From the NCBI RefSeq assembly GCF_000317045.1, contig NC_019703.1, positions 1,228,501 through 1,292,500 of the forward strand: DNA of 64,000 nucleotides. The letters run 5' to 3'. This document shows positions 1 to 64,000 of the stretch, piece by piece. This stretch comes from Geitlerinema sp. PCC 7407 (GTDB lineage: Bacteria > Cyanobacteriota > Cyanobacteriia > PCC-7407). A model generated the notes under the pieces. That model had not been told where the DNA came from. It saw only the letters and a program-made list of their open reading frames with translations, and ran no database searches. The translations under genes were made by a program, and so were the position numbers. Each line of letters begins with the position of its first letter. The stretch's first letter is position 1.

Positions 1-1
1 G

Positions 2-196
2 TGGCTCGGCATGATCCCGGTGATCCTGCTCTACGTTTACCTCGGATCCTTTGGTGCTAACCTGCTCGCCAGCGGCGGCAGCCCCGGCCAGGTCGTGATG
101 AATGCCCTGGGGCTGCTGGCCACCGTGGGGGCAGCCTGCTACACGACCCGCTTGGCAAAGTCGGCGCTGACGGTATCCGATGAGCCTGAAGAGTAA
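2..196 (+). CDS. VTT/TVP38-TMEM64 family membrane protein, C-terminal part
   Basis: Only the last 64 codons lie in the window; the start is off the left edge and the frame is open from base 2. The fragment reads as a hydrophobic helix beginning WLGMIPVILLYVYLGSF, then a short Gly/Ser linker, a second hydrophobic stretch and a charged tail. The pattern Gly-Met-Ile-Pro followed by Tyr-Leu-Gly-Ser is typical of the C-terminal end of the VTT (SNARE-associated, DedA-like) domain, whose members are integral inner-membrane proteins of mostly unknown or lipid-scrambling function. The family call rests on this short end only. It converges on the following minus-strand gene with a gap of 8 bases. Confidence 0.6.
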   Translation, partial: WLGMIPVILLYVYLGSFGANLLASGGSPGQVVMNALGLLATVGAACYTTRLAKSALTVSDEPEE

Positions 197-204
197 GCTC
201 TCAG

Positions 205-504
205 CTAAGCGAGGCGGCGATAGCGCTGAATGTCAGGGGGCGCTGCAAACAGAGATTCCCCAGCAGCCAGTGCCGCTTGGATATGCGCCGACTGGAGGTG
301 GGCGTCGAGCTCGGCGGCGCTGCGCCACTCCTCGACAAACACAAACTCGTAGGGGCGATCGGCACTCTCAAACAGATCGTAGAAAAGACAGCCGGGTTCG
401 CGGCGTGTCGGCTCGATGAGTTGCAGCAAAAGCGATCGCATTTCGTCCGCTTTGTCTGCATGGGCCACCACGCGCGCCACCACGCGGACGGGTTGAAAAG
501 TCAT
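205..504 (-). CDS. Antibiotic biosynthesis monooxygenase (ABM) domain protein
   Basis: A protein of about 99 residues made of one ferredoxin-like ABM domain. Family features seen are the opening VRVVARVVAHADKADEMR, the central EPGCLFYDLFES strand and the FVFVEEWRSAAELDAHLQS segment, matching YgiN/quinol-monooxygenase-like proteins in order and length. These are small dimeric enzymes acting on quinol-like or polyketide substrates without a classical cofactor; the substrate here is unknown. The frame is open 33 bases further upstream, but the internal ATG at 504 gives the family's usual N-terminus, so I chose it. The nearest same-strand gene is dapF, about 115 bases upstream, with a strong hairpin in between, so they are probably separate transcripts. 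Confidence 0.75.
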   Translation of the reverse strand: MTFQPVRVVARVVAHADKADEMRSLLLQLIEPTRREPGCLFYDLFESADRPYEFVFVEEWRSAAELDAHLQSAHIQAALAAGESLFAAPPDIQRYRRLA

Positions 505-556
505 GGCAAAGGTTTCTAGTTCGACGGCGCAAAACAATAAACTGGGGCTCAGTCCG

Positions 557-596
557 CCGGAGCGAGTTTGGAAAAAGACGGGCTTACTCGCTCCGG
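557..596. terminator. Strong 11-bp hairpin between dapF and the ABM gene
   Basis: CCGGAGCGAGT at 557-567 is the exact reverse complement of ACTCGCTCCGG at 586-596, with an 18-base loop. It lies just downstream of the dapF stop on the minus strand. There is no long T run, so it may be a terminator or an RNA-stabilising stem. Confidence 0.55.
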
Positions 597-618
597 AACT
601 GGGCTCAACAGAGCAGCG

Positions 619-1458
619 CTAGCGCACGCCCGCAAACACGCGCTCCGCTGGCCCTGTCATGTACAGTCGGTTGTCTTCTGCGGACCACTCGATCAGCAGC
701 GGCCCGCCCGGTAGCTCCACGGTGGCGCGGCGATCGCTCCGCTGAGTCAGCACGGCTGCGACCAGGGACGCACAAGCTCCCGTGCCGCAGGCCAGGGTGA
801 TGCCTGCTCCCCGCTCCCACACTCGCATTTTCAGGTAGTCGGGACGCACAACCTGAATGAATTCGGTGTTGGTGCGCTGGGGGAAAACAGCGTGGTGCTC
901 AAATTTCGGGCCGATGCTCTCTAGGGCTACCGCCGCCACATCCTCAACGAAGGTAATGCAGTGGGGGTTGCCCATGCTGACGCAGGTGACTTGCCAGGTT
1001 TCGCCAGCGACCTCCAGGGGTTGGTCGACGACTTTCTCGTCGCTGCTGGCCAGCGTGGTCGGGATTTGGCCGGCGAGCAGCTGGGGTTCGCCCATGTCGA
1101 CCTTGATTTGGCCATCGGCTTGCAGCTCGGGAGCGATCACCCCAGCTAGGGTGTGAATCCGGTAGCGCCGCGTTTGATCTGTGATGCCTTCTAGTTCGGC
1201 CAAAAAGCGGGCCAGACAGCGAATGCCATTGCCGCACATCTCCGGCTCGGAGCCGTCGGAGTTGAAGATCCGCATGGTGTAGTCGGTGCCGTCCTGGCCG
1301 GGGAGGGCAAAAATCACGCCGTCTGCGCCGATGCCAAAGTGGCGATCGCACCATGCGATGGCCTCCTCTGGCGTGATCAGCGGCTCGCTGCTGGCGCGAT
1401 TGTCAATCAAGATAAAGTCGTTCCCCAGACCGTGGTACTTCACAAACTCGATGGCCAT
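619..1458 (-). CDS. dapF: Diaminopimelate epimerase
   Basis: Converts LL-diaminopimelate to the meso form, the last shared step towards lysine and peptidoglycan, in the cytoplasm and without a cofactor. The 279-residue protein has the normal length. Both catalytic cysteines are visible: Cys75 in MCGNGIRC and Cys224 in ACGTGACAS, the pair that acts as acid and base in this family. The N-terminal signature [13 protein letters not shown] is also intact. The ATG at 1458 is preceded by a good AGGAG ribosome site. The gene diverges from hfq across a 349-base spacer, a pairing I recall from other cyanobacteria. Identification is secure. Confidence 0.97.
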
Positions 1459-1807
1459 GAATCTTGCTCCTATGGGTGGGATGGGCAGCCAGACTGCCCC
1501 AAACGCGAGGGAAAAGGCGATCGCCCGAAGTCTTCTATTTTAGGCAGGATTCGCAGGTATGGAGCCTTGCTGCTTGGGATTGGCTGGGCCTGGTGACCCA
1601 GACCGCCCGCAAATTTAAATCGCAAGGCTTCTTTAACCTTTGGGCCGCGTGAATCCCGCTAAGCTGGAGGCAATTCGGACCTCAGGGCTGCCCGATGGAC
1701 CCCAAGCGAATGCTCAGAAATGGCCGAATCTGTAGAGCGAGGTAGATTGCCAGAGCTCTTGGGAGAAAATAGCGACAAAGCAGCCCTATCGTTGAGCAAA
1801 AAGCGCC
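1459..1807. other. Divergent spacer between dapF and hfq
   Basis: No gene is seen. A short perfect hairpin (GGGCAG 1483-1488 with CTGCCC 1494-1499) sits in what would be the dapF leader. One HIP1-type GGCGATCGCC lies near 1517. TAAAAT on the minus strand near 1534 is a possible -10 for dapF but no convincing -35 accompanies it. Nothing else is recognisable. Confidence 0.5.
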
Positions 1808-2023
1808 ATGACAAACGACATTCAAACCGGTAGCCCCAGCATTCGTCAGATCCAGACGCTGATCCGCGATAAGAAAGAAGTTGAGCTCAAGCTCATGACC
1901 GACGATCTGCTGGTAGGTAAGCTCTTTTGGCAAGATCCAGACTGCCTTTGCTTGCTCGATCAGTATGACCAGCCGATTTTGATCTGGCGGCAGGCCATCG
2001 TCTATCTCAAGCCCCGGATGTAG
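1808..2023 (+). CDS. hfq: Hfq-type RNA-binding protein, short cyanobacterial form
   Basis: A 71-residue Sm-fold protein. The order PSIRQIQTLI, then KEVELKLMTDDLLVGKLFWQ, then a C-terminal IWRQAIVYLKP strand is characteristic of cyanobacterial Hfq, which is shorter and diverged from the proteobacterial protein and ends right after the Sm2 strand. In Synechocystis this protein is needed for type IV pilus-dependent motility and binds the pilus ATPase PilB rather than acting as a general sRNA chaperone. Here it is alone on its strand, divergent from dapF, and its last 17 bases overlap the end of the convergent antiporter gene, so the two transcripts must be complementary there. Confidence 0.9.
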   Translation: MTNDIQTGSPSIRQIQTLIRDKKEVELKLMTDDLLVGKLFWQDPDCLCLLDQYDQPILIWRQAIVYLKPRM

Positions 2024-4376
2024 GCCCTGCGCCGATTTGGTCGCTGCGGCTGTCTAGGGGCAAAAGTTCTAGCTCCGGCTCTGGAAGCGCGGGGTCAAAG
2101 ACTTCGTCAGATACAGGATGAGCCCGAGGACTGTGGGCCAGCACCTGACGGGCGCTTTGGAGCTCTTGGCGGCCGCCACACAGCAGAAGGCGATCGCCTG
2201 CTTGCAGGTCATTGTCGCCGCTGGGGAAGCGCAGGAACTTGCCTTCTCGCCGGATCGCCTGGATCAAGACGCCGTGGGTGCGCCGAAAATCCAGATCTCG
2301 CAGCGTTTTGCCGACTGCCTCGCTGTCTTCTGGCATCTGCATCCACTGGCAGCAGGTGCCCTCCTCGGGAATGGCGGTTTTGCCCTGGGCCAGTTCGCTA
2401 AAAGCGTCGAACTCTGCCGGGGTGCCGACAATCAGCAGGCGATCGCCTCCCAGGAGACGCGTTTCCTCGATCGGATAGTCGATTTCTTCGCCGCTGCTCC
2501 GCCGAACCGCCATCACGCTGACGCCCGTCAAGCGGCGCAGATCGGCCTCCTCCAGGGTCATGCCTTCGAGGGGAGAGCCTTCCGGCAGGTCACACCACTG
2601 GCTGTTCATGCCCTCGGTGTTGAGGCGCAGCTCGCGGGACACCTCCGAGGGCGATCGCTCGGGCCGCAGGTCCAAATAATGGCTCTCGCGAATTTGCTGC
2701 ATGGTCTGCTGCACCAGCGGCAGCACCGACCCCATGCCCGTCAGCAGGTGAGTCGACAGCTCTAGGCTAGCCTCAAACTCCGGCTGCACCACCTCGCGGG
2801 CGCCGAGCTGGTAGAGCAGCTCGATGTCCTGGTCTTTGTTGGCCCGCACCACCACGTCTAGGTCTGGCGAAAATTCGAGGGAGCGCTTGAGGCACAGGCG
2901 GGTGCTCATGGAGTCGGGAAGGGCGATCGCCAAGCCCCGCGCTTCCTCCACGCCCGCCTTCTCCAGCACATGCTGGCTAATCGCGTTGCCGTAGACGTAG
3001 GGCACCCCCGCCTCCCGCAGCTGCTGGATGGCCGCCTCCGACTGATCGATCACCACCACCGGATAGTGGTGGTCCCGCAGTAGCCTGACCACGTTGCGGC
3101 CCATGCGCCCGTAGCCGCACACCACCACATGGTTTTGGCGCGGCATCTCTTCTGAAAAGGCCGTCGGCATCTCTGCCTCGGTTAGCCATCGGCCCAGGCC
3201 CGGCACAGTCTCCAGCCAGCTAAACAGCTGGGGCAAAAATCGCAGCACAAAGGGCGTCAGCAGCAGCGTCACCGCCGTCGTGCCCAAGATCAGCATGTAC
3301 ACTCGCCGAGACACCAGCCCGAGGCTCTGCCCTTCGCTGGCCAGCACAAAGGAAAATTCTCCAATCTGCGCCAAGCCGACCCCTGCAATCAGCGCTGTCC
3401 GGAGGGGATACCGGAACAGCCGCACCAGCGGCACAATAATCAGGCACTTCCCAACGAAGGTCAGCGCCACTAGCCCCAAAATCAGCTCCAGATTGCTCCA
3501 CAGAAACACCGGATCAATCAGCATGCCGATGGAGGCAAAAAACAGCGTGGCGAAGATGTCCCGCAGCGGCTCCACGTAAGTCAGAGTCTGGTCTGCATAC
3601 TCTACCTCCGAAATCATCAGCCCCGCGACGAAGGCCCCCATTTCGATGGACAGCCCCATCTGCTCAGTCAGCAGGGCAATGCCCAAGCAGAGCGCCACGA
3701 CGCCCAGTAGAAAGAGCTCCCGGCTTTCGGTGCCTGCCAGCAGCCGTAGCATGGGCGGAATCATCCATTTGCCAAAGGCAAAGGCCCCGAGGGCAAAGAC
3801 CGCTGTCTGGCCAAAGGCCCAGGCCACCGCGATTCCAATTTCCTCAGGCGGGCGATCGAGGGCTGGCAGCACCGCCAGCATCAGGCCCAGGGCAATGTCC
3901 TGCACCACCAAAATCCCCAGCATGACGCGGCCATGGACGGTTTCCGTCTCGTTGCGCTCGATCAGGCTTTTGAGGACGACGGCAGTAGACGACAGCGACA
4001 AAATCGCGCCCAAAAAGATGCCCTGGGCCGGTGAGCCGACCCAGCCCATGCCCAGGGCGATCGCCGCTGTGCCCCCGATGGTGATCAGGATTTGCAGGCC
4101 GCCCCCGCCGAGACTAATGCGCTTGACCTTATTAATTTCGGCCAGCGAAAACTCGACCCCGAGGGCAAAGAGCAGGAACGCCACGCCAAATTGGGCGAGG
4201 GTCTCTACCTGCACCAGTTCTTTGATTAGGCCGAGGCCCGCAGGCCCAACGATCATGCCTGCGACCAGATAACCCAAAATCACGGGCTGTTTGAGCAGGG
4301 CCGCTAAAATTCCCCCGCCGGCGGCTGCCGCGAGGACCAAAACGAGATCAACAATGAGGCGAAAATCTTCTTGCAC
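2007..4376 (-). CDS. CPA2 cation:proton antiporter with RCK/TrkA-N and two TrkA-C domains
   Basis: A 789-residue KefB-type protein. Residues 1-390 form the multi-helix Na+/H+ exchanger domain (family signatures LLKQPVILGYLVAGMIVGP and FALGVEFSL). A TrkA-N/RCK nucleotide-binding domain follows, starting at about residue 410 with the Rossmann motif VVVCGYGRMGRNVV. Two TrkA-C domains follow at about residues 590-670 and 675-750, each ending in a GDRLLI or GDRLLL motif. This architecture suits K+ or Na+ efflux in exchange for H+, gated by ligands bound to the RCK and TrkA-C parts. The ion is not deducible. The start is GTG at 4376. The 3' end overlaps hfq by 17 bases in convergent orientation. 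It is not accompanied by a KefF/KefG-type partner. Confidence 0.88.
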   Translation of the reverse strand: MQEDFRLIVDLVLVLAAAAGGGILAALLKQPVILGYLVAGMIVGPAGLGLIKELVQVETLAQFGVAFLLFALGVEFSLAEINKVKRISLGGGGLQILITIGGTAAIALGMGWVGSPAQGIFLGAILSLSSTAVVLKSLIERNETETVHGRVMLGILVVQDIALGLMLAVLPALDRPPEEIGIAVAWAFGQTAVFALGAFAFGKWMIPPMLRLLAGTESRELFLLGVVALCLGIALLTEQMGLSIEMGAFVAGLMISEVEYADQTLTYVEPLRDIFATLFFASIGMLIDPVFLWSNLELILGLVALTFVGKCLIIVPLVRLFRYPLRTALIAGVGLAQIGEFSFVLASEGQSLGLVSRRVYMLILGTTAVTLLLTPFVLRFLPQLFSWLETVPGLGRWLTEAEMPTAFSEEMPRQNHVVVCGYGRMGRNVVRLLRDHHYPVVVIDQSEAAIQQLREAGVPYVYGNAISQHVLEKAGVEEARGLAIALPDSMSTRLCLKRSLEFSPDLDVVVRANKDQDIELLYQLGAREVVQPEFEASLELSTHLLTGMGSVLPLVQQTMQQIRESHYLDLRPERSPSEVSRELRLNTEGMNSQWCDLPEGSPLEGMTLEEADLRRLTGVSVMAVRRSSGEEIDYPIEETRLLGGDRLLIVGTPAEFDAFSELAQGKTAIPEEGTCCQWMQMPEDSEAVGKTLRDLDFRRTHGVLIQAIRREGKFLRFPSGDNDLQAGDRLLLCGGRQELQSARQVLAHSPRAHPVSDEVFDPALPEPELELLPLDSRSDQIGAGPTSGA

Positions 4377-4493
4377 AGGGGTTTGATAGTAAAAATGAGA
4401 GAAATTGTGAAGGTTTCTATAGAGGCTCCATATCGTTATTTTAGGGGCTCAAATCAGAGGGCGTAGCGTTTCGTGCCAGGGATTGTGCCAAGT

Positions 4494-5387
4494 ATGTCCA
4501 TATCTTGTTCGTTTTTGCCGGAGCCGACGGCCGATGGATCTTTTACCTTTGTTTCGGCGACTTTCGGAGAACCCTTTCACAATCGCCACGGGGCGCGCCA
4601 GGAAGCAGAGCAGAAGTTTGCGGTGCCGACCCAGCTAGCGGCCAAGGCCGAAATCGGCCGCTTGCGCCTGCTGGATATCTGCTACGGCCTTGGCTACAAC
4701 ACGGCGTCTGCCCTGGAGACGATCTGGCGGGCGAACCCCGCTTGCCAGGTGGAGGTGATCGGGCTGGAGCTCGAGCCAGAGGTGCCCCGAGCGGCGATCG
4801 CCCATCAGCTGCTCCAGCCGTGGCCGGACCCGATCCCGGCGTGCCTGACAACCCTGGCTCAAACTGGGCGCTTTGAGGGCGATCGCCTCCAGGGACGCCT
4901 GATCTGGGGAGATGCCCGGCGATCGCTCCTCGCCCTCGACCCCCAAGCATTCCAGGCTGACGCGATCTTTCTAGATCCCTTCTCGCCGCCCCGCTGCCCC
5001 CAGCTGTGGACCACTGAGTTTTTGACCCTCGTGGCTCAGTTCCTGCATCCCCAGGGCCGCCTCGCCACCTACTCCTGCGCGGCGGCTGTCCGCACGGCCC
5101 TCCAAGCTGCCGGACTACAGATCGGCTCTAGCCCGCCGTTTGGCCGCCGATGGCCCGGCACCGTCGCTGCCTGGCCCCCCGCAGACCTGCCGCCGCTCTC
5201 GCCCCAGGAGCAGGAGCACCTCCAAACTCGGGCCGCGATCCCCTACCGAGATCCCACCCTCCAAGATGATGCTGAAGCCATTCACCAGCGCCGTCTCCAA
5301 GAGCAAGCCGAAAGTTTACTTGAGTCAACTTCTCGCTGGCGCAAACGATGGGCGATGATAGAGGATATCAATAGCGATCGCCCCTAA
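4494..5387 (+). CDS. MnmC/MnmD-type tRNA U34 methyltransferase (methylase domain only)
   Basis: About 297 residues matching the N-terminal methyltransferase half of MnmC, which uses S-adenosylmethionine to methylate the 5-aminomethyl group of wobble uridine. Seen are the substrate-proximal FGEPFHNRHGARQEAEQKF segment, the SAM-binding LLDICYGLGYNTASA (a variant of the usual GFGTGLN loop), an acidic GLELE strand end, and the active-site ADAIFLDPFSPP. The FAD oxidase half of enterobacterial MnmC is absent, as is common in cyanobacteria. A GTG 21 bases upstream could also start it; the ATG at 4494 has an AGGG about 12 bases before it. It is divergent from the antiporter gene. Confidence 0.85.
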   Translation: MSISCSFLPEPTADGSFTFVSATFGEPFHNRHGARQEAEQKFAVPTQLAAKAEIGRLRLLDICYGLGYNTASALETIWRANPACQVEVIGLELEPEVPRAAIAHQLLQPWPDPIPACLTTLAQTGRFEGDRLQGRLIWGDARRSLLALDPQAFQADAIFLDPFSPPRCPQLWTTEFLTLVAQFLHPQGRLATYSCAAAVRTALQAAGLQIGSSPPFGRRWPGTVAAWPPADLPPLSPQEQEHLQTRAAIPYRDPTLQDDAEAIHQRRLQEQAESLLESTSRWRKRWAMIEDINSDRP

Positions 5388-5902
5388 GACTCCTCCCAAA
5401 GGTTGCTTGATCTCAACCAAACCTTTGCCAAAACAGGATGTAGCACAGACAGCTTTAGCGACAATCGGATACTGATACGATGAAGCAGCTGATACGTAGG
5501 TGTTGTGCCTGAGTCTCAGCGATATTCAAAAACCCTCAGGTTCAGGATTAAACGCTCATTAATCTCAGAACTGAAACAGTCCACACCTGATCCCTATAGT
5601 CAGTCCTTGTTGTGAAAGATCTGTCTACTACGTCAGACCCAGCTTTGGTTTTGGGCTATTTTGGCTCCCCAACACAGCACTGGCGATCGGGTGTAGCGAG
5701 CGTCACCCAAAGCGTCTCCGCAGACGCGGAAAAAAACTCAAATCGAAAGACTTGAGGGCCAGAGCCTAGCCAGATCTCCGTGTAAAACCTGATTTCTCGG
5801 CTATGGGTCTTAACCATACTGGGAACAGCCAAACTGACGCCAGGGGCAACATTGGCTATTTCGCTTCGAGGCTGCTAGAGCAAATAGCCGCCAGCAAACG
5901 AT
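5388..5902. other. Non-coding spacer before the HD-GYP gene, with hairpins
   Basis: No gene is seen in 515 bases. It holds a 6-bp palindromic hairpin (GCGTCT 5712-5717 with AGACGC 5722-5727). It also holds a long hairpin directly before the next gene, described separately. The rest is unremarkable, with no clear -35/-10 pair. Confidence 0.45.
5854..5889 (+). promoter_or_regulatory. 5' leader hairpin next to the HD-GYP start
   Basis: GGCTATTT (5854-5861) pairs with AAATAGCC (5882-5889) and, past one bulged C, GCT (5863-5865) pairs with AGC (5879-5881), giving an 11-bp stem. It ends 13 bases before the GTG at 5903, close enough to affect ribosome access. Any regulatory role is inferred. Confidence 0.45.
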
Positions 5903-6952
5903 GTGAGGTTTTCTCAAGTGAGCCACCTCGATCCTGAACGTCCTAAGGTCTTGGTTGTTGACGATCATCCTTCTAGCCGCATGACTGCCGTGGCGTTGCT
6001 CTCGGTGGAGGGATATGACGTTTTGGAAGCAGACAGTGGACCTGCGGCCTTATTGAGCGTTGAGAAGCACAATCCAGATTTGATCTTGCTGGATGTGATG
6101 ATGCCCGGTATGGATGGTTTTGAGGTGTGCCGGCAGCTCAAGCAAGACGAAAAAACGCGCCTCATTCCCATTGTGTTTGTGACCGCTCTCAATGATCGGC
6201 GGGCTCGCCTCAAGGGCATTGATGTTGGCGGAGACGACTTTCTGACCAAGCCCTTTGATCAGCTGGAGCTGTCGGCGCGGGTCAAGTCGTTGGTCCGCCA
6301 AAAGCGCCTCAACGAAGATCTCGAGCACGTTGAGCAGGTTTTGTTCTCCATCGCGCAGATTGTGGAGAGCCGGGACCCCAACACCGGGGATCACTGTGAG
6401 CGGCTGTGCGGCTTGGGTCAGTCCTTTGGGCGCTATCTCAACCTTTCTCGGGCCGAGATCCGCGACCTGACGTGGGCGGGCTATCTCCACGACATTGGGA
6501 AGGTGGGGGTGCCCGATGATGTGCTGCTCAAGCGCGGCAAGCTCACGCCCGAAGAGTGGGTGGTGATGAAGCAGCATGTGCTGATTGGTGAACGAATTTG
6601 TTTGCCGATGCGCACGATGAAGGGGGTTGTGCCGATTATTCGGCATCACCATGAGCGCTGGGACGGGTCAGGCTACCCCGATGGCTTATCGGGAAATGAG
6701 ATTCCGCGGTTGGCCCAAATTTTCCAGGTGCTCGATATTTTTGATGCTTTGACCAGTGAGCGCCCTTACAAGAAGGCGTTTTCCTTTGAGGAGGCGATCG
6801 CCATTTTGGAGGAGGAAACCCACAAAGGCTGGCGCAATCCTGAGCTGGTGCGGCAGTTCTCGGAGTTTATCCAGCGGGCTCACCAAGAGGGTGCAACCTT
6901 TCCTCAGGACGATAGCTTCAGGCGGCCTGACTCGATGGCGGTGCCTCGCTAG
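5903..6952 (+). CDS. Response regulator with HD-GYP cyclic-di-GMP phosphodiesterase output
   Basis: A 349-residue protein. The N-terminal receiver has Asp20-Asp21, the phospho-acceptor Asp64 in LILLDVMMPGMDG, Thr94 and Lys116 (LTKPFD), so it looks fully functional. The output domain carries His196-Asp197 (GYLHDIGKVGVPD) and the GYP signature at 257-259 (WDGSGYPDGLSG), the metal-binding and family motifs of HD-GYP enzymes that hydrolyse cyclic-di-GMP. The start is probably GTG at 5903, but a second GTG at 5918 has GAGG nine bases upstream and is a serious alternative; an out-of-frame ATG-TGA overlaps the first. There is no kinase partner beside it. It probably lowers cyclic-di-GMP in response to phosphorylation, affecting motility or attachment. 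Confidence 0.92.
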   Translation: MRFSQVSHLDPERPKVLVVDDHPSSRMTAVALLSVEGYDVLEADSGPAALLSVEKHNPDLILLDVMMPGMDGFEVCRQLKQDEKTRLIPIVFVTALNDRRARLKGIDVGGDDFLTKPFDQLELSARVKSLVRQKRLNEDLEHVEQVLFSIAQIVESRDPNTGDHCERLCGLGQSFGRYLNLSRAEIRDLTWAGYLHDIGKVGVPDDVLLKRGKLTPEEWVVMKQHVLIGERICLPMRTMKGVVPIIRHHHERWDGSGYPDGLSGNEIPRLAQIFQVLDIFDALTSERPYKKAFSFEEAIAILEEETHKGWRNPELVRQFSEFIQRAHQEGATFPQDDSFRRPDSMAVPR

Positions 6953-7073
6953 AGCGTTTTTCTGCCCGGCGCGATCGCCTTTGTGCTGGATCTCCGTGAA
7001 TTCGCACAAGCGCGCCTAAGGGACCTGGAAGCGCGGTATACTCCGGTGGAACTGAACGGCATTGACAAAGGGC

Positions 7074-8480
7074 ATGGTTGCAGTCGCGGTTTTGGCAGCG
7101 GGTCGCGGCACCCGCATGAAATCTAATCTTCCCAAGGTGCTCCATTCGCTCGGTGGGCGATCGCTGGTGGAGTGGGTTCTCAATAGCGCCTCGGCTGTGG
7201 AGCCAACCCACCGCCTGGTGATTGTGGGTTATCGGTCTGACATGGTGCGCACCTCGCTTCAGTCGCTGCCCGACGTGGAGTTTGTGGAGCAGGCAGAGCA
7301 GCTAGGCACCGGACACGCTATTCAGCAGCTGCTGGGGCCTCTCGAAGGTTTTGAGGGTGATTTGCTGGTTCTCAATGGAGATGTGCCGCTTCTGCGTCCT
7401 CAGACTCTGCAAACGCTGCTCAAGACCCACCAAGATCACGGCAATGCAGCCACGATTTTGACGGCCCAGCTGCCTGATCCTCGCGGCTATGGCCGGGTGT
7501 TCTGCAATGGCCAAAATCAGCTCAAGCAAATTGTCGAGGATCGAGACTGCACGCCTGCCCAAAAGCAAAATCGCCGCATCAACGCGGGCATCTATTGCTT
7601 CCGGTGGGCCGATCTGGCTCGGGTGCTACCTCAGCTCAAGGCAGACAACGATCAGCAAGAGTACTACCTGACAGACGCGGTGAACTATCTGTCGCCGGTG
7701 ATGGCGGTGGATGCGGAGGACTACCAAGAAATTCTGGGCATCAATGACCGCAAGCAGCTAGCGGCGGCCTATGAGGTGATGCAAACCCGAATCAAAGATT
7801 ACTGGATGGCTACGGGGGTGACGCTGATCGACCCCGACAGCATCACGATCGACGACACGGTGCAGCTAGAGCCGGATGTGATCATCGAGCCCCAGACCCA
7901 CCTGCGCGGCCAGACGGTGGTGCGAGCGGGTAGCCGGATTGGGCCGGGGAGCCTAGTCGAAAATAGCGAACTGGCAGAAGGGGTGACGGTGCTGTACTCC
8001 GTGGTGAGTGACAGCACGGTGGGCGCGGGCACTCGGGTTGGCCCCTATGCACACCTGCGCGGCCATTCTTCTCTGGGGCAGGGCTGCCGAATCGGCAACT
8101 TTGTGGAGCTAAAGAAGGCGACTCTGGGCGATCGCACCAATGCGGCTCACCTGTCGTACCTGGGCGATGCGACCCTGGGCGATCGCGTGAACATTGGCGC
8201 TGGGACGATCACGGCGAACTATGACGGGGTGAACAAGCACCGGACGGTGATCGGCGATCGCACCAAAACCGGCTCCAACAGCGTGCTTGTGGCTCCGGTG
8301 ACCCTGGGTGAAGACGTGACGGTGGCCGCTGGCTCGGTTGTCACCAAGGATGTGCCCAGCGATGCGCTGGTGGTGGCGCGGGCCAAGCAGATTGTGAAGT
8401 CCGGTTGGCGACTGAAGGGTGCCAAGGCCGCTGGCGTCGAGGACCCAGGATCGGAGGCGAACCCCGCTAATCCAGCCTGA
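7074..8480 (+). CDS. glmU: Bifunctional UDP-GlcNAc pyrophosphorylase / glucosamine-1-P acetyltransferase
   Basis: Makes UDP-N-acetylglucosamine for peptidoglycan and other envelope polymers: the C-terminal half acetylates glucosamine-1-phosphate and the N-terminal half adds UMP. The N-terminal nucleotide-binding loop [11 protein letters not shown] and the product-binding VLNGDVPLL are present. The C-terminal half is a left-handed beta-helix of hexapeptide repeats containing the conserved [11 protein letters not shown] and [10 protein letters not shown] segments. About 468 residues is typical. I chose the ATG at 7074 (AAAGGG five bases upstream) over the TTG at 7062. A textbook terminator follows the stop. 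Confidence 0.96.
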
Positions 8481-8525
8481 AGCCTGATCTCAGATAAGCC
8501 CGAGTCCTAAGCAGGGCAACCCCAT

Positions 8526-8561
8526 AACCCGGACAGAGCGTTGCTGTCCGGGTTGCTTTTT
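8526..8561 (+). terminator. Rho-independent terminator of glmU
   Basis: AACCCGGACAG (8526-8536) pairs perfectly with CTGTCCGGGTT (8544-8554), with a 7-base loop, followed by GCTTTTT. This is a classic intrinsic terminator 45 bases after the glmU stop. The downstream gene converges, and the terminator may serve it less well because the other side lacks a T run. Confidence 0.93.
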
Positions 8562-8577
8562 GCTCACAAACGATGTC

Positions 8578-9516
8578 TCAGGCAGTGCCGACGAGGCCCT
8601 GGTTCACCCACTCGAGGGTGTCGTCGATCCGAGCGCCCGTGTGGTAGGCCGCCAGCAAGATTTCGCTGGTCTTGCCCCAGGCGATCGCCCCGGTCCGGTC
8701 CAGACCAATGGCCCCCAGATCTCGCTGATTTTGCTGCGCCTCGGTGAGCGATCGCTCAAAGGCTTGGGCCAGCGAGAGGCCATCCGTCACCCGAATCACA
8801 ATCTTGGCGGCCAGGCACTCGTCAATGATGTCTTCGCCAATCCCCGTGCAGCTAATGCCCGCCTGGGGGTTGGCGTAGTTGCCTGCGGGCATCGCCGAGT
8901 CGCTGACCCGGCCCATCCGCTCGAAGCCCTTGCCGCCGGTGGAGGTACCCGCTGCGAGTCGACCTTCTTGATCGAGGGCGACTACCCCGATCGTCCCGCG
9001 ACCTGCCTCGCTCGCGATCGGCTCGCCCTCGGCGACCACCCCCGCCATCTCGCGGGTGAAGTTGCCGCTGCGCTCCTCCAGCCATTCCTGGAGACGCAGG
9101 TCTGTTGCCGGGTCGTAGACCGGACAGCCCAGCAGCCGCGCTAGCTCGGCAGATCCGTAGTCGGACAAGACGTGGTCCTGTTCTTGCTGGAGGTATGCTG
9201 CTAGGTCGATCGGGTGCTGGACCCGCGCCACGTTGATCACGCCGCTAAAGCGCTGGGCCGCGCCGTCCATCAGCGAGGCGCTCATGCGAATCTGACCGTC
9301 AGACTGAAGCACCGAGCCGGTCCCCGCGTTGAAGCGGGGATTGTCTTCGAGCAGCTGGCAGCCCAGGATGACGGCCTCGGTGGCGCTGGCGCCAGCGGCG
9401 AGCCGATCGTAGACGTCTTGGACGATCCCATGAAGGTCTTGGCGGACGGCCTGAATGCCGCCTTTGCTTTTGAGGGAGCTACCGGCTCCGCCGTGAATGA
9501 TGAGTTTGGGCTGCAC
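8578..9516 (-). CDS. Isoaspartyl peptidase / plant-type L-asparaginase
   Basis: A 312-residue N-terminal-nucleophile hydrolase. It is made as a precursor that cleaves itself just before Thr175 (in AGRGTIGVVAL), and that threonine becomes the catalytic nucleophile. The HGGAGS opening and the GTSTGG substrate loop are also present. These enzymes remove isoaspartyl dipeptides from protein turnover and have some asparaginase activity; cyanobacteria use them in breaking down aspartyl dipeptides, including those from cyanophycin. The start is GTG at 9516. It lies 67 bases downstream of the DUF2256 gene on the same strand and may share its transcript. Confidence 0.92.
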   Translation of the reverse strand: MQPKLIIHGGAGSSLKSKGGIQAVRQDLHGIVQDVYDRLAAGASATEAVILGCQLLEDNPRFNAGTGSVLQSDGQIRMSASLMDGAAQRFSGVINVARVQHPIDLAAYLQQEQDHVLSDYGSAELARLLGCPVYDPATDLRLQEWLEERSGNFTREMAGVVAEGEPIASEAGRGTIGVVALDQEGRLAAGTSTGGKGFERMGRVSDSAMPAGNYANPQAGISCTGIGEDIIDECLAAKIVIRVTDGLSLAQAFERSLTEAQQNQRDLGAIGLDRTGAIAWGKTSEILLAAYHTGARIDDTLEWVNQGLVGTA

Positions 9517-9583
9517 CTGTCTAACCGTGAGGAGTGGATGGACACATTGAGGGAAAGCGAAGGGATCCAGTGGGGAGCGATCG

Positions 9584-9760
9584 CTAGTCTGAGGAGGATT
9601 GGGCGCTAGAGCGGCGGCGACGACAGCGCTCAGAGCAGTATTTCACCTCGTCCCAGCAATCTTCCCATTTTTTGCGCCAGCTAAAGGGGCGATCGCACAC
9701 GGGGCAAATCTTGGTGGGAAGGTCTGATTTTGAGCGGGGTTTAGAGCGATCGCGTCCCAT
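9584..9760 (-). CDS. DUF2256-type small zinc-binding protein (58 aa)
   Basis: A short gene I translated by hand from the complement of 9584-9760: ATG at 9760, TAG at 9584. The product is very basic, starts [13 protein letters not shown], and has the core [19 protein letters not shown] followed by CSERCRRRR. The spacing of CPVC and CSERC is a zinc-knuckle pattern, and the [19 protein letters not shown] core is the signature of the DUF2256 family of small conserved proteins, whose function is unknown. It is divergent from the TrmJ-like gene (82-base spacer) and 67 bases upstream of the isoaspartyl peptidase gene. The reading frame is intact and the family match is strong. Confidence 0.85.
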
Positions 9761-9842
9761 AATAAGCTGGCAATACTAGACCCTCCAATTGTGGCGTGAA
9801 ATAGGGCCTAGAGTCCGGTACAGCGGGAGAATTCAAGCAATC

Positions 9843-10652
9843 ATGGCATTGACGGATATTCGCATTGTGTTGGTGGAGCCCGCGGGTCCTCTCAACATTG
9901 GCTCCATCGCGCGAGTGATGAAAAATATGGGACTCGAGCAGATGGTGCTCGTGAATCCCCACTGCGATCCCCTGGGGCCAGAGGCGCGGCAAATGGCGGT
10001 CCATGCCGGGGACTTGCTGGAGCAGGCGCGCTGCGTGTCGACTCTGCCGGAGGCCCTAGTGGACTGTCAGCGGGCGATCGCCACCACGGCGCGCCAGCGC
10101 ACCCTTGAGACTCCCTTGGAGCATCCCCGCACCGCGCTGCCCTGGCTGCTGGCGCCAGAAGCGGCCCAGCCTTGCCCGGCGGCCCTGATCTTTGGCCCAG
10201 AGGACCGGGGCCTCAGCAACGACGAGCTGAACTATGCCCAGCGCTTTGTCAAAATCCCCAGCAACCCCGCCTATCCGTCCCTCAATTTGGCGCAGTCGGT
10301 GGCGGTGTGCTGCTACGAGCTGTCCCAGGCGTTTCTGGGATTGCCGGAGGGGAGCGATCGCCCCCAGTCTGTCCCCGTCACGCCTGCATCAGTGGAGCCC
10401 CTAGCGCCCCTCGACGCCCTCGAAGGGTATTTTCAGCAGCTGGAATCTGTGCTCTTAGCCATCGGATATCTCTATCCCCACACCGCCACCAGCCGTATGG
10501 AAAAATTTCGCCGGCTCTTTTATCGGGCGCAGCTTTCGGCCTCGGAAGTAGCCATGCTGCGGGGCATCCTGAGCCAAGTAATGTGGGCGATGCAGCATCC
10601 TGAGCAGAGCACGACGAGGCTGCCAGAGCAGCTCGGGCCAGAAATTTTTTGA
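9843..10652 (+). CDS. SpoU/TrmH-family RNA 2'-O-methyltransferase, TrmJ-like
   Basis: About 269 residues with the deep-trefoil-knot SPOUT fold. The family motifs are present: PLNIGSIARVMKNMG near the N-terminus, the SAM-binding LIFGPEDRGLSNDE, and the knot motif IPSNPAYPSLNLAQSVAVCCYE. The order and the roughly 90-residue C-terminal extension match TrmJ, which methylates the ribose of position 32 in tRNA. A TTG 54 bases upstream also opens the frame, but the ATG at 9843 gives the expected MALTDIRIVLV start. The exact target nucleotide cannot be read from the sequence. Confidence 0.88.
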   Translation: MALTDIRIVLVEPAGPLNIGSIARVMKNMGLEQMVLVNPHCDPLGPEARQMAVHAGDLLEQARCVSTLPEALVDCQRAIATTARQRTLETPLEHPRTALPWLLAPEAAQPCPAALIFGPEDRGLSNDELNYAQRFVKIPSNPAYPSLNLAQSVAVCCYELSQAFLGLPEGSDRPQSVPVTPASVEPLAPLDALEGYFQQLESVLLAIGYLYPHTATSRMEKFRRLFYRAQLSASEVAMLRGILSQVMWAMQHPEQSTTRLPEQLGPEIF

Positions 10653-10662
10653 ACTCTGGGTG

Positions 10663-10693
10663 TTGACAATCTTTTCGAAGATGGCAGGATAGT
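10663..10693 (+). promoter_or_regulatory. Possible sigma-70 promoter
   Basis: A perfect -35 TTGACA (10663-10668) is followed after 19 bases by GATAGT (10688-10693). The spacing is two bases longer than ideal. It lies 150 bases before the beta-lactamase-like gene, which otherwise has no nearby promoter candidate. Confidence 0.4.
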
Positions 10694-10845
10694 CACCATC
10701 ACCTGCGACCTAGAGGGCTTTGCAGAACGCTGCGCTAACGTCCTCTGGTTTCGGGCTGCCCGGATCTGATCAGCAGAACTGGGGTGGATTCAGGGCCGAC
10801 CAAAATGCGGGAAACGCTGGCGATGTTTGTCAAGGGAGTGTAGGA

Positions 10846-12438
10846 ATGCCAGATCAGGGCAAGCCATCGAAAGAGCCACAGGCGGAGCGTGTACCCGCTG
10901 TAAAGCGCCAGCGTCGCAAGGGAAAAGCCGCCCGACAGCGGCCTGAGCCAGCGACGCAGGCAATGAAAGAAGCCCCTCCTGCGCTGTCGCTGCCCAATGG
11001 CGGAGGCTCCCTTCCGGTGCGCTCTGGCGGGCGATCGCCCAAACCACCGTCCGCTTCGCCGAGAAGCGACCTGCGTCGCCTGCTGCTCGGTCGCTCGGCG
11101 GTTCGCAAGGGCGCGCCAGCGGCTGCAATGCCTCGCCCCTCCCAGCCCTCGGCTGGAGCCCGTGCCGACGCCAGCCAAGCTCGCCTCGAAGAGCTGCGAT
11201 CGCGCCGACGCCGTTCCCGGCGGCGATCGCCCAAAGCCATTCCCACGGCTCCCGGCAGCAAAACGGTCTACCTGCGGCCTCGCCCCGCTGACCCGCCCGC
11301 ACCCATTTTGGTGTTGCCCAAGAAGGTTTCGCCGCTGCTCTACATTATGCGGCTGCTAATTTTGGGCGTTGGCATTGGGGTGATTGCCGGAACGCTGCTG
11401 TCAGTGTGGGATCCGGCGACCCGTTCCCTGGCCGAGACGCCTCAGGAATCCTCACCGGCCCAAAAGCGATCGCTCCGCTGGTTTGGTCTAGGCCCGAAAG
11501 AAGCCGCGACCGCCCAAGCAGAGGAGTCCAAGGAACCAGCGCCCCCCGCGCTCAAGCTGGGCGCAGAGATCGCGCCCCTCAAAGCCGAAATTCAGACGAT
11601 CGCCAGCCAAAACACGCAGCTTAGCCCTGCGGTCTTGGTTGTCGACCTGGATTCTGACGCCCATGTCGATATCAATGCTGCGGTGCCCCTGCCCGCTGCC
11701 AGCACCATCAAAATCCCGATTTTGGTGGCGTTCTTTCAGGACGTGGATGCGGGCAAGATTCGCCTCGATGAACAGCTCACTATGCGGCAGGAGCTCGTGG
11801 CCTCAGGCTCCGGCGAGATGCAGTATCAGCCGCCTGGAACCCAGTTCACGGCTCTAGAGACGGCGACCAAAATGATCACCGTCAGCGACAACACCGCGAC
11901 CAATATGCTGATCGAGCGCCTCGGCGGCATGGCGTCTCTCAATCAGCGCTTCCAGGCCTGGGGGCTACCGGCTACGGCTCTGCGCAACCCGCTGCCGGAC
12001 CTCGAAGGCACCAACACCACCAGCCCCCACGATTTGGTGCAGGTCATGGCCTTGGTGAACCGGGGAGACCTCATGTCTCAGCGATCGCGCGATCGCCTCT
12101 TGAGCATCATGCACGACACCGTCAACGATAGCCTCTTGCCCCAGGGCCTCGGCGAAGGCGCGATCATTGCCCACAAAACCGGCGACATCGGCTCTCTGTT
12201 GGCCGATGCGGGCCTGGTCGACATGCCCAGCGGCAAGCGCTATCTGATTGCAGTGATGGTCAAGCGCCCCCACAACGCCGACGCAGCCTACGAGCTGATT
12301 CAGCAGATCTCCAAAGCGACCTACCAAGCCCTGAGCAAGCCGGCTCAGCCCCAGCCGTCGACAGGCGGCGTCCCGGCCACTCAGCCCGCCACGGCCACCC
12401 AGGCGGACGCCACCATCACGGCCCGCAAGGCTCGCTAA
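10846..12438 (+). CDS. Membrane-anchored class A beta-lactamase-fold serine hydrolase
   Basis: About 530 residues. Residues 1-160 are a basic, Arg/Pro-rich cytoplasmic tail of low complexity. One transmembrane helix follows at about 165-187 (LYIMRLLILGVGIGVIAGTL), then the catalytic domain outside the membrane. All three active-site motifs are present: Ser286-x-x-Lys289 (STIK), Ser347-Asp348-Asn349 (SDN) and Lys444-Thr445-Gly446 (KTG). This resembles class A beta-lactamases and related penicillin-interacting enzymes; in a cyanobacterium a cell-wall role is as likely as antibiotic resistance. The ATG at 10846 has a GGAG-like site; the frame is open 126 bases further upstream but that stretch looks non-coding. 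The long basic tail is unusual for a true beta-lactamase. Confidence 0.83.
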   Translation: MPDQGKPSKEPQAERVPAVKRQRRKGKAARQRPEPATQAMKEAPPALSLPNGGGSLPVRSGGRSPKPPSASPRSDLRRLLLGRSAVRKGAPAAAMPRPSQPSAGARADASQARLEELRSRRRRSRRRSPKAIPTAPGSKTVYLRPRPADPPAPILVLPKKVSPLLYIMRLLILGVGIGVIAGTLLSVWDPATRSLAETPQESSPAQKRSLRWFGLGPKEAATAQAEESKEPAPPALKLGAEIAPLKAEIQTIASQNTQLSPAVLVVDLDSDAHVDINAAVPLPAASTIKIPILVAFFQDVDAGKIRLDEQLTMRQELVASGSGEMQYQPPGTQFTALETATKMITVSDNTATNMLIERLGGMASLNQRFQAWGLPATALRNPLPDLEGTNTTSPHDLVQVMALVNRGDLMSQRSRDRLLSIMHDTVNDSLLPQGLGEGAIIAHKTGDIGSLLADAGLVDMPSGKRYLIAVMVKRPHNADAAYELIQQISKATYQALSKPAQPQPSTGGVPATQPATATQADATITARKAR

Positions 12439-12456
12439 GCCCTACCAGTTCTGAGC

Positions 12457-12473
12457 TAGGGGCGATCGCCCTA
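12457..12473. terminator. HIP1-centred palindrome between convergent genes
   Basis: TAGGG and CCCTA flank CGATCG (17 bases with one unpaired G), overlapping the obg stop codon. It is the only possible stem between the convergent genes. Termination is inferred. Confidence 0.35.
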
Positions 12474-13529
12474 AAGGGGCATGGGCGTCACAAAACCAGA
12501 GGGCATTGCTGGCGCCTCTGCCTCTGACTGCTTGAGGGCTTCGAGCTGCTGCCACACGTGGTCCATTAGCCCCGAGAGGCCGGTTTGGGACACCGCCGAG
12601 ATGCTAAAAATCCGGCAACCACTCACCTCTGCGAGCTGCTGGGCGACCTCGCTCACCAGCTCCTCGTCGTGCCCCAGCACGTCCGTCTTGCTCAGCACCA
12701 AGATTTGGGGACGGCCGGCCAGTCCTCGGCCATAGGCGACCAGCTCCTGCTGGATCGTTTGGTAGTCCGCCACTGGATCTTCGGAGTTGATATCGACTAG
12801 GTGCAGCAGCAGACGCGTCCGCTCCACGTGGCGCAAAAAGTCGTGGCCCAGGCCCGTGCCGAGGTGAGCCCCTTCGATCAGTCCTGGAATATCTGCAAAT
12901 ACCGTTCCGTCTCCGGTGGGGCGACGCACCACGCCCAGGTTTGGCACCAGGGTTGTAAAGGGATAGTCCGCGATCTTGGGTCGGGCCGCCGACAGCACCG
13001 AGATCAGCGTCGACTTGCCTGCATTGGGCAACCCGATAATGCCGACCTCCGCCAGCAGCTTTAGCTCCAGGCGCAGATGGCGCTCTTCTCCCGGTAGTCC
13101 AGGCAGGGCGTATTCGGGTGCGCGATTGCGGTTGCTCAAAAAGTGCTGGTTGCCCAGGCCCCCCTTGCCGCCCTTAGCCACACAAAGGGTCTGCTCAGGT
13201 TCAGTCAGATCGCCAACCACCTCATCGGTCTCAGCGTCGTAAACCACCGTGCCGCAGGGCACCTCAACTAGCAAGTCTTCGCCCGAGGCGCCGGTGCGGT
13301 TGCTAGGACCGCCGCGCTCGCCGTGCTCTGCCTGGAAGCGATGAGCGTAGCGAAAATCCAGCAGGGTTTGGAGATTCTCGACCGCCTTGAAAACCACGGA
13401 GCCCCCGCGTCCCCCGTTACCGCCTGAGGGGCCGCCCGCCGGGACGTACTTTTCTCGCCGGAACGCGACGATGCCGTCACCGCCGTTGCCGCCCGCCACA
13501 AAAACTTCTGCCTGGTCAATAAACTGCAT
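12471..13529 (-). CDS. obgE: Obg family GTPase
   Basis: A 352-residue ribosome-associated GTPase. The N-terminal Obg fold (residues 1-158) shows the glycine-rich stretches [20 protein letters not shown] and KGGKGGLGN typical of the six left-handed helices. The G domain begins at about 160 with the P-loop GLPNAGKST (166-174), followed by [10 protein letters not shown] and the SKTD specificity motif. The short C-terminus ends soon after the G domain, as in many cyanobacteria. Obg proteins act in 50S subunit maturation and stress or growth control. It converges on the beta-lactamase-like gene. Confidence 0.95.
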
Positions 13530-13606
13530 GGTGCTTCACTGAAAAATCTGAAAATCTGAGTTCATCCCCCTCTGGGGGCGATGACTGGAGGGCGATCGCC
13601 CAACTC

Positions 13607-13867
13607 CTAGCTGCCTCGGTTGAGCTCGGCTTTCAGCCATTCGTCTACGGGCTGCCCATCGCGCCGTTTCAGCTCGATCTCAATGACCTTTACTAGAGTC
13701 GATCCAGGCGGCGCGGGCCGTTCATGAAACAAAATCTCGTAATTGCCTGGATCTTCGTTCCGTTCACGCAGCCAATCTTGCACTTTGGTCGTTGCAAAGA
13801 ACGACTGCCCCTGCTCAAACAGACGGCTAATCTGCATCTTGATCGTAAATGGCTCAAAGCGCGGCAT
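13607..13867 (-). CDS. Conserved-looking small protein of unknown function (86 aa)
   Basis: I do not recognise this protein. From the ATG at 13867 it has 86 residues and begins MPRFEPFTIKMQISRLFEQ. It has no signal peptide or membrane helix, and it mixes helical (VQDWLRERNEDPGNYEI) and strand-like (STLVKVIEIELKR) stretches, as in a small folded alpha/beta protein. A AAGGA site lies about a dozen bases before the ATG; a TTG 36 bases upstream is less likely. It is 77 bases upstream of obg on the same strand and may be co-transcribed with it. I call it real because of the balanced composition and the ribosome site. Confidence 0.55.
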   Translation of the reverse strand: MPRFEPFTIKMQISRLFEQGQSFFATTKVQDWLRERNEDPGNYEILFHERPAPPGSTLVKVIEIELKRRDGQPVDEWLKAELNRGS

Positions 13868-14199
13868 GAACGGGACTTTCCTTAAGAAGCGAGATCGGAG
13901 CAAGGAGTCGAGATGGAGGGCATGACGCCTGCTAGATAGTCATCTTCAGGCAAGTATGGCAACCGTTTTGGGGGCGAGAACCTGGAGAGGACTCTATCCT
14001 TGGTCTAGAGGACAGCCTTTCCATCTTGACATTCTCTCCTGTCAACCGCTAGCGAGGACCCAGAGATTTTTGCGTTGGAGTCGGCCTTGAAAAACCCTCA
14101 AATCGATTACTGGCAAAGCCTTGAGGCCCCTGGTTCCCGATAGGGAGGGCCAGGGGCTAGGGGTCTAGGTACGGAGCCAAAGACGTCAGCGAGGGGCCA
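13868..14199. other. Non-coding spacer with a strong hairpin
   Basis: No gene is seen. GCCCCTGG (14126-14133) pairs with CCAGGGGC (14150-14157), with a further CCC/GGG inside (14136-14138 with 14143-14145). This hairpin lies 43 bases after the C39 peptidase stop on the minus strand and probably ends its transcript, although the T run is poor. Confidence 0.5.
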
Positions 14200-15807
14200 T
14201 CAGCGGGAGATGAAGTGAGCCCAGATATTGCCGTCGCCTTCTGGGCAGCACATCTTGCTCATGTAGGACGCGGGGTAAACGACCTTGGCGCCCTCGGTGT
14301 TTTTGTAGCCGCTCAGGGCGTCGCCCCAGGGGTCATTGACGATGTAGCCGTTGGCTGTGTAGCCGATGATGCAAACGATGTGCCCGGTATCTGTGAAATA
14401 GCCCCCGACGACGACGGGACGGCCGCTGGAGATCTCGTTGCGGATCTGGGCCCAGGTGCGGTTGGTGCTGTAGGTGTCACGGTAGCCGTAGGTGCGGACC
14501 ATCTCGGCGAGAACGCTGTGCTCGGTTTGGGAGCCCTCGCCGTAGTGGGACAGGCACCACTCTAGCAGTTCATCTTCGAGCTGGCCGCCAGAGCGCGATC
14601 GCAGCCCGTAGAAGTGCAGCACCATGGCGATCGCGGTGACGTTGCAGGTGGAGCGGGGATAGCGGGGATTATCTCGCTGAGAAAAGTGGGGGACGTTTAG
14701 CTCGACCTGAGCGGGGGAGAGGTCGATGACTTGGTTGCCGCGTTTGAGCTCGACGTAGGCGTCAAAGACATACCCGGTGTTGCCGAACTGGGGCAGGTTC
14801 TCGGTCAGGGCGACCTTGATGTGGCCGTCGGCTGGAGCATAGCCCGAGACGCCGTAGGTGGTGCCGCCTGGCAGAGTAAAGCGCTCGTTGGGCTGGAGAT
14901 TGCTGGAGTCTACCGGACGCTTTTTGAGGATGGTGGTTTGCTTGGTGGTCAGGGTGAGGGCGTTGGGATCGAAGGTGATCAGGCGGCCCGCCTTCTTGAG
15001 CTGGACGTGCTGCCAGTAAACGTAGCCTTCTTTGCCAAAGCCAGCGATCGGCTTGATCAGGCTGACGCGAAAGTGACCCGCGATGGGGGTGTAGCCGGTG
15101 AGCGAAAAGCTTTGGCCCAGGAGCAGCTCGATTTTGTCTTCGTCTCCGAGGCTGGAGGAGTCTACCGGGGAAGCTTTGAGGTAGGTGCGGGCAGTGACGA
15201 GCATTTCGGTGGCCCCGCGAATGGTGGTGGGGACGTCCGCAATGCTGAACTTGAGCGCTTTGGGGCCTTTGAGAAGATCGACGTGGGGGGCGTAAAAGTA
15301 GCCAAAACTGCCGATGGGCTCGATCCGGTTGTGGAGCTCGAGCTTGAGGTGGCCGTCTACGTAGCCGTAGCTCTTGACGGTGAAGGTTTGGCCGGCTTTG
15401 ACGAGGACTTTTTGGGCGGTGGAAAGGGTGGCGGAATCGGCGGGGGACTTTTTGAAGAGGGTGTCGCGCAGGACTTTGAGGATGAGTTTTTCGCCGACGG
15501 TCTTGGGCTCGGCGCTGACGGCGAGGTTAATGACGCGATCGCCCAGAATTTTGCCATCCCGCCCAATGCCTCGCAGACGCAGCCAGCGGGCCCCAACGGT
15601 ATAAAAGCCTTCATTGAGCCTGACGGTCCAGCGACCTTTGGCGGCGTCGAGACTGACGGTAAAGGGGTAGCGATCTTCGGCGACGAGGGTGACGCGGGCG
15701 ATCTGCTGGGGATTGTAGGTGCCGCTGAGGGTGACGGGGGTTTTGAGCAGGACTTCGGTGGGACCGTCGTAACCGAGGTTCTGAATGGGTGTACGGGTAG
15801 ACGTCAT
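14200..15807 (-). CDS. C39-like cysteine peptidase with three SH3-like repeats
   Basis: A 535-residue protein in three parts. Residues 1-100 look like a beta-sandwich (Ig-like) domain. Three tandem repeats of about 70-80 residues follow, at about 112-180, 203-271 and 289-357, each opening with a copy of the same motif (SPADSATL, SPVDSSSL, RPVDSSNL) and containing GHxK/RVxL and GYVY/F segments, as in SH3-like domains. A papain-like peptidase of the C39_2 type fills the C-terminus, with probable catalytic Cys388 (STCNVTAIAM), His476 (TGHIVCIIGY) and Asp492 (VNDPWG). No signal peptide is visible, so its location is unclear. A strong AGGAG site precedes the ATG. No ABC exporter or obvious precursor-peptide gene lies beside it. 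The substrate is unknown; it may be cell wall or protein. Confidence 0.75.
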   Translation of the reverse strand: MTSTRTPIQNLGYDGPTEVLLKTPVTLSGTYNPQQIARVTLVAEDRYPFTVSLDAAKGRWTVRLNEGFYTVGARWLRLRGIGRDGKILGDRVINLAVSAEPKTVGEKLILKVLRDTLFKKSPADSATLSTAQKVLVKAGQTFTVKSYGYVDGHLKLELHNRIEPIGSFGYFYAPHVDLLKGPKALKFSIADVPTTIRGATEMLVTARTYLKASPVDSSSLGDEDKIELLLGQSFSLTGYTPIAGHFRVSLIKPIAGFGKEGYVYWQHVQLKKAGRLITFDPNALTLTTKQTTILKKRPVDSSNLQPNERFTLPGGTTYGVSGYAPADGHIKVALTENLPQFGNTGYVFDAYVELKRGNQVIDLSPAQVELNVPHFSQRDNPRYPRSTCNVTAIAMVLHFYGLRSRSGGQLEDELLEWCLSHYGEGSQTEHSVLAEMVRTYGYRDTYSTNRTWAQIRNEISSGRPVVVGGYFTDTGHIVCIIGYTANGYIVNDPWGDALSGYKNTEGAKVVYPASYMSKMCCPEGDGNIWAHFISR

Positions 15808-15947
15808 GGAAAATCTCCTGGAACCATTAAAAAGTGCTTCACCAGAGAACAGTTGGTACGGCGGGCCGCGCCGAGAGAGCGGCGCTATGGTGGAATTGAG
15901 CGCTTGGAATGCCCGAAATTTCGAGCTTTAACCCTATTAAAACTGCT

Positions 15948-15969
15948 GTCTCCGTGAAATTCCGGAGAC
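15948..15969. repeat. Small inverted repeat
   Basis: GTCTCCG (15948-15954) pairs with CGGAGAC (15963-15969), with an 8-base loop. It is reminiscent of the GCGTCT...AGACGC palindrome at 5712-5727, so both may belong to one dispersed family; this is only a resemblance. Confidence 0.35.
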
Positions 15970-16004
15970 GCAAAAATTAGTTGCAAAAACGGCCAGCAAA
16001 AGCG

Positions 16005-16029
16005 GTCTGCCCTGGTTCCAAAGGCAGAC
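16005..16029 (-). terminator. Terminator candidate of the cysteine desulfurase gene
   Basis: GTCTGCC (16005-16011) pairs with GGCAGAC (16023-16029), 20 bases after the minus-strand stop at 16050. On that strand CGCTTTTG and then GTTTTTG follow downstream, giving a plausible intrinsic terminator. Confidence 0.55.
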
Positions 16030-16049
16030 TCTGCAAGGGTTGTCGGTTT

Positions 16050-17216
16050 CTAGAGGGCGGTGAGGCTGAGGGGCGGCGTAAGGCGGGCGAGCACCTGGCG
16101 CAAGACGGTGGCCGTCCAGTCAATGTCGGCCAGGGTGGTGCTGTGGCCGAGGGTGAGGCGGATAGCGCTCTGGGCCAGGCGATCGCTGTAGCCCATGGCC
16201 TTGAGGATGGGGCTGGGGACGGTTTTGCCGCTGTGGCAGGCGGAACCGGCGCTGATGGCGATACCGGCAAGGTTCATTTGGCGGACGATGGTTTTGCCGC
16301 TGAGCATTTCGCCGTCGGTGTGGCGAGCGCAGAAGCTGACGTGGTGGGGCAGGCGGTGGAGGCGATCGCCCGTGGGGACCAGATCCGGGCAGTCGGCCAG
16401 CAGGTCAAACAGGCGATCGCGCAGGCCCTGGAGTCGGAGGCTTTCGGCGGCCATTTCCTGGGCGGCCAGGGCAGCCGCCACCCCAAACCCAGCGATGACC
16501 GGAACCGGCTGAGTCCCCGATCGCAGCCCAAACTCTTGGCCGCCGCCGCCCAGCAGCGGGATCAGATCGACGCCGGGACGCACGTACAGCGCCCCGGCTC
16601 CCTGGGGACCGTAGAGCTTGTGGCTGGAAAGGGACAACAGGTCCACCGGCAGCTGCTGGACATCGAGGGGCAGCCGGCCCGCCACCTGGACCGCATCCAC
16701 GTGAAACAGCACGCCGCGATCGCGACACAGCGTCCCGAGCTGATCGATGGGCTGTAGCGTCCCCACCTCGCTCTGGCCGTAGAGGATCGACACCAGCACC
16801 GTCTCGGGCCGAAAAGCGGCGGCCAGGTCCGCTGGATTGACCCGCCCCAGCCGATCGACGGGCAGGCGCGTCACCTGCCAGCCCTGGGACTCCAAAAAGC
16901 GAGCCGGTTCGGACACCGCAGGGTGCTCAATGCTGGAAATAATCAGGTGCTGGGGCCGCTGGTAGTGGCGGGCCACCCCCAAGATGGCCAAGTTGTCCGC
17001 CTCGGTGCCGCCGGAGGTAAAAACGATCGCCTCAGGGGATGCATTCAGGAGAGCCGCTACCTGGAGCCGCGCCGTTTCGAGGGCGATCGCCGCCCGCTCG
17101 CCCCACCCGTGGATGCTTGAGGGGTTCCCCCACTGGCGGGTAAAAACTTGCTCCATCGCCGCGATCGCCTCTGGGCGCGGAGGGGTGGTGGCACTGTGAT
17201 CCAGATAAATTTGCAT
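16050..17216 (-). CDS. Cysteine desulfurase (NifS/IscS family)
   Basis: A 388-residue PLP enzyme that takes sulfur from cysteine as a persulfide for Fe-S clusters and thiolated tRNA. Seen are the N-terminal MQIYLDHSATTPP, His98 (SSIEHPAV), the PLP lysine Lys200 (SLSSHKLYGPQG) and the persulfide-forming Cys327 in ISAGSACHSG. The longer loop around this cysteine places it with NifS/IscS-type (class I) desulfurases rather than SufS. No scaffold gene is nearby, so its role (IscS-like housekeeping supply) is inferred. It is divergent from the histidine kinase across a long spacer. Confidence 0.92.
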   Translation of the reverse strand: MQIYLDHSATTPPRPEAIAAMEQVFTRQWGNPSSIHGWGERAAIALETARLQVAALLNASPEAIVFTSGGTEADNLAILGVARHYQRPQHLIISSIEHPAVSEPARFLESQGWQVTRLPVDRLGRVNPADLAAAFRPETVLVSILYGQSEVGTLQPIDQLGTLCRDRGVLFHVDAVQVAGRLPLDVQQLPVDLLSLSSHKLYGPQGAGALYVRPGVDLIPLLGGGGQEFGLRSGTQPVPVIAGFGVAAALAAQEMAAESLRLQGLRDRLFDLLADCPDLVPTGDRLHRLPHHVSFCARHTDGEMLSGKTIVRQMNLAGIAISAGSACHSGKTVPSPILKAMGYSDRLAQSAIRLTLGHSTTLADIDWTATVLRQVLARLTPPLSLTAL

Positions 17217-18100
17217 GGTTTCGGGCCTTCAGCACCCAGCCTTGAAATCTCGTCTCTCCCAGCATATAGCGGCGATCGCTCCCCCTGCTACCTCTAGGCG
17301 CGATCGCTGCAAGCTAGCTGCTGCAAGGCTTATGCCTGTTGTAGGCCGAGCGGGTCACTGCGCTTTGGCTAATTTGTGATTGATGGGCTCAGCGCTGCCA
17401 GAGCGAGGGAGACCAAAGGCGATCGCTCATCACCCGTAAAGAGTTGTGAAGGTTCAGGGAATTTAAGGCGATTTTTGTCACCCAAAAGCGAGTCAAAGAG
17501 TCTAGAGAAAATCCAAATTTATTCCATTAAAAATCCTGAAGATCTCAAGAAAATCAAGAAATGCCTCGCAGCACAATCTCAAGAGAGGGCTTCCTGACAA
17601 GAATTTCTAGCCTTTCATCCCTTCAAAGTTCCTCTGAAAACTGCCCCTAAAACTTGTTGCAAAAAATACAGCGTAAAGATAAATTTTATGAAGACAAAAA
17701 TATTTAATTTACTTCATATTGCTTGTGTATAATGATTCGTTACAAGGCCATTGATCGTGTGCCCCAACGCTTCCATGCTTTGTCAAATATCCAGGGTGAG
17801 CAGCCTGTTTGCTAAGTGAAATTCGCCCTTCCTCCTGGCGTGAAACTGCTTGGAGAAGCGATAAACCTTGGCCAAAAGCCTAGCAGTCAGCTCAAAAAAA
17901 TTCGGTGTTCCGGCGAGGATTGACGCAGTGAGAGTGAGATGTTCTTCCAGGCGCTGAGATCCAATGGGCCAGCCTCCCTCAAGCACCATCCCAGCGATTT
18001 CTGTGAGAGAGATTCTTTGCGCTGCGCTCCTCTAGACTTTCTTGTTGCCCTGTCTTCCAAGGCATTTTGATTGTGCGTGCGAGAAGCGGGGAGCCTCCTG
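17217..18100. other. 884-base gene-free spacer, partly AT-rich, with an orphan -10 box
   Basis: No convincing gene is seen; the open frames at 17376-17597 (plus) and 17783-17989 (minus) have no family-like features. The stretch at about 17500-17740 is markedly richer in A and T than its surroundings. It ends in a perfect TATAAT (17728-17733), preceded by no good -35 at standard spacing. Transcription from there towards the kinase gene, 370 bases on, would give a long leader or an undetected small RNA. Confidence 0.4.
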
Positions 18101-20692
18101 ATGAATGCTGAGTACTACCGAAATCTCTACGAGGCGACACCGGCGATTCAGATGACGGTGGATGCTGCGGGTGTGATCCTGCTAGCGAGTCGCTGGGCCG
18201 TGGATCACTTGACTCACGGCGAAGAGTCTTTGATCAATCAGTGCCTGTGGTCCTGGGTGGTGCCGGCGGATCGGGAGGACGGTGAGCAGGTGTTTGCGGC
18301 GCTGTGGCAGGGAGAGGGCGATCGCCGGGTTTGGTATGGGCGGCTGCAGCCGCGCAGGACGCCGCCCTTTTGGGTCAAGATGACGGCGAGCCGAGTCCCG
18401 AGTGAAGGGGGAGAGGTGCTGAGCGTGGTGTGCGATCGCCTGTCCTGGATTTTGCCGGGGGAGCGAGAGCCCGATCGCCGCGAGGCGGAGCTGGTGGCCC
18501 TCAACGAGACGCTGTTTCGGAAGCTCTATGAGGAGGAGCAGCGGCAGCGAGATTTGCAGGACAGCGAGGAAAAGTTTCGCCAGCTGGCCGAGAACATTTG
18601 CGAGGTGTTTTGGGTGGCGACGCCGGCGGCAGACCAGATTCTCTACATCAGTCCGATGTATGAGCAGGTCTGGGGGCGATCGCGCGAGGACCTCTACGTC
18701 AATCCCCAAGCCTGGATTGAGAGTATTCATCCTGACGATCGACTCCGGGTGGCCCAGGCGTTTCGGGAGCGGGCAGAGTGTGGCAAAGCCTTTGAGCAGG
18801 AATATCGGGTGGTGCGGCCAGACGGCGCGATCCGCTGGGTGCGGGCGCGGGATTTCTCGATCTATGACGAGCGGGGCGAGCTGTACCGCATTGTGGGCAT
18901 TGGTGAGGATGTGACGGAGCGCAAGCTGGCGGAGGCGGCGGCAAAGCGCCAGCTAGAGCGGGAGCGCCTCATGGGGGCGATCGCGCGCTATATGTGCCAG
19001 ACCCTGGATCTGGGGGATGTGCTGGCCATGGTGGCCGATGAGGTGCGGCGTTTTTTGGAGGTGGAGCGGGTGGTGGTTTACCGTCTGCCCCGAGAAGGGC
19101 CGGGGGCGATCGCCGCCCAATCTTCGCTGATGGTGCCTTTGCGAGAGCCGCTAGCCCTGTCGCGGGCAGAGCGGGCGCTCTACGTCCTAGGCAGCGTGCA
19201 GCGAGTCGAAAATGCCCAGACCGAAAAGGCCCGAGTGTCTGAGGCCCGCCGCCTTAGGCGCTGGCAGGTGGGGGCGGAGCTGGTGGTGCCCCTGCGCCAG
19301 GAAGGGGCGCTGTGGGGCGTGATCCTGGTCCACAGCTGCCTGCCGCGATCGTGGCTGCCCAGTGAGGTGGATCTGCTGGAGCAGGTGGCGGCTCAGGTGG
19401 CGGTGGCGATTCAGCAGGCCTCCCTATACCAGCAGGTGCAGGCGCTCAACCTGAGCCTGGAGCAGCAGATCTGGGAGCGGACGGTGCTGCTCAAGCAGGC
19501 GCTGGCGGCGGAGGCGATGTTTAAGCGCATTACGGAGCGGATGCGCGACAGCCTGGATGAAATGCAGATCTTGCACACGGTGGTGCAGGAGCTGCGATCG
19601 CTGCCGGAAGTGGACTACTGCTGCGTGGCCCTGTTTGGGGAAGAGGTGGCTCGGGCGGCGATCGCGGCGGAGGCGGGGCGATCGCTGCTGCCCGCGCTCC
19701 AGGGGGTGCTGACCTCGCGCGAATTTGCGGTGGCCCACGAGCAGCTACACCGGGGCGAGCGCTTTCAGACGTGCCTGTGGGTGGAGGCTCCCCTCAACGA
19801 CTGGGCCACGATCGCCGCCTGCCCGATTTTGGACAACCATCACGTCCTGGGGACGGTGCTGCTGCTGGTGGGCAAAAACACCTCCCTCAGCGAGTCTCGC
19901 CTAGAGCTGGTGCAGCAAGTCGCCAACCAGTGCGCCATTGCCCTGCGCCAGGCCCGCCTCTACCAGACCGCCCAGATGCAGGTCGAGGAGCTAGAGCGCC
20001 TCAATGTGCTCAAAGACGACTTTTTGAGCACGGTGTCCCACGAGCTGCGCACTCCCGTAGCCAGCATCAAGATGGCCACGCAGATGCTGGAGGTGACGCT
20101 CCAGCAAACCCAGATCTTGCAGACGACCTCGGCGGGCCGCTACCTGGCGATTTTGCGGGCGGAGTGCGATCGCGAAATTGGTCTGATTGACGATCTGCTA
20201 GACCTGTCGCGTCTGGAGGTGCGCCCCGAAGCCCTCACCTTGACGACCCTGAACCTGGCGGAGTGGCTGCCGCCGATTGTCGAGACCTTCCAGGAGCGAT
20301 CGCGCGATCGCGCCCTCACCTTGCGGCTGGAGCTGGATCCGGCGCTGCCCTCGGTGGTGTCCGACGGCGATCGCCTCGAGCGCATTCTGCGGGAGCTGCT
20401 CAACAACGCCTGCAAATACACCCCGGCCCCCGGTGAAATCCTGGTGACTGCCCAGGCGACGCCTGAAAATGTCTTTATCCAAATCAAAAACACGGGGGCC
20501 GACATCCCGCCGGTGGAGCTGTCCCGCATGTTCGACAAGTTCTATCGCATTCCGGTGGGCGCTCGCTGGAAGTATAGCGGCACCGGTCTGGGGCTGGCCC
20601 TGGTGAAAAAGCTGGTCAGCTACCTCGGCGGCGCCATCACCGTCACCAGCGCTGAAGGCTGGATCACCTTCACCGTCCAGCTAGTCCGCTAG
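18101..20692 (+). CDS. Multi-sensor histidine kinase (PAS-PAS-GAF-GAF-HisKA-HATPase)
   Basis: About 863 residues with no clear membrane helix, so probably cytoplasmic. The order is: a first PAS-like domain (about 1-115), a clear PAS/PAC (about 150-280, ending YRIVGIGEDVTERK), two GAF-like domains (about 295-445 and 490-620) joined by helical linkers, then HisKA with the phospho-accepting His647 (FLSTVSHELRTPVAS). The ATPase domain shows an N box (RELLNNACKYTP) and a G2 box (GTGLGLALVKKL). It probably senses a small ligand or redox/light state. Neither GAF has the Cys needed for an obvious bilin attachment. The ATG at 18101 follows GGGGAG; the TTG 30 bases upstream is less likely. No response regulator is adjacent, so its partner is unknown. 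Confidence 0.93.
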   Translation: MNAEYYRNLYEATPAIQMTVDAAGVILLASRWAVDHLTHGEESLINQCLWSWVVPADREDGEQVFAALWQGEGDRRVWYGRLQPRRTPPFWVKMTASRVPSEGGEVLSVVCDRLSWILPGEREPDRREAELVALNETLFRKLYEEEQRQRDLQDSEEKFRQLAENICEVFWVATPAADQILYISPMYEQVWGRSREDLYVNPQAWIESIHPDDRLRVAQAFRERAECGKAFEQEYRVVRPDGAIRWVRARDFSIYDERGELYRIVGIGEDVTERKLAEAAAKRQLERERLMGAIARYMCQTLDLGDVLAMVADEVRRFLEVERVVVYRLPREGPGAIAAQSSLMVPLREPLALSRAERALYVLGSVQRVENAQTEKARVSEARRLRRWQVGAELVVPLRQEGALWGVILVHSCLPRSWLPSEVDLLEQVAAQVAVAIQQASLYQQVQALNLSLEQQIWERTVLLKQALAAEAMFKRITERMRDSLDEMQILHTVVQELRSLPEVDYCCVALFGEEVARAAIAAEAGRSLLPALQGVLTSREFAVAHEQLHRGERFQTCLWVEAPLNDWATIAACPILDNHHVLGTVLLLVGKNTSLSESRLELVQQVANQCAIALRQARLYQTAQMQVEELERLNVLKDDFLSTVSHELRTPVASIKMATQMLEVTLQQTQILQTTSAGRYLAILRAECDREIGLIDDLLDLSRLEVRPEALTLTTLNLAEWLPPIVETFQERSRDRALTLRLELDPALPSVVSDGDRLERILRELLNNACKYTPAPGEILVTAQATPENVFIQIKNTGADIPPVELSRMFDKFYRIPVGARWKYSGTGLGLALVKKLVSYLGGAITVTSAEGWITFTVQLVR

Positions 20693-20734
20693 GGCCTGCG
20701 ATCGCCCCCGCAGCCCAAAATAGCCCGCAATAAA

Positions 20735-20763
20735 AGAAGGGGCCGATTTCTCGAGCCCCTTCT
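20735..20763. terminator. Bidirectional terminator between kinase and mtnA
   Basis: AGAAGGGGC (20735-20743) pairs with GCCCCTTCT (20755-20763) around an 11-base loop, flanked by AATAAA on one side and GGGTTTATT on the other. It lies between convergent genes and can serve both. Confidence 0.8.
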
Positions 20764-20807
20764 GGGTTTATTCGTGACGTTTCGCGAGCGATCGCGTCCT
20801 CAGACGC

Positions 20808-21869
20808 CTAGACTACCTGCTGGGCCTGGAGCTGGACCAGCTTCTCCGGCGCGACGACCCCGTGCTCAGTGATGATGCCCGTGATCAGCGACGCTGGCGT
20901 CACGTCAAAGGCCGGATTGTAAAACTCCACGCCCGCCGGGCAGATCACCGTCTCACCCACCTGGGCGATCTCCGTCGGATCGCGCTCCTCGATGGGAATC
21001 TGGCTGCCATCGCTCAGGCTAAAGTCCACCGTCGACAGCGGCGCCGCCACAAAGAACGGGATATTGTGGGCCTTGGCGACCAGGGCCAGGCTGTAGGTGC
21101 CGATCTTGTTGGCGGCGTCGCCGTTGGCCGTGATCCGGTCAGCGCCCACCACCACCACGTCGATCAGGCCCTGCTTCATGCAGTGGGCCGCCATGTTGTC
21201 GGTGATCAGAGTGACCGGAATGCCTTCCTGGACGCACTCCCAGGTGGTCAGCTTGGCGCCCTGGAGCCGGGGCCGCGTCTCGTCGGCATAGACGCGCTCA
21301 AGCCGGCCCTCGCGCCAGGCCGATCGCACCACCCCCAAGGCGGTCCCGTAGCCTGCGGTGGCCAGGGCGCCAGCGTTGCAGTGGGTGAGCAGGCGCAGCT
21401 TGTCGGGAGTGCTCGGCAAGACGCTCAAGCCGTGGTCGCCGATGGCCTGACAGGTCTGCAAATCCTCAGCGTGAATCTGCTGAGCGGTTTCTAGCAGGGC
21501 AGCTTTGATCTGGCTGACGGGGCCGACGGTTTGGCGAGCGACGCGCAGCATTCGCTCGATCGCCCAAAAGAGGTTCACAGCGGTGGGCCGGGTCTCTCGG
21601 AGCTGCTGGGCCACGGCTTCGAGCCGCTCCAAAAAGGCGTCGCGATCGTCGATGTGGATTTCTTGGGAGCCGAGATAGACGCCATAGGCCGCCGCAACGC
21701 CGATCGCCGGAGCACCGCGCACGATCATGGTTTTGATGGCGTGGGCCATGTCTTCATAGCGCCGGATTTCGACGAAGGTGTACTCGGCGGGGAGTCGGGT
21801 TTGGTCGATCAGGCGAACGTGATCCTGATACCAGAGAACCGGACAAACTTGGTTCGTAGACGGCGTCAT
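20808..21869 (-). CDS. mtnA: Methylthioribose-1-phosphate isomerase
   Basis: Converts methylthioribose-1-phosphate to methylthioribulose-1-phosphate in the methionine salvage pathway, which recycles the by-product of polyamine synthesis. The 353-residue protein has the eIF2B-like isomerase fold, with [13 protein letters not shown] near residue 51 and the catalytic pair Cys164 (THCNAGALA) and Asp244 (VVGADRI). The [16 protein letters not shown] segment is also intact. The ATG at 21869 is clear. Other methionine salvage genes are not in the window. It lies just downstream of the flavoprotein gene on the same strand (gap 27 bases) and may be co-transcribed with it. Confidence 0.95.
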
Positions 21870-21896
21870 GATGAGGAAGTCTGAGATTGGGTGAAT

Positions 21897-23138
21897 TTAG
21901 CGGGGTAAAAGGGCGCGAATTCGCTTGAAAAGCGAGTAAAGCCGGTTTAGAAGATACGGATTAAATCCCTTCGTCAATCGCTCAAACTTATAGTAGAACA
22001 GGATATCCACCAATTCTTGGGCAGAAAGGTGGCGGACGCGGCGGATCGTGCTGTCGATCGTCTCGTTGCTGTCAGCCAGGTATTTCTTGAGGCCGAGCCG
22101 CTCCGAAATCAGCCAGCGATCTTTGAAACGCCGCAGCATGGCCTGCTGGTAGGACTGCCAGAGGGCTTCGCGGGGAGAGTGGGGATTTTGGAGCGCTTGC
22201 AGGATATAGGGATGGGCGATCGCGGCTCCCTCCATGGCGTGCCGGATGCCTTCGCCCCCCAGCAGATTGATGGTGGAGACGGCATCACCGATCGCCAGGC
22301 AAGTGGAGCCGTCGTAGTAGCGGTCCTCGAGGCCGCGGCTGTAGCGGATGGTGGAGCCGTGACTCTCGATCAGCCGATAGTCGTCGAGGTGCATGTACTC
22401 GCGCAAAACCAAGTCGATGTAGTGGCGCAGAGACTGGGTTTGCTGGACGAGGGCGTGACGGTCTTTGATGTAGGCGGCTCCCACCTTGAGCTGGTTGGGG
22501 GCCATGGGAAAGATCCAGGAGTAGCCGCGGGGCATCCAGCGATGCCCCAAAAAGAAGGTGAGATCGTCGCGGTAGCGATCGTAAATTTCGGGGCTGACTT
22601 CGATCAGGTATTCGATGCCGGTGGCGCTCAGGAGGGGCGGCTGCTCGGAGCGCTTGGCGTAGATGACGGCGCGGGCGGGGCCGGTGGCGTCGACAATCAC
22701 GCGGGCGCACACGCTGACGCGATCGCCCGTCCCGCGCTGCTGAAAGTGGGCGATCGCCTTGCCGTCAGCGGTGTTTTCGCGGCTCAGGTAGTGGTGGCCG
22801 AGCCACAGCGTAGCGCCCTGGCGCTGGGCCTCCTGGGCCAAAAATTCCCGCAGCCGCGCGAAGTCCAAGACGACTCCCAGAGGAGCGGGCGATCGCCAGG
22901 CTTCGTTGAGGTTCGTAGTGACAATGGTGATGTTGCGCCAAAACTGCCCCACGAGCCGCTCCGGCAGATTGAAGCTTTTCAGGATGTCCAGGGGCGCGCC
23001 CGCGCTCGAAAAGCTGTTGACATCGAAGCTCTGGGCCTGCTCTACGAGGAGAACGCGCTGCCCAGACTGCGCCAGCAGCCGAGCACAGTGCCCTCCGGCA
23101 GGCCCTGCTCCCACAATCACCACATCAAACTCTTGCAT
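21897..23138 (-). CDS. Geranylgeranyl reductase-family FAD-dependent oxidoreductase
   Basis: A 413-residue flavoprotein. The FAD-binding dinucleotide fold is at the N-terminus (FDVVIVGAGPAGGHCARLLA), and the second conserved FAD motif GDAVSTINLLGGEGIRHAM lies at about residue 285. Between them are a DATGPA segment and a SWIFPMAPNQLKVGAAY strand. This pattern fits the geranylgeranyl reductase family, which reduces isoprenoid double bonds on chlorophyll side chains, tocopherol precursors or lipids. It is clearly not a close ChlP sequence, so a paralogous role in another isoprenoid is possible. The C-terminal 80 residues are basic and helical and might touch the membrane. It is 27 bases upstream of mtnA on the same strand. 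Confidence 0.8.
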   Translation of the reverse strand: MQEFDVVIVGAGPAGGHCARLLAQSGQRVLLVEQAQSFDVNSFSSAGAPLDILKSFNLPERLVGQFWRNITIVTTNLNEAWRSPAPLGVVLDFARLREFLAQEAQRQGATLWLGHHYLSRENTADGKAIAHFQQRGTGDRVSVCARVIVDATGPARAVIYAKRSEQPPLLSATGIEYLIEVSPEIYDRYRDDLTFFLGHRWMPRGYSWIFPMAPNQLKVGAAYIKDRHALVQQTQSLRHYIDLVLREYMHLDDYRLIESHGSTIRYSRGLEDRYYDGSTCLAIGDAVSTINLLGGEGIRHAMEGAAIAHPYILQALQNPHSPREALWQSYQQAMLRRFKDRWLISERLGLKKYLADSNETIDSTIRRVRHLSAQELVDILFYYKFERLTKGFNPYLLNRLYSLFKRIRALLPR

Positions 23139-23639
23139 CTCGACGGATTGGCCTCAACGCTCGGCAAAGCAAGGCCCACCTTACTTCATCGTCCAGTTTC
23201 AAATCAAGGGATAAAAGCCGCGACCCAGCCCGCCATCGCCTAGGAAATGGCGCTAGGTTTTCCAGGCGCGATCGCCCGTTCTCGGCCCAAAGTGGCCGCA
23301 AATTCAGCGCGATCGCCGGGACACACAGGCCCCCCCAAGCTCCAGACTAGCCAGCTTTCTCTCCGCCTCTAAGAAGCTGAAAAGAGCCGAAAAATTCCCA
23401 TAGCTCCGCTTCTGTCATTGACAGATCCAGCCAGCTCAAGGTCTAGGAAACCTGATCAAAAAAAGCCCGAGCCTGGGCCTGAGTTCTTTTTTATCTATAA
23501 TCAAAAAGTATTAACAGAATCGCCCGTCTGAAGCGCTAATCAACGTGTTTGAATGGCCCTGTGTTTTTTGATGATTTGCTTGCTTTGAATTGCTGATCAA
23601 AATCACGTCAAAATTCCCACAAGCCTCACAAAAACTAAT
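23139..23639. other. Divergent spacer holding a terminator-like element
   Basis: No gene is seen in 501 bases between two divergent genes. At 23458-23492 a run of seven A, a GCCC-GAGCCT-GGGC hairpin and a TTTTTT run form a terminator-like structure where no gene ends. The last 150 bases before the Rieske gene are AT-rich and probably contain its promoter, but I could not pick out reliable boxes. Confidence 0.4.
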
Positions 23640-24962
23640 ATGTCAGACTCAACGTTTGATTTTTTGCAGCATTGGTATCCCGTCTCGCCCCTCGAAGATT
23701 TAGATCCTGAATGCCCAACGCCGGTTGTGGTCTTGGGCAAAAGAATTGTGATTTGGAAGCCCCGTTTCTCCGATCACTATCGAGCATTTCTCGATCAGTG
23801 TCCCCACCGTTTGGCTCCCCTCAGCGAAGGCCGAGTCGATGAAAAAACAGGCCATTTGATGTGTAGCTATCATGGTTGGCAATTTGATGAGCAGGGAACG
23901 TGCACGCAGATTCCTCAAGCCGAGGATTCAGAGCTAGTCGCCAAAAATCGCGATCGCTACTGCGTGACAGCGCTGCCCATGCAGGCGGTGAATGGACTGT
24001 TGTGGGTGTGGCCCGATCCAGACTCTGCGCATCTGGCATCTGCCCAGGCGCTGCCGCTGTCGCCCTACTGGAATGCGGGCTCTGAGTTTGTCTGGGCGTC
24101 CATCGTGCGCGACCTCGAGTACGACTGGCAAACCTTGGTTGAGAACTTGGCTGACCCGTCCCACGTGCCGTTTGCGCATCACGGTGTGCAGGGCAGACGA
24201 GAGAGAGCCCAGCCCACGCCGATCAAGATCGTGGAGTCGACGCAAGATCGCATTGAGGCCAAATCCGAGGGCAGTTTTACGACGAAAATTACGTTTACAC
24301 CGCCGTGTCATCTGGAATACGCCATCAGTTTGGGGGGCGATCGCCAGGTGGGTTTGGTGACCTATTGTGTGCCTGTCGCGCCCGGAAAATCTAGAATTGT
24401 CGCCCAGTTTTCGCGCAACTTTGCGAAGCGTCTACACCAGATAACGCCGCGCTGGTGGGACCATATTTCGGTGCGAAATTCGATTCTCGATGGCGATATG
24501 ATCTTGCTGCATTATCAAGAAAAAGAATTGCAGCAGCGATCGCAAACGGAAGACTGGAAAACGGCTTACAAAATGCCAACCAGTGCCGATCGTCTGGTCA
24601 TCGAATTTCGCCGCTGGATCGATCAATACTGTCAAGGAAAACTGCCCTGGGGCGAGCTAGAAAACGATCAGAAAATGCCCCTGGGCGATCGCCAGCATTT
24701 GCTCGATCGCTATCATCAGCACACCCTGATTTGCAGCAGCTGTCGACGAGCGCTGAAAAATTTACATCGCCTACAAATTGGCCTATTGGCGTACTTTGGC
24801 GTGGCCCTCTCGGCCGCAGCTTTGGTGCCCGATCGCTTTCGGTTTTTTCTGAGCCTGCCTCTAGTGCTGACGGCTCTGCTGGGACTGGCAATCTGGGCAG
24901 TCCTCAAGTATCGCCTAGAGCCCAAGTTCTATTTCGTGGACTATGTGCACGCTAAGCGATAA
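23640..24962 (+). CDS. Rieske non-heme iron oxygenase of the pheophorbide a oxygenase/Tic55 type
   Basis: A 440-residue protein. The Rieske [2Fe-2S] ligands are Cys54, His56 (CPHRLAPL) and Cys75, His78 (CSYHGWQF). The mononuclear iron site is in NLADPSHVPFAHHG: Asp172, His175 and His180. Near the C-terminus is a Cys365-x-x-Cys368 pair (ICSSCRRAL), the redox-sensitive motif of plant PaO, Tic55 and related oxygenases, followed by two hydrophobic helices (about 380-400 and 405-425) that anchor it to a membrane, probably the thylakoid. In plants the relatives open the pheophorbide ring or hydroxylate chlorophyll catabolites; the cyanobacterial substrate is unknown. A terminator follows the stop. 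Confidence 0.9.
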   Translation: MSDSTFDFLQHWYPVSPLEDLDPECPTPVVVLGKRIVIWKPRFSDHYRAFLDQCPHRLAPLSEGRVDEKTGHLMCSYHGWQFDEQGTCTQIPQAEDSELVAKNRDRYCVTALPMQAVNGLLWVWPDPDSAHLASAQALPLSPYWNAGSEFVWASIVRDLEYDWQTLVENLADPSHVPFAHHGVQGRRERAQPTPIKIVESTQDRIEAKSEGSFTTKITFTPPCHLEYAISLGGDRQVGLVTYCVPVAPGKSRIVAQFSRNFAKRLHQITPRWWDHISVRNSILDGDMILLHYQEKELQQRSQTEDWKTAYKMPTSADRLVIEFRRWIDQYCQGKLPWGELENDQKMPLGDRQHLLDRYHQHTLICSSCRRALKNLHRLQIGLLAYFGVALSAAALVPDRFRFFLSLPLVLTALLGLAIWAVLKYRLEPKFYFVDYVHAKR

Positions 24963-24966
24963 TCGG

Positions 24967-24988
24967 GCCTTTCTAAAGGCTGCTTTTT
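24967..24988 (+). terminator. Terminator of the Rieske oxygenase gene
   Basis: GCCTTT (24967-24972) pairs with AAAGGC (24975-24980) around two bases, followed by TGCTTTTT. The very tight loop would open to four bases in RNA. It lies four bases after the stop codon. Confidence 0.65.
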
Positions 24989-25132
24989 CAGCTGTTTGAT
25001 TTTGGCGACGGTGGATGCTGTTTGCCTGAAAAAGCGCTCGCTCAAGCTGCCTCCATACCAAAAGCGATCGCCCCCCTAACGTCATTCGCAATGGAGGCGA
25101 TCGCTCTGAGTGTTCTAGTTAACAGGAGTTGC

Positions 25133-25150
25133 TGCCTGAACTATCAGGCA
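25133..25150 (-). terminator. Hairpin after dxs
   Basis: TGCCTGA (25133-25139) pairs with TCAGGCA (25144-25150) around a 4-base loop, 18 bases after the dxs stop on the minus strand. There is no T run, so it is weak as a terminator. Confidence 0.4.
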
Positions 25151-25167
25151 TCCGGCGAAAGTGACCC

Positions 25168-27081
25168 CTAGCCTTGGCGGCTCATGGTAGAAACCTTCGT
25201 CGGCATCGATGCCAAAATGCGCTCAGCCATCTGCGAGGGCGTCAGGCCCAGCTCGACCTTGGATTCCTCAGGCTTGGCGTGCTCCACCAGCGTGTCTGGC
25301 ACGCCTAGGCGCATCACCGGCACCACAACGCCCGCATCCAGCAGCGCCTCGGCCACGCCTGACCCAAAGCCGCCCATGATGCTGCCTTCCTCCATCGTCA
25401 CCACCCGGCCAATCTTCTGGGCCAGGGGCAGGATCAGCTCGTCATCGATGGGCTTGGCAAAGCGAGCATTCACCACCGTTGCCTCGACACCGTGCTCGCT
25501 GAGGATCTCGGCTGTCTGCATGGCAGGATAGACCATCGAGCCGTAGCCCAGCAGCAGCAGATCGTCGCCCTGGCGCAGCACCTCAGCCTTGCCGATGGGC
25601 AGCGCTTCCCAGCCTTCCTCCATCAGCGGCACGCCGTAGCCGTTGCCCCGGGGATAGCGCAGGGCGATCGGGCCATCCGTGTAGTTGACCCCCGTTACCA
25701 GCATTTGCTGGAGCTCGGCCTCGTCCTTGGGCGCCATCAGCACCATATTAGGGATGCAGCGCAGATAGGAGATGTCGTACATCCCTTGGTGGGTGGGGCC
25801 GTCAGCGCCGACGATGCCTGCGCGATCGAGGCAGAAGAAAACCGGCAGATTTTGGATGCAGACATCGTGTACCACCTGGTCAAAGGCCCGCTGCAAGAAG
25901 GTGGAGTAGATGGCCACCACGGGACGCATCCCTTCGCAGGCGAGGCCGCCCGCCAGGGTGACCGCGTGCTGCTCAGCAATGCCCACGTCCATGTACTGCT
26001 TGGGCAGCTTGGCTTGCAGCTTGTCGAGGCCGGTGCCGGTCGCCATGGCGGCAGTGATACCGACGATTTTGGGGTTGTCCTCGGCCAGCTTCACCAGGGT
26101 GTGCGCAAAGACTTTGGAGTAGCTGGGGGGCTTGGGCTTGCTGGCAGGAATGGCCTTACCCGTCGCCAGGTTGAAGGGGGACTGGGCGTGGTAGCCAACT
26201 TGGTCCTGCTCGGCGATCGCGTATCCCTTGCCCTTGGTGGTGGACACGTGGACAAGCACCGGCCCAACCTGGCTGTGGGCCTGCTGGAAGGTGGTGATCA
26301 GCTCTTCCAGATTGTGCCCGTCAACGGGACCAATGTAGGTAAAGCCGAGCTCCTCAAAGACGGCTCCCACTTTGGAGACCGCGAGGCGCTTCATGCCTTC
26401 TTTGACCCGGTTGAGCTCGGGCGACAGCGAATCTCCCACAAAAGGCAGGTGCTTAAACTGCTCTTCGAGATTGTCGCTGAGGAACTGCATGGGCGGGCTC
26501 AGGCGCATCTTGTTCAGATAGCGCGAGAGGGCGCCCACGTTGGGAGAAATCGACATGTCGTTGTCGTTGAGCACCACCATCAGGTTGGTCCTGGGCAGGT
26601 GACCGGCGTGGTTGATGGCTTCGAGGGCCATGCCGCCTGTGAGAGCACCGTCGCCGATGACCGCGACGACTTTGAATTTTTCGCCCTTGAGATCGCGGGC
26701 GATCGCCATTCCCAGAGCCGCCGAGATACTAGTAGAAGCGTGGCCCGCCCCAAAATGGTCAAACTTGCTTTCGCCGCGCTTGAGATAGCCCGCGATGCCG
26801 TCTTTTTGGCGCAGGGTGTGAAAGTTGTTGTAGCGGCCGGTGATCAGCTTGTGGGGGTAGGCTTGGTGACCCACGTCCCAGATCACCTTGTCGCGATCGA
26901 GGTCCAGAGTTTGGTAGAGCGCCAGCGTCAGTTCCACCACTCCCAGGCCTGGACCCAAGTGACCGCCGCTCTTGGCGACAGTTTCCAGATGCTTCTCGCG
27001 AATCTGGCGAGCAACTTGCTGAAGTTGGTATACCGACAGACCGTGCAACTGGTTCGGATGGGTGATTTCACTCAGGTGCAT
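25168..27081 (-). CDS. dxs: 1-deoxy-D-xylulose-5-phosphate synthase
   Basis: Joins pyruvate and glyceraldehyde-3-phosphate in the first committed step of the MEP isoprenoid pathway, which feeds carotenoids, chlorophyll side chains and quinones. The 637 residues are normal for the family. The thiamine-diphosphate motif appears as [17 protein letters not shown], the N-terminal [15 protein letters not shown] contains the conserved histidine, and the transketolase-like pyrimidine-binding segment includes [17 protein letters not shown]. The ATG at 27081 is clear. It stands alone, divergent from the cysteine-repeat protein. Confidence 0.97.
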
Positions 27082-27296
27082 ACTGGGTTACCCTCTGGGT
27101 CGTCACTGGATTTGGATTACCCTTTTCACTGTAGTCGATTCGGGTAACCGGGAAGACGTACGGTGAGCCAACTGTAAACTTATGACAACTTTCCTGGATT
27201 TTCGTGAGTTTTCGACGGCCCTGGGTTGTTTGTTGTCCTTTTTGTTGCGTCGCCGCTATGCGTGAATGTTTTTGTCAAACGACGGAGTCTAATCCC

Positions 27297-27863
27297 ATGC
27301 AACTGGCTTTTTCTCGCCGCTGGGCTCCCCTAGGGGCGATCGCGGCTGGTCTCCTGGCTGCGTCTCTTCCGATGGGGCCTGCTGCGGCTGCTAGCGAAGG
27401 CGACTATCGCCGCTGTGCGTCAAACTTGGTCGAAGCGGGAATCCGTCCTGAGGAGGCGGCGGAGGCTTGCTCGACGGTGCTGCACCCCGAGGATCTCTCG
27501 CGCTGCGTCGATCGCCTGGATGAGCGGACCGAGATTGCGGCGACGGATGCCCTGGCGGCGTGTCGGCGGGTGCGTCGCCCGGTGGAGTTGGCGACCTGCG
27601 TCACCGACATTCGCCAGAAGACCGAAAACGCGGCGGAGCCGCAGGTCCTGGACAACTGCCGCCGCAGCCTTCTGCCCGAGCGCTACGCCAATTGCGTGGT
27701 TGGCTTGACTGAAGGGACGGATTTGGCGGTGAATGTGGCTTTGCAGAGCTGCATTGACGGGCGCGATCGCGTGAATGACTTCTACCCCACCTTTATCCCG
27801 GTGGGCCAGTCTGCGGATCCTTTTGTGCCCTTTACCGCGCCGACTTCGAACCCAACCCCATAG
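27297..27863 (+). CDS. Secreted protein with four cysteine-pair repeats
   Basis: I do not recognise the family. From the ATG at 27297 (GGAG eight to eleven bases upstream) the product has 188 residues. Residues 1-32 are a clear signal peptide (basic start, hydrophobic LGAIAAGLLAASL, then AAAA before SEGDY). The mature part has eight cysteines at 40, 58, 70, 89, 101, 121, 133 and 152, so the spacing alternates 18-20 and exactly 12. This defines four repeats of about 31 residues of the form Cys-Val-x-x-Leu/Ile...Cys-Arg. An 8-Cys helical-hairpin repeat held by disulfides in the periplasm is the simplest reading. The C-terminal 30 residues are rich in Pro, Phe and Thr. It ends at a HIP1-centred terminator. 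Confidence 0.75.
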   Translation: MQLAFSRRWAPLGAIAAGLLAASLPMGPAAAASEGDYRRCASNLVEAGIRPEEAAEACSTVLHPEDLSRCVDRLDERTEIAATDALAACRRVRRPVELATCVTDIRQKTENAAEPQVLDNCRRSLLPERYANCVVGLTEGTDLAVNVALQSCIDGRDRVNDFYPTFIPVGQSADPFVPFTAPTSNPTP

Positions 27864-27877
27864 GCTGGTGGGCGAGC

Positions 27878-27905
27878 GAGCCTGGGGGCGATCGCCCCCA
27901 GGCTC
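27878..27905. terminator. HIP1-centred perfect palindrome terminator
   Basis: GAGCCTGGGGGCGA (27878-27891) is followed at once by its reverse complement TCGCCCCCAGGCTC (27892-27905), so HIP1 forms the tip. TTTGG follows on the plus strand. It lies between the stops of two convergent genes. Confidence 0.7.
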
Positions 27906-27927
27906 TTTGGTGCAGCTCCTTGTTTGC

Positions 27928-30060
27928 CTAGGCCGACACGGGGGATGAATTTTGGTTTTCTGTCGGGATTTCGGTTGCCACATTCACCAGTGCCAGCAGC
28001 GGCCCCATTTGCTCTTGGCCGCTGGCCGACAGGTCGCTGTAGCACAGATAAACGCGCTCCTGCGACCGTCCCAGCAGATCCAGCATTTGACGACGCAGAC
28101 GGTTTTCGTCCCAGAGCGCCTGGTCCACCGGTGTCCAGGCCTGACCGTGCCAGCCCTCCAAAAAGAGGGGCGCCCCAAAAAGACCGGCCCCGCCGGTCAG
28201 CCAGTGCCCAGAACCAACATCCAGCCAAAACTGCCAGCGATGGGCGCAGCGGTTGGCGCTGTACTGATAGATCGTGGCCAGGGTGACAGCGTTGCTGGTG
28301 CCGCTCACCGTGCGCAGCGGATAGGGGTTGGCGGTGATGGTGCCGCCGCGCAGCAGCTGAATAAAGCGCTCCACGGTCTGGGACTGCGGTTCTCGGCTGG
28401 GCGTGTGCTGCTGCAAGCGAGCCTCCACGTCCCAGTAGTGCTGAGCCGTTTCGAGCAGCTCCCGCAAGGCCGCTAGCTGGTCATAGGGCAGGCGGCTCCC
28501 GTTCCACAAAAATCGCTGAATTGCCCGATCAAGCACCGCGACGGGACTGGGCGTCAGGCGCTGGTCCTGCTGTTCATGCTGGTCGTTAATCCACTGGCGA
28601 ATGGCTTCGTAGGCCTGGGTGGCTTGGTAGCCCAGGCGGTCCCAGCGGGGGAAGGTGGTCGCGGCCAGGAGCCGAGGCTGGCTGGGATGGGGCTCAAAGC
28701 AGTAGTCCACCAGTAAGCCAGCCCGTACGGGGTCAATCCCGGCGATCGCCCCGTCCTCGGCGTCGGGCTGGCTGGCGAGGCTCTGGCTCAAGACCACCAG
28801 CATTTCGGCGACGCTGTTGCGATCGACCAGGCGCCCCAGGTCCGGATAAACCAGGGCCAGCAGCGTCAGCAGGGCGCGGGTCATGGGGGCGCTGACCAGG
28901 GGCCGCTGATCGTTGAGGGACTCAACGGCGACATTTTGCTTTTGCAGGATGTTCATCAGGGCGTAGCGGGCGATCGCGTCTAGGCCCGGCCCGATCACTG
29001 CAATGTCCTGGGGACGGGCTTCCCCGGCCTTCACCGCCTGGATAATAAACTCTGCCGTGCGTCGCAGCAGCTGGGCGCGCGAGACCGTTTGCATGGCCAA
29101 AACGGCCTCGGCGGGCAGCTCGGCCACCGCTACCGGATTCTCGGTCAGTGCCACGAAGGTGGAGCCCAGAGACTCCGCGAGACAGGGCTCCGGGCGATCG
29201 CCCAAAGACTCGACTTGGCAGCGCTCTGCCAGGGTTGCTAAGGCATCCGGATCGGCCCCCAGCCCCAAGCGCATACCGCCTTCTGGATTAAACGTAAAAG
29301 CTCCCTCACCGTCGCTGGCAAGAACAGCTTCAAAGAGCGATCGCGCGATCGCCGGGTACTCGTCCACATCGTCCGCCAGCACCTGCCGATAGCGCCGAGC
29401 CAATTGGGCACGATACGTCTCGTCGGGCAGCAGGTAGCGCCAGTACAGCTCACTGCCCAGGCTGTAGGTCAGCAGCCCCCGCTCCAGGCACCAGTTACGC
29501 CAGTGCAGCACCGACTGCCCCATGCACTCCCACAGCGCCTCAGACCCTTCCTGCTCCAGCAGCCCCTGATGCAGCAGCACCGGCACGTCCTCCAGGGGCG
29601 TACAGCTCACCGCCGCCAGCTGCATCAGGTCCAGCGTTCGTCGCACCATCCGGTATTCGCTGACGCCTTCGCGGCGGAGCTGCCCTTCGTCGAGGGCCGG
29701 CCTCCACAGCCGCGTCGCCAGATCTTGCTCTGTTTCGGGGCGCAGACGCAGCGGAAACTGGGTCTGGAGGTCGAGTTTTTGCAGGAGCAGCGGCCAAAAG
29801 AGCGTCACCTCATCGAGCAAAAAGCCCAAAGGCGTCGTGGAGCGAAAGGCGTGACGGCCCCGGGTGGCAGCGCTGAGGCGCTGGGCCAGCTCGATGCGGT
29901 TGTCTCCGTTGGCCGCAAATACCAGAATGCTCGTGGCCAAAGAAGATCCCACGCTGGCAGGCGGCAAGTCCTGCACCCATCGCCGAAATTGCTCAATCAG
30001 CCGCGTGGTTTTGCCGCTGCGGCTAGGACCCTCGATCCACAGAGAGGCTGGTGAAGTCAT
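27928..30060 (-). CDS. Large P-loop protein resembling AddB/UvrD-type recombination helicases
   Basis: About 710 residues from the ATG at 30060; a TTG 24 bases upstream is less likely. Near the N-terminus is a Walker A motif, EGPSRSGKTTRL (about residues 8-18). The next segments (ILVFAANGDNRIELAQRL, then the TTPLGFLLDEVTLFW region) resemble motif Ia and surrounding parts of superfamily 1 helicases. Near the C-terminus, RRQMLDLLGRSQERVYLCYSDL resembles a degenerate motif VI. I see no nuclease motif and no clean Walker B DEx(Q/H), so an active helicase is uncertain. Such proteins are kept in many cyanobacteria, often labelled recombinase. No addA or recC partner is adjacent. Function is inferred only as DNA repair-related. 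Confidence 0.6.
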   Translation of the reverse strand: MTSPASLWIEGPSRSGKTTRLIEQFRRWVQDLPPASVGSSLATSILVFAANGDNRIELAQRLSAATRGRHAFRSTTPLGFLLDEVTLFWPLLLQKLDLQTQFPLRLRPETEQDLATRLWRPALDEGQLRREGVSEYRMVRRTLDLMQLAAVSCTPLEDVPVLLHQGLLEQEGSEALWECMGQSVLHWRNWCLERGLLTYSLGSELYWRYLLPDETYRAQLARRYRQVLADDVDEYPAIARSLFEAVLASDGEGAFTFNPEGGMRLGLGADPDALATLAERCQVESLGDRPEPCLAESLGSTFVALTENPVAVAELPAEAVLAMQTVSRAQLLRRTAEFIIQAVKAGEARPQDIAVIGPGLDAIARYALMNILQKQNVAVESLNDQRPLVSAPMTRALLTLLALVYPDLGRLVDRNSVAEMLVVLSQSLASQPDAEDGAIAGIDPVRAGLLVDYCFEPHPSQPRLLAATTFPRWDRLGYQATQAYEAIRQWINDQHEQQDQRLTPSPVAVLDRAIQRFLWNGSRLPYDQLAALRELLETAQHYWDVEARLQQHTPSREPQSQTVERFIQLLRGGTITANPYPLRTVSGTSNAVTLATIYQYSANRCAHRWQFWLDVGSGHWLTGGAGLFGAPLFLEGWHGQAWTPVDQALWDENRLRRQMLDLLGRSQERVYLCYSDLSASGQEQMGPLLALVNVATEIPTENQNSSPVSA

Positions 30061-30557
30061 GGCTGGATGCCCCCTAGGTGGCAAGAAGGCGGCTGAAGGG
30101 CTGACAGGCGCTTACCCATCGCAGATCGGGCGGTGCCGATGCAGCGGCGGATGGGTGTTGCGAAGAACTTTTAGACAGTCGAAGGAGAATATCACCCGAA
30201 TGGTCGTCTCGGGAGACTCGGGAGAGTTTGTTAAGATACTACATACTTTCCCTTCAAATCAGCATGTACCTCTCCATCTTGTAACCTTGGTTTCCTGCGA
30301 GAGGCGCGATCGCTTTGAGTTTGATGCTCTACGCTTTACGGCAGTCCGCAAGGGCGATGGTTTCTCTGCTTACCCATCTTGGCCCTTGATTTTGGATTTG
30401 CTCTTTTTCTAACGGCGATCGCCCGCTCGATGGTTTTTCGACCCCCGAGGGTCCCTTTATTTCCTGTTCAACCCTTTACTCAAACTGCCTAATCTCTTCG
30501 TAGTTTTGCGGTTTGGGTCCCATCAACTTACGTGCTTGATCCACGGTAGTCATAACG
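30061..30557. other. Divergent spacer with a terminator-like hairpin
   Basis: No gene is seen in 497 bases. At 30440-30453 GACCC pairs with GGGTC around CCGA, followed by CCTTTATTT; it would terminate plus-strand transcription although no gene ends here. The stretch after it, up to pxcA, is T- and C-rich with no clear promoter boxes. Confidence 0.4.
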
Positions 30558-31958
30558 ATGTCTGCTTCTAAAAGATTCAAGGGATACTTGAGTGCTGCCC
30601 GTCAGTGGTTTTTCCGCACTCCGGAAAGAGCCCTCGATCAGGCCTATGACGCGGCGCTCATGATTAAGGCGATCGAGGATGAGCACTTTGACGGCCAGCC
30701 CATTGCACCTCGCGTCAAGTCTCACGGTGATAATGTCGATGCTTATTTTCAGGCAGAGTTGCGCAAATGCCTGAGCACTGCCCGAGTCCGGCTGGCGGAG
30801 TTTCGCGCCAGCCGCTTGTTTATCAACCTTTCGGAAAATGCGCCCACATCGATGGGCCGCACCGGTGCCGTACCGCCGCCAGAGGGCTGGTTTGCTGAGC
30901 GATCGCGCGATCGCCCCGCCATCATTCTCGAAAAGCTCCAGTTCATCGATGGCGTTCTGGACCGCTACAGCAGCGCCAAAATCATGACCGTCGAAACCCG
31001 GGCCGCGGGCAAGGACGACCCTGCGTCCCGCTCTCTCGTGCCGGTTTCGACCTCGATCCAGCTGGGAGCGGACCAGTCCGTCAGCTCCTATGGCGTAGCG
31101 CCCACCCAGCGAGACTCGGCCTCTGGCCAGGGCGATCGCAACGGCGGCGTCTCCAGCAAAACCAGCTTTTTGCCCCGCTCGATTTTGCGCACCATCAACC
31201 GCCTGCGCCGCGAGCTCAATCCCCAGGCCGAGGCCGAAGTGGTTCAGAGCTTCCGCAGCTCCAAAGCCAAAACCATCATCTCTTTTCGCTTTGTGCTGTT
31301 GATTGTGCTGGTGCCGCTGCTCACCCAGCAGATTGCCAAAAACTTCTTTGTTGGGCCCCTTGTCGATCAGCTGCGGCCCCCCGAAGAGCAGGTTCTGTTT
31401 CTCAATCCCCAAATGGAAGCGGAGGCCCTCGAAGAACTCAAGTCCTATGAAGAGAGCCTGCGCTTTTCCTCACTGATTGCTGGGCTGACCAAGGCTCCGA
31501 AACTGACCGACATTCAGATTGAAGAAAGCCTAGAGGAAAAAGCCATCGAGATTGCAGAGTCTTTCCGTACTCGCAGCTCTAGCGCCATCAAAAATGTCTT
31601 TGCGGACCTGCTGTCCATTGCCTCCTTCGTGGTGGTGGTGATGTCAAGCCAGCGAGAAATCGCCATTGTCAAATCCTTCATGGATGACATCGTCTACGGC
31701 TTGAGCGACAGCGCCAAAGCATTCATCATCATTTTGTTTACCGACATTTTTGTGGGCTTCCATTCTCCCCACGGCTGGGAAGTCATCCTGGAAGGCCTGT
31801 CACGTCACCTAGGTTTGCCAGAAAGTCACGAGTTTATCTTTCTGTTTATTGCGACCTTCCCAGTGATTTTGGACACCATTTTCAAATACTGGATTTTCCG
31901 CTACCTCAACCGGATTTCGCCCTCTGCGGTTGCGACCTACCGCAACATGAACGAGTAG
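30558..31958 (+). CDS. pxcA: Proton extrusion protein PxcA (CemA/CotA family)
   Basis: A 466-residue membrane protein. The hydrophilic N-terminal 240 residues are charged, starting with KRFKGYLSAARQWFFRTPERALDQAY, typical of cyanobacterial PxcA. The C-terminal half matches chloroplast CemA and has about four transmembrane helices, including FRFVLLIVLVPLLTQQI (near 250), a stretch ending SIASFVVVVM, AFIIILFTDIFVGFHSPHGW, and FIFLFIATFPVILDTIFKYW near the end. In Synechocystis it is needed for light-induced, Na+-dependent proton extrusion and acid tolerance. The ATG at 30558 matches the family start. It converges on the acetyltransferase gene. Confidence 0.94.
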   Translation: MSASKRFKGYLSAARQWFFRTPERALDQAYDAALMIKAIEDEHFDGQPIAPRVKSHGDNVDAYFQAELRKCLSTARVRLAEFRASRLFINLSENAPTSMGRTGAVPPPEGWFAERSRDRPAIILEKLQFIDGVLDRYSSAKIMTVETRAAGKDDPASRSLVPVSTSIQLGADQSVSSYGVAPTQRDSASGQGDRNGGVSSKTSFLPRSILRTINRLRRELNPQAEAEVVQSFRSSKAKTIISFRFVLLIVLVPLLTQQIAKNFFVGPLVDQLRPPEEQVLFLNPQMEAEALEELKSYEESLRFSSLIAGLTKAPKLTDIQIEESLEEKAIEIAESFRTRSSSAIKNVFADLLSIASFVVVVMSSQREIAIVKSFMDDIVYGLSDSAKAFIIILFTDIFVGFHSPHGWEVILEGLSRHLGLPESHEFIFLFIATFPVILDTIFKYWIFRYLNRISPSAVATYRNMNE

Positions 31959-31970
31959 GGCGATCGCCCT
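31957..31970. terminator. HIP1-centred palindrome after pxcA
   Basis: AGGGCGATCGCCCT is a perfect 14-base palindrome overlapping the pxcA stop, in the 25-base gap between two convergent genes. CTCGGGCTCTTCC follows. It probably contributes to termination but lacks a T run. Confidence 0.35.
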
Positions 31971-31983
31971 CTCGGGCTCTTCC

Positions 31984-32610
31984 CTAGGCGTCGGAGCCTG
32001 CGGACCGCGATCGCGGATAGCGCGGCTCACAGGGAGAGCCCAGACACACATACCCCGCCGGCAGATCGCCAAAAACGCTGCTGCGAGCCCCCACCAGCGC
32101 ATTGGCCCCGATCCAGACCCCCGGACCCACAAAGCAATCTGCCGCCACCCAAACCCCATTCCCAATGCGAATGGGGTTTGTTTTGAGACCAAAGGCGCGA
32201 TCGCCCGGCTCGTGGCTGCCGGTGCACAGATAGCTGTTTTGGGAAATCACGCACTGCTGCCCCACCTGAATTTCGTCCAGGCTGTAGAACACCACATCGT
32301 CCCCAATCCAGCTGTAGTCGCCGATGGTGACCTTCCAGGGATAGGTGAAGCGGGCCGTCGGCCGAATCAAGACGCCCTGGCCAATCCGAGCGCCGAACAG
32401 CCGCAGCAACCCCACCCGCAGCTGGCTTAGGGGTTGGGGCGTCAGGGGAAACACCACCGCCTGCACCAGCCACCACAGCAAGATCAGCCACCCAGGGCGT
32501 CCCCGCTGAAACCAGGACTGGTCGTAGCGCCGCAAGTCGACCCAGGGCTCAAGATCCAGCGCTGGGCGATCGCCTTTGGGCATCGGGGAAGGAGAAGTCT
32601 CGGCGTCCAT
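31984..32610 (-). CDS. WcaF-type hexapeptide acetyltransferase (HpsU-like)
   Basis: A 208-residue O-acetyltransferase. The N-terminus carries a membrane-associated hydrophobic segment (WLILLWWLVQAVVFPLTPQP). The rest is a left-handed beta-helix of hexapeptide repeats with the family motifs ARIGQGVLIRPTARFTYPWK, GDYSWIGDDVVFYSLD and GNGVWVAADCFVGPGVWIG; the catalytic histidine is in CTGSHEP. WcaF enzymes acetylate sugars of colanic-acid-like exopolysaccharide; the filamentous cyanobacterial version is called HpsU. Its start is only five bases after the stop of the adjacent glycosyltransferase gene, so the two are surely co-transcribed. Confidence 0.85.
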   Translation of the reverse strand: MDAETSPSPMPKGDRPALDLEPWVDLRRYDQSWFQRGRPGWLILLWWLVQAVVFPLTPQPLSQLRVGLLRLFGARIGQGVLIRPTARFTYPWKVTIGDYSWIGDDVVFYSLDEIQVGQQCVISQNSYLCTGSHEPGDRAFGLKTNPIRIGNGVWVAADCFVGPGVWIGANALVGARSSVFGDLPAGYVCLGSPCEPRYPRSRSAGSDA

Positions 32611-32615
32611 CAGCC

Positions 32616-33575
32616 CTACTCAGCGTGAGTCACGGTCTGGGGCGGAGCAGGGGGCTGTGGGGAAGCGGTCGGCGTCACATTGAGCTGCCCACCAAACTTT
32701 TGGAGCTCGTAGAGCTTGACCCCGATCTGGTATTCGTACTGGCTCAGCAAGCGGCCGTACATATAGCCCGCTCGCCCATCCAAGAAGCCGAGGCGCAAGA
32801 TGTAAAAAAGCACAAAGCGCAGCAGCGGCTTGAAGGGAAGGCGGACCCAAATCTTCTTGAGAAATCGCTTGCGCTGTACCGAGTCCCCAAACAAGTTGGC
32901 CCCAATGGTTCCCTGCTCGCCCATGCCGTGGAGCAGGTTGTAATAGACGCGGGCTTCCCAGTTGGAGTAGCGGTTGTGCCGCTCCAGCCAGTGGAAAATG
33001 TCGCGAAAATCAATGTGGAGCATGTCTTCTTTGAGATAGCCCACGGGCCCGTCGAGAATGACGTGCTCGTGGACCTCGTTGTCGCCGGTGTTGCGAATCT
33101 CTTCGGTGTTGAGATTTTCGTAGCGCCCGAGGCGATGGCGAAACAGGCGCAGGTTCCAGTCGGGATACTTGCCGCCGTGGCGAATCCACTTGCCTAGGAA
33201 GAAGACGCGCCGGTTGAGATAGAAGCCGCTGTGCTCGGGATGGGCGATCGCCTCCGCAATTTCGTCCCACAGCTCGGGAGTGATGCGCTCGTCGCAGTCG
33301 ACGATCAGCACCCACTCATTGCGGAAGGGCAGATTGTCTAGAGACCAGTTTTTCTTTTTGGGCCAGCGACCGTTGAAGTGAAACTGCACCACCTGAGCGC
33401 CGTAGCTCTCAGCGATTTCTACGGAGCGATCGCTGCTTTGGGAGTCCACCACAAACACCTCATCCGCTCGCTCGACGCTGCTAAGACAAGCGGGCAGGTT
33501 GGCTTCCTCGTTCTTGGCTGGAATCAGGACGGAGACGGGGATTTTATGCATGGTGGCAGTGAGGTTGGAAGACAT
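32616..33575 (-). CDS. Family 2 glycosyltransferase (WaaE/KdtX type)
   Basis: About 319 residues. The N-terminal GT-A fold shows IPVSVLIPAKNEEANLPACL, the ADEVFVVDSQSSDRS strand, and the metal-binding motif VLIVDCDERITPEL. The WPKKKNWSLDNLPF stretch and FLGKWIRHGGKYPDWNLRLFR are typical of the WaaE/KdtX subgroup that decorates lipopolysaccharide or exopolysaccharide. Two ATG codons (33575 and 33551) are possible; I took the first. It sits in the middle of a three-gene minus-strand cluster (gaps of 37 and 5 bases), so it probably works on the same polymer as its neighbours. The sugar transferred is unknown. Confidence 0.87.
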   Translation of the reverse strand: MSSNLTATMHKIPVSVLIPAKNEEANLPACLSSVERADEVFVVDSQSSDRSVEIAESYGAQVVQFHFNGRWPKKKNWSLDNLPFRNEWVLIVDCDERITPELWDEIAEAIAHPEHSGFYLNRRVFFLGKWIRHGGKYPDWNLRLFRHRLGRYENLNTEEIRNTGDNEVHEHVILDGPVGYLKEDMLHIDFRDIFHWLERHNRYSNWEARVYYNLLHGMGEQGTIGANLFGDSVQRKRFLKKIWVRLPFKPLLRFVLFYILRLGFLDGRAGYMYGRLLSQYEYQIGVKLYELQKFGGQLNVTPTASPQPPAPPQTVTHAE

Positions 33576-33612
33576 CAGCAAGAGGGGCGATCGCCCAGGG
33601 CAACAAGACGGA

Positions 33613-34554
33613 TCAAGAGCGCTTGGCCAGCTTTGGCCCAAAAACCAGGCCCTTGATCACGGCAGTCAAATAGCCAATTTGGCCATAGGCATAGACGAGA
33701 TTGTCGAACTGCTGAGCCGGGTCGCCCATGTACTTGAGGGATTTGTATAGCCCCCGAACGATGCGTTCACCGCCGCGCCGGAGCTGACCGGGACCTGTGC
33801 GCTGGGCGAGCAGCTCGCGGTTGTACTCGCTGATGCCCTGCCACCATCCTCGCTGAAAAAACCAGGCGCGGGTCGTGCGATCGGGGGAAACCCGGTGCTT
33901 GACGTGGGCAGCGGGTAGATAGGCAACCTGCCAGCCCGCCTTGAGCACCAGCTCCGTCATAAAGAGCTCGCCATTGGACAGCAGGTTTTTGCCCACGCGA
34001 TCGAGGTTTGGGCTGAAGCTGCCCACGTCTTCAAAGGCCCGCCGCCGAATGGCGTAGTTGAGGCCGCGCGGCGTCTGGCCGGGGTCAGTGATGGCGCGGA
34101 CCTCGGGACCGAGATCGTAGGCGCCCAGGTTACCCGCTAGGCCCGGGGACAGCCAGGACGGCTCCGAAAAACCTTCGGGCCAGATCAGCGTGACCTTGCC
34201 TCCGGCGACGCCGAGCTTGTCGTTGGTGCTGAAAGCGTCCCAAAGCGTCTGGAGCCACTGGGGCGTGGCGATCGCATCATCGTCGAAGTAAGCAATAATG
34301 GGCGCTTGCGTTTCTTGGACGCCGCGGTTGCGAGCCACGTTCAGGCCCAGCACGGGCTCGTGAACATAGCGCAGACGGGGATTGTCAGGAATGCGGGCCT
34401 CGACGACCTCACGGGTGCGATCGGTAGAAGCATTGTCGATGACCACAATCTCAAAGTCAGCAAAGACCTGGGTGCTGAGGCTATCGATGGCATCACCGAG
34501 GTACATGTCTCGGTTGTGGGTGCAGATAACGACGGAGATCCGGGGGTCTGACAT
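33613..34554 (-). CDS. Family 2 glycosyltransferase (HpsE-like)
   Basis: A 313-residue enzyme with the GT2 opening ISVVICTHNRDMYLGDAIDSL, the VVIDNASTDRTREVV strand and the nucleotide-sugar and metal-binding AYFDDDAIATPQWL. GLNYAIRRRAF and the NGELFMTELVLKAGW acidic region provide the acceptor and base side. The C-terminal KHRVSPDRTTRAWFFQRGWWQGISEYN is characteristic of the group named HpsE in hormogonium polysaccharide clusters; that subgroup name is from memory. It is the first gene of the cluster, with no promoter that I can identify in the 188 bases upstream. Confidence 0.85.
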   Translation of the reverse strand: MSDPRISVVICTHNRDMYLGDAIDSLSTQVFADFEIVVIDNASTDRTREVVEARIPDNPRLRYVHEPVLGLNVARNRGVQETQAPIIAYFDDDAIATPQWLQTLWDAFSTNDKLGVAGGKVTLIWPEGFSEPSWLSPGLAGNLGAYDLGPEVRAITDPGQTPRGLNYAIRRRAFEDVGSFSPNLDRVGKNLLSNGELFMTELVLKAGWQVAYLPAAHVKHRVSPDRTTRAWFFQRGWWQGISEYNRELLAQRTGPGQLRRGGERIVRGLYKSLKYMGDPAQQFDNLVYAYGQIGYLTAVIKGLVFGPKLAKRS

Positions 34555-34742
34555 ACGTCCAGCTCTATCTAGGGAAGCCGACCGGAGGGTGGCTTTTCGT
34601 TGCTCTCCTTATTTAGCCCATAAACCTCCGGAAACCCCCATCAAATTTCCATGAAGAAACAGCCGATCGCTGTTTCTGGGTTTCTCCGCGCGAAAATCGG
34701 CGTGTCGGCTGTCTGATGTGAAGGGTGCTCTGGCTAGGGCGG

Positions 34743-35633
34743 CTAGTTGCGGCTGGGCTGCGCCTCTCGCCCAAAGAGCTGGGGAGCGATCGCCTCTGAG
34801 GGCTTGAACTGTACATCAGCGCTCCCCTGGATGTAGCTGTGGAGCATCACCAGGGTCTCGGCGAGCTGGTTGAGGCGATTTTCCAAAGTTTGCTTTTGGG
34901 CCAGGAGCTGGCGCAGCTTTTGGTGGCGGGCGATCGCCAGACTGACGCTCGGCAGCTGCTCAATCGGGCAGTGCTTCGCCCAGATCTTGCCATCTTCGTC
35001 TAGGCCACACAGCCGATACGTCGTCTGTGGCGTATCAGGAATCTGCGAAGGCGGTAAGTTGACCTTGTTGAGATAGCTGCGCACCCGGTCCAGATCGGCC
35101 TGACTCAAAGGCTGAGAACCTTCGGCGTCGGACTCGAGCCAGCCATCCACGATCGGCCCCTCCAAATAAAGCGCCTGAATTTGGTCGAGGGTGCTTTGCA
35201 GCTGAGACTGCCAGCCCGCCACGATGGCCTCCATTTCGTGGAGTAGGTTCATCGCCAGGGCCGGGTTGGCGCCGTGGCGATGGCTGCTGAAGCTCGTCGG
35301 CTTGACTTTGGGCAGAGAAGGCGCTTTTGCGGCCTGGCTATCGACCGGAAAGGGCTCCACCGTTGTCTCAGAAGCGGGCGATCGCCGAGAAGCACTAACG
35401 GTAAAAGAAGGCGTTGACTCCCCGCGATGGCCCGGCGATCGCGGCGCTGTATCCGGCACAGGGGTTGCAGAGACTGTCACCGTCAAGGGATCTCGGCCAG
35501 CGGCAGGTGCGTCCCCCACGGAAGGAGGACCCCCAACTGCAAAAGACGGCATGCTAGGGCCAGAGGGGCCAGAAGCACTCTGAGACGCTAGCTGATTTAA
35601 TGTTGCTTCGATCCGCTTGAGATTTGGATTCAT
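34743..35633 (-). CDS. Low-complexity coiled-coil protein of unknown function
   Basis: I do not recognise a family. About 296 residues from the ATG at 35633, with a strong GGGAGG site before it; the open frame extends further upstream but looks non-coding. Residues 1-135 are rich in Ser, Pro, Gly and Thr with no predicted fold. The C-terminal 160 residues are helical: NLLHEMEAIVAGWQSQLQST and then a heptad-like ARHQKLRQLLAQKQTLENRL run, with TTYRLCGLDEDGKIWAKHCP in between, which looks like a small beta-rich insert. No signal or membrane segment is seen. It lies upstream of the polysaccharide genes on the same strand but 188 bases away, so a link is possible, not shown. Confidence 0.65.
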   Translation of the reverse strand: MNPNLKRIEATLNQLASQSASGPSGPSMPSFAVGGPPSVGDAPAAGRDPLTVTVSATPVPDTAPRSPGHRGESTPSFTVSASRRSPASETTVEPFPVDSQAAKAPSLPKVKPTSFSSHRHGANPALAMNLLHEMEAIVAGWQSQLQSTLDQIQALYLEGPIVDGWLESDAEGSQPLSQADLDRVRSYLNKVNLPPSQIPDTPQTTYRLCGLDEDGKIWAKHCPIEQLPSVSLAIARHQKLRQLLAQKQTLENRLNQLAETLVMLHSYIQGSADVQFKPSEAIAPQLFGREAQPSRN

Positions 35634-36342
35634 CGATGGCCTCCCAGGACAGCTCAAACAACAGTCAAGAAGGTGGGGCAGGCAAGGACAGGGCGCGCAA
35701 AACACCAACCCCGTTTGCCGTCCAGCTGTTGCGGCCATTTTGACACACTCTCTGGCCAAAAGGGGTGAGGATTTCCTCAAGTCTCATTTGGGCGCTCCCA
35801 AATAATTGGTGTTAGAGTGAGGGAGACAGCTTGCGGATGCTCAAAAACGTTGAACTTCCCTCGGTTAACTGGATACCCGTGGCGACCACTTTGGTATCTA
35901 GAACTAAAACTGAAGCGTAGACGGCAGTGTGACCCAGCGCTGTCTTGGGTTGATCGTTGTGAAGCGCCCAGTATGAGCTGACCGACCTGTAAGTACAGGT
36001 TTGCGTCTAGCGGTTTTCGCGATGTCTAGTGCAAAAACCGCGACAGGACAATGACGCAGACTGGGTCGGTCAAACGCTCGAATTAAGAGCTTTTAACCAT
36101 CACTGAATTAAAGATCGCGACGTAAATCTTGGTGGATTTGCTGGCAGCTGCGATCGCGTTTTTTGCGCCTAGGCAAGGTTCTTTAAGGCGACTTTGGAAC
36201 GCGAGCGATCGCCTGTTATGCCTTGCTCCCCAAGCTTTACTAGAGGCTGCTGCCATTTGGCTGCTAGCCTCAAGGATCTGCCTCAGTGACGTCCTAACGA
36301 ACTTAGCGCTTCACATCCATTACCCATAGGACGCTCATCATC
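35634..36342. other. 709-base spacer with dense RNA-like secondary structure
   Basis: No gene is seen; the open frame 36129-36329 starts with TTG and has no family resemblance. A perfect 7-bp hairpin (ATTTGGG 35786-35792 with CCCAAAT 35797-35803) is followed by the structured block described next. After 36095 the sequence up to the speY-like start is unstructured and contains two HIP1-like sites. Confidence 0.5.
35871..36094 (+). ncRNA. Candidate structured non-coding RNA
   Basis: Stems read directly are: GGATACC/GGTATCT (35871-35877 with 35893-35899) enclosing GTGG/CCAC; ACCCA/TGGGT (35932-35936 with 35946-35950); CCTGT/ACAGG (35986-35990 with 35995-35999); TGCGTC/GACGCA (36002-36007 with 36053-36058) enclosing GCGGTTTT/AAAACCGC (36010-36017 with 36034-36041); and an outer TGACCGACC/GGTCGGTCA (35979-35987 with 36064-36072). 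Competing long-range pairs exist: GACCCAG 35931-35937 with CTGGGTC 36061-36067, and AGCGT 35914-35918 with ACGCT 36074-36078. A GCTC/GAGC hairpin plus TTTT (36076-36094) could end it. TTGAAC at 35850-35855 with GATACC 16 bases later is a weak promoter. The plus strand is inferred from this terminator. I cannot assign it to a known class; 6S RNA is one possibility from size and rod-like pairing. Confidence 0.45.
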
Positions 36343-37554
36343 ATGTCATCACTGCGCAGCCGCAAAATTGCTCCCGCCCCTATTCCCACCAACATCAACA
36401 TCACGGACCTCATCGACGGCTATTTCACCGCCTACAACTCTGCGCGCCTGCGGGAAATTTGCCATCTCTTGAGCCGGGAGGTCATGCAAGAAGGCGTCAC
36501 CGTCGCCCTGAGCCTTTCCGGCGCAATGACGCCAGCGGGTTACGGCGTGTCTGTGCTAGCGCCCTTAGTGCGAGCGGGCTTCATTGACTGGATCATTAGC
36601 ACTGGGGCCAACCTCTACCACGACATGCACTATGGCCTGGGCCTCAGTCTCTACGCCAGCAACCCCTTTGTAGACGATGTCAAACTGCGCCAAGAAGGCC
36701 GGATTCGCATCTATGACATTGTCTTTGGCTATGACGTCTTGCTCGAGACCGACGCCTTTATTCGGGAAATTTTGCGCGCCGAGCCCTTCCAAAAGCGTAT
36801 GGGAACAGCGGAGTTCCATCACCTCTTGGGTAAGTACGTCCGAGAAGTCGAAAAGCAGCTAGGCGTCCAGCACTCTTGCCTCTTGGCAACGGCCTATGAG
36901 TGCGGCGTGCCGATCTACACTTCGTCGCCGGGGGACAGCTCCATCGGCATGAACGTGGCGGCCCTAGCCCTGGAAGGATCGCAACTGATGATCGATCCCT
37001 CGCTGGACGTGAACGAAACCGCTGCGATCGCCTACAGTGCCCGAGAGACCAATATTCCGGGTGTCGAGGGCAGAAGTGCTGCTGTGATCTTGGGCGGCGG
37101 CAGCCCCAAGAACTTCTTGCTCCAAACCCAGCCTCAGCTTCACGAAGTCCTGGGCCTTGAGGAGCGCGGCCACGACTACTTTGTCCAAATCACTGACGCG
37201 CGTCCGGATACCGGTGGCCTCTCGGGCGCCACTCCCAGCGAGGCGGTGAGCTGGGGCAAAGTCGACCCAGAGGAACTCCCCAACACCATCGTCTGCTACA
37301 CCGACAGCACGATCGCGCTGCCGATCATCGCAGCCTACGTGATGAATCAGTGCGAGCCCCGCCCGCTCAAGCGCCTCTACGATCGGCGCGGAGAGATGCT
37401 CTCGCTGCTCAAGGCAGATTACGCCGCGGCTCGCGCAGCCGCAAAATCAGCCGAGAAGTCTTCGCTGAGCACCCTGCCCATGCAACCGGTGCAGAAGGAA
37501 CCTGCGCCAGTCGTGGCAACCTATCCCTGTGGAACGCCCATCCGCCGCAGATAG
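36343..37554 (+). CDS. Deoxyhypusine synthase family protein (homospermidine synthase-like)
   Basis: A 403-residue NAD-dependent enzyme of the deoxyhypusine synthase fold. Seen are the N-terminal [21 protein letters not shown] and [16 protein letters not shown], the central [16 protein letters not shown], and the probable catalytic Lys256 in [13 protein letters not shown], which aligns with the aminobutyl-carrying lysine of true deoxyhypusine synthase. Bacteria lack eIF5A; the bacterial relatives are believed to transfer the aminobutyl group from spermidine to putrescine (homospermidine synthesis) or to modify other targets. [15 protein letters not shown] provides the spermidine-site Trp-Gly-Lys. 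It stands alone, preceded by the structured spacer and followed by a perfect palindromic terminator. Confidence 0.9.
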
Positions 37555-37619
37555 GTGACAGCCTTTAGGTGATTGCGAAAGGCGATCGCCTAAAAGCTGG
37601 TCTCAGTCTTCAATGCATT

Positions 37620-37655
37620 CAAAAAGTCCTCGGCAGATCTGCCGAGGACTTTTTG
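37620..37655. terminator. Perfect 36-base palindromic terminator
   Basis: A 36-base perfect inverted repeat: AAAAAGTCCTCGGCAGA (37621-37637) meets its reverse complement TCTGCCGAGGACTTTTT (37638-37654), plus one more C-G pair. The A and T runs at both ends make it work in both directions, for the speY-like gene and for aroC. Confidence 0.93.
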
Positions 37656-37715
37656 CACGACGTGTCTGTGAATGGGAAATCTCCAGCTAACGCTTCGCGT
37701 CTAGCTGGATGAGCG

Positions 37716-38804
37716 TCAAAGCGAATGGCACTGAGCGTGATCGCGCAGGAGGTGATCGCACAGCACCAGCGCCACCATCGCTTCAACCATGGGCACGGCC
37801 CGAGGCAAAACGCAAGGGTCATGACGTCCCTTACCGGCCAGCACGGTTTCTTCTCCGCTGCTGGTGACCGTCCGCTGCTCTTTGCGAATCGTTGCGGTCG
37901 GCTTGAAGGCCACGCGCAACACAATATCCTCCGCGTTGGAAATGCCGCCCTGAATGCCGCCTGAGCGGTTGGTTACGGTGCGAATTTCCCCTTGCTCATC
38001 AACATAGAATTCGTCGTTGTGCTCGATACCTGTCAGGAGCGTACCAGCGAAGCCAGAGCCAATCTCGAAGCCCTTGCTGGCGGGCAGGGACATGACAGCT
38101 TTGGCCAGATCGGCCTCTAGTTTGTCAAAGACGGGTGATCCCAAACCCTTGGGCACCTGGCGGGCCACGCACTCCACAACGCCGCCAACTGAGTTGCCGT
38201 CACGACCAAGCTGCTCGATCAGCTCCACCATGCGCTCTGCTGCTTCCGAATCGGGGCAGCGGACAATATTGCTTTCGATCTGCTCCAGCGTGACGATCGC
38301 CGGATCTACCACCCCTTCGAGATCCTTGATGCGCTTGACGTAGGCCAGAACTTCGATGCCAGCAGCCTGCCGCAGAATCTTCTTGGCGATCGCCCCCGCA
38401 GCCACCCGGCCAATCGTCTCCCTTGCAGAAGAGCGACCGCCCCCCTGCCAGTTCCGAATACCGTACTTCGCGTCGTAGGTCGCGTCGGCATGGGAGGGGC
38501 GATACTTCATCGCCATCTCGTCGTAGTCCTGGGGCCGTGTGTCTTTGTTGCGCACCAAGACGGTAATGGGCGTCCCGAGAGTCTTGCCCTCAAAGACCCC
38601 AGACACGATCTCGCACGTATCCGTCTCTTTGCGCGGCGTCGTGATCTTGCTCTGGCCTGGGCGACGGCGATCGAGCTCAAACTGGATCTCTTCTAGAGAA
38701 ATCTCTAAACGGGGCGGGCAACCATCGATCACAACACCTACCCCACCACCGTGGGACTCTCCAAAGGTCGTGATCCGAAACAGATGTCCAAACGTGTTGC
38801 CCAT
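37716..38804 (-). CDS. aroC: Chorismate synthase
   Basis: Makes chorismate, the last common step to aromatic amino acids, quinones and folate, using reduced FMN. The 362-residue protein has the signature [17 protein letters not shown] near the N-terminus, [14 protein letters not shown], and [20 protein letters not shown] in the second third, which contribute flavin and substrate contacts. The [15 protein letters not shown] motif is also present. The length and the ATG at 38804 are normal. It is a single gene between two strong terminators, downstream of psbA on the same strand. Confidence 0.97.
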
Positions 38805-38888
38805 ATTTCTTAATAAAACCCAGAGACTCTCATCTTACGTCAATTCCGCGGATGCTTCATCGGGCGCTCCTCGAGAAGTCATCAACGA

Positions 38889-38921
38889 AAAAAGGGTGTC
38901 CCCTCAGGGGACACCCTTTTT
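38889..38921 (-). terminator. Intrinsic terminator of psbA
   Basis: AAAAAGGGTGTCCCC (38889-38903) pairs perfectly with GGGGACACCCTTTTT (38907-38921) around a 3-base loop. With T runs on both strands it ends the psbA message 57 bases after its stop. Confidence 0.93.
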
Positions 38922-38977
38922 GGCCTTCTAGATTACTCTTTTGCTTTTACAGCTGTGGAGTATCTGAGCCTGATTGA

Positions 38978-40084
<1,107 letters not shown>

Positions 40085-40137
40085 TTATGTCGGTATGTAT
40101 GAAGGCTTTGCGGTGTTTTGCTTGGCCTTATGGATAT

Positions 40138-40166
40138 ACATTAACGGCTTTATGACTTTTTGTAAA
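40138..40166 (-). promoter_or_regulatory. psbA promoter
   Basis: On the minus strand, TTTACA (complement of 40161-40166) is the -35 and TAATGT (complement of 40138-40143) the -10, separated by exactly 17 bases. Transcription would begin near 40131, giving an AT-rich leader of about 70 bases. Both hexamers match cyanobacterial psbA promoters well. Confidence 0.75.
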
Positions 40167-40249
40167 GAGGATCGTTACAAAAACTCTTGTTTGGTTCGCT
40201 TTTGGGGCGAGGTGTGCAGAGTGCGATCGCCCCAAAGCGCTGCGGGAGC

Positions 40250-41320
40250 TCAGCTTCGGCCAGCGAAAGCGAGATCTTGAGTGTTTGTTGCGTAACTTAA
40301 CTTCAGCTTAGGGGCGATCGCCCCTAGGTCCAAGGCCAGGTAGCGATCGAGGGCCATGTACATCCAGTAGACGGGCATCTGCGGGTCCTGACCCGTTTTA
40401 TGAAAGCCCAAGGACAGGGTGAGCTCTTCATGAAAAGGATGGACGACCAGCGTGTGGATGTCGCACAGATTGGGAAACTGCTGCTGCATGTCTTGCAACA
40501 GGGTTTGGGCATCTTCTAGCATCCCGATTACCTGATCGGGCGTCATGAACGATGGCTCGATCATCCAGCTGCGCACAAAGACAGAGGTGCAGGTCAAGTC
40601 GCCGGGCTGTGCGACCTCGATGGGATCAACGTCATTGGCGGTGCTCAGATGGAGACTCTTGCTAGGCGCCATAAAAAACCGCTCCTCTGAGCTGGCTGCC
40701 GTCGGGTACAGGACGTAGAAGCCAACGGGGTGCAAGGTGTCGCAGCGGCGCAGCACCCGCATCCCTTGGGGATACTGCTGAGACCAGCGGCGCAGGGTCT
40801 TGGCAATCTGGTGGGAGGTGCAGTCGGGGATGCGGTTGAGCCAGTTGTAGGTGCGGGCCAAAAAGTTGGCGACGGGAATGGTGTCAGTGCGGGGATTGAA
40901 GGTATCGATCGCTGTGGTGGGCTGTTCTGCGGCTTCGGATTCGGCCTGAAATTCGGGTAGGAGGCAGATCTGGATGCAGGTCGTGTTGCCGTCAAATTGC
41001 TTATTGATCAAGCCGAGGGCGACCAGCTTGTCCAGCATGAGACCCGCAGCGCGATCGCTCCCTCGATCTTGATCCTCATAGAAGAGAACGGCTGCCTCTC
41101 GATGGGTACAGGGAAGAAAACCCTGAGGTACGCCCAGCTGTCGCAGAGGTGAAGGGAGAGACCGCTGAGCTGCCTGCTGCTCCTTGAGGAAAAGATAAAC
41201 CCAGAGACGAACAAAGCACTGGGCGCGCCGACGGGTTAGGCCGACTCGATTGAGCAGTTGATTGATGTAGCGACTTTGTTGGTTAGGGGGAAAGTGCTGA
41301 TCGATGCACTCGGGATTCAT
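40250..41320 (-). CDS. Unknown protein with winged-helix-like start and GNAT-like end
   Basis: I do not recognise it with certainty. From the ATG at 41320 it has 356 residues; the frame is open 200 bases further upstream but those codons look non-coding. Residues 15-120 are helical with a basic RVGLTRRRAQCFVRLWVYLF stretch and a LDKLVALGLINKQFDGNTTCIQI end, resembling a winged-helix or replication-initiator-like DNA-binding region. The C-terminal half (about 230-345) contains GFYVLYPT and HTLVVHPFHEELTLSLGFHKTG, a strand-helix order like an N-acetyltransferase (GNAT) fold. It is upstream of psbA on the same strand, but the psbA promoter lies in the gap. A perfect TAGGGGCGATCGCCCCTA palindrome lies inside its last codons at 40309-40326. 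Confidence 0.6.
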   Translation of the reverse strand: MNPECIDQHFPPNQQSRYINQLLNRVGLTRRRAQCFVRLWVYLFLKEQQAAQRSLPSPLRQLGVPQGFLPCTHREAAVLFYEDQDRGSDRAAGLMLDKLVALGLINKQFDGNTTCIQICLLPEFQAESEAAEQPTTAIDTFNPRTDTIPVANFLARTYNWLNRIPDCTSHQIAKTLRRWSQQYPQGMRVLRRCDTLHPVGFYVLYPTAASSEERFFMAPSKSLHLSTANDVDPIEVAQPGDLTCTSVFVRSWMIEPSFMTPDQVIGMLEDAQTLLQDMQQQFPNLCDIHTLVVHPFHEELTLSLGFHKTGQDPQMPVYWMYMALDRYLALDLGAIAPKLKLSYATNTQDLAFAGRS

Positions 41321-41823
41321 GTGTAAGCTCCATCGCGCTGCAAGAGTACCCTGAAGGGTGAAACGCCGAGGCCTGCAAGGGTCGAAACTGGAATAGATAT
41401 GCTTGCCAGAAGCGGGGCGAGACGTGCGGCGATCGCCTGCATTGCCTAGCTGTGCCTTGAAAAAGCGCCAAAACTCTGAGGCTTTCGGGACGAAGCTGGG
41501 AGAAATGCTTTTCCAAGACAGCATAGAACTACCCGTTGATTACGGGAGATTACGGAAAAAGGGCGATCGCCCTGCGCCACGCCGCTTTCTGTAGGGTTGC
41601 TGAGAGCGCTGAAAAGCCAGTACAACCCTAAAAACTTCACCCTGCTTCAGAGAACTTCTGCGCTCTACAGCGCAATGGCGATCGCTTTGAGTCCATCGGT
41701 CTGCTTACAGAATGCTCATTGTGGCTTCAGAAACCGAGGCTTCACAATGGCCTCATGTTTCGCAACAGTGAAACTCCGGAGAGTATTCCTGTTGATTTGA
41801 AGACCCTGTAAAGGAGATTCCTG
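41321..41823. other. Divergent spacer with inverted repeats
   Basis: No gene is seen in 503 bases. CATTGTG (41717-41723) and CACAATG (41743-41749) form an inverted repeat 75-107 bases before the PAS-LuxR gene. GAGGC (41736-41740) and GCCTC (41750-41754) could form an alternative overlapping stem. Either could be an operator or a leader structure. The LuxR gene itself has a strong AAGGAG site near 41812. Confidence 0.45.
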
Positions 41824-42471
41824 ATGTTCACTCAAAGCCCCCAGATGAACAATCGCACTTGTATTGCTGAGCGCTCCCCCACGCAACGCTTTTCATCTTC
41901 TTCGGCAACTGCTGAGCGAGAGCCTCAGCCTCGCTCCTTCGAGATTTTGCGGGCTGTATTGGAGAGCCTAGAAGACGGAATTTTAATCCTGACCCCTCAA
42001 GGACAGATAGTGCATGCCAATGTTCGCGCGCAGCAGATGTGCCAGGCGCTGCACCGAGGAACGAAGGAGCGTCGACCTCTGCCAGACAGCATTTGGCGAG
42101 TCTGCCGCGCTCTGGTGGAAGGGCGAGAAATCTTGCCAGAGCACCCAATGATGATTGAGTCTGAGGTGCTCACGGCGGGTGCGACAAAGATTCGCGCCCA
42201 GGCCCGCTGGCTGGCGCCCGAAGAAGGCGATCGCCCTTATGTCTTGGTGACTCTCGAGGATTTGCAAGCCTCGATGCAAAAAGTCGCGATCGCAGATGTC
42301 GAGAAGTACGGCCTCACGCCTCGCGAAGCAGAGGTCTGGATGCTGCGACGGGCGGACTGTTCCTACAAAGAGATTGCTGCCCAGCTTTACATCACCCTCA
42401 ACACGGTGAAAAAGCACATGAAAAATATTCAGGCAAAGCGCCAACAGTTTGAATGGGTCGAGGAGGCATAG
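41824..42471 (+). CDS. PAS-LuxR transcriptional regulator
   Basis: A 215-residue protein. The first 40 residues are low complexity. Residues 42-145 form a compact PAS-like sensor (EILRAVLESLEDGILILTP, then GQIVHANVRAQQMC). A LuxR/GerE helix-turn-helix follows at about 160-210 (YGLTPREAEVWMLRR, then SYKEIAAQLYITLNTVKKHM), with the invariant Glu and the recognition helix. It lacks a receiver domain, so it probably senses a ligand or works with another protein. The strong AAGGAG site confirms the ATG. It is a single gene ended by a HIP1-centred terminator. The targets are unknown. Confidence 0.87.
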   Translation: MFTQSPQMNNRTCIAERSPTQRFSSSSATAEREPQPRSFEILRAVLESLEDGILILTPQGQIVHANVRAQQMCQALHRGTKERRPLPDSIWRVCRALVEGREILPEHPMMIESEVLTAGATKIRAQARWLAPEEGDRPYVLVTLEDLQASMQKVAIADVEKYGLTPREAEVWMLRRADCSYKEIAAQLYITLNTVKKHMKNIQAKRQQFEWVEEA

Positions 42472-42519
42472 GCGCTGACCCGAGCAACCCCGAAATTGTT
42501 GACCTTTGCTGATTTTTCC

Positions 42520-42547
42520 AACCCCGGCTGCGATCGCAGCCGGGGTT
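42520..42547 (+). terminator. HIP1-centred palindromic terminator of the PAS-LuxR gene
   Basis: AACCCCGGCTGCGA (42520-42533) is directly followed by its reverse complement TCGCAGCCGGGGTT (42534-42547); the tip is GCGATCGC. CATTTTGGGTTTAT follows. It is an exact 28-base palindrome. Confidence 0.8.
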
Positions 42548-42798
42548 CATTTTGGGTTTATGTTTTCGGTCTATGCTTTTGATCTATTAAGGGTTTTTGT
42601 GCCCTAGAGCACTGGGCGTTGCGGACGCCCGGCATTACACAAGGTCGCGTCTGAAGCTTGCTGAAACACCAAAACCCCAGCTAGGAGGCCACTGCTAGGT
42701 CAAACTGAGCAGAAACCTTGCCGGTGCCTCGCTTGTCCAAGCGGCTGAGTTGCTGCCGAGTTGCTACAGTAGAGCCTGCGCGCTCTGGTGGTAACGTT

Positions 42799-43818
42799 AT
42801 GGCTGCTTTTCGAGGAACGGTCACCTACAGCCCAGCCTATACTTTGGTCCCCACCTATGAGTGCTTCAACCGCTGTGCCTACTGCAACTTTCGGGCAGAG
42901 CCGGGGAGCCAGGAGTGGTTGACGCTAGAGGAGGCTCGCGATCGCCTGCTGCAAGTCCGCCCTCGGGGGGTTCGAGAAATCCTTATCTTGAGCGGCGAAG
43001 TTCATCCCCACAGCCCTCAGCGGCCCGCCTGGTTTGAGCGCATCTACGAATTGTGTGAGCTGTCGCTGTCCCTGGGATTTTTGCCCCACACGAACGCTGG
43101 GCCGCTGCTGCGCCCGGAAATGCAGCGGATGAAAGACGTGAATGTCTCCATGGGGCTGATGCTGGAGCAGGTCACGCCCAAGCTGCTAGAGACGGTGCAC
43201 CGCCACGCCCCCAGTAAGCAGCCTGAAGTGCGCCTTGAACAGCTGCGGTGGGCCGGAGAGCTGGGAATTCCCTTCACGACGGGGTTGCTGATCGGTTTGG
43301 GGGAGACCATGGCCGACCGCCAGGAAACGCTGGAGGCGATCGCCCAGATTCACAACCAGTGGGGCCACATCCAAGAGGTGATTTTGCAGCCCCACAGCTT
43401 GGGAAGTCAGCAACTGTGGCAAGGAGCTTCGGCGGACGCTGCGGCCTTTGTCGAGACAGTCGCGATCGCCCGACAGATCTTGCCGCCCGCAATTGCCGTG
43501 CAGATTCCCCCCAACCTGCTGCACCGCCCCGAAATCTTGTTGCAGTGCCTAGAAGCGGGGGCTCGGGACTTGGGCGGGCTCGGTCCCAGAGACGAGGTCA
43601 ATCCCGACTATCCCCATCCCACCGTGGCGGCCCTAGACGAAATCCTGCGGCCCCAGGGATGGCACCTAACCCCCCGTTTGCCGGTGTATGCGGCCTATGA
43701 CCCTTGGCTGCCGGCGTCTTTGCAGGCCCCGGTTCAGGCCCATCGCCAATCCCTGGCCCAGGCCTCAGGCGCGATCGCCCCTGCAAAAACTTCATTGCCG
43801 TCTCACAGCCACAAGTAG
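42799..43818 (+). CDS. cofG: FO synthase subunit 1 (radical SAM)
   Basis: With CofH it makes 7,8-didemethyl-8-hydroxy-5-deazariboflavin, the chromophore of cyanobacterial photolyases and precursor of F420. The 339-residue protein shows the radical-SAM cluster motif CFNRCAYCNF near residue 23, the glycine-rich EILILSGEVHP, the HTNAGPLL strand and TTGLLIGLGETMADR, all typical of CofG. The frame is open 81 bases upstream, but the ATG at 42799 gives the right start. CofH is not next to it. Nothing beside it points to a larger F420 pathway. Confidence 0.93.
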   Translation: MAAFRGTVTYSPAYTLVPTYECFNRCAYCNFRAEPGSQEWLTLEEARDRLLQVRPRGVREILILSGEVHPHSPQRPAWFERIYELCELSLSLGFLPHTNAGPLLRPEMQRMKDVNVSMGLMLEQVTPKLLETVHRHAPSKQPEVRLEQLRWAGELGIPFTTGLLIGLGETMADRQETLEAIAQIHNQWGHIQEVILQPHSLGSQQLWQGASADAAAFVETVAIARQILPPAIAVQIPPNLLHRPEILLQCLEAGARDLGGLGPRDEVNPDYPHPTVAALDEILRPQGWHLTPRLPVYAAYDPWLPASLQAPVQAHRQSLAQASGAIAPAKTSLPSHSHK

Positions 43819-43854
43819 TATTATTGTAGACTGTGTCGAATTTACAGCCGGTCC

Positions 43855-44052
43855 ATGCCGAAACTGAAATCCCGTAAAGCAGCTGCTAAGCGCTTCCAGC
43901 GGAGCGGCAGCGGTAAGATTATGCGCCGCAAGGCTTTCAAAAACCACCTGCTCCAGCATAAAGGTACCGATCGCAAAAACCGCCTCTCCAAGCGAGTGGT
44001 GGTCGATGAGCGCGATGCAGCCAACGTTGAATTGATGCTCCCCTACTTGTAA
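43855..44052 (+). CDS. rpmI: Ribosomal protein L35
   Basis: A 65-residue basic protein starting [20 protein letters not shown] and ending in the conserved hydrophobic ML-Pro-Tyr-Leu. It is a late 50S subunit protein. It is followed 24 bases later by rplT, the usual pair. The customary infC gene upstream is missing; cofG takes its place. Confidence 0.97.
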
Positions 44053-44076
44053 GGTCTACGGAAACGGTAAAGAGAT

Positions 44077-44430
44077 ATGGCACGGGTAAAACGGGGTAAT
44101 GTGGCGCGCAAGCGTCGCAAGAAAATTCTGAAGCTGGCGAAAGGCTTCCGCGGATCTCACTCTCGTCTGTTCCGCACAGCTAACCAGCAGGTGATGAAGG
44201 CGTTGCGTAACGCCTATCGCGATCGCCGCCGCCGGAAGCGTGACTTCCGTCGTCTGTGGATTGCGCGCATCAACGCTGCTTCTCGTCAGCACGGTGTCAG
44301 CTACAGCCAACTGATCGGCAACCTCAAGAAGGCTGACATCCAGATCAACCGCAAAATGCTCGCTCAGCTCGCAGTTCTTGACCCGGCCACGTTTGGCAAG
44401 GTCGTAGAAGCCGCTGGCAACAAAAAGTAA
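44077..44430 (+). CDS. rplT: Ribosomal protein L20
   Basis: A 117-residue protein needed for early 50S assembly, binding 23S rRNA. It starts [19 protein letters not shown] and shows the conserved [26 protein letters not shown] and [12 protein letters not shown] segments. In other bacteria L20 also represses its own operon through a leader structure; I cannot see an evident mimic here. A short GGCTGG-TTAT-CCAGCC hairpin (44439-44454) follows the stop. Confidence 0.98.
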
Positions 44431-44545
44431 GGCTTGATGGCTGGTTATCCAGCCTCACAGCAATTTTCGAGATGGTTTATCATCCGACGTCGGTCATGAT
44501 GATCAGGGAGCAGCACCAGTCTTTGTTTGCTTGGTCCTCGCCTCG

Positions 44546-45403
44546 ATGAAAATTGCTGTGCCTATGTTTTTAAATTTAATTCGCAGCTTTCAGCAGACGC
44601 TCGCTCTGCGCTACAGCCCCTTCAGTTTCGGCTTGGCGATCGCCTTGGCAGGAAGCTCAGCCTTCTTGCCAAGGTTTGCGGTTGCGGCAGAACTAGACGA
44701 AATCCAAAAGCGTGGCTACCTGATAGTTGCGGTCAAAGAGACTGTGAATCCTCTGGGCTACCGAGACGCATCGGGAACCCTCCAAGGTTTTGAAATAGAA
44801 ATTGCTCATCGCCTCGCGGAAGAACTCTTGGGTCGCCGCGAGGCGATTCGGTTTGTGCCGGTGAGCAACCGCGATCGCCTTTCGGCTGTGCTCACAGATC
44901 AAGTAGACTTGGCGATCGCTCAGATGACCGTCACGGCTTCGCGGATGCGCTTGGTCAGCTTTAGCCACCCCTACTATATAGACGGGACGGCTCTAATTAC
45001 TGCCAATCCTTCATTTCAGCGCTTGGCAGATGCTCGCCAAGCCACTGTGGCGATCCTAGAAGGCTCTAGCGCGATCGCCGCGGTCCAGTACTTTTTGCCT
45101 AGAGCTCAGCTCGTGGGTGTGACCTCCTACGCCGAAGCGCGATCGCTGCTGGAGACGGGCGCAGTCGAGGCTTTTGCGGGCGATGCCAGCGTGTTGAGCG
45201 GCTGGGCTCGGGAAAATCCCGGCTACCGGCTACTGCCGCCGCTGCTGTCCGGAGAGCCCCTGTCCGTCGTGATGCCCAAGGGAGTCCAGTACGACCCGCT
45301 GCGCCGAGAAGTCAACGCTGCGATCGCCCGCTGGGCCGAAGAAGGCTGGCTCAAGCAAGAAGCAGCGCAATGGGGGCTACCGGACGGTGTAGGCTGGAAG
45401 TGA
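44546..45403 (+). CDS. Periplasmic solute-binding protein, amino-acid type (SBP family 3)
   Basis: About 285 residues. A long N-terminal signal (hydrophobic FSFGLAIALAGSSAFLP, then AVAAELDEI) exports it. The mature part has the family-3 opening EIQKRGYLIVAVKETVNPLGYRD, FEIEIAHRLAEELLG, and the ligand-loop segment DLAIAQMTVTASRMRLVSFS. It should capture a polar amino acid or similar. No permease or ATPase gene is near, so it is an orphan receptor. The frame's first possible start is a TTG at 44531; I chose the ATG at 44546. It is followed 28 bases later by ycf37. Confidence 0.85.
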   Translation: MKIAVPMFLNLIRSFQQTLALRYSPFSFGLAIALAGSSAFLPRFAVAAELDEIQKRGYLIVAVKETVNPLGYRDASGTLQGFEIEIAHRLAEELLGRREAIRFVPVSNRDRLSAVLTDQVDLAIAQMTVTASRMRLVSFSHPYYIDGTALITANPSFQRLADARQATVAILEGSSAIAAVQYFLPRAQLVGVTSYAEARSLLETGAVEAFAGDASVLSGWARENPGYRLLPPLLSGEPLSVVMPKGVQYDPLRREVNAAIARWAEEGWLKQEAAQWGLPDGVGWK

Positions 45404-45431
45404 ACCATAGCAAGTCCTTTTACGCATCACG

Positions 45432-45965
45432 ATGGACAACAGCCTTACCTTGTCCTACCTCTCGTTACTGCTTCTCTTGCTAGCCGTGGCGAGCTTTTTC
45501 ATCCTTCGGCAAGTCATCCGGACTCGCCGGACCGAATCCACCCTTTCGCGCCTGCAAAACGCCCTCAAAGGGGGCCAGGGAAGCGCCAAGGATCACTATG
45601 AGCTTGGCGGTATCTATCTCGACAAACGTCTGTTTAGCCAAGCTGTTGTTCAGTTTCAAAAGGCGCTCAAAGCAAAAGATCTAGAAGGCGACGAAAATAC
45701 TGCTTTGATCTACAACGGCCTGGGGTATGCCCATGCGGCTCAAGAGCAGTACGACATCGCGATTCGCCAGTACAAGGAAGCCTTGAAGCTCAAGCCGGAC
45801 TACGTTGTGGCGTTCAATAATTTGGGGTTTGCCTACGAGAAAAAGCAGCTTTCGGCCCAGGCCCTCGAAGCCTATGAAAGTGCCCTGGCCCTCGACCCCA
45901 ACAACCCAACCGCTAAGCGTCGGGTTGAGCCGCTGCGCAAGCTTTACGCCCCATCGGCTTCCTAG
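45432..45965 (+). CDS. ycf37: Ycf37-type TPR protein
   Basis: A 177-residue thylakoid protein. One N-terminal transmembrane helix (LSLLLLLLAVASFFILRQV) is followed by RTRRTESTLSRLQNAL, typical of Ycf37. Three TPR repeats follow: ELGGIYLDKRLFSQAVVQFQKAL, then IYNGLGYAHAAQEQYDIAI and FNNLGFAYEKKQLSAQALEAY. In Synechocystis Ycf37 helps photosystem I assembly and stability. The 28-base gap after the solute-binding gene suggests a shared transcript, which is curious but may be incidental. A strong terminator follows. Confidence 0.9.
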   Translation: MDNSLTLSYLSLLLLLLAVASFFILRQVIRTRRTESTLSRLQNALKGGQGSAKDHYELGGIYLDKRLFSQAVVQFQKALKAKDLEGDENTALIYNGLGYAHAAQEQYDIAIRQYKEALKLKPDYVVAFNNLGFAYEKKQLSAQALEAYESALALDPNNPTAKRRVEPLRKLYAPSAS

Positions 45966-46064
45966 GGTTTTGTCTCGGGGGCGATCGCGGACAGGTTCTC
46001 TGGAGGGTTTTTGGCAGGCCTCGCAGAATGGCCCAACCGACCTGAATAAATTTTCGCAATCAAT

Positions 46065-46094
46065 TAAGGGAGCCAGGTGATCCTGGCTCCCTTA
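46065..46094 (+). terminator. Terminator after ycf37
   Basis: TAAGGGAGCCAGG (46065-46077) pairs perfectly with CCTGGCTCCCTTA (46082-46094) around TGAT. There is no T run on the plus strand, but the 13-bp stem is strong. It lies 100 bases after the ycf37 stop. Confidence 0.65.
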
Positions 46095-46127
46095 GCTAGT
46101 TCAGCCAGAAGCCTCACGTCCATAATC

Positions 46128-46239
46128 TCTGATTTGGCGTGAGATGAAGGCGCGTTTATGACGGGGCAGTCGGTGAACCATGTTTGACGCGAGAACCTAC
46201 CAGCCCCGTCATGAACCATCTCTTTCGCCTCAAATCAGA
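46128..46239. repeat. 112-nt nested inverted repeat upstream of tnpB
   Basis: Three aligned stems make one long imperfect hairpin: TCTGATTTG (46128-46136) with CAAATCAGA (46231-46239), continued by GCG with CGC; GAGATG (46141-46146) with CATCTC (46217-46222); ATGACGGGGC (46158-46167) with GCCCCGTCAT (46203-46212). It lies just before tnpB and is probably an end structure of that element, or else a separate miniature element. Confidence 0.7.
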
Positions 46240-46300
46240 AAATCATACTCTCCAGCTAAGTGGATGTATGCTGAAAAATCTCACCCAGTAAAACGTTTAA

Positions 46301-47533
46301 GTGAGAACCGCTTACCAGCACCGATTGCGTCCAACCTCCAGTCAAGTCGCCTTAATGGGCGAGTGGCTGGAACTCTTGCGCAGACAGTACAACTATCGTC
46401 TTGGTGAGCGGTTCTCTTGGTACGAACAAAATCGCTGCGACGTCACCGATTGCCCGCTAATCTGTCACCTGCCAGAACTGCGAGAGAATCCTGACTTCTA
46501 CTCCCAAAAACGAGACTTGGTGAACTCCAAGACTTTATTCCCGGAGTACCAGCAGATTCACTCTCAAGTTCTGCAAGACTGCATTGGCCGGGTGAAGAAG
46601 ACCTTTGACCGCTGGCTCAAAGGAGACTGCAACGCTAAGCGAAGCGGTAGACCTCGATTCAAAGGAGCAGGCCGCTATCGCTCTTTCACCTTCCCGCAGA
46701 TCAAACAGGACTGCATCCAGGGCAAACAGATCAATCTCCCCAAGATTGGCTGGGTGAAACTGATCCAACACCGTCCCTTACCGGAAGGGTTCAAGATCAA
46801 GACCGCCACCGTCAGCTACAAAGTTGATGGCTGGTATGTGACTCTCAGCCTAGAGGATTCATCAATCCCCGTTCTCACTCCCGACATCCCCAATACTGAG
46901 AACACGACTGGGATTGATCTGGGATTGAAGTCGTTTTTGGTAGACGACTCAGGACAGGAAGAACCCATCCCCCAGCACTACCGCCAAGCAGAGAAGCGCC
47001 TGAAGCGGTTGCAGCGGAGTTTATCGAGAAAAAAGAAGGGGTCGAATCGCCAGAAGAAGGCAATTAAACGAGTTTCTAAGGCACACCTGAAAGTCTCGAA
47101 TCAGCGCAAGGACTTTCACTGCAAGGTTGCAAGCAAGCTTTTATCCCAGGGAAAGCATGTCGCCCATGAAAAGCTGAATATTCGAGGTATTGCGAGAACG
47201 CGACTCGCAAAATCGACCCAGGATGCTGGCTGGGGCCAGTTCCTGCAAATTCTGGCAATCAAGGCTGAAAGAGCCGGGTTGTTGACGATTGCAGTGAATC
47301 CCAGCGGTACGTCTCAGAACTGCTCTGGCTGCGGGGTCAAGGTACCTAAAACACTTCAGGACAGGATTCATACCTGTCCTGAGTGTGGGTTGACGATTGA
47401 CCGTGACCACAATGCAGCGATCAATATCAAGTATTTGGCGGTAGGGCATTCCGTCAATAAAGCTCAGGATACGCCCGATGGGTTGCCAGGGGTCACTGAG
47501 AAGCCTGCACCGTATACGTCAGTATCGGTGTAG
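46301..47533 (+). CDS. tnpB: TnpB RNA-guided nuclease, IS605 family
   Basis: A 410-residue OrfB/TnpB, a small RuvC nuclease related to Cas12 that is guided by an RNA made from the element's end. The N-terminal MRTAYQHRLRPTSSQ region is typical. RuvC residues are Asp206 (GIDLGLKS), Glu290 (AHEKLNIRG) and the Asp367/Asp369 pair (TIDRDHNAAINIKY). The zinc ribbon has Cys341, 344, 359 and 362 (CSGCG...CPECG). All catalytic residues are intact, so it may be active. It starts with GTG at 46301. The guide RNA probably overlaps the 3' end of the gene and the following 50 bases. No tnpA is present. Confidence 0.92.
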   Translation: MRTAYQHRLRPTSSQVALMGEWLELLRRQYNYRLGERFSWYEQNRCDVTDCPLICHLPELRENPDFYSQKRDLVNSKTLFPEYQQIHSQVLQDCIGRVKKTFDRWLKGDCNAKRSGRPRFKGAGRYRSFTFPQIKQDCIQGKQINLPKIGWVKLIQHRPLPEGFKIKTATVSYKVDGWYVTLSLEDSSIPVLTPDIPNTENTTGIDLGLKSFLVDDSGQEEPIPQHYRQAEKRLKRLQRSLSRKKKGSNRQKKAIKRVSKAHLKVSNQRKDFHCKVASKLLSQGKHVAHEKLNIRGIARTRLAKSTQDAGWGQFLQILAIKAERAGLLTIAVNPSGTSQNCSGCGVKVPKTLQDRIHTCPECGLTIDRDHNAAINIKYLAVGHSVNKAQDTPDGLPGVTEKPAPYTSVSV

Positions 47534-47594
47534 GAGTATGTCACGGCGTTAATGCTGTCGGCTTTCCGAGCGTTTTCTCAGATTGGGGGTAAAA

Positions 47595-47637
47595 GGGCGA
47601 TCGCCTCTTGTCATCAAGACTCAAGAGGCGATCGCCC
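47595..47637 (-). terminator. Terminator of pyk with HIP1 in both arms
   Basis: GGGCGATCGCCTCTTG (47595-47610) pairs perfectly with CAAGAGGCGATCGCCC (47622-47637) around an 11-base loop. On the minus strand TTTTACCCC follows, 10 bases after the pyk stop. Each arm contains GCGATCGC. Confidence 0.82.
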
Positions 47638-47646
47638 AGCGATTCC

Positions 47647-49431
47647 TTAGACAGCCAGCACAGAATCGGTCTGAACGCCGCCCACTGCGCCGGAGTACAC
47701 CAATCCTCGCTGCATATCCAGCGTCAGGATCGCGCCATCTTGGATCAGCTGAGTTGCGTTCTTGACGCCGACAATCACCGGTACGCCCAGCCGCAAGCCG
47801 ATCACGGCTGCGTGACTGGTCAGGCTGTCATCCTCGGTGATGATGCCAGATGCCTTCCGGATGGCCTCAATGAAATCGGCCGAAGTTTGGGGCGCCACCA
47901 AAATTTCGCCCGGGTTAAACTGGCCTGCTTCTAGGGCGGTCTGAATCACTCGCGCCCGTCCGCTCACGGAGCCTTGACCAATGCCGGTTCCTCGGCCCAG
48001 GATCGCCGTCACGACTTCCACCTTGATCAGGTCGGTCGAGCCAGAAACGCCCTGGAGCGTTCCGGCCGTCATCACCACCAGATCGCCCTCCCGCAGCAAG
48101 TTCTTTTCCTGAGCTACATTCAGCGCTGCCTGGAAAGTCTGGCCCGCAGAGGGCAAGTCTAGAACCAGCAGCGGCTTGACGCCCCAGACGAGCTGCAGTT
48201 GACGAGCCACATCGACGTGGGGCGTCACCGCCAAAATGGGGGTTTTGGGACGGAACTTGGACACGTTGCGGGCCGTGGCTCCCGTCTTGGTCAGGGTCAT
48301 GATGGCAGCGGATCGGAGCTGCTCCGCAATGCGGCCCACGGCCTGGCTGATCGCGTTGGGAATTGAGCGGCCTGTGCTTTCGATGGGAGAGCGGGTGTCT
48401 TCTTCTTGCTCGATGCGCTCCGCAATCCGGGCCATGGTCTGGACGGCCTCGATGGGGAAATTACCGACGGCGGTCTCGTTCGAGAGCATGACCGCGTCGG
48501 TCCCGTCGAGAATCGCGTTGGCGACGTCGGAGATTTCGGCGCGGGTTGCCCGGGGGTTATTCACCATGCTGTCCAGCATCTGGGTAGCGGTGATGATGGG
48601 AATCCCCAGACGGTTTGCCGTGGCAATCAGCCGCTTTTGCAGGATGGGCACGTCTTCTGCGGGTAGCTCAACCCCGAGGTCACCGCGGGCAACCATGACG
48701 CCATCGCACAGGGAGAGAATGGCCTCCATCTGCTCGATGGCTTCGTGCTTCTCGATCTTGGCGATGACCGGCACGTTTTTGCCGGCGTTGGAGATGAGTT
48801 CTTTGATTTCAAGAACGTCTTGGGGATTGCGCACGAAGCTCAGCGCAACCCAGTCAACCCCCTGATCTAGACCAAAAATCAGGTCGGTGCGGTCTTTGTC
48901 AGTGAGGGCTTTGATCGAAAGGTAAACGCCGGGGAAGTTGACGCCTTTGTTATTGGAAAGGGTGCCTCCGACGACGACGCGGCAGTGAAGATCCCGATTG
49001 ACGCGATCGACTTTCTCGACGCGCATCTCGACGCGACCGTCATCCAGGAGGATCATCGCCCCTTCAGGCACCTCGTCAGCGAGCGGCTCGTAGGTGACCG
49101 AGCTGATGGTTTGGGTGCCGACGACGGCGCGGCTAGTGAGAATGAAAGAGTCTCCTTTGGCCAGGACAATGGAGCCTTTTTCGAAGCGACCTAGACGAAT
49201 TTTGGGACCTTGTAAGTCCTGCAAGATGCCGACGGGCTGGTTAAGCTCGAAGGAAATCTGGCGAATCAGGCGAATGTTGCGCTGATGGTCTTCGTGAGTG
49301 CCATGGGAAAAATTGAGGCGCAGCGTGGTAGCCCCTGCTTCGATGATGGCGCGCAGCACCTCTGGACTGCTGGTGGCCGGGCCAATGGTGGCTACAATTT
49401 TCGTCCTACGCTGAGGATTTCGCGGTTGCAT
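47647..49431 (-). CDS. pyk: Pyruvate kinase with C-terminal PEP-utilising domain
   Basis: Converts phosphoenolpyruvate and ADP to pyruvate and ATP. About 594 residues, longer than the E. coli enzyme because of a C-terminal domain like the mobile domain of PEP synthase, with TEDDSLTSHAAVIGLRLGVP containing its conserved His. The catalytic barrel shows TKIVATIGPATSSPEVLR, the LNFSHGTHEDHQRNI active-site loop and MVARGDLGVELPAEDVP. Such a C-terminal extension is usual in cyanobacteria and bacilli. I chose the ATG at 49431, which gives the family's start (MQPRNPQRRTKIVA). It is a single gene with a clear terminator. Confidence 0.95.
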   Translation of the reverse strand: MQPRNPQRRTKIVATIGPATSSPEVLRAIIEAGATTLRLNFSHGTHEDHQRNIRLIRQISFELNQPVGILQDLQGPKIRLGRFEKGSIVLAKGDSFILTSRAVVGTQTISSVTYEPLADEVPEGAMILLDDGRVEMRVEKVDRVNRDLHCRVVVGGTLSNNKGVNFPGVYLSIKALTDKDRTDLIFGLDQGVDWVALSFVRNPQDVLEIKELISNAGKNVPVIAKIEKHEAIEQMEAILSLCDGVMVARGDLGVELPAEDVPILQKRLIATANRLGIPIITATQMLDSMVNNPRATRAEISDVANAILDGTDAVMLSNETAVGNFPIEAVQTMARIAERIEQEEDTRSPIESTGRSIPNAISQAVGRIAEQLRSAAIMTLTKTGATARNVSKFRPKTPILAVTPHVDVARQLQLVWGVKPLLVLDLPSAGQTFQAALNVAQEKNLLREGDLVVMTAGTLQGVSGSTDLIKVEVVTAILGRGTGIGQGSVSGRARVIQTALEAGQFNPGEILVAPQTSADFIEAIRKASGIITEDDSLTSHAAVIGLRLGVPVIVGVKNATQLIQDGAILTLDMQRGLVYSGAVGGVQTDSVLAV

Positions 49432-49737
49432 GGATTCCAGACGGGTTGAGAAAGGTTCAATAGATAGCAATGACCACAAACACGCTCAGTCCAGGACGCT
49501 CCTGATCGAGGCGATCGCGCTGCCTATTTCCGCAGCAGCGTCCCATGACAGCTTCGACTGCACAGCTATTTCTTCATGCGCGGCGCATCCCCAATCTCGG
49601 CATCCGGCAGGGAAGTGCAGTGTGCAGAGGCAAGAGGGATACTATCACGTCTGGCGGACCTCTCAAATGAGAACCCTCTCCCAAAGGTGATGGGAGAGGG
49701 CGATCGGCGTGATAGGTGCTCGATGCTTGGGGACGGT
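49432..49737. other. Spacer between pyk and the COP23-like gene
   Basis: 306 bases with no gene. It carries the pyk promoter region, in which I cannot pick out boxes, and the hairpin 49674-49700 listed next. Confidence 0.4.
49674..49700 (-). terminator. Terminator candidate of the COP23-like gene
   Basis: CCCTCTCCC (49674-49682) pairs with GGGAGAGGG (49692-49700) around a 9-base loop; TTCTCATTT follows on the minus strand. It lies 38 bases after the stop. Confidence 0.6.
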
Positions 49738-50535
49738 TTAGCGGAAGCGATCGGGGTTTAGGGGACGTCCTGGCCGAGCACTGGGCGCAGTCAAGCGGCT
49801 GCCGGTGCCGCCGTCCGCGCGATCGAGGAAAGGCCGCAGGTTGATGGCCTCACTGGGCGATCGCCGCGCGCCCCCAAGGGCTTCGATCCCCAGATTCACC
49901 AGCTGATCGGTCAGGCCATCGGAGCCGCCTGCGAAGGTGTTAACTGCCTGAGTTGAGTCACCGCCATCGGCGATCGCCAGGTTGTCAAACACGCGATCGC
50001 GCGTCAGCTTGGGATCTTGGCCGGGGGGCACCGTGAAAACAATGCGGCAGGTTGAGTTCTTCTGGGTGGTGACGCACACCGTGTTGTAGCCGTTTTCGAT
50101 CGCTGTCGTCATTTCCAGCAGCCCGTCGGGACGGTACATCTCCAAGCGACGGCTGATTTCCATGCAGCGCGCCTCCGAAGACCAGCCCCCGCCCATGGGA
50201 GAGGGAGTTGCCCAGGGATAAACCTTGCCAGGCTGGCTCCGCGGCTGATAGGTCACGGTGTACTGGCCGTTTTGCACCTCGCAGGCAAAGCGCGTTTCGG
50301 TATCCGGCTGCACCGTACCCGCCGCAGCTGTGGACTCTCCCGGGTTGGCGTCCTCTGCGGTCGTCTCGCTGGACTCTTCTGCGCTGGTTTCGCTGGATGG
50401 GGTCGACGTCTCACCCGAAACCGCCTCAATGGCCCGCAGCAACTCCGGAACCTCCAGAGCTACTGCGCTCCCTCCCAGCCAGCCACTGAGGGCGATCGCC
50501 GCCAAAGAAACCTGGACTAGTCTTGGCTTGGACAT
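49738..50535 (-). CDS. COP23-domain secreted protein
   Basis: About 265 residues from the ATG at 50535 (AGAGGG before it). A signal peptide (LVQVSLAAIALSGWLGGSAVA) is followed by an acidic Ser/Thr/Glu-rich linker (about 40-80) and then a Cys-containing domain: TRFACEVQNGQYTVTYQPR, WSSEARCMEISRRLEMY, NGYNTVCVTTQKNSTCRIVF. This Cys pattern matches the COP23 family, named for a 23-kDa circadian-oscillating surface polypeptide of cyanobacteria; its function is unknown. Four cysteines could form two disulfides. The C-terminal 40 residues are Arg/Pro-rich. It is a single gene. Confidence 0.82.
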   Translation of the reverse strand: MSKPRLVQVSLAAIALSGWLGGSAVALEVPELLRAIEAVSGETSTPSSETSAEESSETTAEDANPGESTAAAGTVQPDTETRFACEVQNGQYTVTYQPRSQPGKVYPWATPSPMGGGWSSEARCMEISRRLEMYRPDGLLEMTTAIENGYNTVCVTTQKNSTCRIVFTVPPGQDPKLTRDRVFDNLAIADGGDSTQAVNTFAGGSDGLTDQLVNLGIEALGGARRSPSEAINLRPFLDRADGGTGSRLTAPSARPGRPLNPDRFR

Positions 50536-51068
50536 GAATTCATCCCTCTCAAAATTAGGTCGTGTGTCAGATCGTCGGTAACCGCCCCACGCGGACCCAA
50601 ATTCTCTGAGCGATCGGGCCAACATCTTGCGGGTGGGGGGCTAGGAACCGTTGCCAAGCATCATCAGAATGCGCTGCTGACGGAGCGAGTGGCCGCATAC
50701 GGGGGGGCTGCGGCGATCGCCTCTCAAACTCTGAAACTTTCGAACTGTCACAGTGAGGGGCGATCGCACACCCTCAAAATCACCATTCCCAACCACCATG
50801 ACAAGGGCTTTTTCTCCCTTTGCAAGACGCTTTTGGGTACTCCAAGTTCCTGAGCTGTCCCGCCAAAACCATCATTTTGTAACAGGCGGAGGCTCCAGAT
50901 GAGTAACAAGAGTTTGCAGAGGATCCCTATCTCAGGTCATTCGCGGCAGTTAAGTTAACAGTACTTCTCAGTCTGCCAACAATTAAATGAGCTAATTTCA
51001 CAAATCTTTATTATTCGTCACCCGTATCGTATACTACGCGAGGACGGAGTTAGGAGTGAGAACGCAAT
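50536..51068. other. Divergent spacer before crtR
   Basis: No gene is seen in 533 bases. The last 150 bases are AT-rich. A TATACT (51030-51035) preceded 16 bases earlier by TTTATT (51008-51013) is a weak promoter candidate for crtR, with a TTAGGAG site before the start. Two HIP1-type sites occur near 50715 and 50760. Confidence 0.4.
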
Positions 51069-51977
51069 ATGTCGGAGGCAGGGAAGCCCCTGACAGTCCC
51101 GAAGGAGCTGCTAGGCCCCCCCGGAGACTTCAATCCCACGCTTGTTATGTTCATTGCTGCTGTGATACTGGCCTCAGTATCCACGTTGGGATATTTCCGC
51201 TGGGACTTTCCTGGCTGGTGCATTTTCATCATGAACGTCACCGCCTTGCATCTTGTGGGCACCGTGATCCACGACGCCTCCCACAATGTGGCCCACCGAA
51301 ACCGCATCATGAACGCGATTCTGGGTCATGGCAGTGCGCTGATGCTTGGGTTTTCGTTTCCAGTGTTTACCCGGGTGCACATGCAGCATCATGCCAATGT
51401 GAATGACCCAGACAATGATCCCGACCACTTTGTGTCCACCGGTGGTCCTCTGTGGTTAATTGCAGCCCGCTTTTTCTATCACGAGATCTTCTTCTTCAAG
51501 CGCAAACTGTGGCGGAAGTATGAGCTCTTAGAGTGGTTCCTCGGCAGACTGGCGGTTGTACTGATCGTCTGCACGGCGATTCACTACGACAGCCTGGGCT
51601 ATATTTTCAACTTCTGGTTCTCGCCAGCGCTGGTGGTCGGCCTTGCCTTGGGTCTGTTCTTTGATTATTTGCCCCATCGGCCTTTTCAGGAGCGAAACCG
51701 CTGGAAAAACGCCCGCGTTTATCCCAGCGCTATTCTCAACGTTCTAATCTTGGGGCAGAACTACCACCTCATCCACCATCTGTGGCCTTCGATTCCTTGG
51801 TATCACTACCAGCGGGCCTACCGAGAGGTGCAGCCGCTGCTGGATGCGAAGGGCTGTCCCCAATCCTTGGGCTTGCTCCAAGGGAAGGACTTCTTGAGCT
51901 TTGTCTACGATATTTTTCTAGGCATTCGTCTCCATCATCATCCCAAGCCGACTCCCCAATCTTCTGAGCCTTCTTAA
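51069..51977 (+). CDS. crtR: Beta-carotene hydroxylase
   Basis: Adds hydroxyl groups to beta-carotene to give zeaxanthin; membrane-bound di-iron enzyme of the fatty acid desaturase superfamily. The 302 residues carry the three histidine boxes: HDASH (68-72), HMQHH (104-108) and HLIHH (233-237), plus DPDNDPDHF after the second. Hydrophobic segments surround them (VMFIAAVILASVSTLGYF, then a central stretch near residues 160-200). These match cyanobacterial CrtR rather than the shorter CrtZ type. It is a single gene closed by a terminator with a UUCG loop. Confidence 0.93.
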   Translation: MSEAGKPLTVPKELLGPPGDFNPTLVMFIAAVILASVSTLGYFRWDFPGWCIFIMNVTALHLVGTVIHDASHNVAHRNRIMNAILGHGSALMLGFSFPVFTRVHMQHHANVNDPDNDPDHFVSTGGPLWLIAARFFYHEIFFFKRKLWRKYELLEWFLGRLAVVLIVCTAIHYDSLGYIFNFWFSPALVVGLALGLFFDYLPHRPFQERNRWKNARVYPSAILNVLILGQNYHLIHHLWPSIPWYHYQRAYREVQPLLDAKGCPQSLGLLQGKDFLSFVYDIFLGIRLHHHPKPTPQSSEPS

Positions 51978-52011
51978 GTAGAGACTCTGGAGACCTCGCT
52001 GGTGAGGGTTT

Positions 52012-52043
52012 GAGGGGCGCTTCGGCGCTCCTTCATTATTTTG
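52012..52043 (+). terminator. Terminator of crtR with a UUCG tetraloop
   Basis: TGAGGGGCGC (52012-52021) pairs with GCGCTCCTTCA (52026-52036; one G-U pair, one bulge) around the very stable C(UUCG)G tetraloop. ATTATTTT follows (52036-52043). Confidence 0.8.
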
Positions 52044-52250
52044 GGAGCTCAAAATCGGGGACTAAAGAAAACCGGGTGATCTTCTAAAAGTCTTGGGCAT
52101 ACTTTGTAGCATCGAGATCCGGGGCTTGAGGAGAAGAGTGATTGCCAAAAGCGGCTGTAGAATGCGTTCCGGATTCGAGGCGCAACGGGCGATCGCGCAG
52201 ATATAGAAGATCCCGTAAGTAGATCCATCGAAACAAAGTGAGGATGTGGC

Positions 52251-52643
52251 ATGGCGCTGGAGTATCCCGACAATTTGCAGTACTTGGACTCCCACGAATA
52301 CATCCGGCTGGAAGACGATATTGCCGTAATTGGCATTAGCGCCCACGCTGTGAGTGAGCTCGGAGATATTGTTTTCCTGGAGTTGCCGGTGGTCGGTGAC
52401 ACGGTGGAAAAGGGTGAGAGCTTTGGGACGGTCGAGTCGGTCAAGGCGGTGGAGGAGCTGCGATCGCCTGTGACGGGGACCGTCGTCGATCGCAACAGCG
52501 ACATTGTGGACGCGCCAGAACAGCTAGGAGATGATCCCTATGGGGATGGCTGGCTGATCAAGGTCCGCCTCGATGATCCCAGTGAACTGGATGATGCGCT
52601 TTCGGCTGCTGAGTATCGGGCACAGGTAGAAGGGGAAGACTAA
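52251..52643 (+). CDS. gcvH: Glycine cleavage system H protein
   Basis: A 130-residue lipoyl carrier that shuttles the aminomethyl group between the P and T proteins, part of the photorespiratory glycine route. The lipoylated Lys65 is in [15 protein letters not shown], the usual context. The opening [24 protein letters not shown] is also typical. It lies 325 bases before gcvP with a terminator-like hairpin in between. No glycine riboswitch is visible upstream. Confidence 0.96.
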
Positions 52644-52968
52644 AGGTATCTCAAACCCGTTGTTGCTGGTTGGGCAGGCCACGCTTGAGGGCCTGCCTGC
52701 CGAGTTTTCAGACCTGTTGCACAATAAAAAGGGAGCTACTGCAAAAAGCCATTGCGGTAAGGCCTAGACTCCTGAAACGGCTCGCTGAACTGACCGAATC
52801 AAGCCGTTTAGCAAGTTTTTTGACATTTTTAATACTTTCTCGATCAGATTTTGGGTTCACGCTCTGAACTGGATGGCGATCGCTCATGGGCTCTGGGGCC
52901 AAAGCCTGGCTGCGCAAGGGCGGGCTTGAGATGAGCATTTCAGAGCTTTAGAACCGCCAGCTTTCCCT
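52644..52968. other. Spacer between gcvH and gcvP
   Basis: 325 bases with no gene. A GC-rich hairpin (GGCAGGCC with GGCCTGCC, about 52674-52700) follows gcvH without a T run, and a clearer terminator-like structure lies at 52775-52821. Nothing else is recognisable. Confidence 0.45.
52775..52821 (+). terminator. Terminator-like hairpin between gcvH and gcvP
   Basis: AAACGGCT (52775-52782) pairs with AGCCGTTT (52802-52809) around a 19-base loop, and TTTTTT follows within a dozen bases. The large loop makes it less strong than others here. It might attenuate read-through into gcvP. Confidence 0.5.
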
Positions 52969-55929
52969 ATGGTGTACAGTCAACGCTCTATGTCACATCT
53001 TGCTTCTATGACCGTTCAGGCTACGTCTTCGCTTCTCCAGGCTGGAGGAGATGAGGGTCTCCGCAATGCTTTTGCGCAGCGGCACTTGGGCCCTGACGCA
53101 GCGGCTCAAGACGCCATGCTGGAAGCTCTGGGGGTGACCAGCCTGGAGGAACTGCTCGCCCAGACCGTGCCTGTGAGCATTCGGGCCTCTGAGGCGCTGC
53201 AGCTGCCGGCGCCGCTGAGTGAAGAGGCGGCTTTGGCGAAGCTGCGGGCGATCGCTGCTCAAAATCAGGTCTTTCGCTCCTTCATTGGCCAGGGCTACTA
53301 CGGGACGATCTTGCCGCCGGTGATCCAGCGCAATATTTTGGAAAATCCGGGCTGGTATACCGCCTACACGCCTTATCAGGCGGAGATTGCCCAGGGCCGT
53401 CTGGAGATGCTGCTGAACTTCCAGACCCTGGTGAGTGACCTGACGGGGCTGGCGATCGCCAATGCCTCGCTGCTGGATGAGGCGACGGCGGCGGCGGAAG
53501 CGATGGCGATGAGCTATGGCCTCTGCAAAAATAAGTCCCAGATCTTCTTTGTGTCCCAGGACTGTCATCCCCAGACGATCGAGGTGCTGCAAACGCGGGC
53601 GCGGCCCCTAGGCATTGAGATCCGGGTGGGCGATCACCGCACCTTTGACACCGAGACGCCGGTTTTCGGAGCGCTGCTCCAGTACCCGGCGACGGATGGC
53701 GCGCTCCATGACTATCGCGCTTTCATTGAGCAGGTGCAGGCGGTCGGCGCGCTGGTGACCCTGGCGGCGGACCTGCTGGGCCTGACGCTGCTGACGCCGC
53801 CGGGAGAACTCGGGGCCGATATTGCCATTGGCAGCACCCAGCGCTTTGGGTTGCCTATGGGCTATGGTGGTCCCCACGCGGCCTATTTCGCGACGCGCGA
53901 CGCCTTCAAGCGGCAGATTCCGGGCCGCCTGGTGGGTCTGTCCAAGGATGTGCAAGGCAAGCCAGCGCTGCGTCTGGCGCTCCAAACTCGGGAGCAGCAC
54001 ATTCGCCGGGATAAGGCGACCAGCAATATCTGTACGGCCCAGGTGCTGCCAGCGGTGCTGGCGGTGTCCTACGCGATCTATCACGGGCCGACAGGTCTGA
54101 AGGCGATCGCCACTCGGGTCCACCGCCTGACTCAGGTGTTGGCGGCGGGCCTAGTGCAGCTGGGCTATAGCCTGCGATCGCGCCATTTCTTTGACACGCT
54201 GTGCGTCGATCTGGCTGCTCTCAATGGCGTGGCGGCGCGTCAGCAGGCGGCTATTTTGGCGGCAGCCCAGGCCCGTCAGATCAATCTGTGCCCGCTGGGC
54301 GAGGGGGCGATCGCCCTTTCCCTCGATGAGACCACGACCCTCGAGGACGTGCAGACGCTGCTGGAAATCTTCGCCCTGGATCAGGGAGCGCCCAATGTGC
54401 AGGACCTGGCCAGCCCGGGAGACTTTGCGTTTCCGGAGACTCTGGTGCGCACGAGCCCCTACCTGAACGAGGCGGCGTTCCATCGCTATCACTCAGAAAC
54501 AGAGCTTTTGCGCTATCTCCACCGCCTCCAAGCTCGGGACCTCTCCTTGACGACCTCCATGATTCCCCTGGGCTCCTGCACCATGAAGCTCAACGCGACG
54601 GCGGAGATGATGCCGATCACGTGGCCAGAGTTTAGCCAACTCCATCCCTTTGCGCCCCTGGAGCAGGCCCAAGGGTATCGAGTGCTCTTTGAGCAGCTGG
54701 AGGCCTGGCTGGCCGAAATCACGGGCTTTGCGGGAATTTCCCTTCAGCCCAACGCGGGTTCCCAGGGCGAATACGCTGGGCTGCTGGTGATCCGCCAGTA
54801 CCACGAGGCTCGCGGAGAAGGCGATCGCGATGTGTGCTTGATCCCTCAGTCGGCCCACGGCACCAATCCCGCTAGCGCGGTGATGTGTGGTCTCAAGGTG
54901 GTGGCGATCGCCTGCGATGACCAAGGCAACATTGACCTAGGGGACCTGCAACAAAAAGCTGAAGCCCACCGCGATCGCCTAGCGGCCCTGATGGTCACCT
55001 ATCCCTCGACCCACGGCGTCTTTGAGGCGGGCATTCGCGACATCTGCGAGATCGTCCACGCCAACGGCGGCCAAGTCTACATGGATGGGGCCAACATGAA
55101 TGCCTTGGTGGGCCTGTGCCGTCCGGCCGACTTTGGGGCCGACGTCTGCCACTTGAACCTGCACAAGACCTTCTGCATTCCCCACGGGGGCGGTGGTCCG
55201 GGCATGGGGCCGATCGGCGTGCAGGCGCACCTTGTGCCCTTCCTGCCCGGCCACAGCGTGGTGGCCCTGGAGGGTTCACAGCGCATCGGGGCGGTGTCTG
55301 CGGCGCCCTGGGGCAGCGCCAGCATTTTGCCGATCTCCTGGATGTACATTGCCATGATGGGCGGCCCCGGCCTGACCCAAGCCACGGCGATCGCCATCCT
55401 CAACGCCAACTACATCGCCCAGCGCCTCGCGCCCCACTACCCGATCCTGTATCGCGGCGAAACGGACCGGATCGCCCACGAGTGCATTCTGGATCTGCGG
55501 GGCCTCAAAAAATCCGCTGGTATCGAGGTGGAGGATGTGGCCAAGCGCCTGATGGACTATGGCTTCCATGCGCCGACGGTGTCGTGGCCCGTGGCCGGCA
55601 CGCTGATGGTGGAGCCGACGGAGAGCGAATCCAAGGAAGAGCTCGATCGCTTCTGCGATGCCATGATCGCCATTCGTCAAGAAGTCGAGGCGATCGCCCA
55701 GGGCACCAGCGACCCGCAGAACAACCCCCTCAAGCACGCCCCCCACACCGCCGAAGTCCTGATCAGTGCTGACTGGGACCGTCCCTACTCCCGAGAGCAG
55801 GCTGCCTATCCGGCCCCCTGGCTGCGAGAGCACAAGTTCTGGCCTGCGGTTAGCCGCATTGACAATGCCTACGGCGATCGCAACCTCATCTGCACCTGCG
55901 GCCCCCTCGACGCCTACACCCAGGCCTAG
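52969..55929 (+). CDS. gcvP: Glycine dehydrogenase (decarboxylating), P protein
   Basis: A 986-residue PLP enzyme that decarboxylates glycine and loads the aminomethyl group on GcvH. Both fused halves are present: N-terminal [19 protein letters not shown], the [20 protein letters not shown] region and [12 protein letters not shown]-terminal [11 protein letters not shown] and [14 protein letters not shown]. The PLP lysine is in [15 protein letters not shown], followed by the glycine-rich [11 protein letters not shown]. In-frame ATGs at 52969, 52990 and 53008 are all possible; I kept the first. Its stop shares four bases (CTAG) with the stop of the convergent cyclase gene. Confidence 0.96.
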
Positions 55930-56942
55930 GTCGCTCCAAACGAAGCATCCCCGGCCCTGGAACATGGGTCGGGGAGCTCACAGCTCACCACGCGATTGCG
56001 CCCGCTGGATTTTGCCTGGAGCAGGTTTTGGTCTGCCCGCTGCAAAAGGCTCAGGCCGCGATCGTCATCCTGGCTGTCCAAAGACGTCGTGCCGGCGCTG
56101 ATCGTGAGATTGAGAGTCAGCGTGTTGTTCACCACAAAACCCTGATCACTCACCAAGCGGCGCAGCCGGTGAGCCACCAGCAACCCTTCCTCGCAGTTGG
56201 TATTGCTGAGGATCACCACAAACTCCTCGCCGCCGTAGCGAAACAAAGTGTCCTGGAAGCGCAAATTGCCCTGAAGCCGCTCCGACAAAAGCTTGAGAGC
56301 ACAGTCTCCGACCAGGTGGCCGTAGGTATCGTTGATGCTCTTAAAAAAATCGACGTCCAAAATGATGACGCTCAGGGGCAGTCCCCGGTTGCGGGCGTTT
56401 TGGACTTGGCGCGGCAGCTCCCACTCGAGAGCCCGCCGATTGTTCAGAGACGTTAGGGGATCGATCAGCGCCATGGTCGAGAGCACGTCGTTGGTGCGCA
56501 TGAGCTCTCGGTGACTCTCAATAACTCGAAGTCCCGCGCGGATCTGGGCCGTCAGCAGTCGCCGTTCTAGGTGATTTTCGGAAGAAGCCTCCGTGCCCGC
56601 CTGGGGAAGATGGGGCAGCCACAGGTAGGCGTCAGCCCCCCGCTCGAGGGCTTGGGCCCGGGCGACATATTCTGTTGGACTGTTCAGCGCGGGCTGATCT
56701 TCGATCAGGAGACAGTATAAGTAGCGAAAGCCCTTCATCTGCTTGATCTGCTGACACAGCTCTGCCTCGTTGCTATGACTGGCCTGAAGAATCAGCAAGT
56801 CGGGCGGTTGAGACTTGATCAGAGAGAGGACTTCAACAGCGTCAAGGGCAAGCTGGACATTGCAGTTAACCGTTGTCTGGGCATGCTTGAGCAGTTCTAC
56901 TGAAAATTTCTCGCTGCCAACAATCAAAATTGAGGCATCCAT
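55926..56942 (-). CDS. Diguanylate cyclase (GGDEF) with a degenerate receiver domain
   Basis: A 338-residue protein. Residues 1-120 have a receiver fold ([12 protein letters not shown]...[11 protein letters not shown]), but the phospho-acceptor Asp is Gln53 and the acidic pair after the first strand is Gly-Ser, so it cannot be phosphorylated in the normal way. The GGDEF domain (about 155-320) is intact: [34 protein letters not shown] and the active-site GGEEF at 237-241. Arg228-x-x-Asp231, five residues before it, is a product-inhibition I-site. It should make cyclic-di-GMP, gated by protein contact rather than phosphate. The last four bases overlap the gcvP stop. Confidence 0.92.
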
Positions 56943-57574
56943 TTAGGTTCTAGAGGCTGGAAAACAAAAGTTGGCGGCCTTTGGCTTGGGGAGCCAAAGC
57001 ACGCTCATTGCAGCGGACTAGCAGAACAATGCAGAGCGATCGCGGACAAGGACCAGCCGGGATGTGTGCTGACAAAACGGACGAAGACATCCACGGTTGC
57101 AGGTTGGGCAAGATGGGCTAGGAAAAAGACAAAGAGGGGAGGATCGGCCTCGTATTTGGGGGCAGAGGTTCATTGTGCGGACTTGAAGCCTCTGCCGTGG
57201 CCGATCACGGCGTTGTTTCCCTGCAAGACAGTACTCAGCCTAGAACACTTTCCAAGAAAGCGTGTAGAAAATATAAAATTTTTTAGGCGCTGCACTGAAT
57301 TTGGGCCAAAACAATGTTTCCCAAGGATTTGGGATGATGCTGCTAGGGTTGTTTTGGGGCGATCGCCTGCTGACTGAGTCTCCCCTGTTTTGCGGGGCTG
57401 GTAGCCATGGTCTTGGCCCAGCCTTGCGGCATGATGGAGATACGGCGGCAGGTCTATCCAGGGGCGATCGCCCGATCGCGTTTCCGGCCATTGGTTTGGA
57501 CGGGTCCCGTTTGCCTACGCTATCCCGCAGTTTGTTCTGCCGTTTTACTCAGGTCACCCCGTTTTAGAAATCCC
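56943..57574. other. 632-base spacer between the cyclase and alaS
   Basis: No convincing gene is seen; the open frame 57066-57377 has no family-like features. A perfect 8-bp hairpin (CTTTGGCT 56979-56986 with AGCCAAAG 56992-56999) lies in the cyclase leader. A small CCCC/GGGG hairpin (57382-57397) and an AT-rich stretch (about 57265-57287) precede alaS. No clear promoter can be named. Confidence 0.45.
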
Positions 57575-60196
57575 ATGTCTACCTCTCTCAGCGGCGCTCA
57601 GATCCGACAAAAATTCCTTGACTTCTTCGCTGCCAGAGGCCATCAACCGCTGCCCAGCGCCTCCTTGGTGCCAGAGGATCCGACCGTGCTGCTGACGATC
57701 GCAGGCATGTTGCCCTTCAAGCCGATTTTCCTGGGACAGCGATCGCCCGATTTTCCCCGCGCCACCACGTCCCAAAAGTGTATTCGCACCAACGACATCG
57801 AGAACGTGGGCCGGACGGCTCGGCACCACACCTTCTTTGAGATGCTGGGCAACTTCAGCTTTGGCGACTATTTCAAGGAGCAGGCGATCGCCTGGGCGTG
57901 GGAGCTGTCCACCGAGGTCTTGGGGCTGCCGCCGGAGCGCCTGGTGGTGAGCGTTTTTGAGGAAGACGACGAAGCCTTCGCGATCTGGCGCGACCAAGTG
58001 GGCATCCCGGCTCACCGGATCCAGCGCATGGGCGCTGATGACAACTTCTGGGTGTCTGGCCCCACAGGCCCCTGCGGCCCCTGCTCGGAGCTGTACTACG
58101 ACTTCCATCCTGAGCGCGGGGATGCGCACATCGACCTCGAGGATGACTCCCGCTTCATCGAGTTCTACAACCTCGTGTTCATGCAGTATAACCGGGATGC
58201 CGAGGGCAACCTGACGCCGCTGCAAAACAAAAATATTGACACTGGCATGGGCCTGGAGCGGATGGCCCAGATCCTCCAGCAGGTGCCGAATAACTACGAA
58301 ACCGACCTGATCTTCCCGATTATCAAAACGGCGGCAGAAGTGGCGGGCATCGACTATGCCCAAGCCGACGAAGGGACGAAGGTCTCGCTGAAGGTGATCG
58401 GCGACCACGTGCGCTCGGTGGTGCACATGATTGCGGACGGCATTGCCGCCTCGAATATGGGCCGGGGCTACATCCTGCGGCGGCTGATCCGGCGGGTAGT
58501 GCGCCACGGCCGCCTGATCGGCATTGAGGGCGAGTTTACGACCAAGGTGGCGGAAACGGCGATCGCCCTGGGCGAGGACGTGTATCCCAACGTGCGCCAG
58601 AAGGAAAACGCCATCAAGGCAGAGCTGCAGCGCGAAGAAGCCCAGTTCCTCAAGACCCTAGATCGGGGCGAGAAGCTGCTGGCGGAAATCTTGGAGCGCG
58701 AAACCCAGCAAATCTCGGGCGAGGACGCCTTCAAGCTCTACGACACCTACGGCTTTCCGGTGGAGCTGACCCAAGAAATCGCCGCCGAGAAAAACCTGAC
58801 GGTGGACCTGGCCGGCTTCGAGGTCGAGATGGAGAAACAGCGCGATCGCTCGCGAGACGCCCACGAAACCATCGACCTGACGGTCCAGGGCTCCCTCGAC
58901 ACCCTCGCAGAGCACATTCACGCCACGGAGTTTCTGGGCTACACCGAGTTTGCAGCTACGGCTCAGGTGGCCGTGCTGCTGGTCCAGGGCAAATCGGTGG
59001 AGGCGGCTGAGGCCGGGACCGAGGTGCAGATCGTCTTGAACCAAACGCCTTTCTACGCGGAGTCAGGCGGCCAAATCGGCGATCGCGGCTACCTCTCGGG
59101 CGATCAGGTGCTGGTGCGCGTGGAGGATGTCAAAAAAGAGTCGGACTTCTTTGTCCACTTTGGCCGAATCGAGCGCGGCACCCTGCAAGTGGGCGACAGC
59201 GTCACGGCCCAGATCGATCGCGCCTGCCGCCGCCGCGCCCAGGCCAATCACTCCGCGACCCACCTGCTCCAGGCCGCCCTCAAAAAAATCATCGATGACT
59301 CGATTTCCCAGGCGGGTTCCCTGGTGGACTTCGATCGCCTGCGCTTTGACTTCAACTGCCCCCGGCCCCTGACGTCCGAAGAGGTGCAGCAGGTCGAAGA
59401 GCAAGTTAATACCTGGATTGCCGAAGCCCACAGCGCCCACACGGCCGTGCTGCCCCTGGCCGAAGCCAAGGCCAAGGGCGCGGTGGCCATGTTTGGTGAG
59501 AAGTACGGCGACGAGGTGCGGGTACTGGACTTCCCGGGCGTGTCCATGGAGCTATGCGGCGGCACCCACGTCAGCAACACTGCCGAAATTGGGGTGTTCA
59601 AGATCATTTCGGAGTCCGGCGTGGCCGCGGGCGTCCGCCGCATCGAAGCGGTAGCAGGGCCGTCGGTGCTGGACTACCTGAACGTGCGCGATCGCGTGGT
59701 CAGAGACCTGGGCGATCGCTTCAAGGCCAAGCCAGAAGAGCTCCTAGAGCGCATCTCGGGCCTGCAAGCCGACCTGAAAAACACCCAGAAACAGCTAGAG
59801 GCCGCCAAGGCTGAACTGGCTCTAGCCAAGTCCGATCAGCTCCTGGGCCAAGCCGAAGCCCTGGGCTCCTTCAAGGTCCTGGTGGCTCACCTGGAAGGGG
59901 TGGACCCCGAGTCCCTGAAGACCGCCGCAGAGCGTCTGGCCCAGAAACTTGGGGAAGGGGCCGTTGTCCTGGGCTCTGTGCCCGAAGAAGGCAAGGTGAG
60001 CCTGGTGGCAGCCTTTAGCCCGGGTGTGGTGAAGGCGGGGCTGCAAGCGGGCAAATTCATTGGGGCGATCGCCAAACTGTGCGGCGGCGGCGGCGGCGGA
60101 CGCCCGAACCTGGCTCAGGCCGGGGGCCGGGACGCTAGCAAGCTGCCGGAGGCCCTCGAAGCGGCCCGCCAGCAGATCCAGTCTGCTTTGCAGTAG
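57575..60196 (+). CDS. alaS: Alanyl-tRNA synthetase
   Basis: An 873-residue class II synthetase. The N-terminal catalytic domain starts [19 protein letters not shown] and includes the [18 protein letters not shown] and [15 protein letters not shown] motifs. The editing domain has its zinc-binding histidines in NHSATHLLQ and the CGGTHVS motif. The C-terminal C-Ala domain ends in a glycine-rich [15 protein letters not shown], typical of the family. The frame is open 168 bases upstream, but the ATG at 57575 fits the family start. Terminator-like hairpin 60219-60255 follows. Confidence 0.97.
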
Positions 60197-60218
60197 TAAA
60201 TTGCGTTAGTGCTTAATC

Positions 60219-60264
60219 GGCCCTGGGATCGCGTAATAGCAGTGATTCCAGGGCCTTTGTTCTT
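60219..60264 (+). terminator. Terminator of alaS
   Basis: GGCCCTGG (60219-60226) pairs with CCAGGGCC (60248-60255), with a 21-base loop, followed by TTTGTTCTT. It lies 22 bases after the alaS stop and 16 bases before the next start. Confidence 0.65.
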
Positions 60265-60279
60265 CAAGAAATCTGAGAC

Positions 60280-61521
60280 ATGACGCCTGAACTGTTGATT
60301 GGTCTGACCAGCGTGCTGGCGTTTTATCTCGCCTGGAACCTGGGCGCAAATGACGTCGCTAACTCCATGGGGACCTCGGTCGGCTCCAAGGCCATCACCC
60401 TCAAGCAGGCCATTGTCATCGCGGGAATTTTGGAGCTGGGCGGAGCGCTGCTCCTGGGGCAGCGGGTCTCGGGGACCCTGGCGACCCAGGTGGTCCAGCC
60501 CGAAAGTCTGGCTGCGTCGCCGCAGCTGTTTGTGGTGGGCATGATCATGGTGCTGGTGACCTGCGGTCTGTGGCTGCAAATCGCCACGTCGCGCGGCTGG
60601 CCGGTGTCTTCTTCCCACGCGACCCTGGGGGCGATCGCCGGCTTCGGCTGGATGGCGGCTGGAGCGGCGGCAGTGAACTGGCAGACCCTGGGCAGCGTGG
60701 CGCTAGCCTGGGTGCTCACGCCGCTGATGAGCGGGGCGATCGCCGCGGGCCTCTACGGCGCTCTGCGCCACTGGATTTTGGAGCATCCTGAGCCCCAGGC
60801 CCAGCTCGATGAATGGATTCCCTGGCTCAGCGTGGGGCTGCTCGGGGTGTTTGGGGTGCTGATCGTCCCGACCCTCAGCGAAGCGGCCTGGCTGGAGGCG
60901 CTGCCCCTGCCGGCCCACGATCCCCCGCTGCTGCTGGGCGGACTGGCGGCTGTGGGCATCACCTGGAGCAGCTGGCGGCGCCTCAGCCGCAGCGCAGGCG
61001 ATCGCGCGGCCCTGGAAACGGTGCTGGGCCGGTTTCAGGTGATCAGCGCCTGCTTTGTCGCCTTTGCCCACGGCTCCAACGATGTGGGCAATGCCATCGC
61101 GCCCCTAGCGGCGATCGCCTACACCCAGCGCACCGGCAGCGTTCCCCTGGCCAATTTCAGCATCCCTTTCTGGATTTTGCTCATCGGCGGCGTTGGCATT
61201 GTCTTTGGTTTGGCAATTTTTGGCAAAAACGTCATCACCACCGTCGGCGAAGGCATTATCGCCCTCCAGCCCAGCAGCGGCTTTTGCGCGGAGCTGTCTG
61301 CTGCCACCACGGTCCTGCTGGCTTCCCACCTGGGCTTGCCGGTCTCGACCTCCCATACTCTAATTGGCGCTGTGGTGGGGATTGGGCTGCTCCAGGGCGC
61401 TGGCTCGATTCGGTTCCAGACGGTGCGAGGCATCTTGCTGGCCTGGGTGGTCACGGTGCCTGCGGCGGTGGGTCTGTCGGCGGGATTATTTGCGATCGCC
61501 CGCTGGCTGTGGGCGGGATGA
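60280..61521 (+). CDS. Inorganic phosphate transporter, PiT family
   Basis: A 413-residue inner-membrane protein with about 10-11 hydrophobic helices. The two family signatures, products of an internal duplication, are AWNLGANDVANSMGTSVGS near residue 20 and FAHGSNDVGNAIAPLAAI near residue 265; SSSHATLGAIAGF and STSHTLIGAVVGIG are the matching second motifs of each half. PiT proteins move phosphate with H+ or Na+, at low affinity compared with Pst. It is a single gene between terminators; there is no PhoU-like regulator next to it. Confidence 0.9.
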   Translation: MTPELLIGLTSVLAFYLAWNLGANDVANSMGTSVGSKAITLKQAIVIAGILELGGALLLGQRVSGTLATQVVQPESLAASPQLFVVGMIMVLVTCGLWLQIATSRGWPVSSSHATLGAIAGFGWMAAGAAAVNWQTLGSVALAWVLTPLMSGAIAAGLYGALRHWILEHPEPQAQLDEWIPWLSVGLLGVFGVLIVPTLSEAAWLEALPLPAHDPPLLLGGLAAVGITWSSWRRLSRSAGDRAALETVLGRFQVISACFVAFAHGSNDVGNAIAPLAAIAYTQRTGSVPLANFSIPFWILLIGGVGIVFGLAIFGKNVITTVGEGIIALQPSSGFCAELSAATTVLLASHLGLPVSTSHTLIGAVVGIGLLQGAGSIRFQTVRGILLAWVVTVPAAVGLSAGLFAIARWLWAG

Positions 61522-62006
61522 CCAGCGCCCAAAAATTCTGTTGGGACCGAGAATTTGGGCAAATCCGGGGCTTGGTGCTGGCCGCGGGCGATCGCCCCAG
61601 TATGAAAAAATTTGGGAAATCTTCAACTCAGCGTGTTTGCCAAGAATCCCAAGCTGTTATCCTAGCCACAGCATTGGCGGTATCTTCTGAAACCTGGGTG
61701 AAAAAAGCGCCTAGTCAGAGTCTTGGGTCTCGCCAACGCCCAAATCCATGGGCATTTCTCCAGGTTGCGATGGATCTCGCTGGGCAACGACGCCAAGCTA
61801 TTTCGCACACCCTGGGCCTTGCTCACGCATCTCCCCTGAACATCGTCGTCTGCATTATTCCGCCGATGGGTCTTGCATCCGGATTCCTATCCACTTTGCG
61901 GCCGCTGGCTGTGTCATTTTGGTCTTGCTTGTGGGCATACTGCCCAGGAACCAACTCGATGCCAGACACATTGGTTCACGCTACATCGGTCAGAGGTTAA
62001 CAACGC
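61522..62006. other. Spacer after the phosphate transporter, with a hairpin
   Basis: 485 bases with no gene I can support. GCCCAAAAATTCT (61527-61539) pairs with AGAATTTGGGC (61550-61560), one bulged A, just after the transporter stop; it may terminate it though no T run follows. One HIP1-like GCGATCGC lies at about 61588. The remainder shows no promoter or structure that I recognise. Confidence 0.45.
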
Positions 62007-63815
62007 ATGGGTCAGCTGGACAACCGACCGGAGTCTTCCGGAGGGACGCATTCCCAAGAGACAGAGGCAGCCCTGAGCAAAGTGACTCAGGAACTGCGGA
62101 ATTTGCAGGAAAACCTCATGGTTCAGTTGACGGGAGATGTGGAGTGGCTTCAGTCCGAGAAAGAACGCCTGATGCAGGAGATTCAAACCCTGCGAGCCGA
62201 GCACTCCCAACTGAACGCCCAGCAGCAGCAAATTTTGTCTCAGCAGCAGCAGCGCTGGGCGAAACAGCTAGCGCAGACGATCGCCTCGCACTTGCAGACG
62301 TCTCTCGCGCGCCAAGTGACTGAGCAGCAGGGCGCTGGAAACTTCGAAGGGCTGCCCAGTACCGCCCTGAATGACTCCAGTGAGGCCGTCTATCGCTCGA
62401 TTACTTCCCTGGACGCGACGCTAAGCACGACCTTCAAGGCGCTCCAGCGAGACCTCACCAGCTACCAAAGCTCTCTGTCTCAGCAGCTCAGCCGCATGAA
62501 TAGCCTAGAGCAGCAGGGCGAGGCGCTGCTGGCGGCGCTGGTGGAGCGCCTGAGTGAGCAGCTGCAGGCCGTGCCCCTGATGGAGGGAGGGGGCGATCGC
62601 CGCGCTCTCACCTCCGAGGCCAATGCATCGGATGGCCGCTCGGTCTGGACCAGCAGCAGCACGCTGTCGTCTACGCCCTTGGACGAGCCGATGCCCTGGA
62701 ACGTCACGGTCCCCGAGGAGGCTCGTACCTCTGCGGCTTCCTCATCCTCCAGCAAGACCGTCCCCATTGTGCCCGCCCCTGAGCCCATCGTGCCGCCCCC
62801 TGCCAAGGTCAGTGCGCCCAGCAGCAGCGGCAAGCTCCAGATTGGTTTGCTCTGCGTGCTGCTGTCGTCCTTGATGCTGTCCTTCCACAACGTGGTGGTC
62901 AAAATCCTCTTCCGGGCTCAAATGGTGTTCAACACCTTTGATCTGGGCGGGGTGATCAGTCCGGGCATGGGCAACTCGATGCTGATCCTGTGGATGCGGA
63001 TGGTGATCGTGCTGCCTTTGATGACGATTTTGGCCCAGCTGCTGTATCCGCCGATGTGGTCTGATCTGCGCAAGCTTGCCTTTGCGCGCGATCGCTCCAC
63101 GCTGCTTTCGGTCATCGTCAGCGGCCTGCTGCTATTTCTCTCCCAGGTACTGATTTATACCGCCCTGGGCCAGATTCCGGCCGGGACGGCGATCGCCATT
63201 TTCTTTATCTACCCGGTCGTGACGACGCTGCTGTCCTGGAAAGTCCTGGGCCAAAGGCCGACTCTGCTACAGCTAGGCGTCATGGTCCCCATCTGCGTGG
63301 GCGGCATCCTCACCCTGCCCGCTGGTAATGCTGCTGCCACGGGCAACCCGGTCCTAGGCATCGTTTCAGCGGTGTTTGCTGGGGTGACCTTTGCTGGCTA
63401 CGTGATTGCGACGGGGATCTGCGCCCGCAACCTGAACCCGGTGCCGGTCACCCTGATGCAGTTTGTGACGATCTTTGTCCTTACCAGCGTGACGCTGCTG
63501 TTGCCCTTCCCCGAGACGATTCTCAAGGTTACGCTCAACCCAGACAACTGGCCTGGCTTCCTCATCGGCTGTCTGGTGCTGGGGGCGGCGACGCTGCTGG
63601 GCTACCTGCTCAACAATTTTGGCATTCGCGCCATCGGCCCAGCCCCTGCTGCGATTGTCAGCGCGACAGGACCAGCGCTGACTGCTCTGCTGGCGCTGAT
63701 TATGATCCAGGAGCAGCTGGGCGCTCTGCAATGGTTTGGGGTGATTTTGGTGACGGCGGCTGTGCTTGCCTTGAGCGTGGAGAAGATGCTGGCCGGGGCG
63801 AAGAAGACTGCCTGA
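62007..63815 (+). CDS. DMT/EamA-family transporter with an N-terminal coiled-coil domain
   Basis: A 602-residue fusion. Residues 1-195 are soluble and largely helical, with a long Gln/Glu/Leu-rich coiled coil (ALSKVTQELRNLQENLMV, then a Q-rich QQQILSQQQQ run at about 72-82) and a second helical stretch near 125-195. A Ser/Pro-rich linker (about 196-272) leads to about ten transmembrane helices (274-590) with two EamA halves: IGLLCVLLSSLMLSFHNVVVK... and GIVSAVFAGVTFAGYVIATG.... The DMT part would export a metabolite (amino acid, sugar-nucleotide or similar). The coiled-coil part is not usual for this superfamily and suggests oligomerisation or binding to a partner. Confidence 0.85.
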   Translation: MGQLDNRPESSGGTHSQETEAALSKVTQELRNLQENLMVQLTGDVEWLQSEKERLMQEIQTLRAEHSQLNAQQQQILSQQQQRWAKQLAQTIASHLQTSLARQVTEQQGAGNFEGLPSTALNDSSEAVYRSITSLDATLSTTFKALQRDLTSYQSSLSQQLSRMNSLEQQGEALLAALVERLSEQLQAVPLMEGGGDRRALTSEANASDGRSVWTSSSTLSSTPLDEPMPWNVTVPEEARTSAASSSSSKTVPIVPAPEPIVPPPAKVSAPSSSGKLQIGLLCVLLSSLMLSFHNVVVKILFRAQMVFNTFDLGGVISPGMGNSMLILWMRMVIVLPLMTILAQLLYPPMWSDLRKLAFARDRSTLLSVIVSGLLLFLSQVLIYTALGQIPAGTAIAIFFIYPVVTTLLSWKVLGQRPTLLQLGVMVPICVGGILTLPAGNAAATGNPVLGIVSAVFAGVTFAGYVIATGICARNLNPVPVTLMQFVTIFVLTSVTLLLPFPETILKVTLNPDNWPGFLIGCLVLGAATLLGYLLNNFGIRAIGPAPAAIVSATGPALTALLALIMIQEQLGALQWFGVILVTAAVLALSVEKMLAGAKKTA

Positions 63816-63912
63816 CTCGGTGGCTACTGTCTCGATCGCTTGGAGATCAGGCAATCAGCCTCGGGCCTGGACCGCCAAAAGAATGGGATTTGATCACAGT
63901 CAATAAGTCTGA

Positions 63913-63941
63913 GGGCGAGAACCATGGTTCTTGCCCTTTTT
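63913..63941 (+). terminator. Terminator of the DMT fusion gene
   Basis: GGGCGAGAACC (63913-63923) pairs with GGTTCTTGCCC (63926-63936; one G-U pair) around a two-base loop, followed by TTTTT. It lies 98 bases after the stop. Confidence 0.85.
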
Positions 63942-64000
63942 CTTGTGAACTGGAGTTTGAGATGGTTGATTGTGTCGAGCGGTTGGCCGATTGAGCGATC

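Follow-up and report, generated by a model that had tools for sequence, protein, structure and literature searches.

A conserved TTG-started leader peptide and a covarying stop-codon stem form a probable attenuator of cyanobacterial deoxyhypusine-synthase-like genes

The window, the whole stretch of 64,000 nt of Geitlerinema sp. PCC 7407 DNA analysed here, carries on its + strand, at 36343-37554, a deoxyhypusine-synthase (DHS)-like gene that resembles speY and homospermidine synthase genes (PF01916, E 1.3e-69). Two DHS-like paralogues, about 31% identical, can be distinguished, a type A of 403 aa, to which the gene of the window belongs, and a type B of about 355 aa. Between this gene and the convergent chorismate synthase gene lies an inverted repeat, AAAAAGTCCTCGGCAGATCTGCCGAGGACTTTTT (about 37620-37657), a bidirectional terminator by its appearance. 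On the other side of the locus, a 345-codon ORF on the - strand (34743-35780) has no Pfam match, and its real start may be an ATG near 35634. The first-pass annotation had regarded the region upstream of the DHS-like gene as gene-free and had proposed that its stems, at 35871-36094, belong either to a free-standing RNA, 6S-like or switching, or to a leader of the polyamine-related gene. The premise was wrong: positions 35850-35981 (+ strand), divergent from the 345-codon ORF, hold a conserved ORF that is not annotated, with 43 codons, a TTG start, a TGA stop at 35979-35981 and the product MNFPRLTGYPWRPLWYLELKLKRRRQCDPALSWVDRCEAPSMS. It is preceded by an extended -10 promoter element, TGTTAGAGT (TGnTAnnnT, 35810-35818, + strand), with a predicted transcript start at about 35825, and the DHS-like gene is its presumed target.

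Selection on this ORF was assessed in 75 distinct homologues. Over core codons 15-41, pN/pS was 0.22 in the ORF frame, whereas the two alternative frames gave 1.54 and 1.62, and diversity at codon positions 1, 2 and 3 was 0.20, 0.17 and 0.50. These substitution patterns show that 35850-35981 codes for a peptide selected as protein; most of what had been taken for a non-coding RNA is a gene that went unnoticed. Of 104 loci, 90 start with TTG, 12 with GTG and 2 with ATG. A longer ORF, initiated at a GTG 11 codons 5' of the TTG of the window, was ruled out: conservation starts at the TTG, and in 59 of the 104 loci a nearby in-frame stop, followed by no intervening start, leaves the assigned codon as the sole possible one. 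The TGnTAnnnT motif recurs in the 75 nt preceding the start codon, mostly 40-50 nt away from it, at 97 of the 104 loci (13% of shuffles), and it is also visible in the alignments. The leader ORF is thus predicted to have its own extended -10 promoter.

Conservation of the peptide is uneven. Its N-terminal third is variable while its C-terminal 29 residues are nearly invariant, a pattern expected for a nascent chain that is read in the exit tunnel. In the homologue alignments, W15, L17, L21, R25, D28, P29, L31, S32, D35, C37, E38, P40 and S41 are near-invariant, with the Cys changed to Asn in two type-B leader peptides. Codon counts over 105 loci further pointed to the conserved CCY-AGT codons of Pro40-Ser41 (35967-35972, + strand): the Ser41 codon (35970-35972) is AGT in all 105, whereas the conserved Ser32 freely uses TCN, and the Pro40 codon is CCC or CCT in 98. 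The RNA pairings tested provided no explanation for the synonymous constraint at Ser41. When three members of the peptide family were queried against Pfam, NCBIfam and PHROGs, no family was found at E up to 1; a search of PDB sequences returned no family, with a best match at chance level (E 2.8), and a search for viral relatives of the ORF confirmed none. Leader peptides as such are a known kind; as a family, with this target and in this phylum, the present one appears undescribed in the libraries and open-licence literature searched.

The stems noted from the sequence at 35871-36094 are present as written, and the 224-nt region folds better than chance (-83.6 kcal/mol, z -4.2, equalled by none of 200 shuffles), but not all of them are conserved in homologues. 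Covariation delineates a conserved RNA element at 35979-36072 (+ strand), composed of a stem P1, a UGUAACU-like bulge, a second stem P2 and a variable apical loop. P1 is the outer 9-bp stem of the first-pass annotation, pairing TGACCGACC (35979-35987) with GGTCGGTCA (36064-36072), both on the + strand, and its strong covariation confirms that part of the claim. In an alignment of 64 distinct sequences made from sequence alone, P1 is 99% paired, with 6 of its 9 pairs changed on both sides, which is above every shuffle, although such shuffles leave the relatedness among sequences in place; sliding its register lowers pairing to 51% or less. Cognate P1 strands form 8.68 of 10 Watson-Crick pairs, compared with 6.96 +- 0.155 once partners are shuffled, a test that is more biased than that on the sequence-only alignment because its 3' strand was picked by complementarity. 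P1 begins at the stop codon of the ORF, so that a covarying RNA structure is tied to the place where the ORF ends. In loci whose stop comes four codons later (L063-L075 and L122-L124), P1 stays directly 3' of the PSM codons.

The stems enclosed by P1 fared differently from each other. The inner stem P2 (35998-36007 with 36053-36062, + strand) covaries, being 82% paired against 76 +- 1% in shuffles, whereas the 8-bp hairpin at 36010-36017 and 36034-36041 falls within the variable loop and lacks conservation across homologues. A 5' hairpin within the ORF (35871-35877 with 35893-35899, + strand) displays modest covariation, partly at synonymous positions (0.88 paired against 0.85 +- 0.006, with 0 of 500 shuffles equal). 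By contrast, the two long-range pairs that had been proposed to compete with P1 are present in the window but show no excess over shuffles, either for GACCCAG/CTGGGTC (35931-35937 with 36061-36067; 0.83 vs 0.82) or for AGCGT/ACGCT (35914-35918 with 36074-36078; 0.57 vs 0.57). The most obvious switch, an alternative CCCAGT/ACTGGG pairing, was set aside for its slight excess only (0.896 vs 0.884, with 7 of 500 shuffles equal), and a TTGGG/CCCAG hairpin within the ORF (35945-35949 with 35967-35971) is weak, with 1 of 500 shuffles equal and at most three sequences compensating. The weak terminator-like hairpin at 36076-36094 (+ strand), GCTC-GAATTAA-GAGC followed by TTTT, is there as described; a comparable hairpin with a T-run 3' of P1 occurs in only 19 of 68 homologues, compared with 7% of shuffles. 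All f17 genomes but L181 have ORF-end codons, CCTAGTCC, with complementarity to GGACTAGG, a sequence overlapping the Shine-Dalgarno region of type B, and with 8-9 nt of complementarity to the ribosome-binding region GGACTAGGAGG, a possible translational switch judging from this pairing.

Taken together, the covariation argues for a real and previously uncurated RNA element at the site. Rfam gave no family at its threshold in the whole window, a lax local search at the site returned one chance match only (E 4.9), and a tRNA/tmRNA search rejected these as the identity of the site. The 6S RNA model (RF00013) has no covariance-model match there, and the 6S RNA of the genome is located elsewhere (C1:1660954-1661140, 101.6 bits). 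A free-standing structured RNA, 6S-like or of a new class, would agree with the strong folding, the covarying stems and the promoter- and terminator-like ends. It is nonetheless very improbable: substitutions are governed by codon structure, the codon test already contradicting its 5' half, the competing stems do not covary, and neither Rfam nor the placement of 6S RNA speaks for it.

By contrast, there is good support, from the coding selection and the genomic context, for a leader that belongs to the polyamine-related gene. A same-strand DHS gene is found 45-760 nt 3' of the leader in 104 of 107 loci (102 of 105, plus L193 and L194), showing by gene order that the leader is linked to DHS-like genes; cis-control of these genes by the leader is well supported, though the long spacer and a possible second promoter of the window-type gene keep it a probable rather than a certain reading. 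The three loci without a downstream DHS gene are L021, at a contig edge, the orphan L121, and the orphan L187, whose C-terminus is altered. The latter two come from Nostocaceae-like genomes, and the L187 sequence departs right after CCTAGTA. In one genome (G043), both DHS paralogues are present, each preceded by its own copy of the leader. Measured from leader stop to synthase start, the distance is 361 nt in the window and ranges over 120-753 nt among type-A loci. In type-B loci it amounts to 54-82 nt (several lineages), about 45 nt (L193 and L194) or roughly 200-440 nt (others), and 18 type-B copies, plus L193 and L194, fall below 100 nt. Several of these short-spacer type-B leaders have the peptide motif and no P1 element. 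This last observation bears on a classic metabolite riboswitch, an RNA aptamer 5' of the synthase beside which the ORF would be incidental. The sequence conservation of the P1/P2 element and the polyamine-related target would suit such an aptamer, but selection acts on the peptide, and it is the peptide motif that is kept where P1 is missing, so that we give this explanation hardly any weight. As to the target itself, an Anabaena DHS homologue is needed for homospermidine synthesis, as Burnat et al. 2018 are cited in PMC9992855. By this analogy, the target of the leader is most likely a gene of the homospermidine-synthase type, and probably a polyamine gene acting in homospermidine synthesis.

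Matches to the 271 bases surrounding the site occur in 23 of 59 genomes from the class of the window strain, spread over many families. A six-frame profile search yielded credible matches to the leader in 21 of 386 cyanobacterial genomes, all of them among the 84 with PF01916 (Fisher p 1.4e-15 for co-occurrence), and within this search set the leader is present in 7 of 7 Cyanobacteriia genomes with a strong type-B gene. Searches by family found it in 8 of 8 f17, 35 of 38 f23 and 15 of 193 f31 genomes. Among 80 named contigs with a DHS-like gene, the leader lies upstream in most non-Nostocales, including Leptolyngbya, Oculatella, Stenomitos, Laspinema, Hormoscilla and Planktothricoides, and is absent in Nostocales, many of which have a type-A gene without leader. 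In Leptolyngbya-type loci (L033-L046 and relatives), a conserved TATGC-containing element, CTTTTATGCTGTC, is located 30-45 nt 5' of the type-A DHS start, and leaderless Nostocales have AACATTAGATTCGGCG / AACATTAGATT at this site instead. The TATGC-containing element is possibly the promoter or a regulator site of the type-A gene itself. Finally, what appears to be a decaying copy of the leader, the degenerate remnant NYPWRRSWELEVSWKQQRGTEPAH..., is found in L125 (G264) about 450 nt 5' of a type-A DHS gene.

Could the ORF instead encode a stable small protein acting in trans, for instance a partner or regulator of the DHS-like enzyme, the stem being merely a terminator or a 3' UTR? Its own promoter motif, the terminator-like hairpin found in some cases, the strong protein-level conservation, the often long spacer to the synthase and the persistence of the orphans L121 and L187 are all compatible with such a product. 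However, the uncommon TTG or GTG start is kept nearly everywhere, the N-terminus is variable, the stop-codon stem covaries and AGT is invariant at Ser41; moreover, several type-B lineages have spacers of about 45-82 nt, and one genome has a separate copy before each paralogue. We consider a trans-acting protein unlikely. The explanation that we favor, and hold to be probable, is that the leader peptide and the stop-codon stem, joined in some lineages by the terminator-like hairpin, constitute a cis-acting attenuator of the DHS-like gene. As an attenuator would require, a short ORF, coding by its substitution pattern, lies on the same strand 5' of the target gene. We counted for this attenuator the selection in a single frame, the kept non-AUG start with its promoter motif, the near-invariant C-terminus, the covarying stop-codon stem, the DHS linkage and co-occurrence, the double copy in G043, the ORF-end complementarity of the f17 genomes and the role of the Anabaena homologue, and against it the spacer length in the window, a possible second promoter, the scarcity of terminators (19/68), the slight covariation of the CCCAGT/ACTGGG alternative, the leaderless type-A Nostocales and the L121 and L187 orphans.

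In the proposed attenuator, binding of a polyamine or a precursor to the nascent chain within the exit tunnel would make a ribosome translating the leader pause near the end of the ORF, at the Cys-Glu-[Ala/Gly]-Pro-Ser codons or at the stop codon. In the stop-codon stem, the 5' strand would then be masked by the paused ribosome, which would alter whether transcription or translation proceeds into the synthase gene. That the leader is translated in vivo, that the ribosome arrests on it, which ligand it senses and in which direction control runs are inferred as parts of this proposal. A wider version holds that the WxLx(3)Lx(3)Rx(2)DPxLSWxDxCE[AG]PS chains form a new family of polyamine-sensing arrest peptides, which would sense homospermidine, putrescine or spermidine, switch the stop-codon stem and act on the two DHS paralogues via termination or Shine-Dalgarno sequestration, depending on the lineage; this version is tentative, and on balance we lean slightly against it. 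Only a few leader peptides that sense small molecules are known, and the literature searched yielded no description of one for cyanobacteria or for the synthesis of homospermidine. Being conserved and easy to manipulate, a leader before speY-type genes would make cyanobacterial polyamine control directly testable. More generally, TTG-started peptides missed by annotation can hide in the conserved "intergenic RNA" of cyanobacterial genomes.

Compared with known systems, the locus resembles 6S RNA in length and in its rod-like fold and differs from it in that the leader region is coding. The Rfam elements Cyano-1, Cyano-2, glnA, Downstream-peptide, psaA, psbNH and PhotoRC are likewise cyanobacterial RNA elements, and none matches; Downstream-peptide RNAs adjoin small ORFs (PMC2864571), whereas here the RNA element follows the leader ORF and a DHS-like gene is the presumed target. 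SpeFL, the leader of speF in E. coli and other gamma-proteobacteria, senses L-ornithine (PMC8429421). It too is a short ORF 5' of a gene for polyamine biosynthesis, with conserved residues spread over a nascent chain of about exit-tunnel length. SpeFL belongs to another phylum and acts on another enzyme, the cyanobacterial leader has a non-AUG start, and no obvious sequence similarity between the two is known. TnaC, the leader of tnaCAB, likewise has conserved Trp, Asp and Pro residues; its arrest is of the termination type, and control falls on the RNA just 3' of the stop codon. TnaC responds to another ligand and is Rho-mediated, and most cyanobacteria are not known to have Rho, whereas the cyanobacterial leader has a covarying stem from its stop codon. 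In conclusion, since the exit-tunnel length, the conserved C-terminal two-thirds, the stop-codon stem and the polyamine target resemble SpeFL and TnaC, the cyanobacterial leader plausibly acts, by analogy, through metabolite-dependent ribosome arrest as they do.
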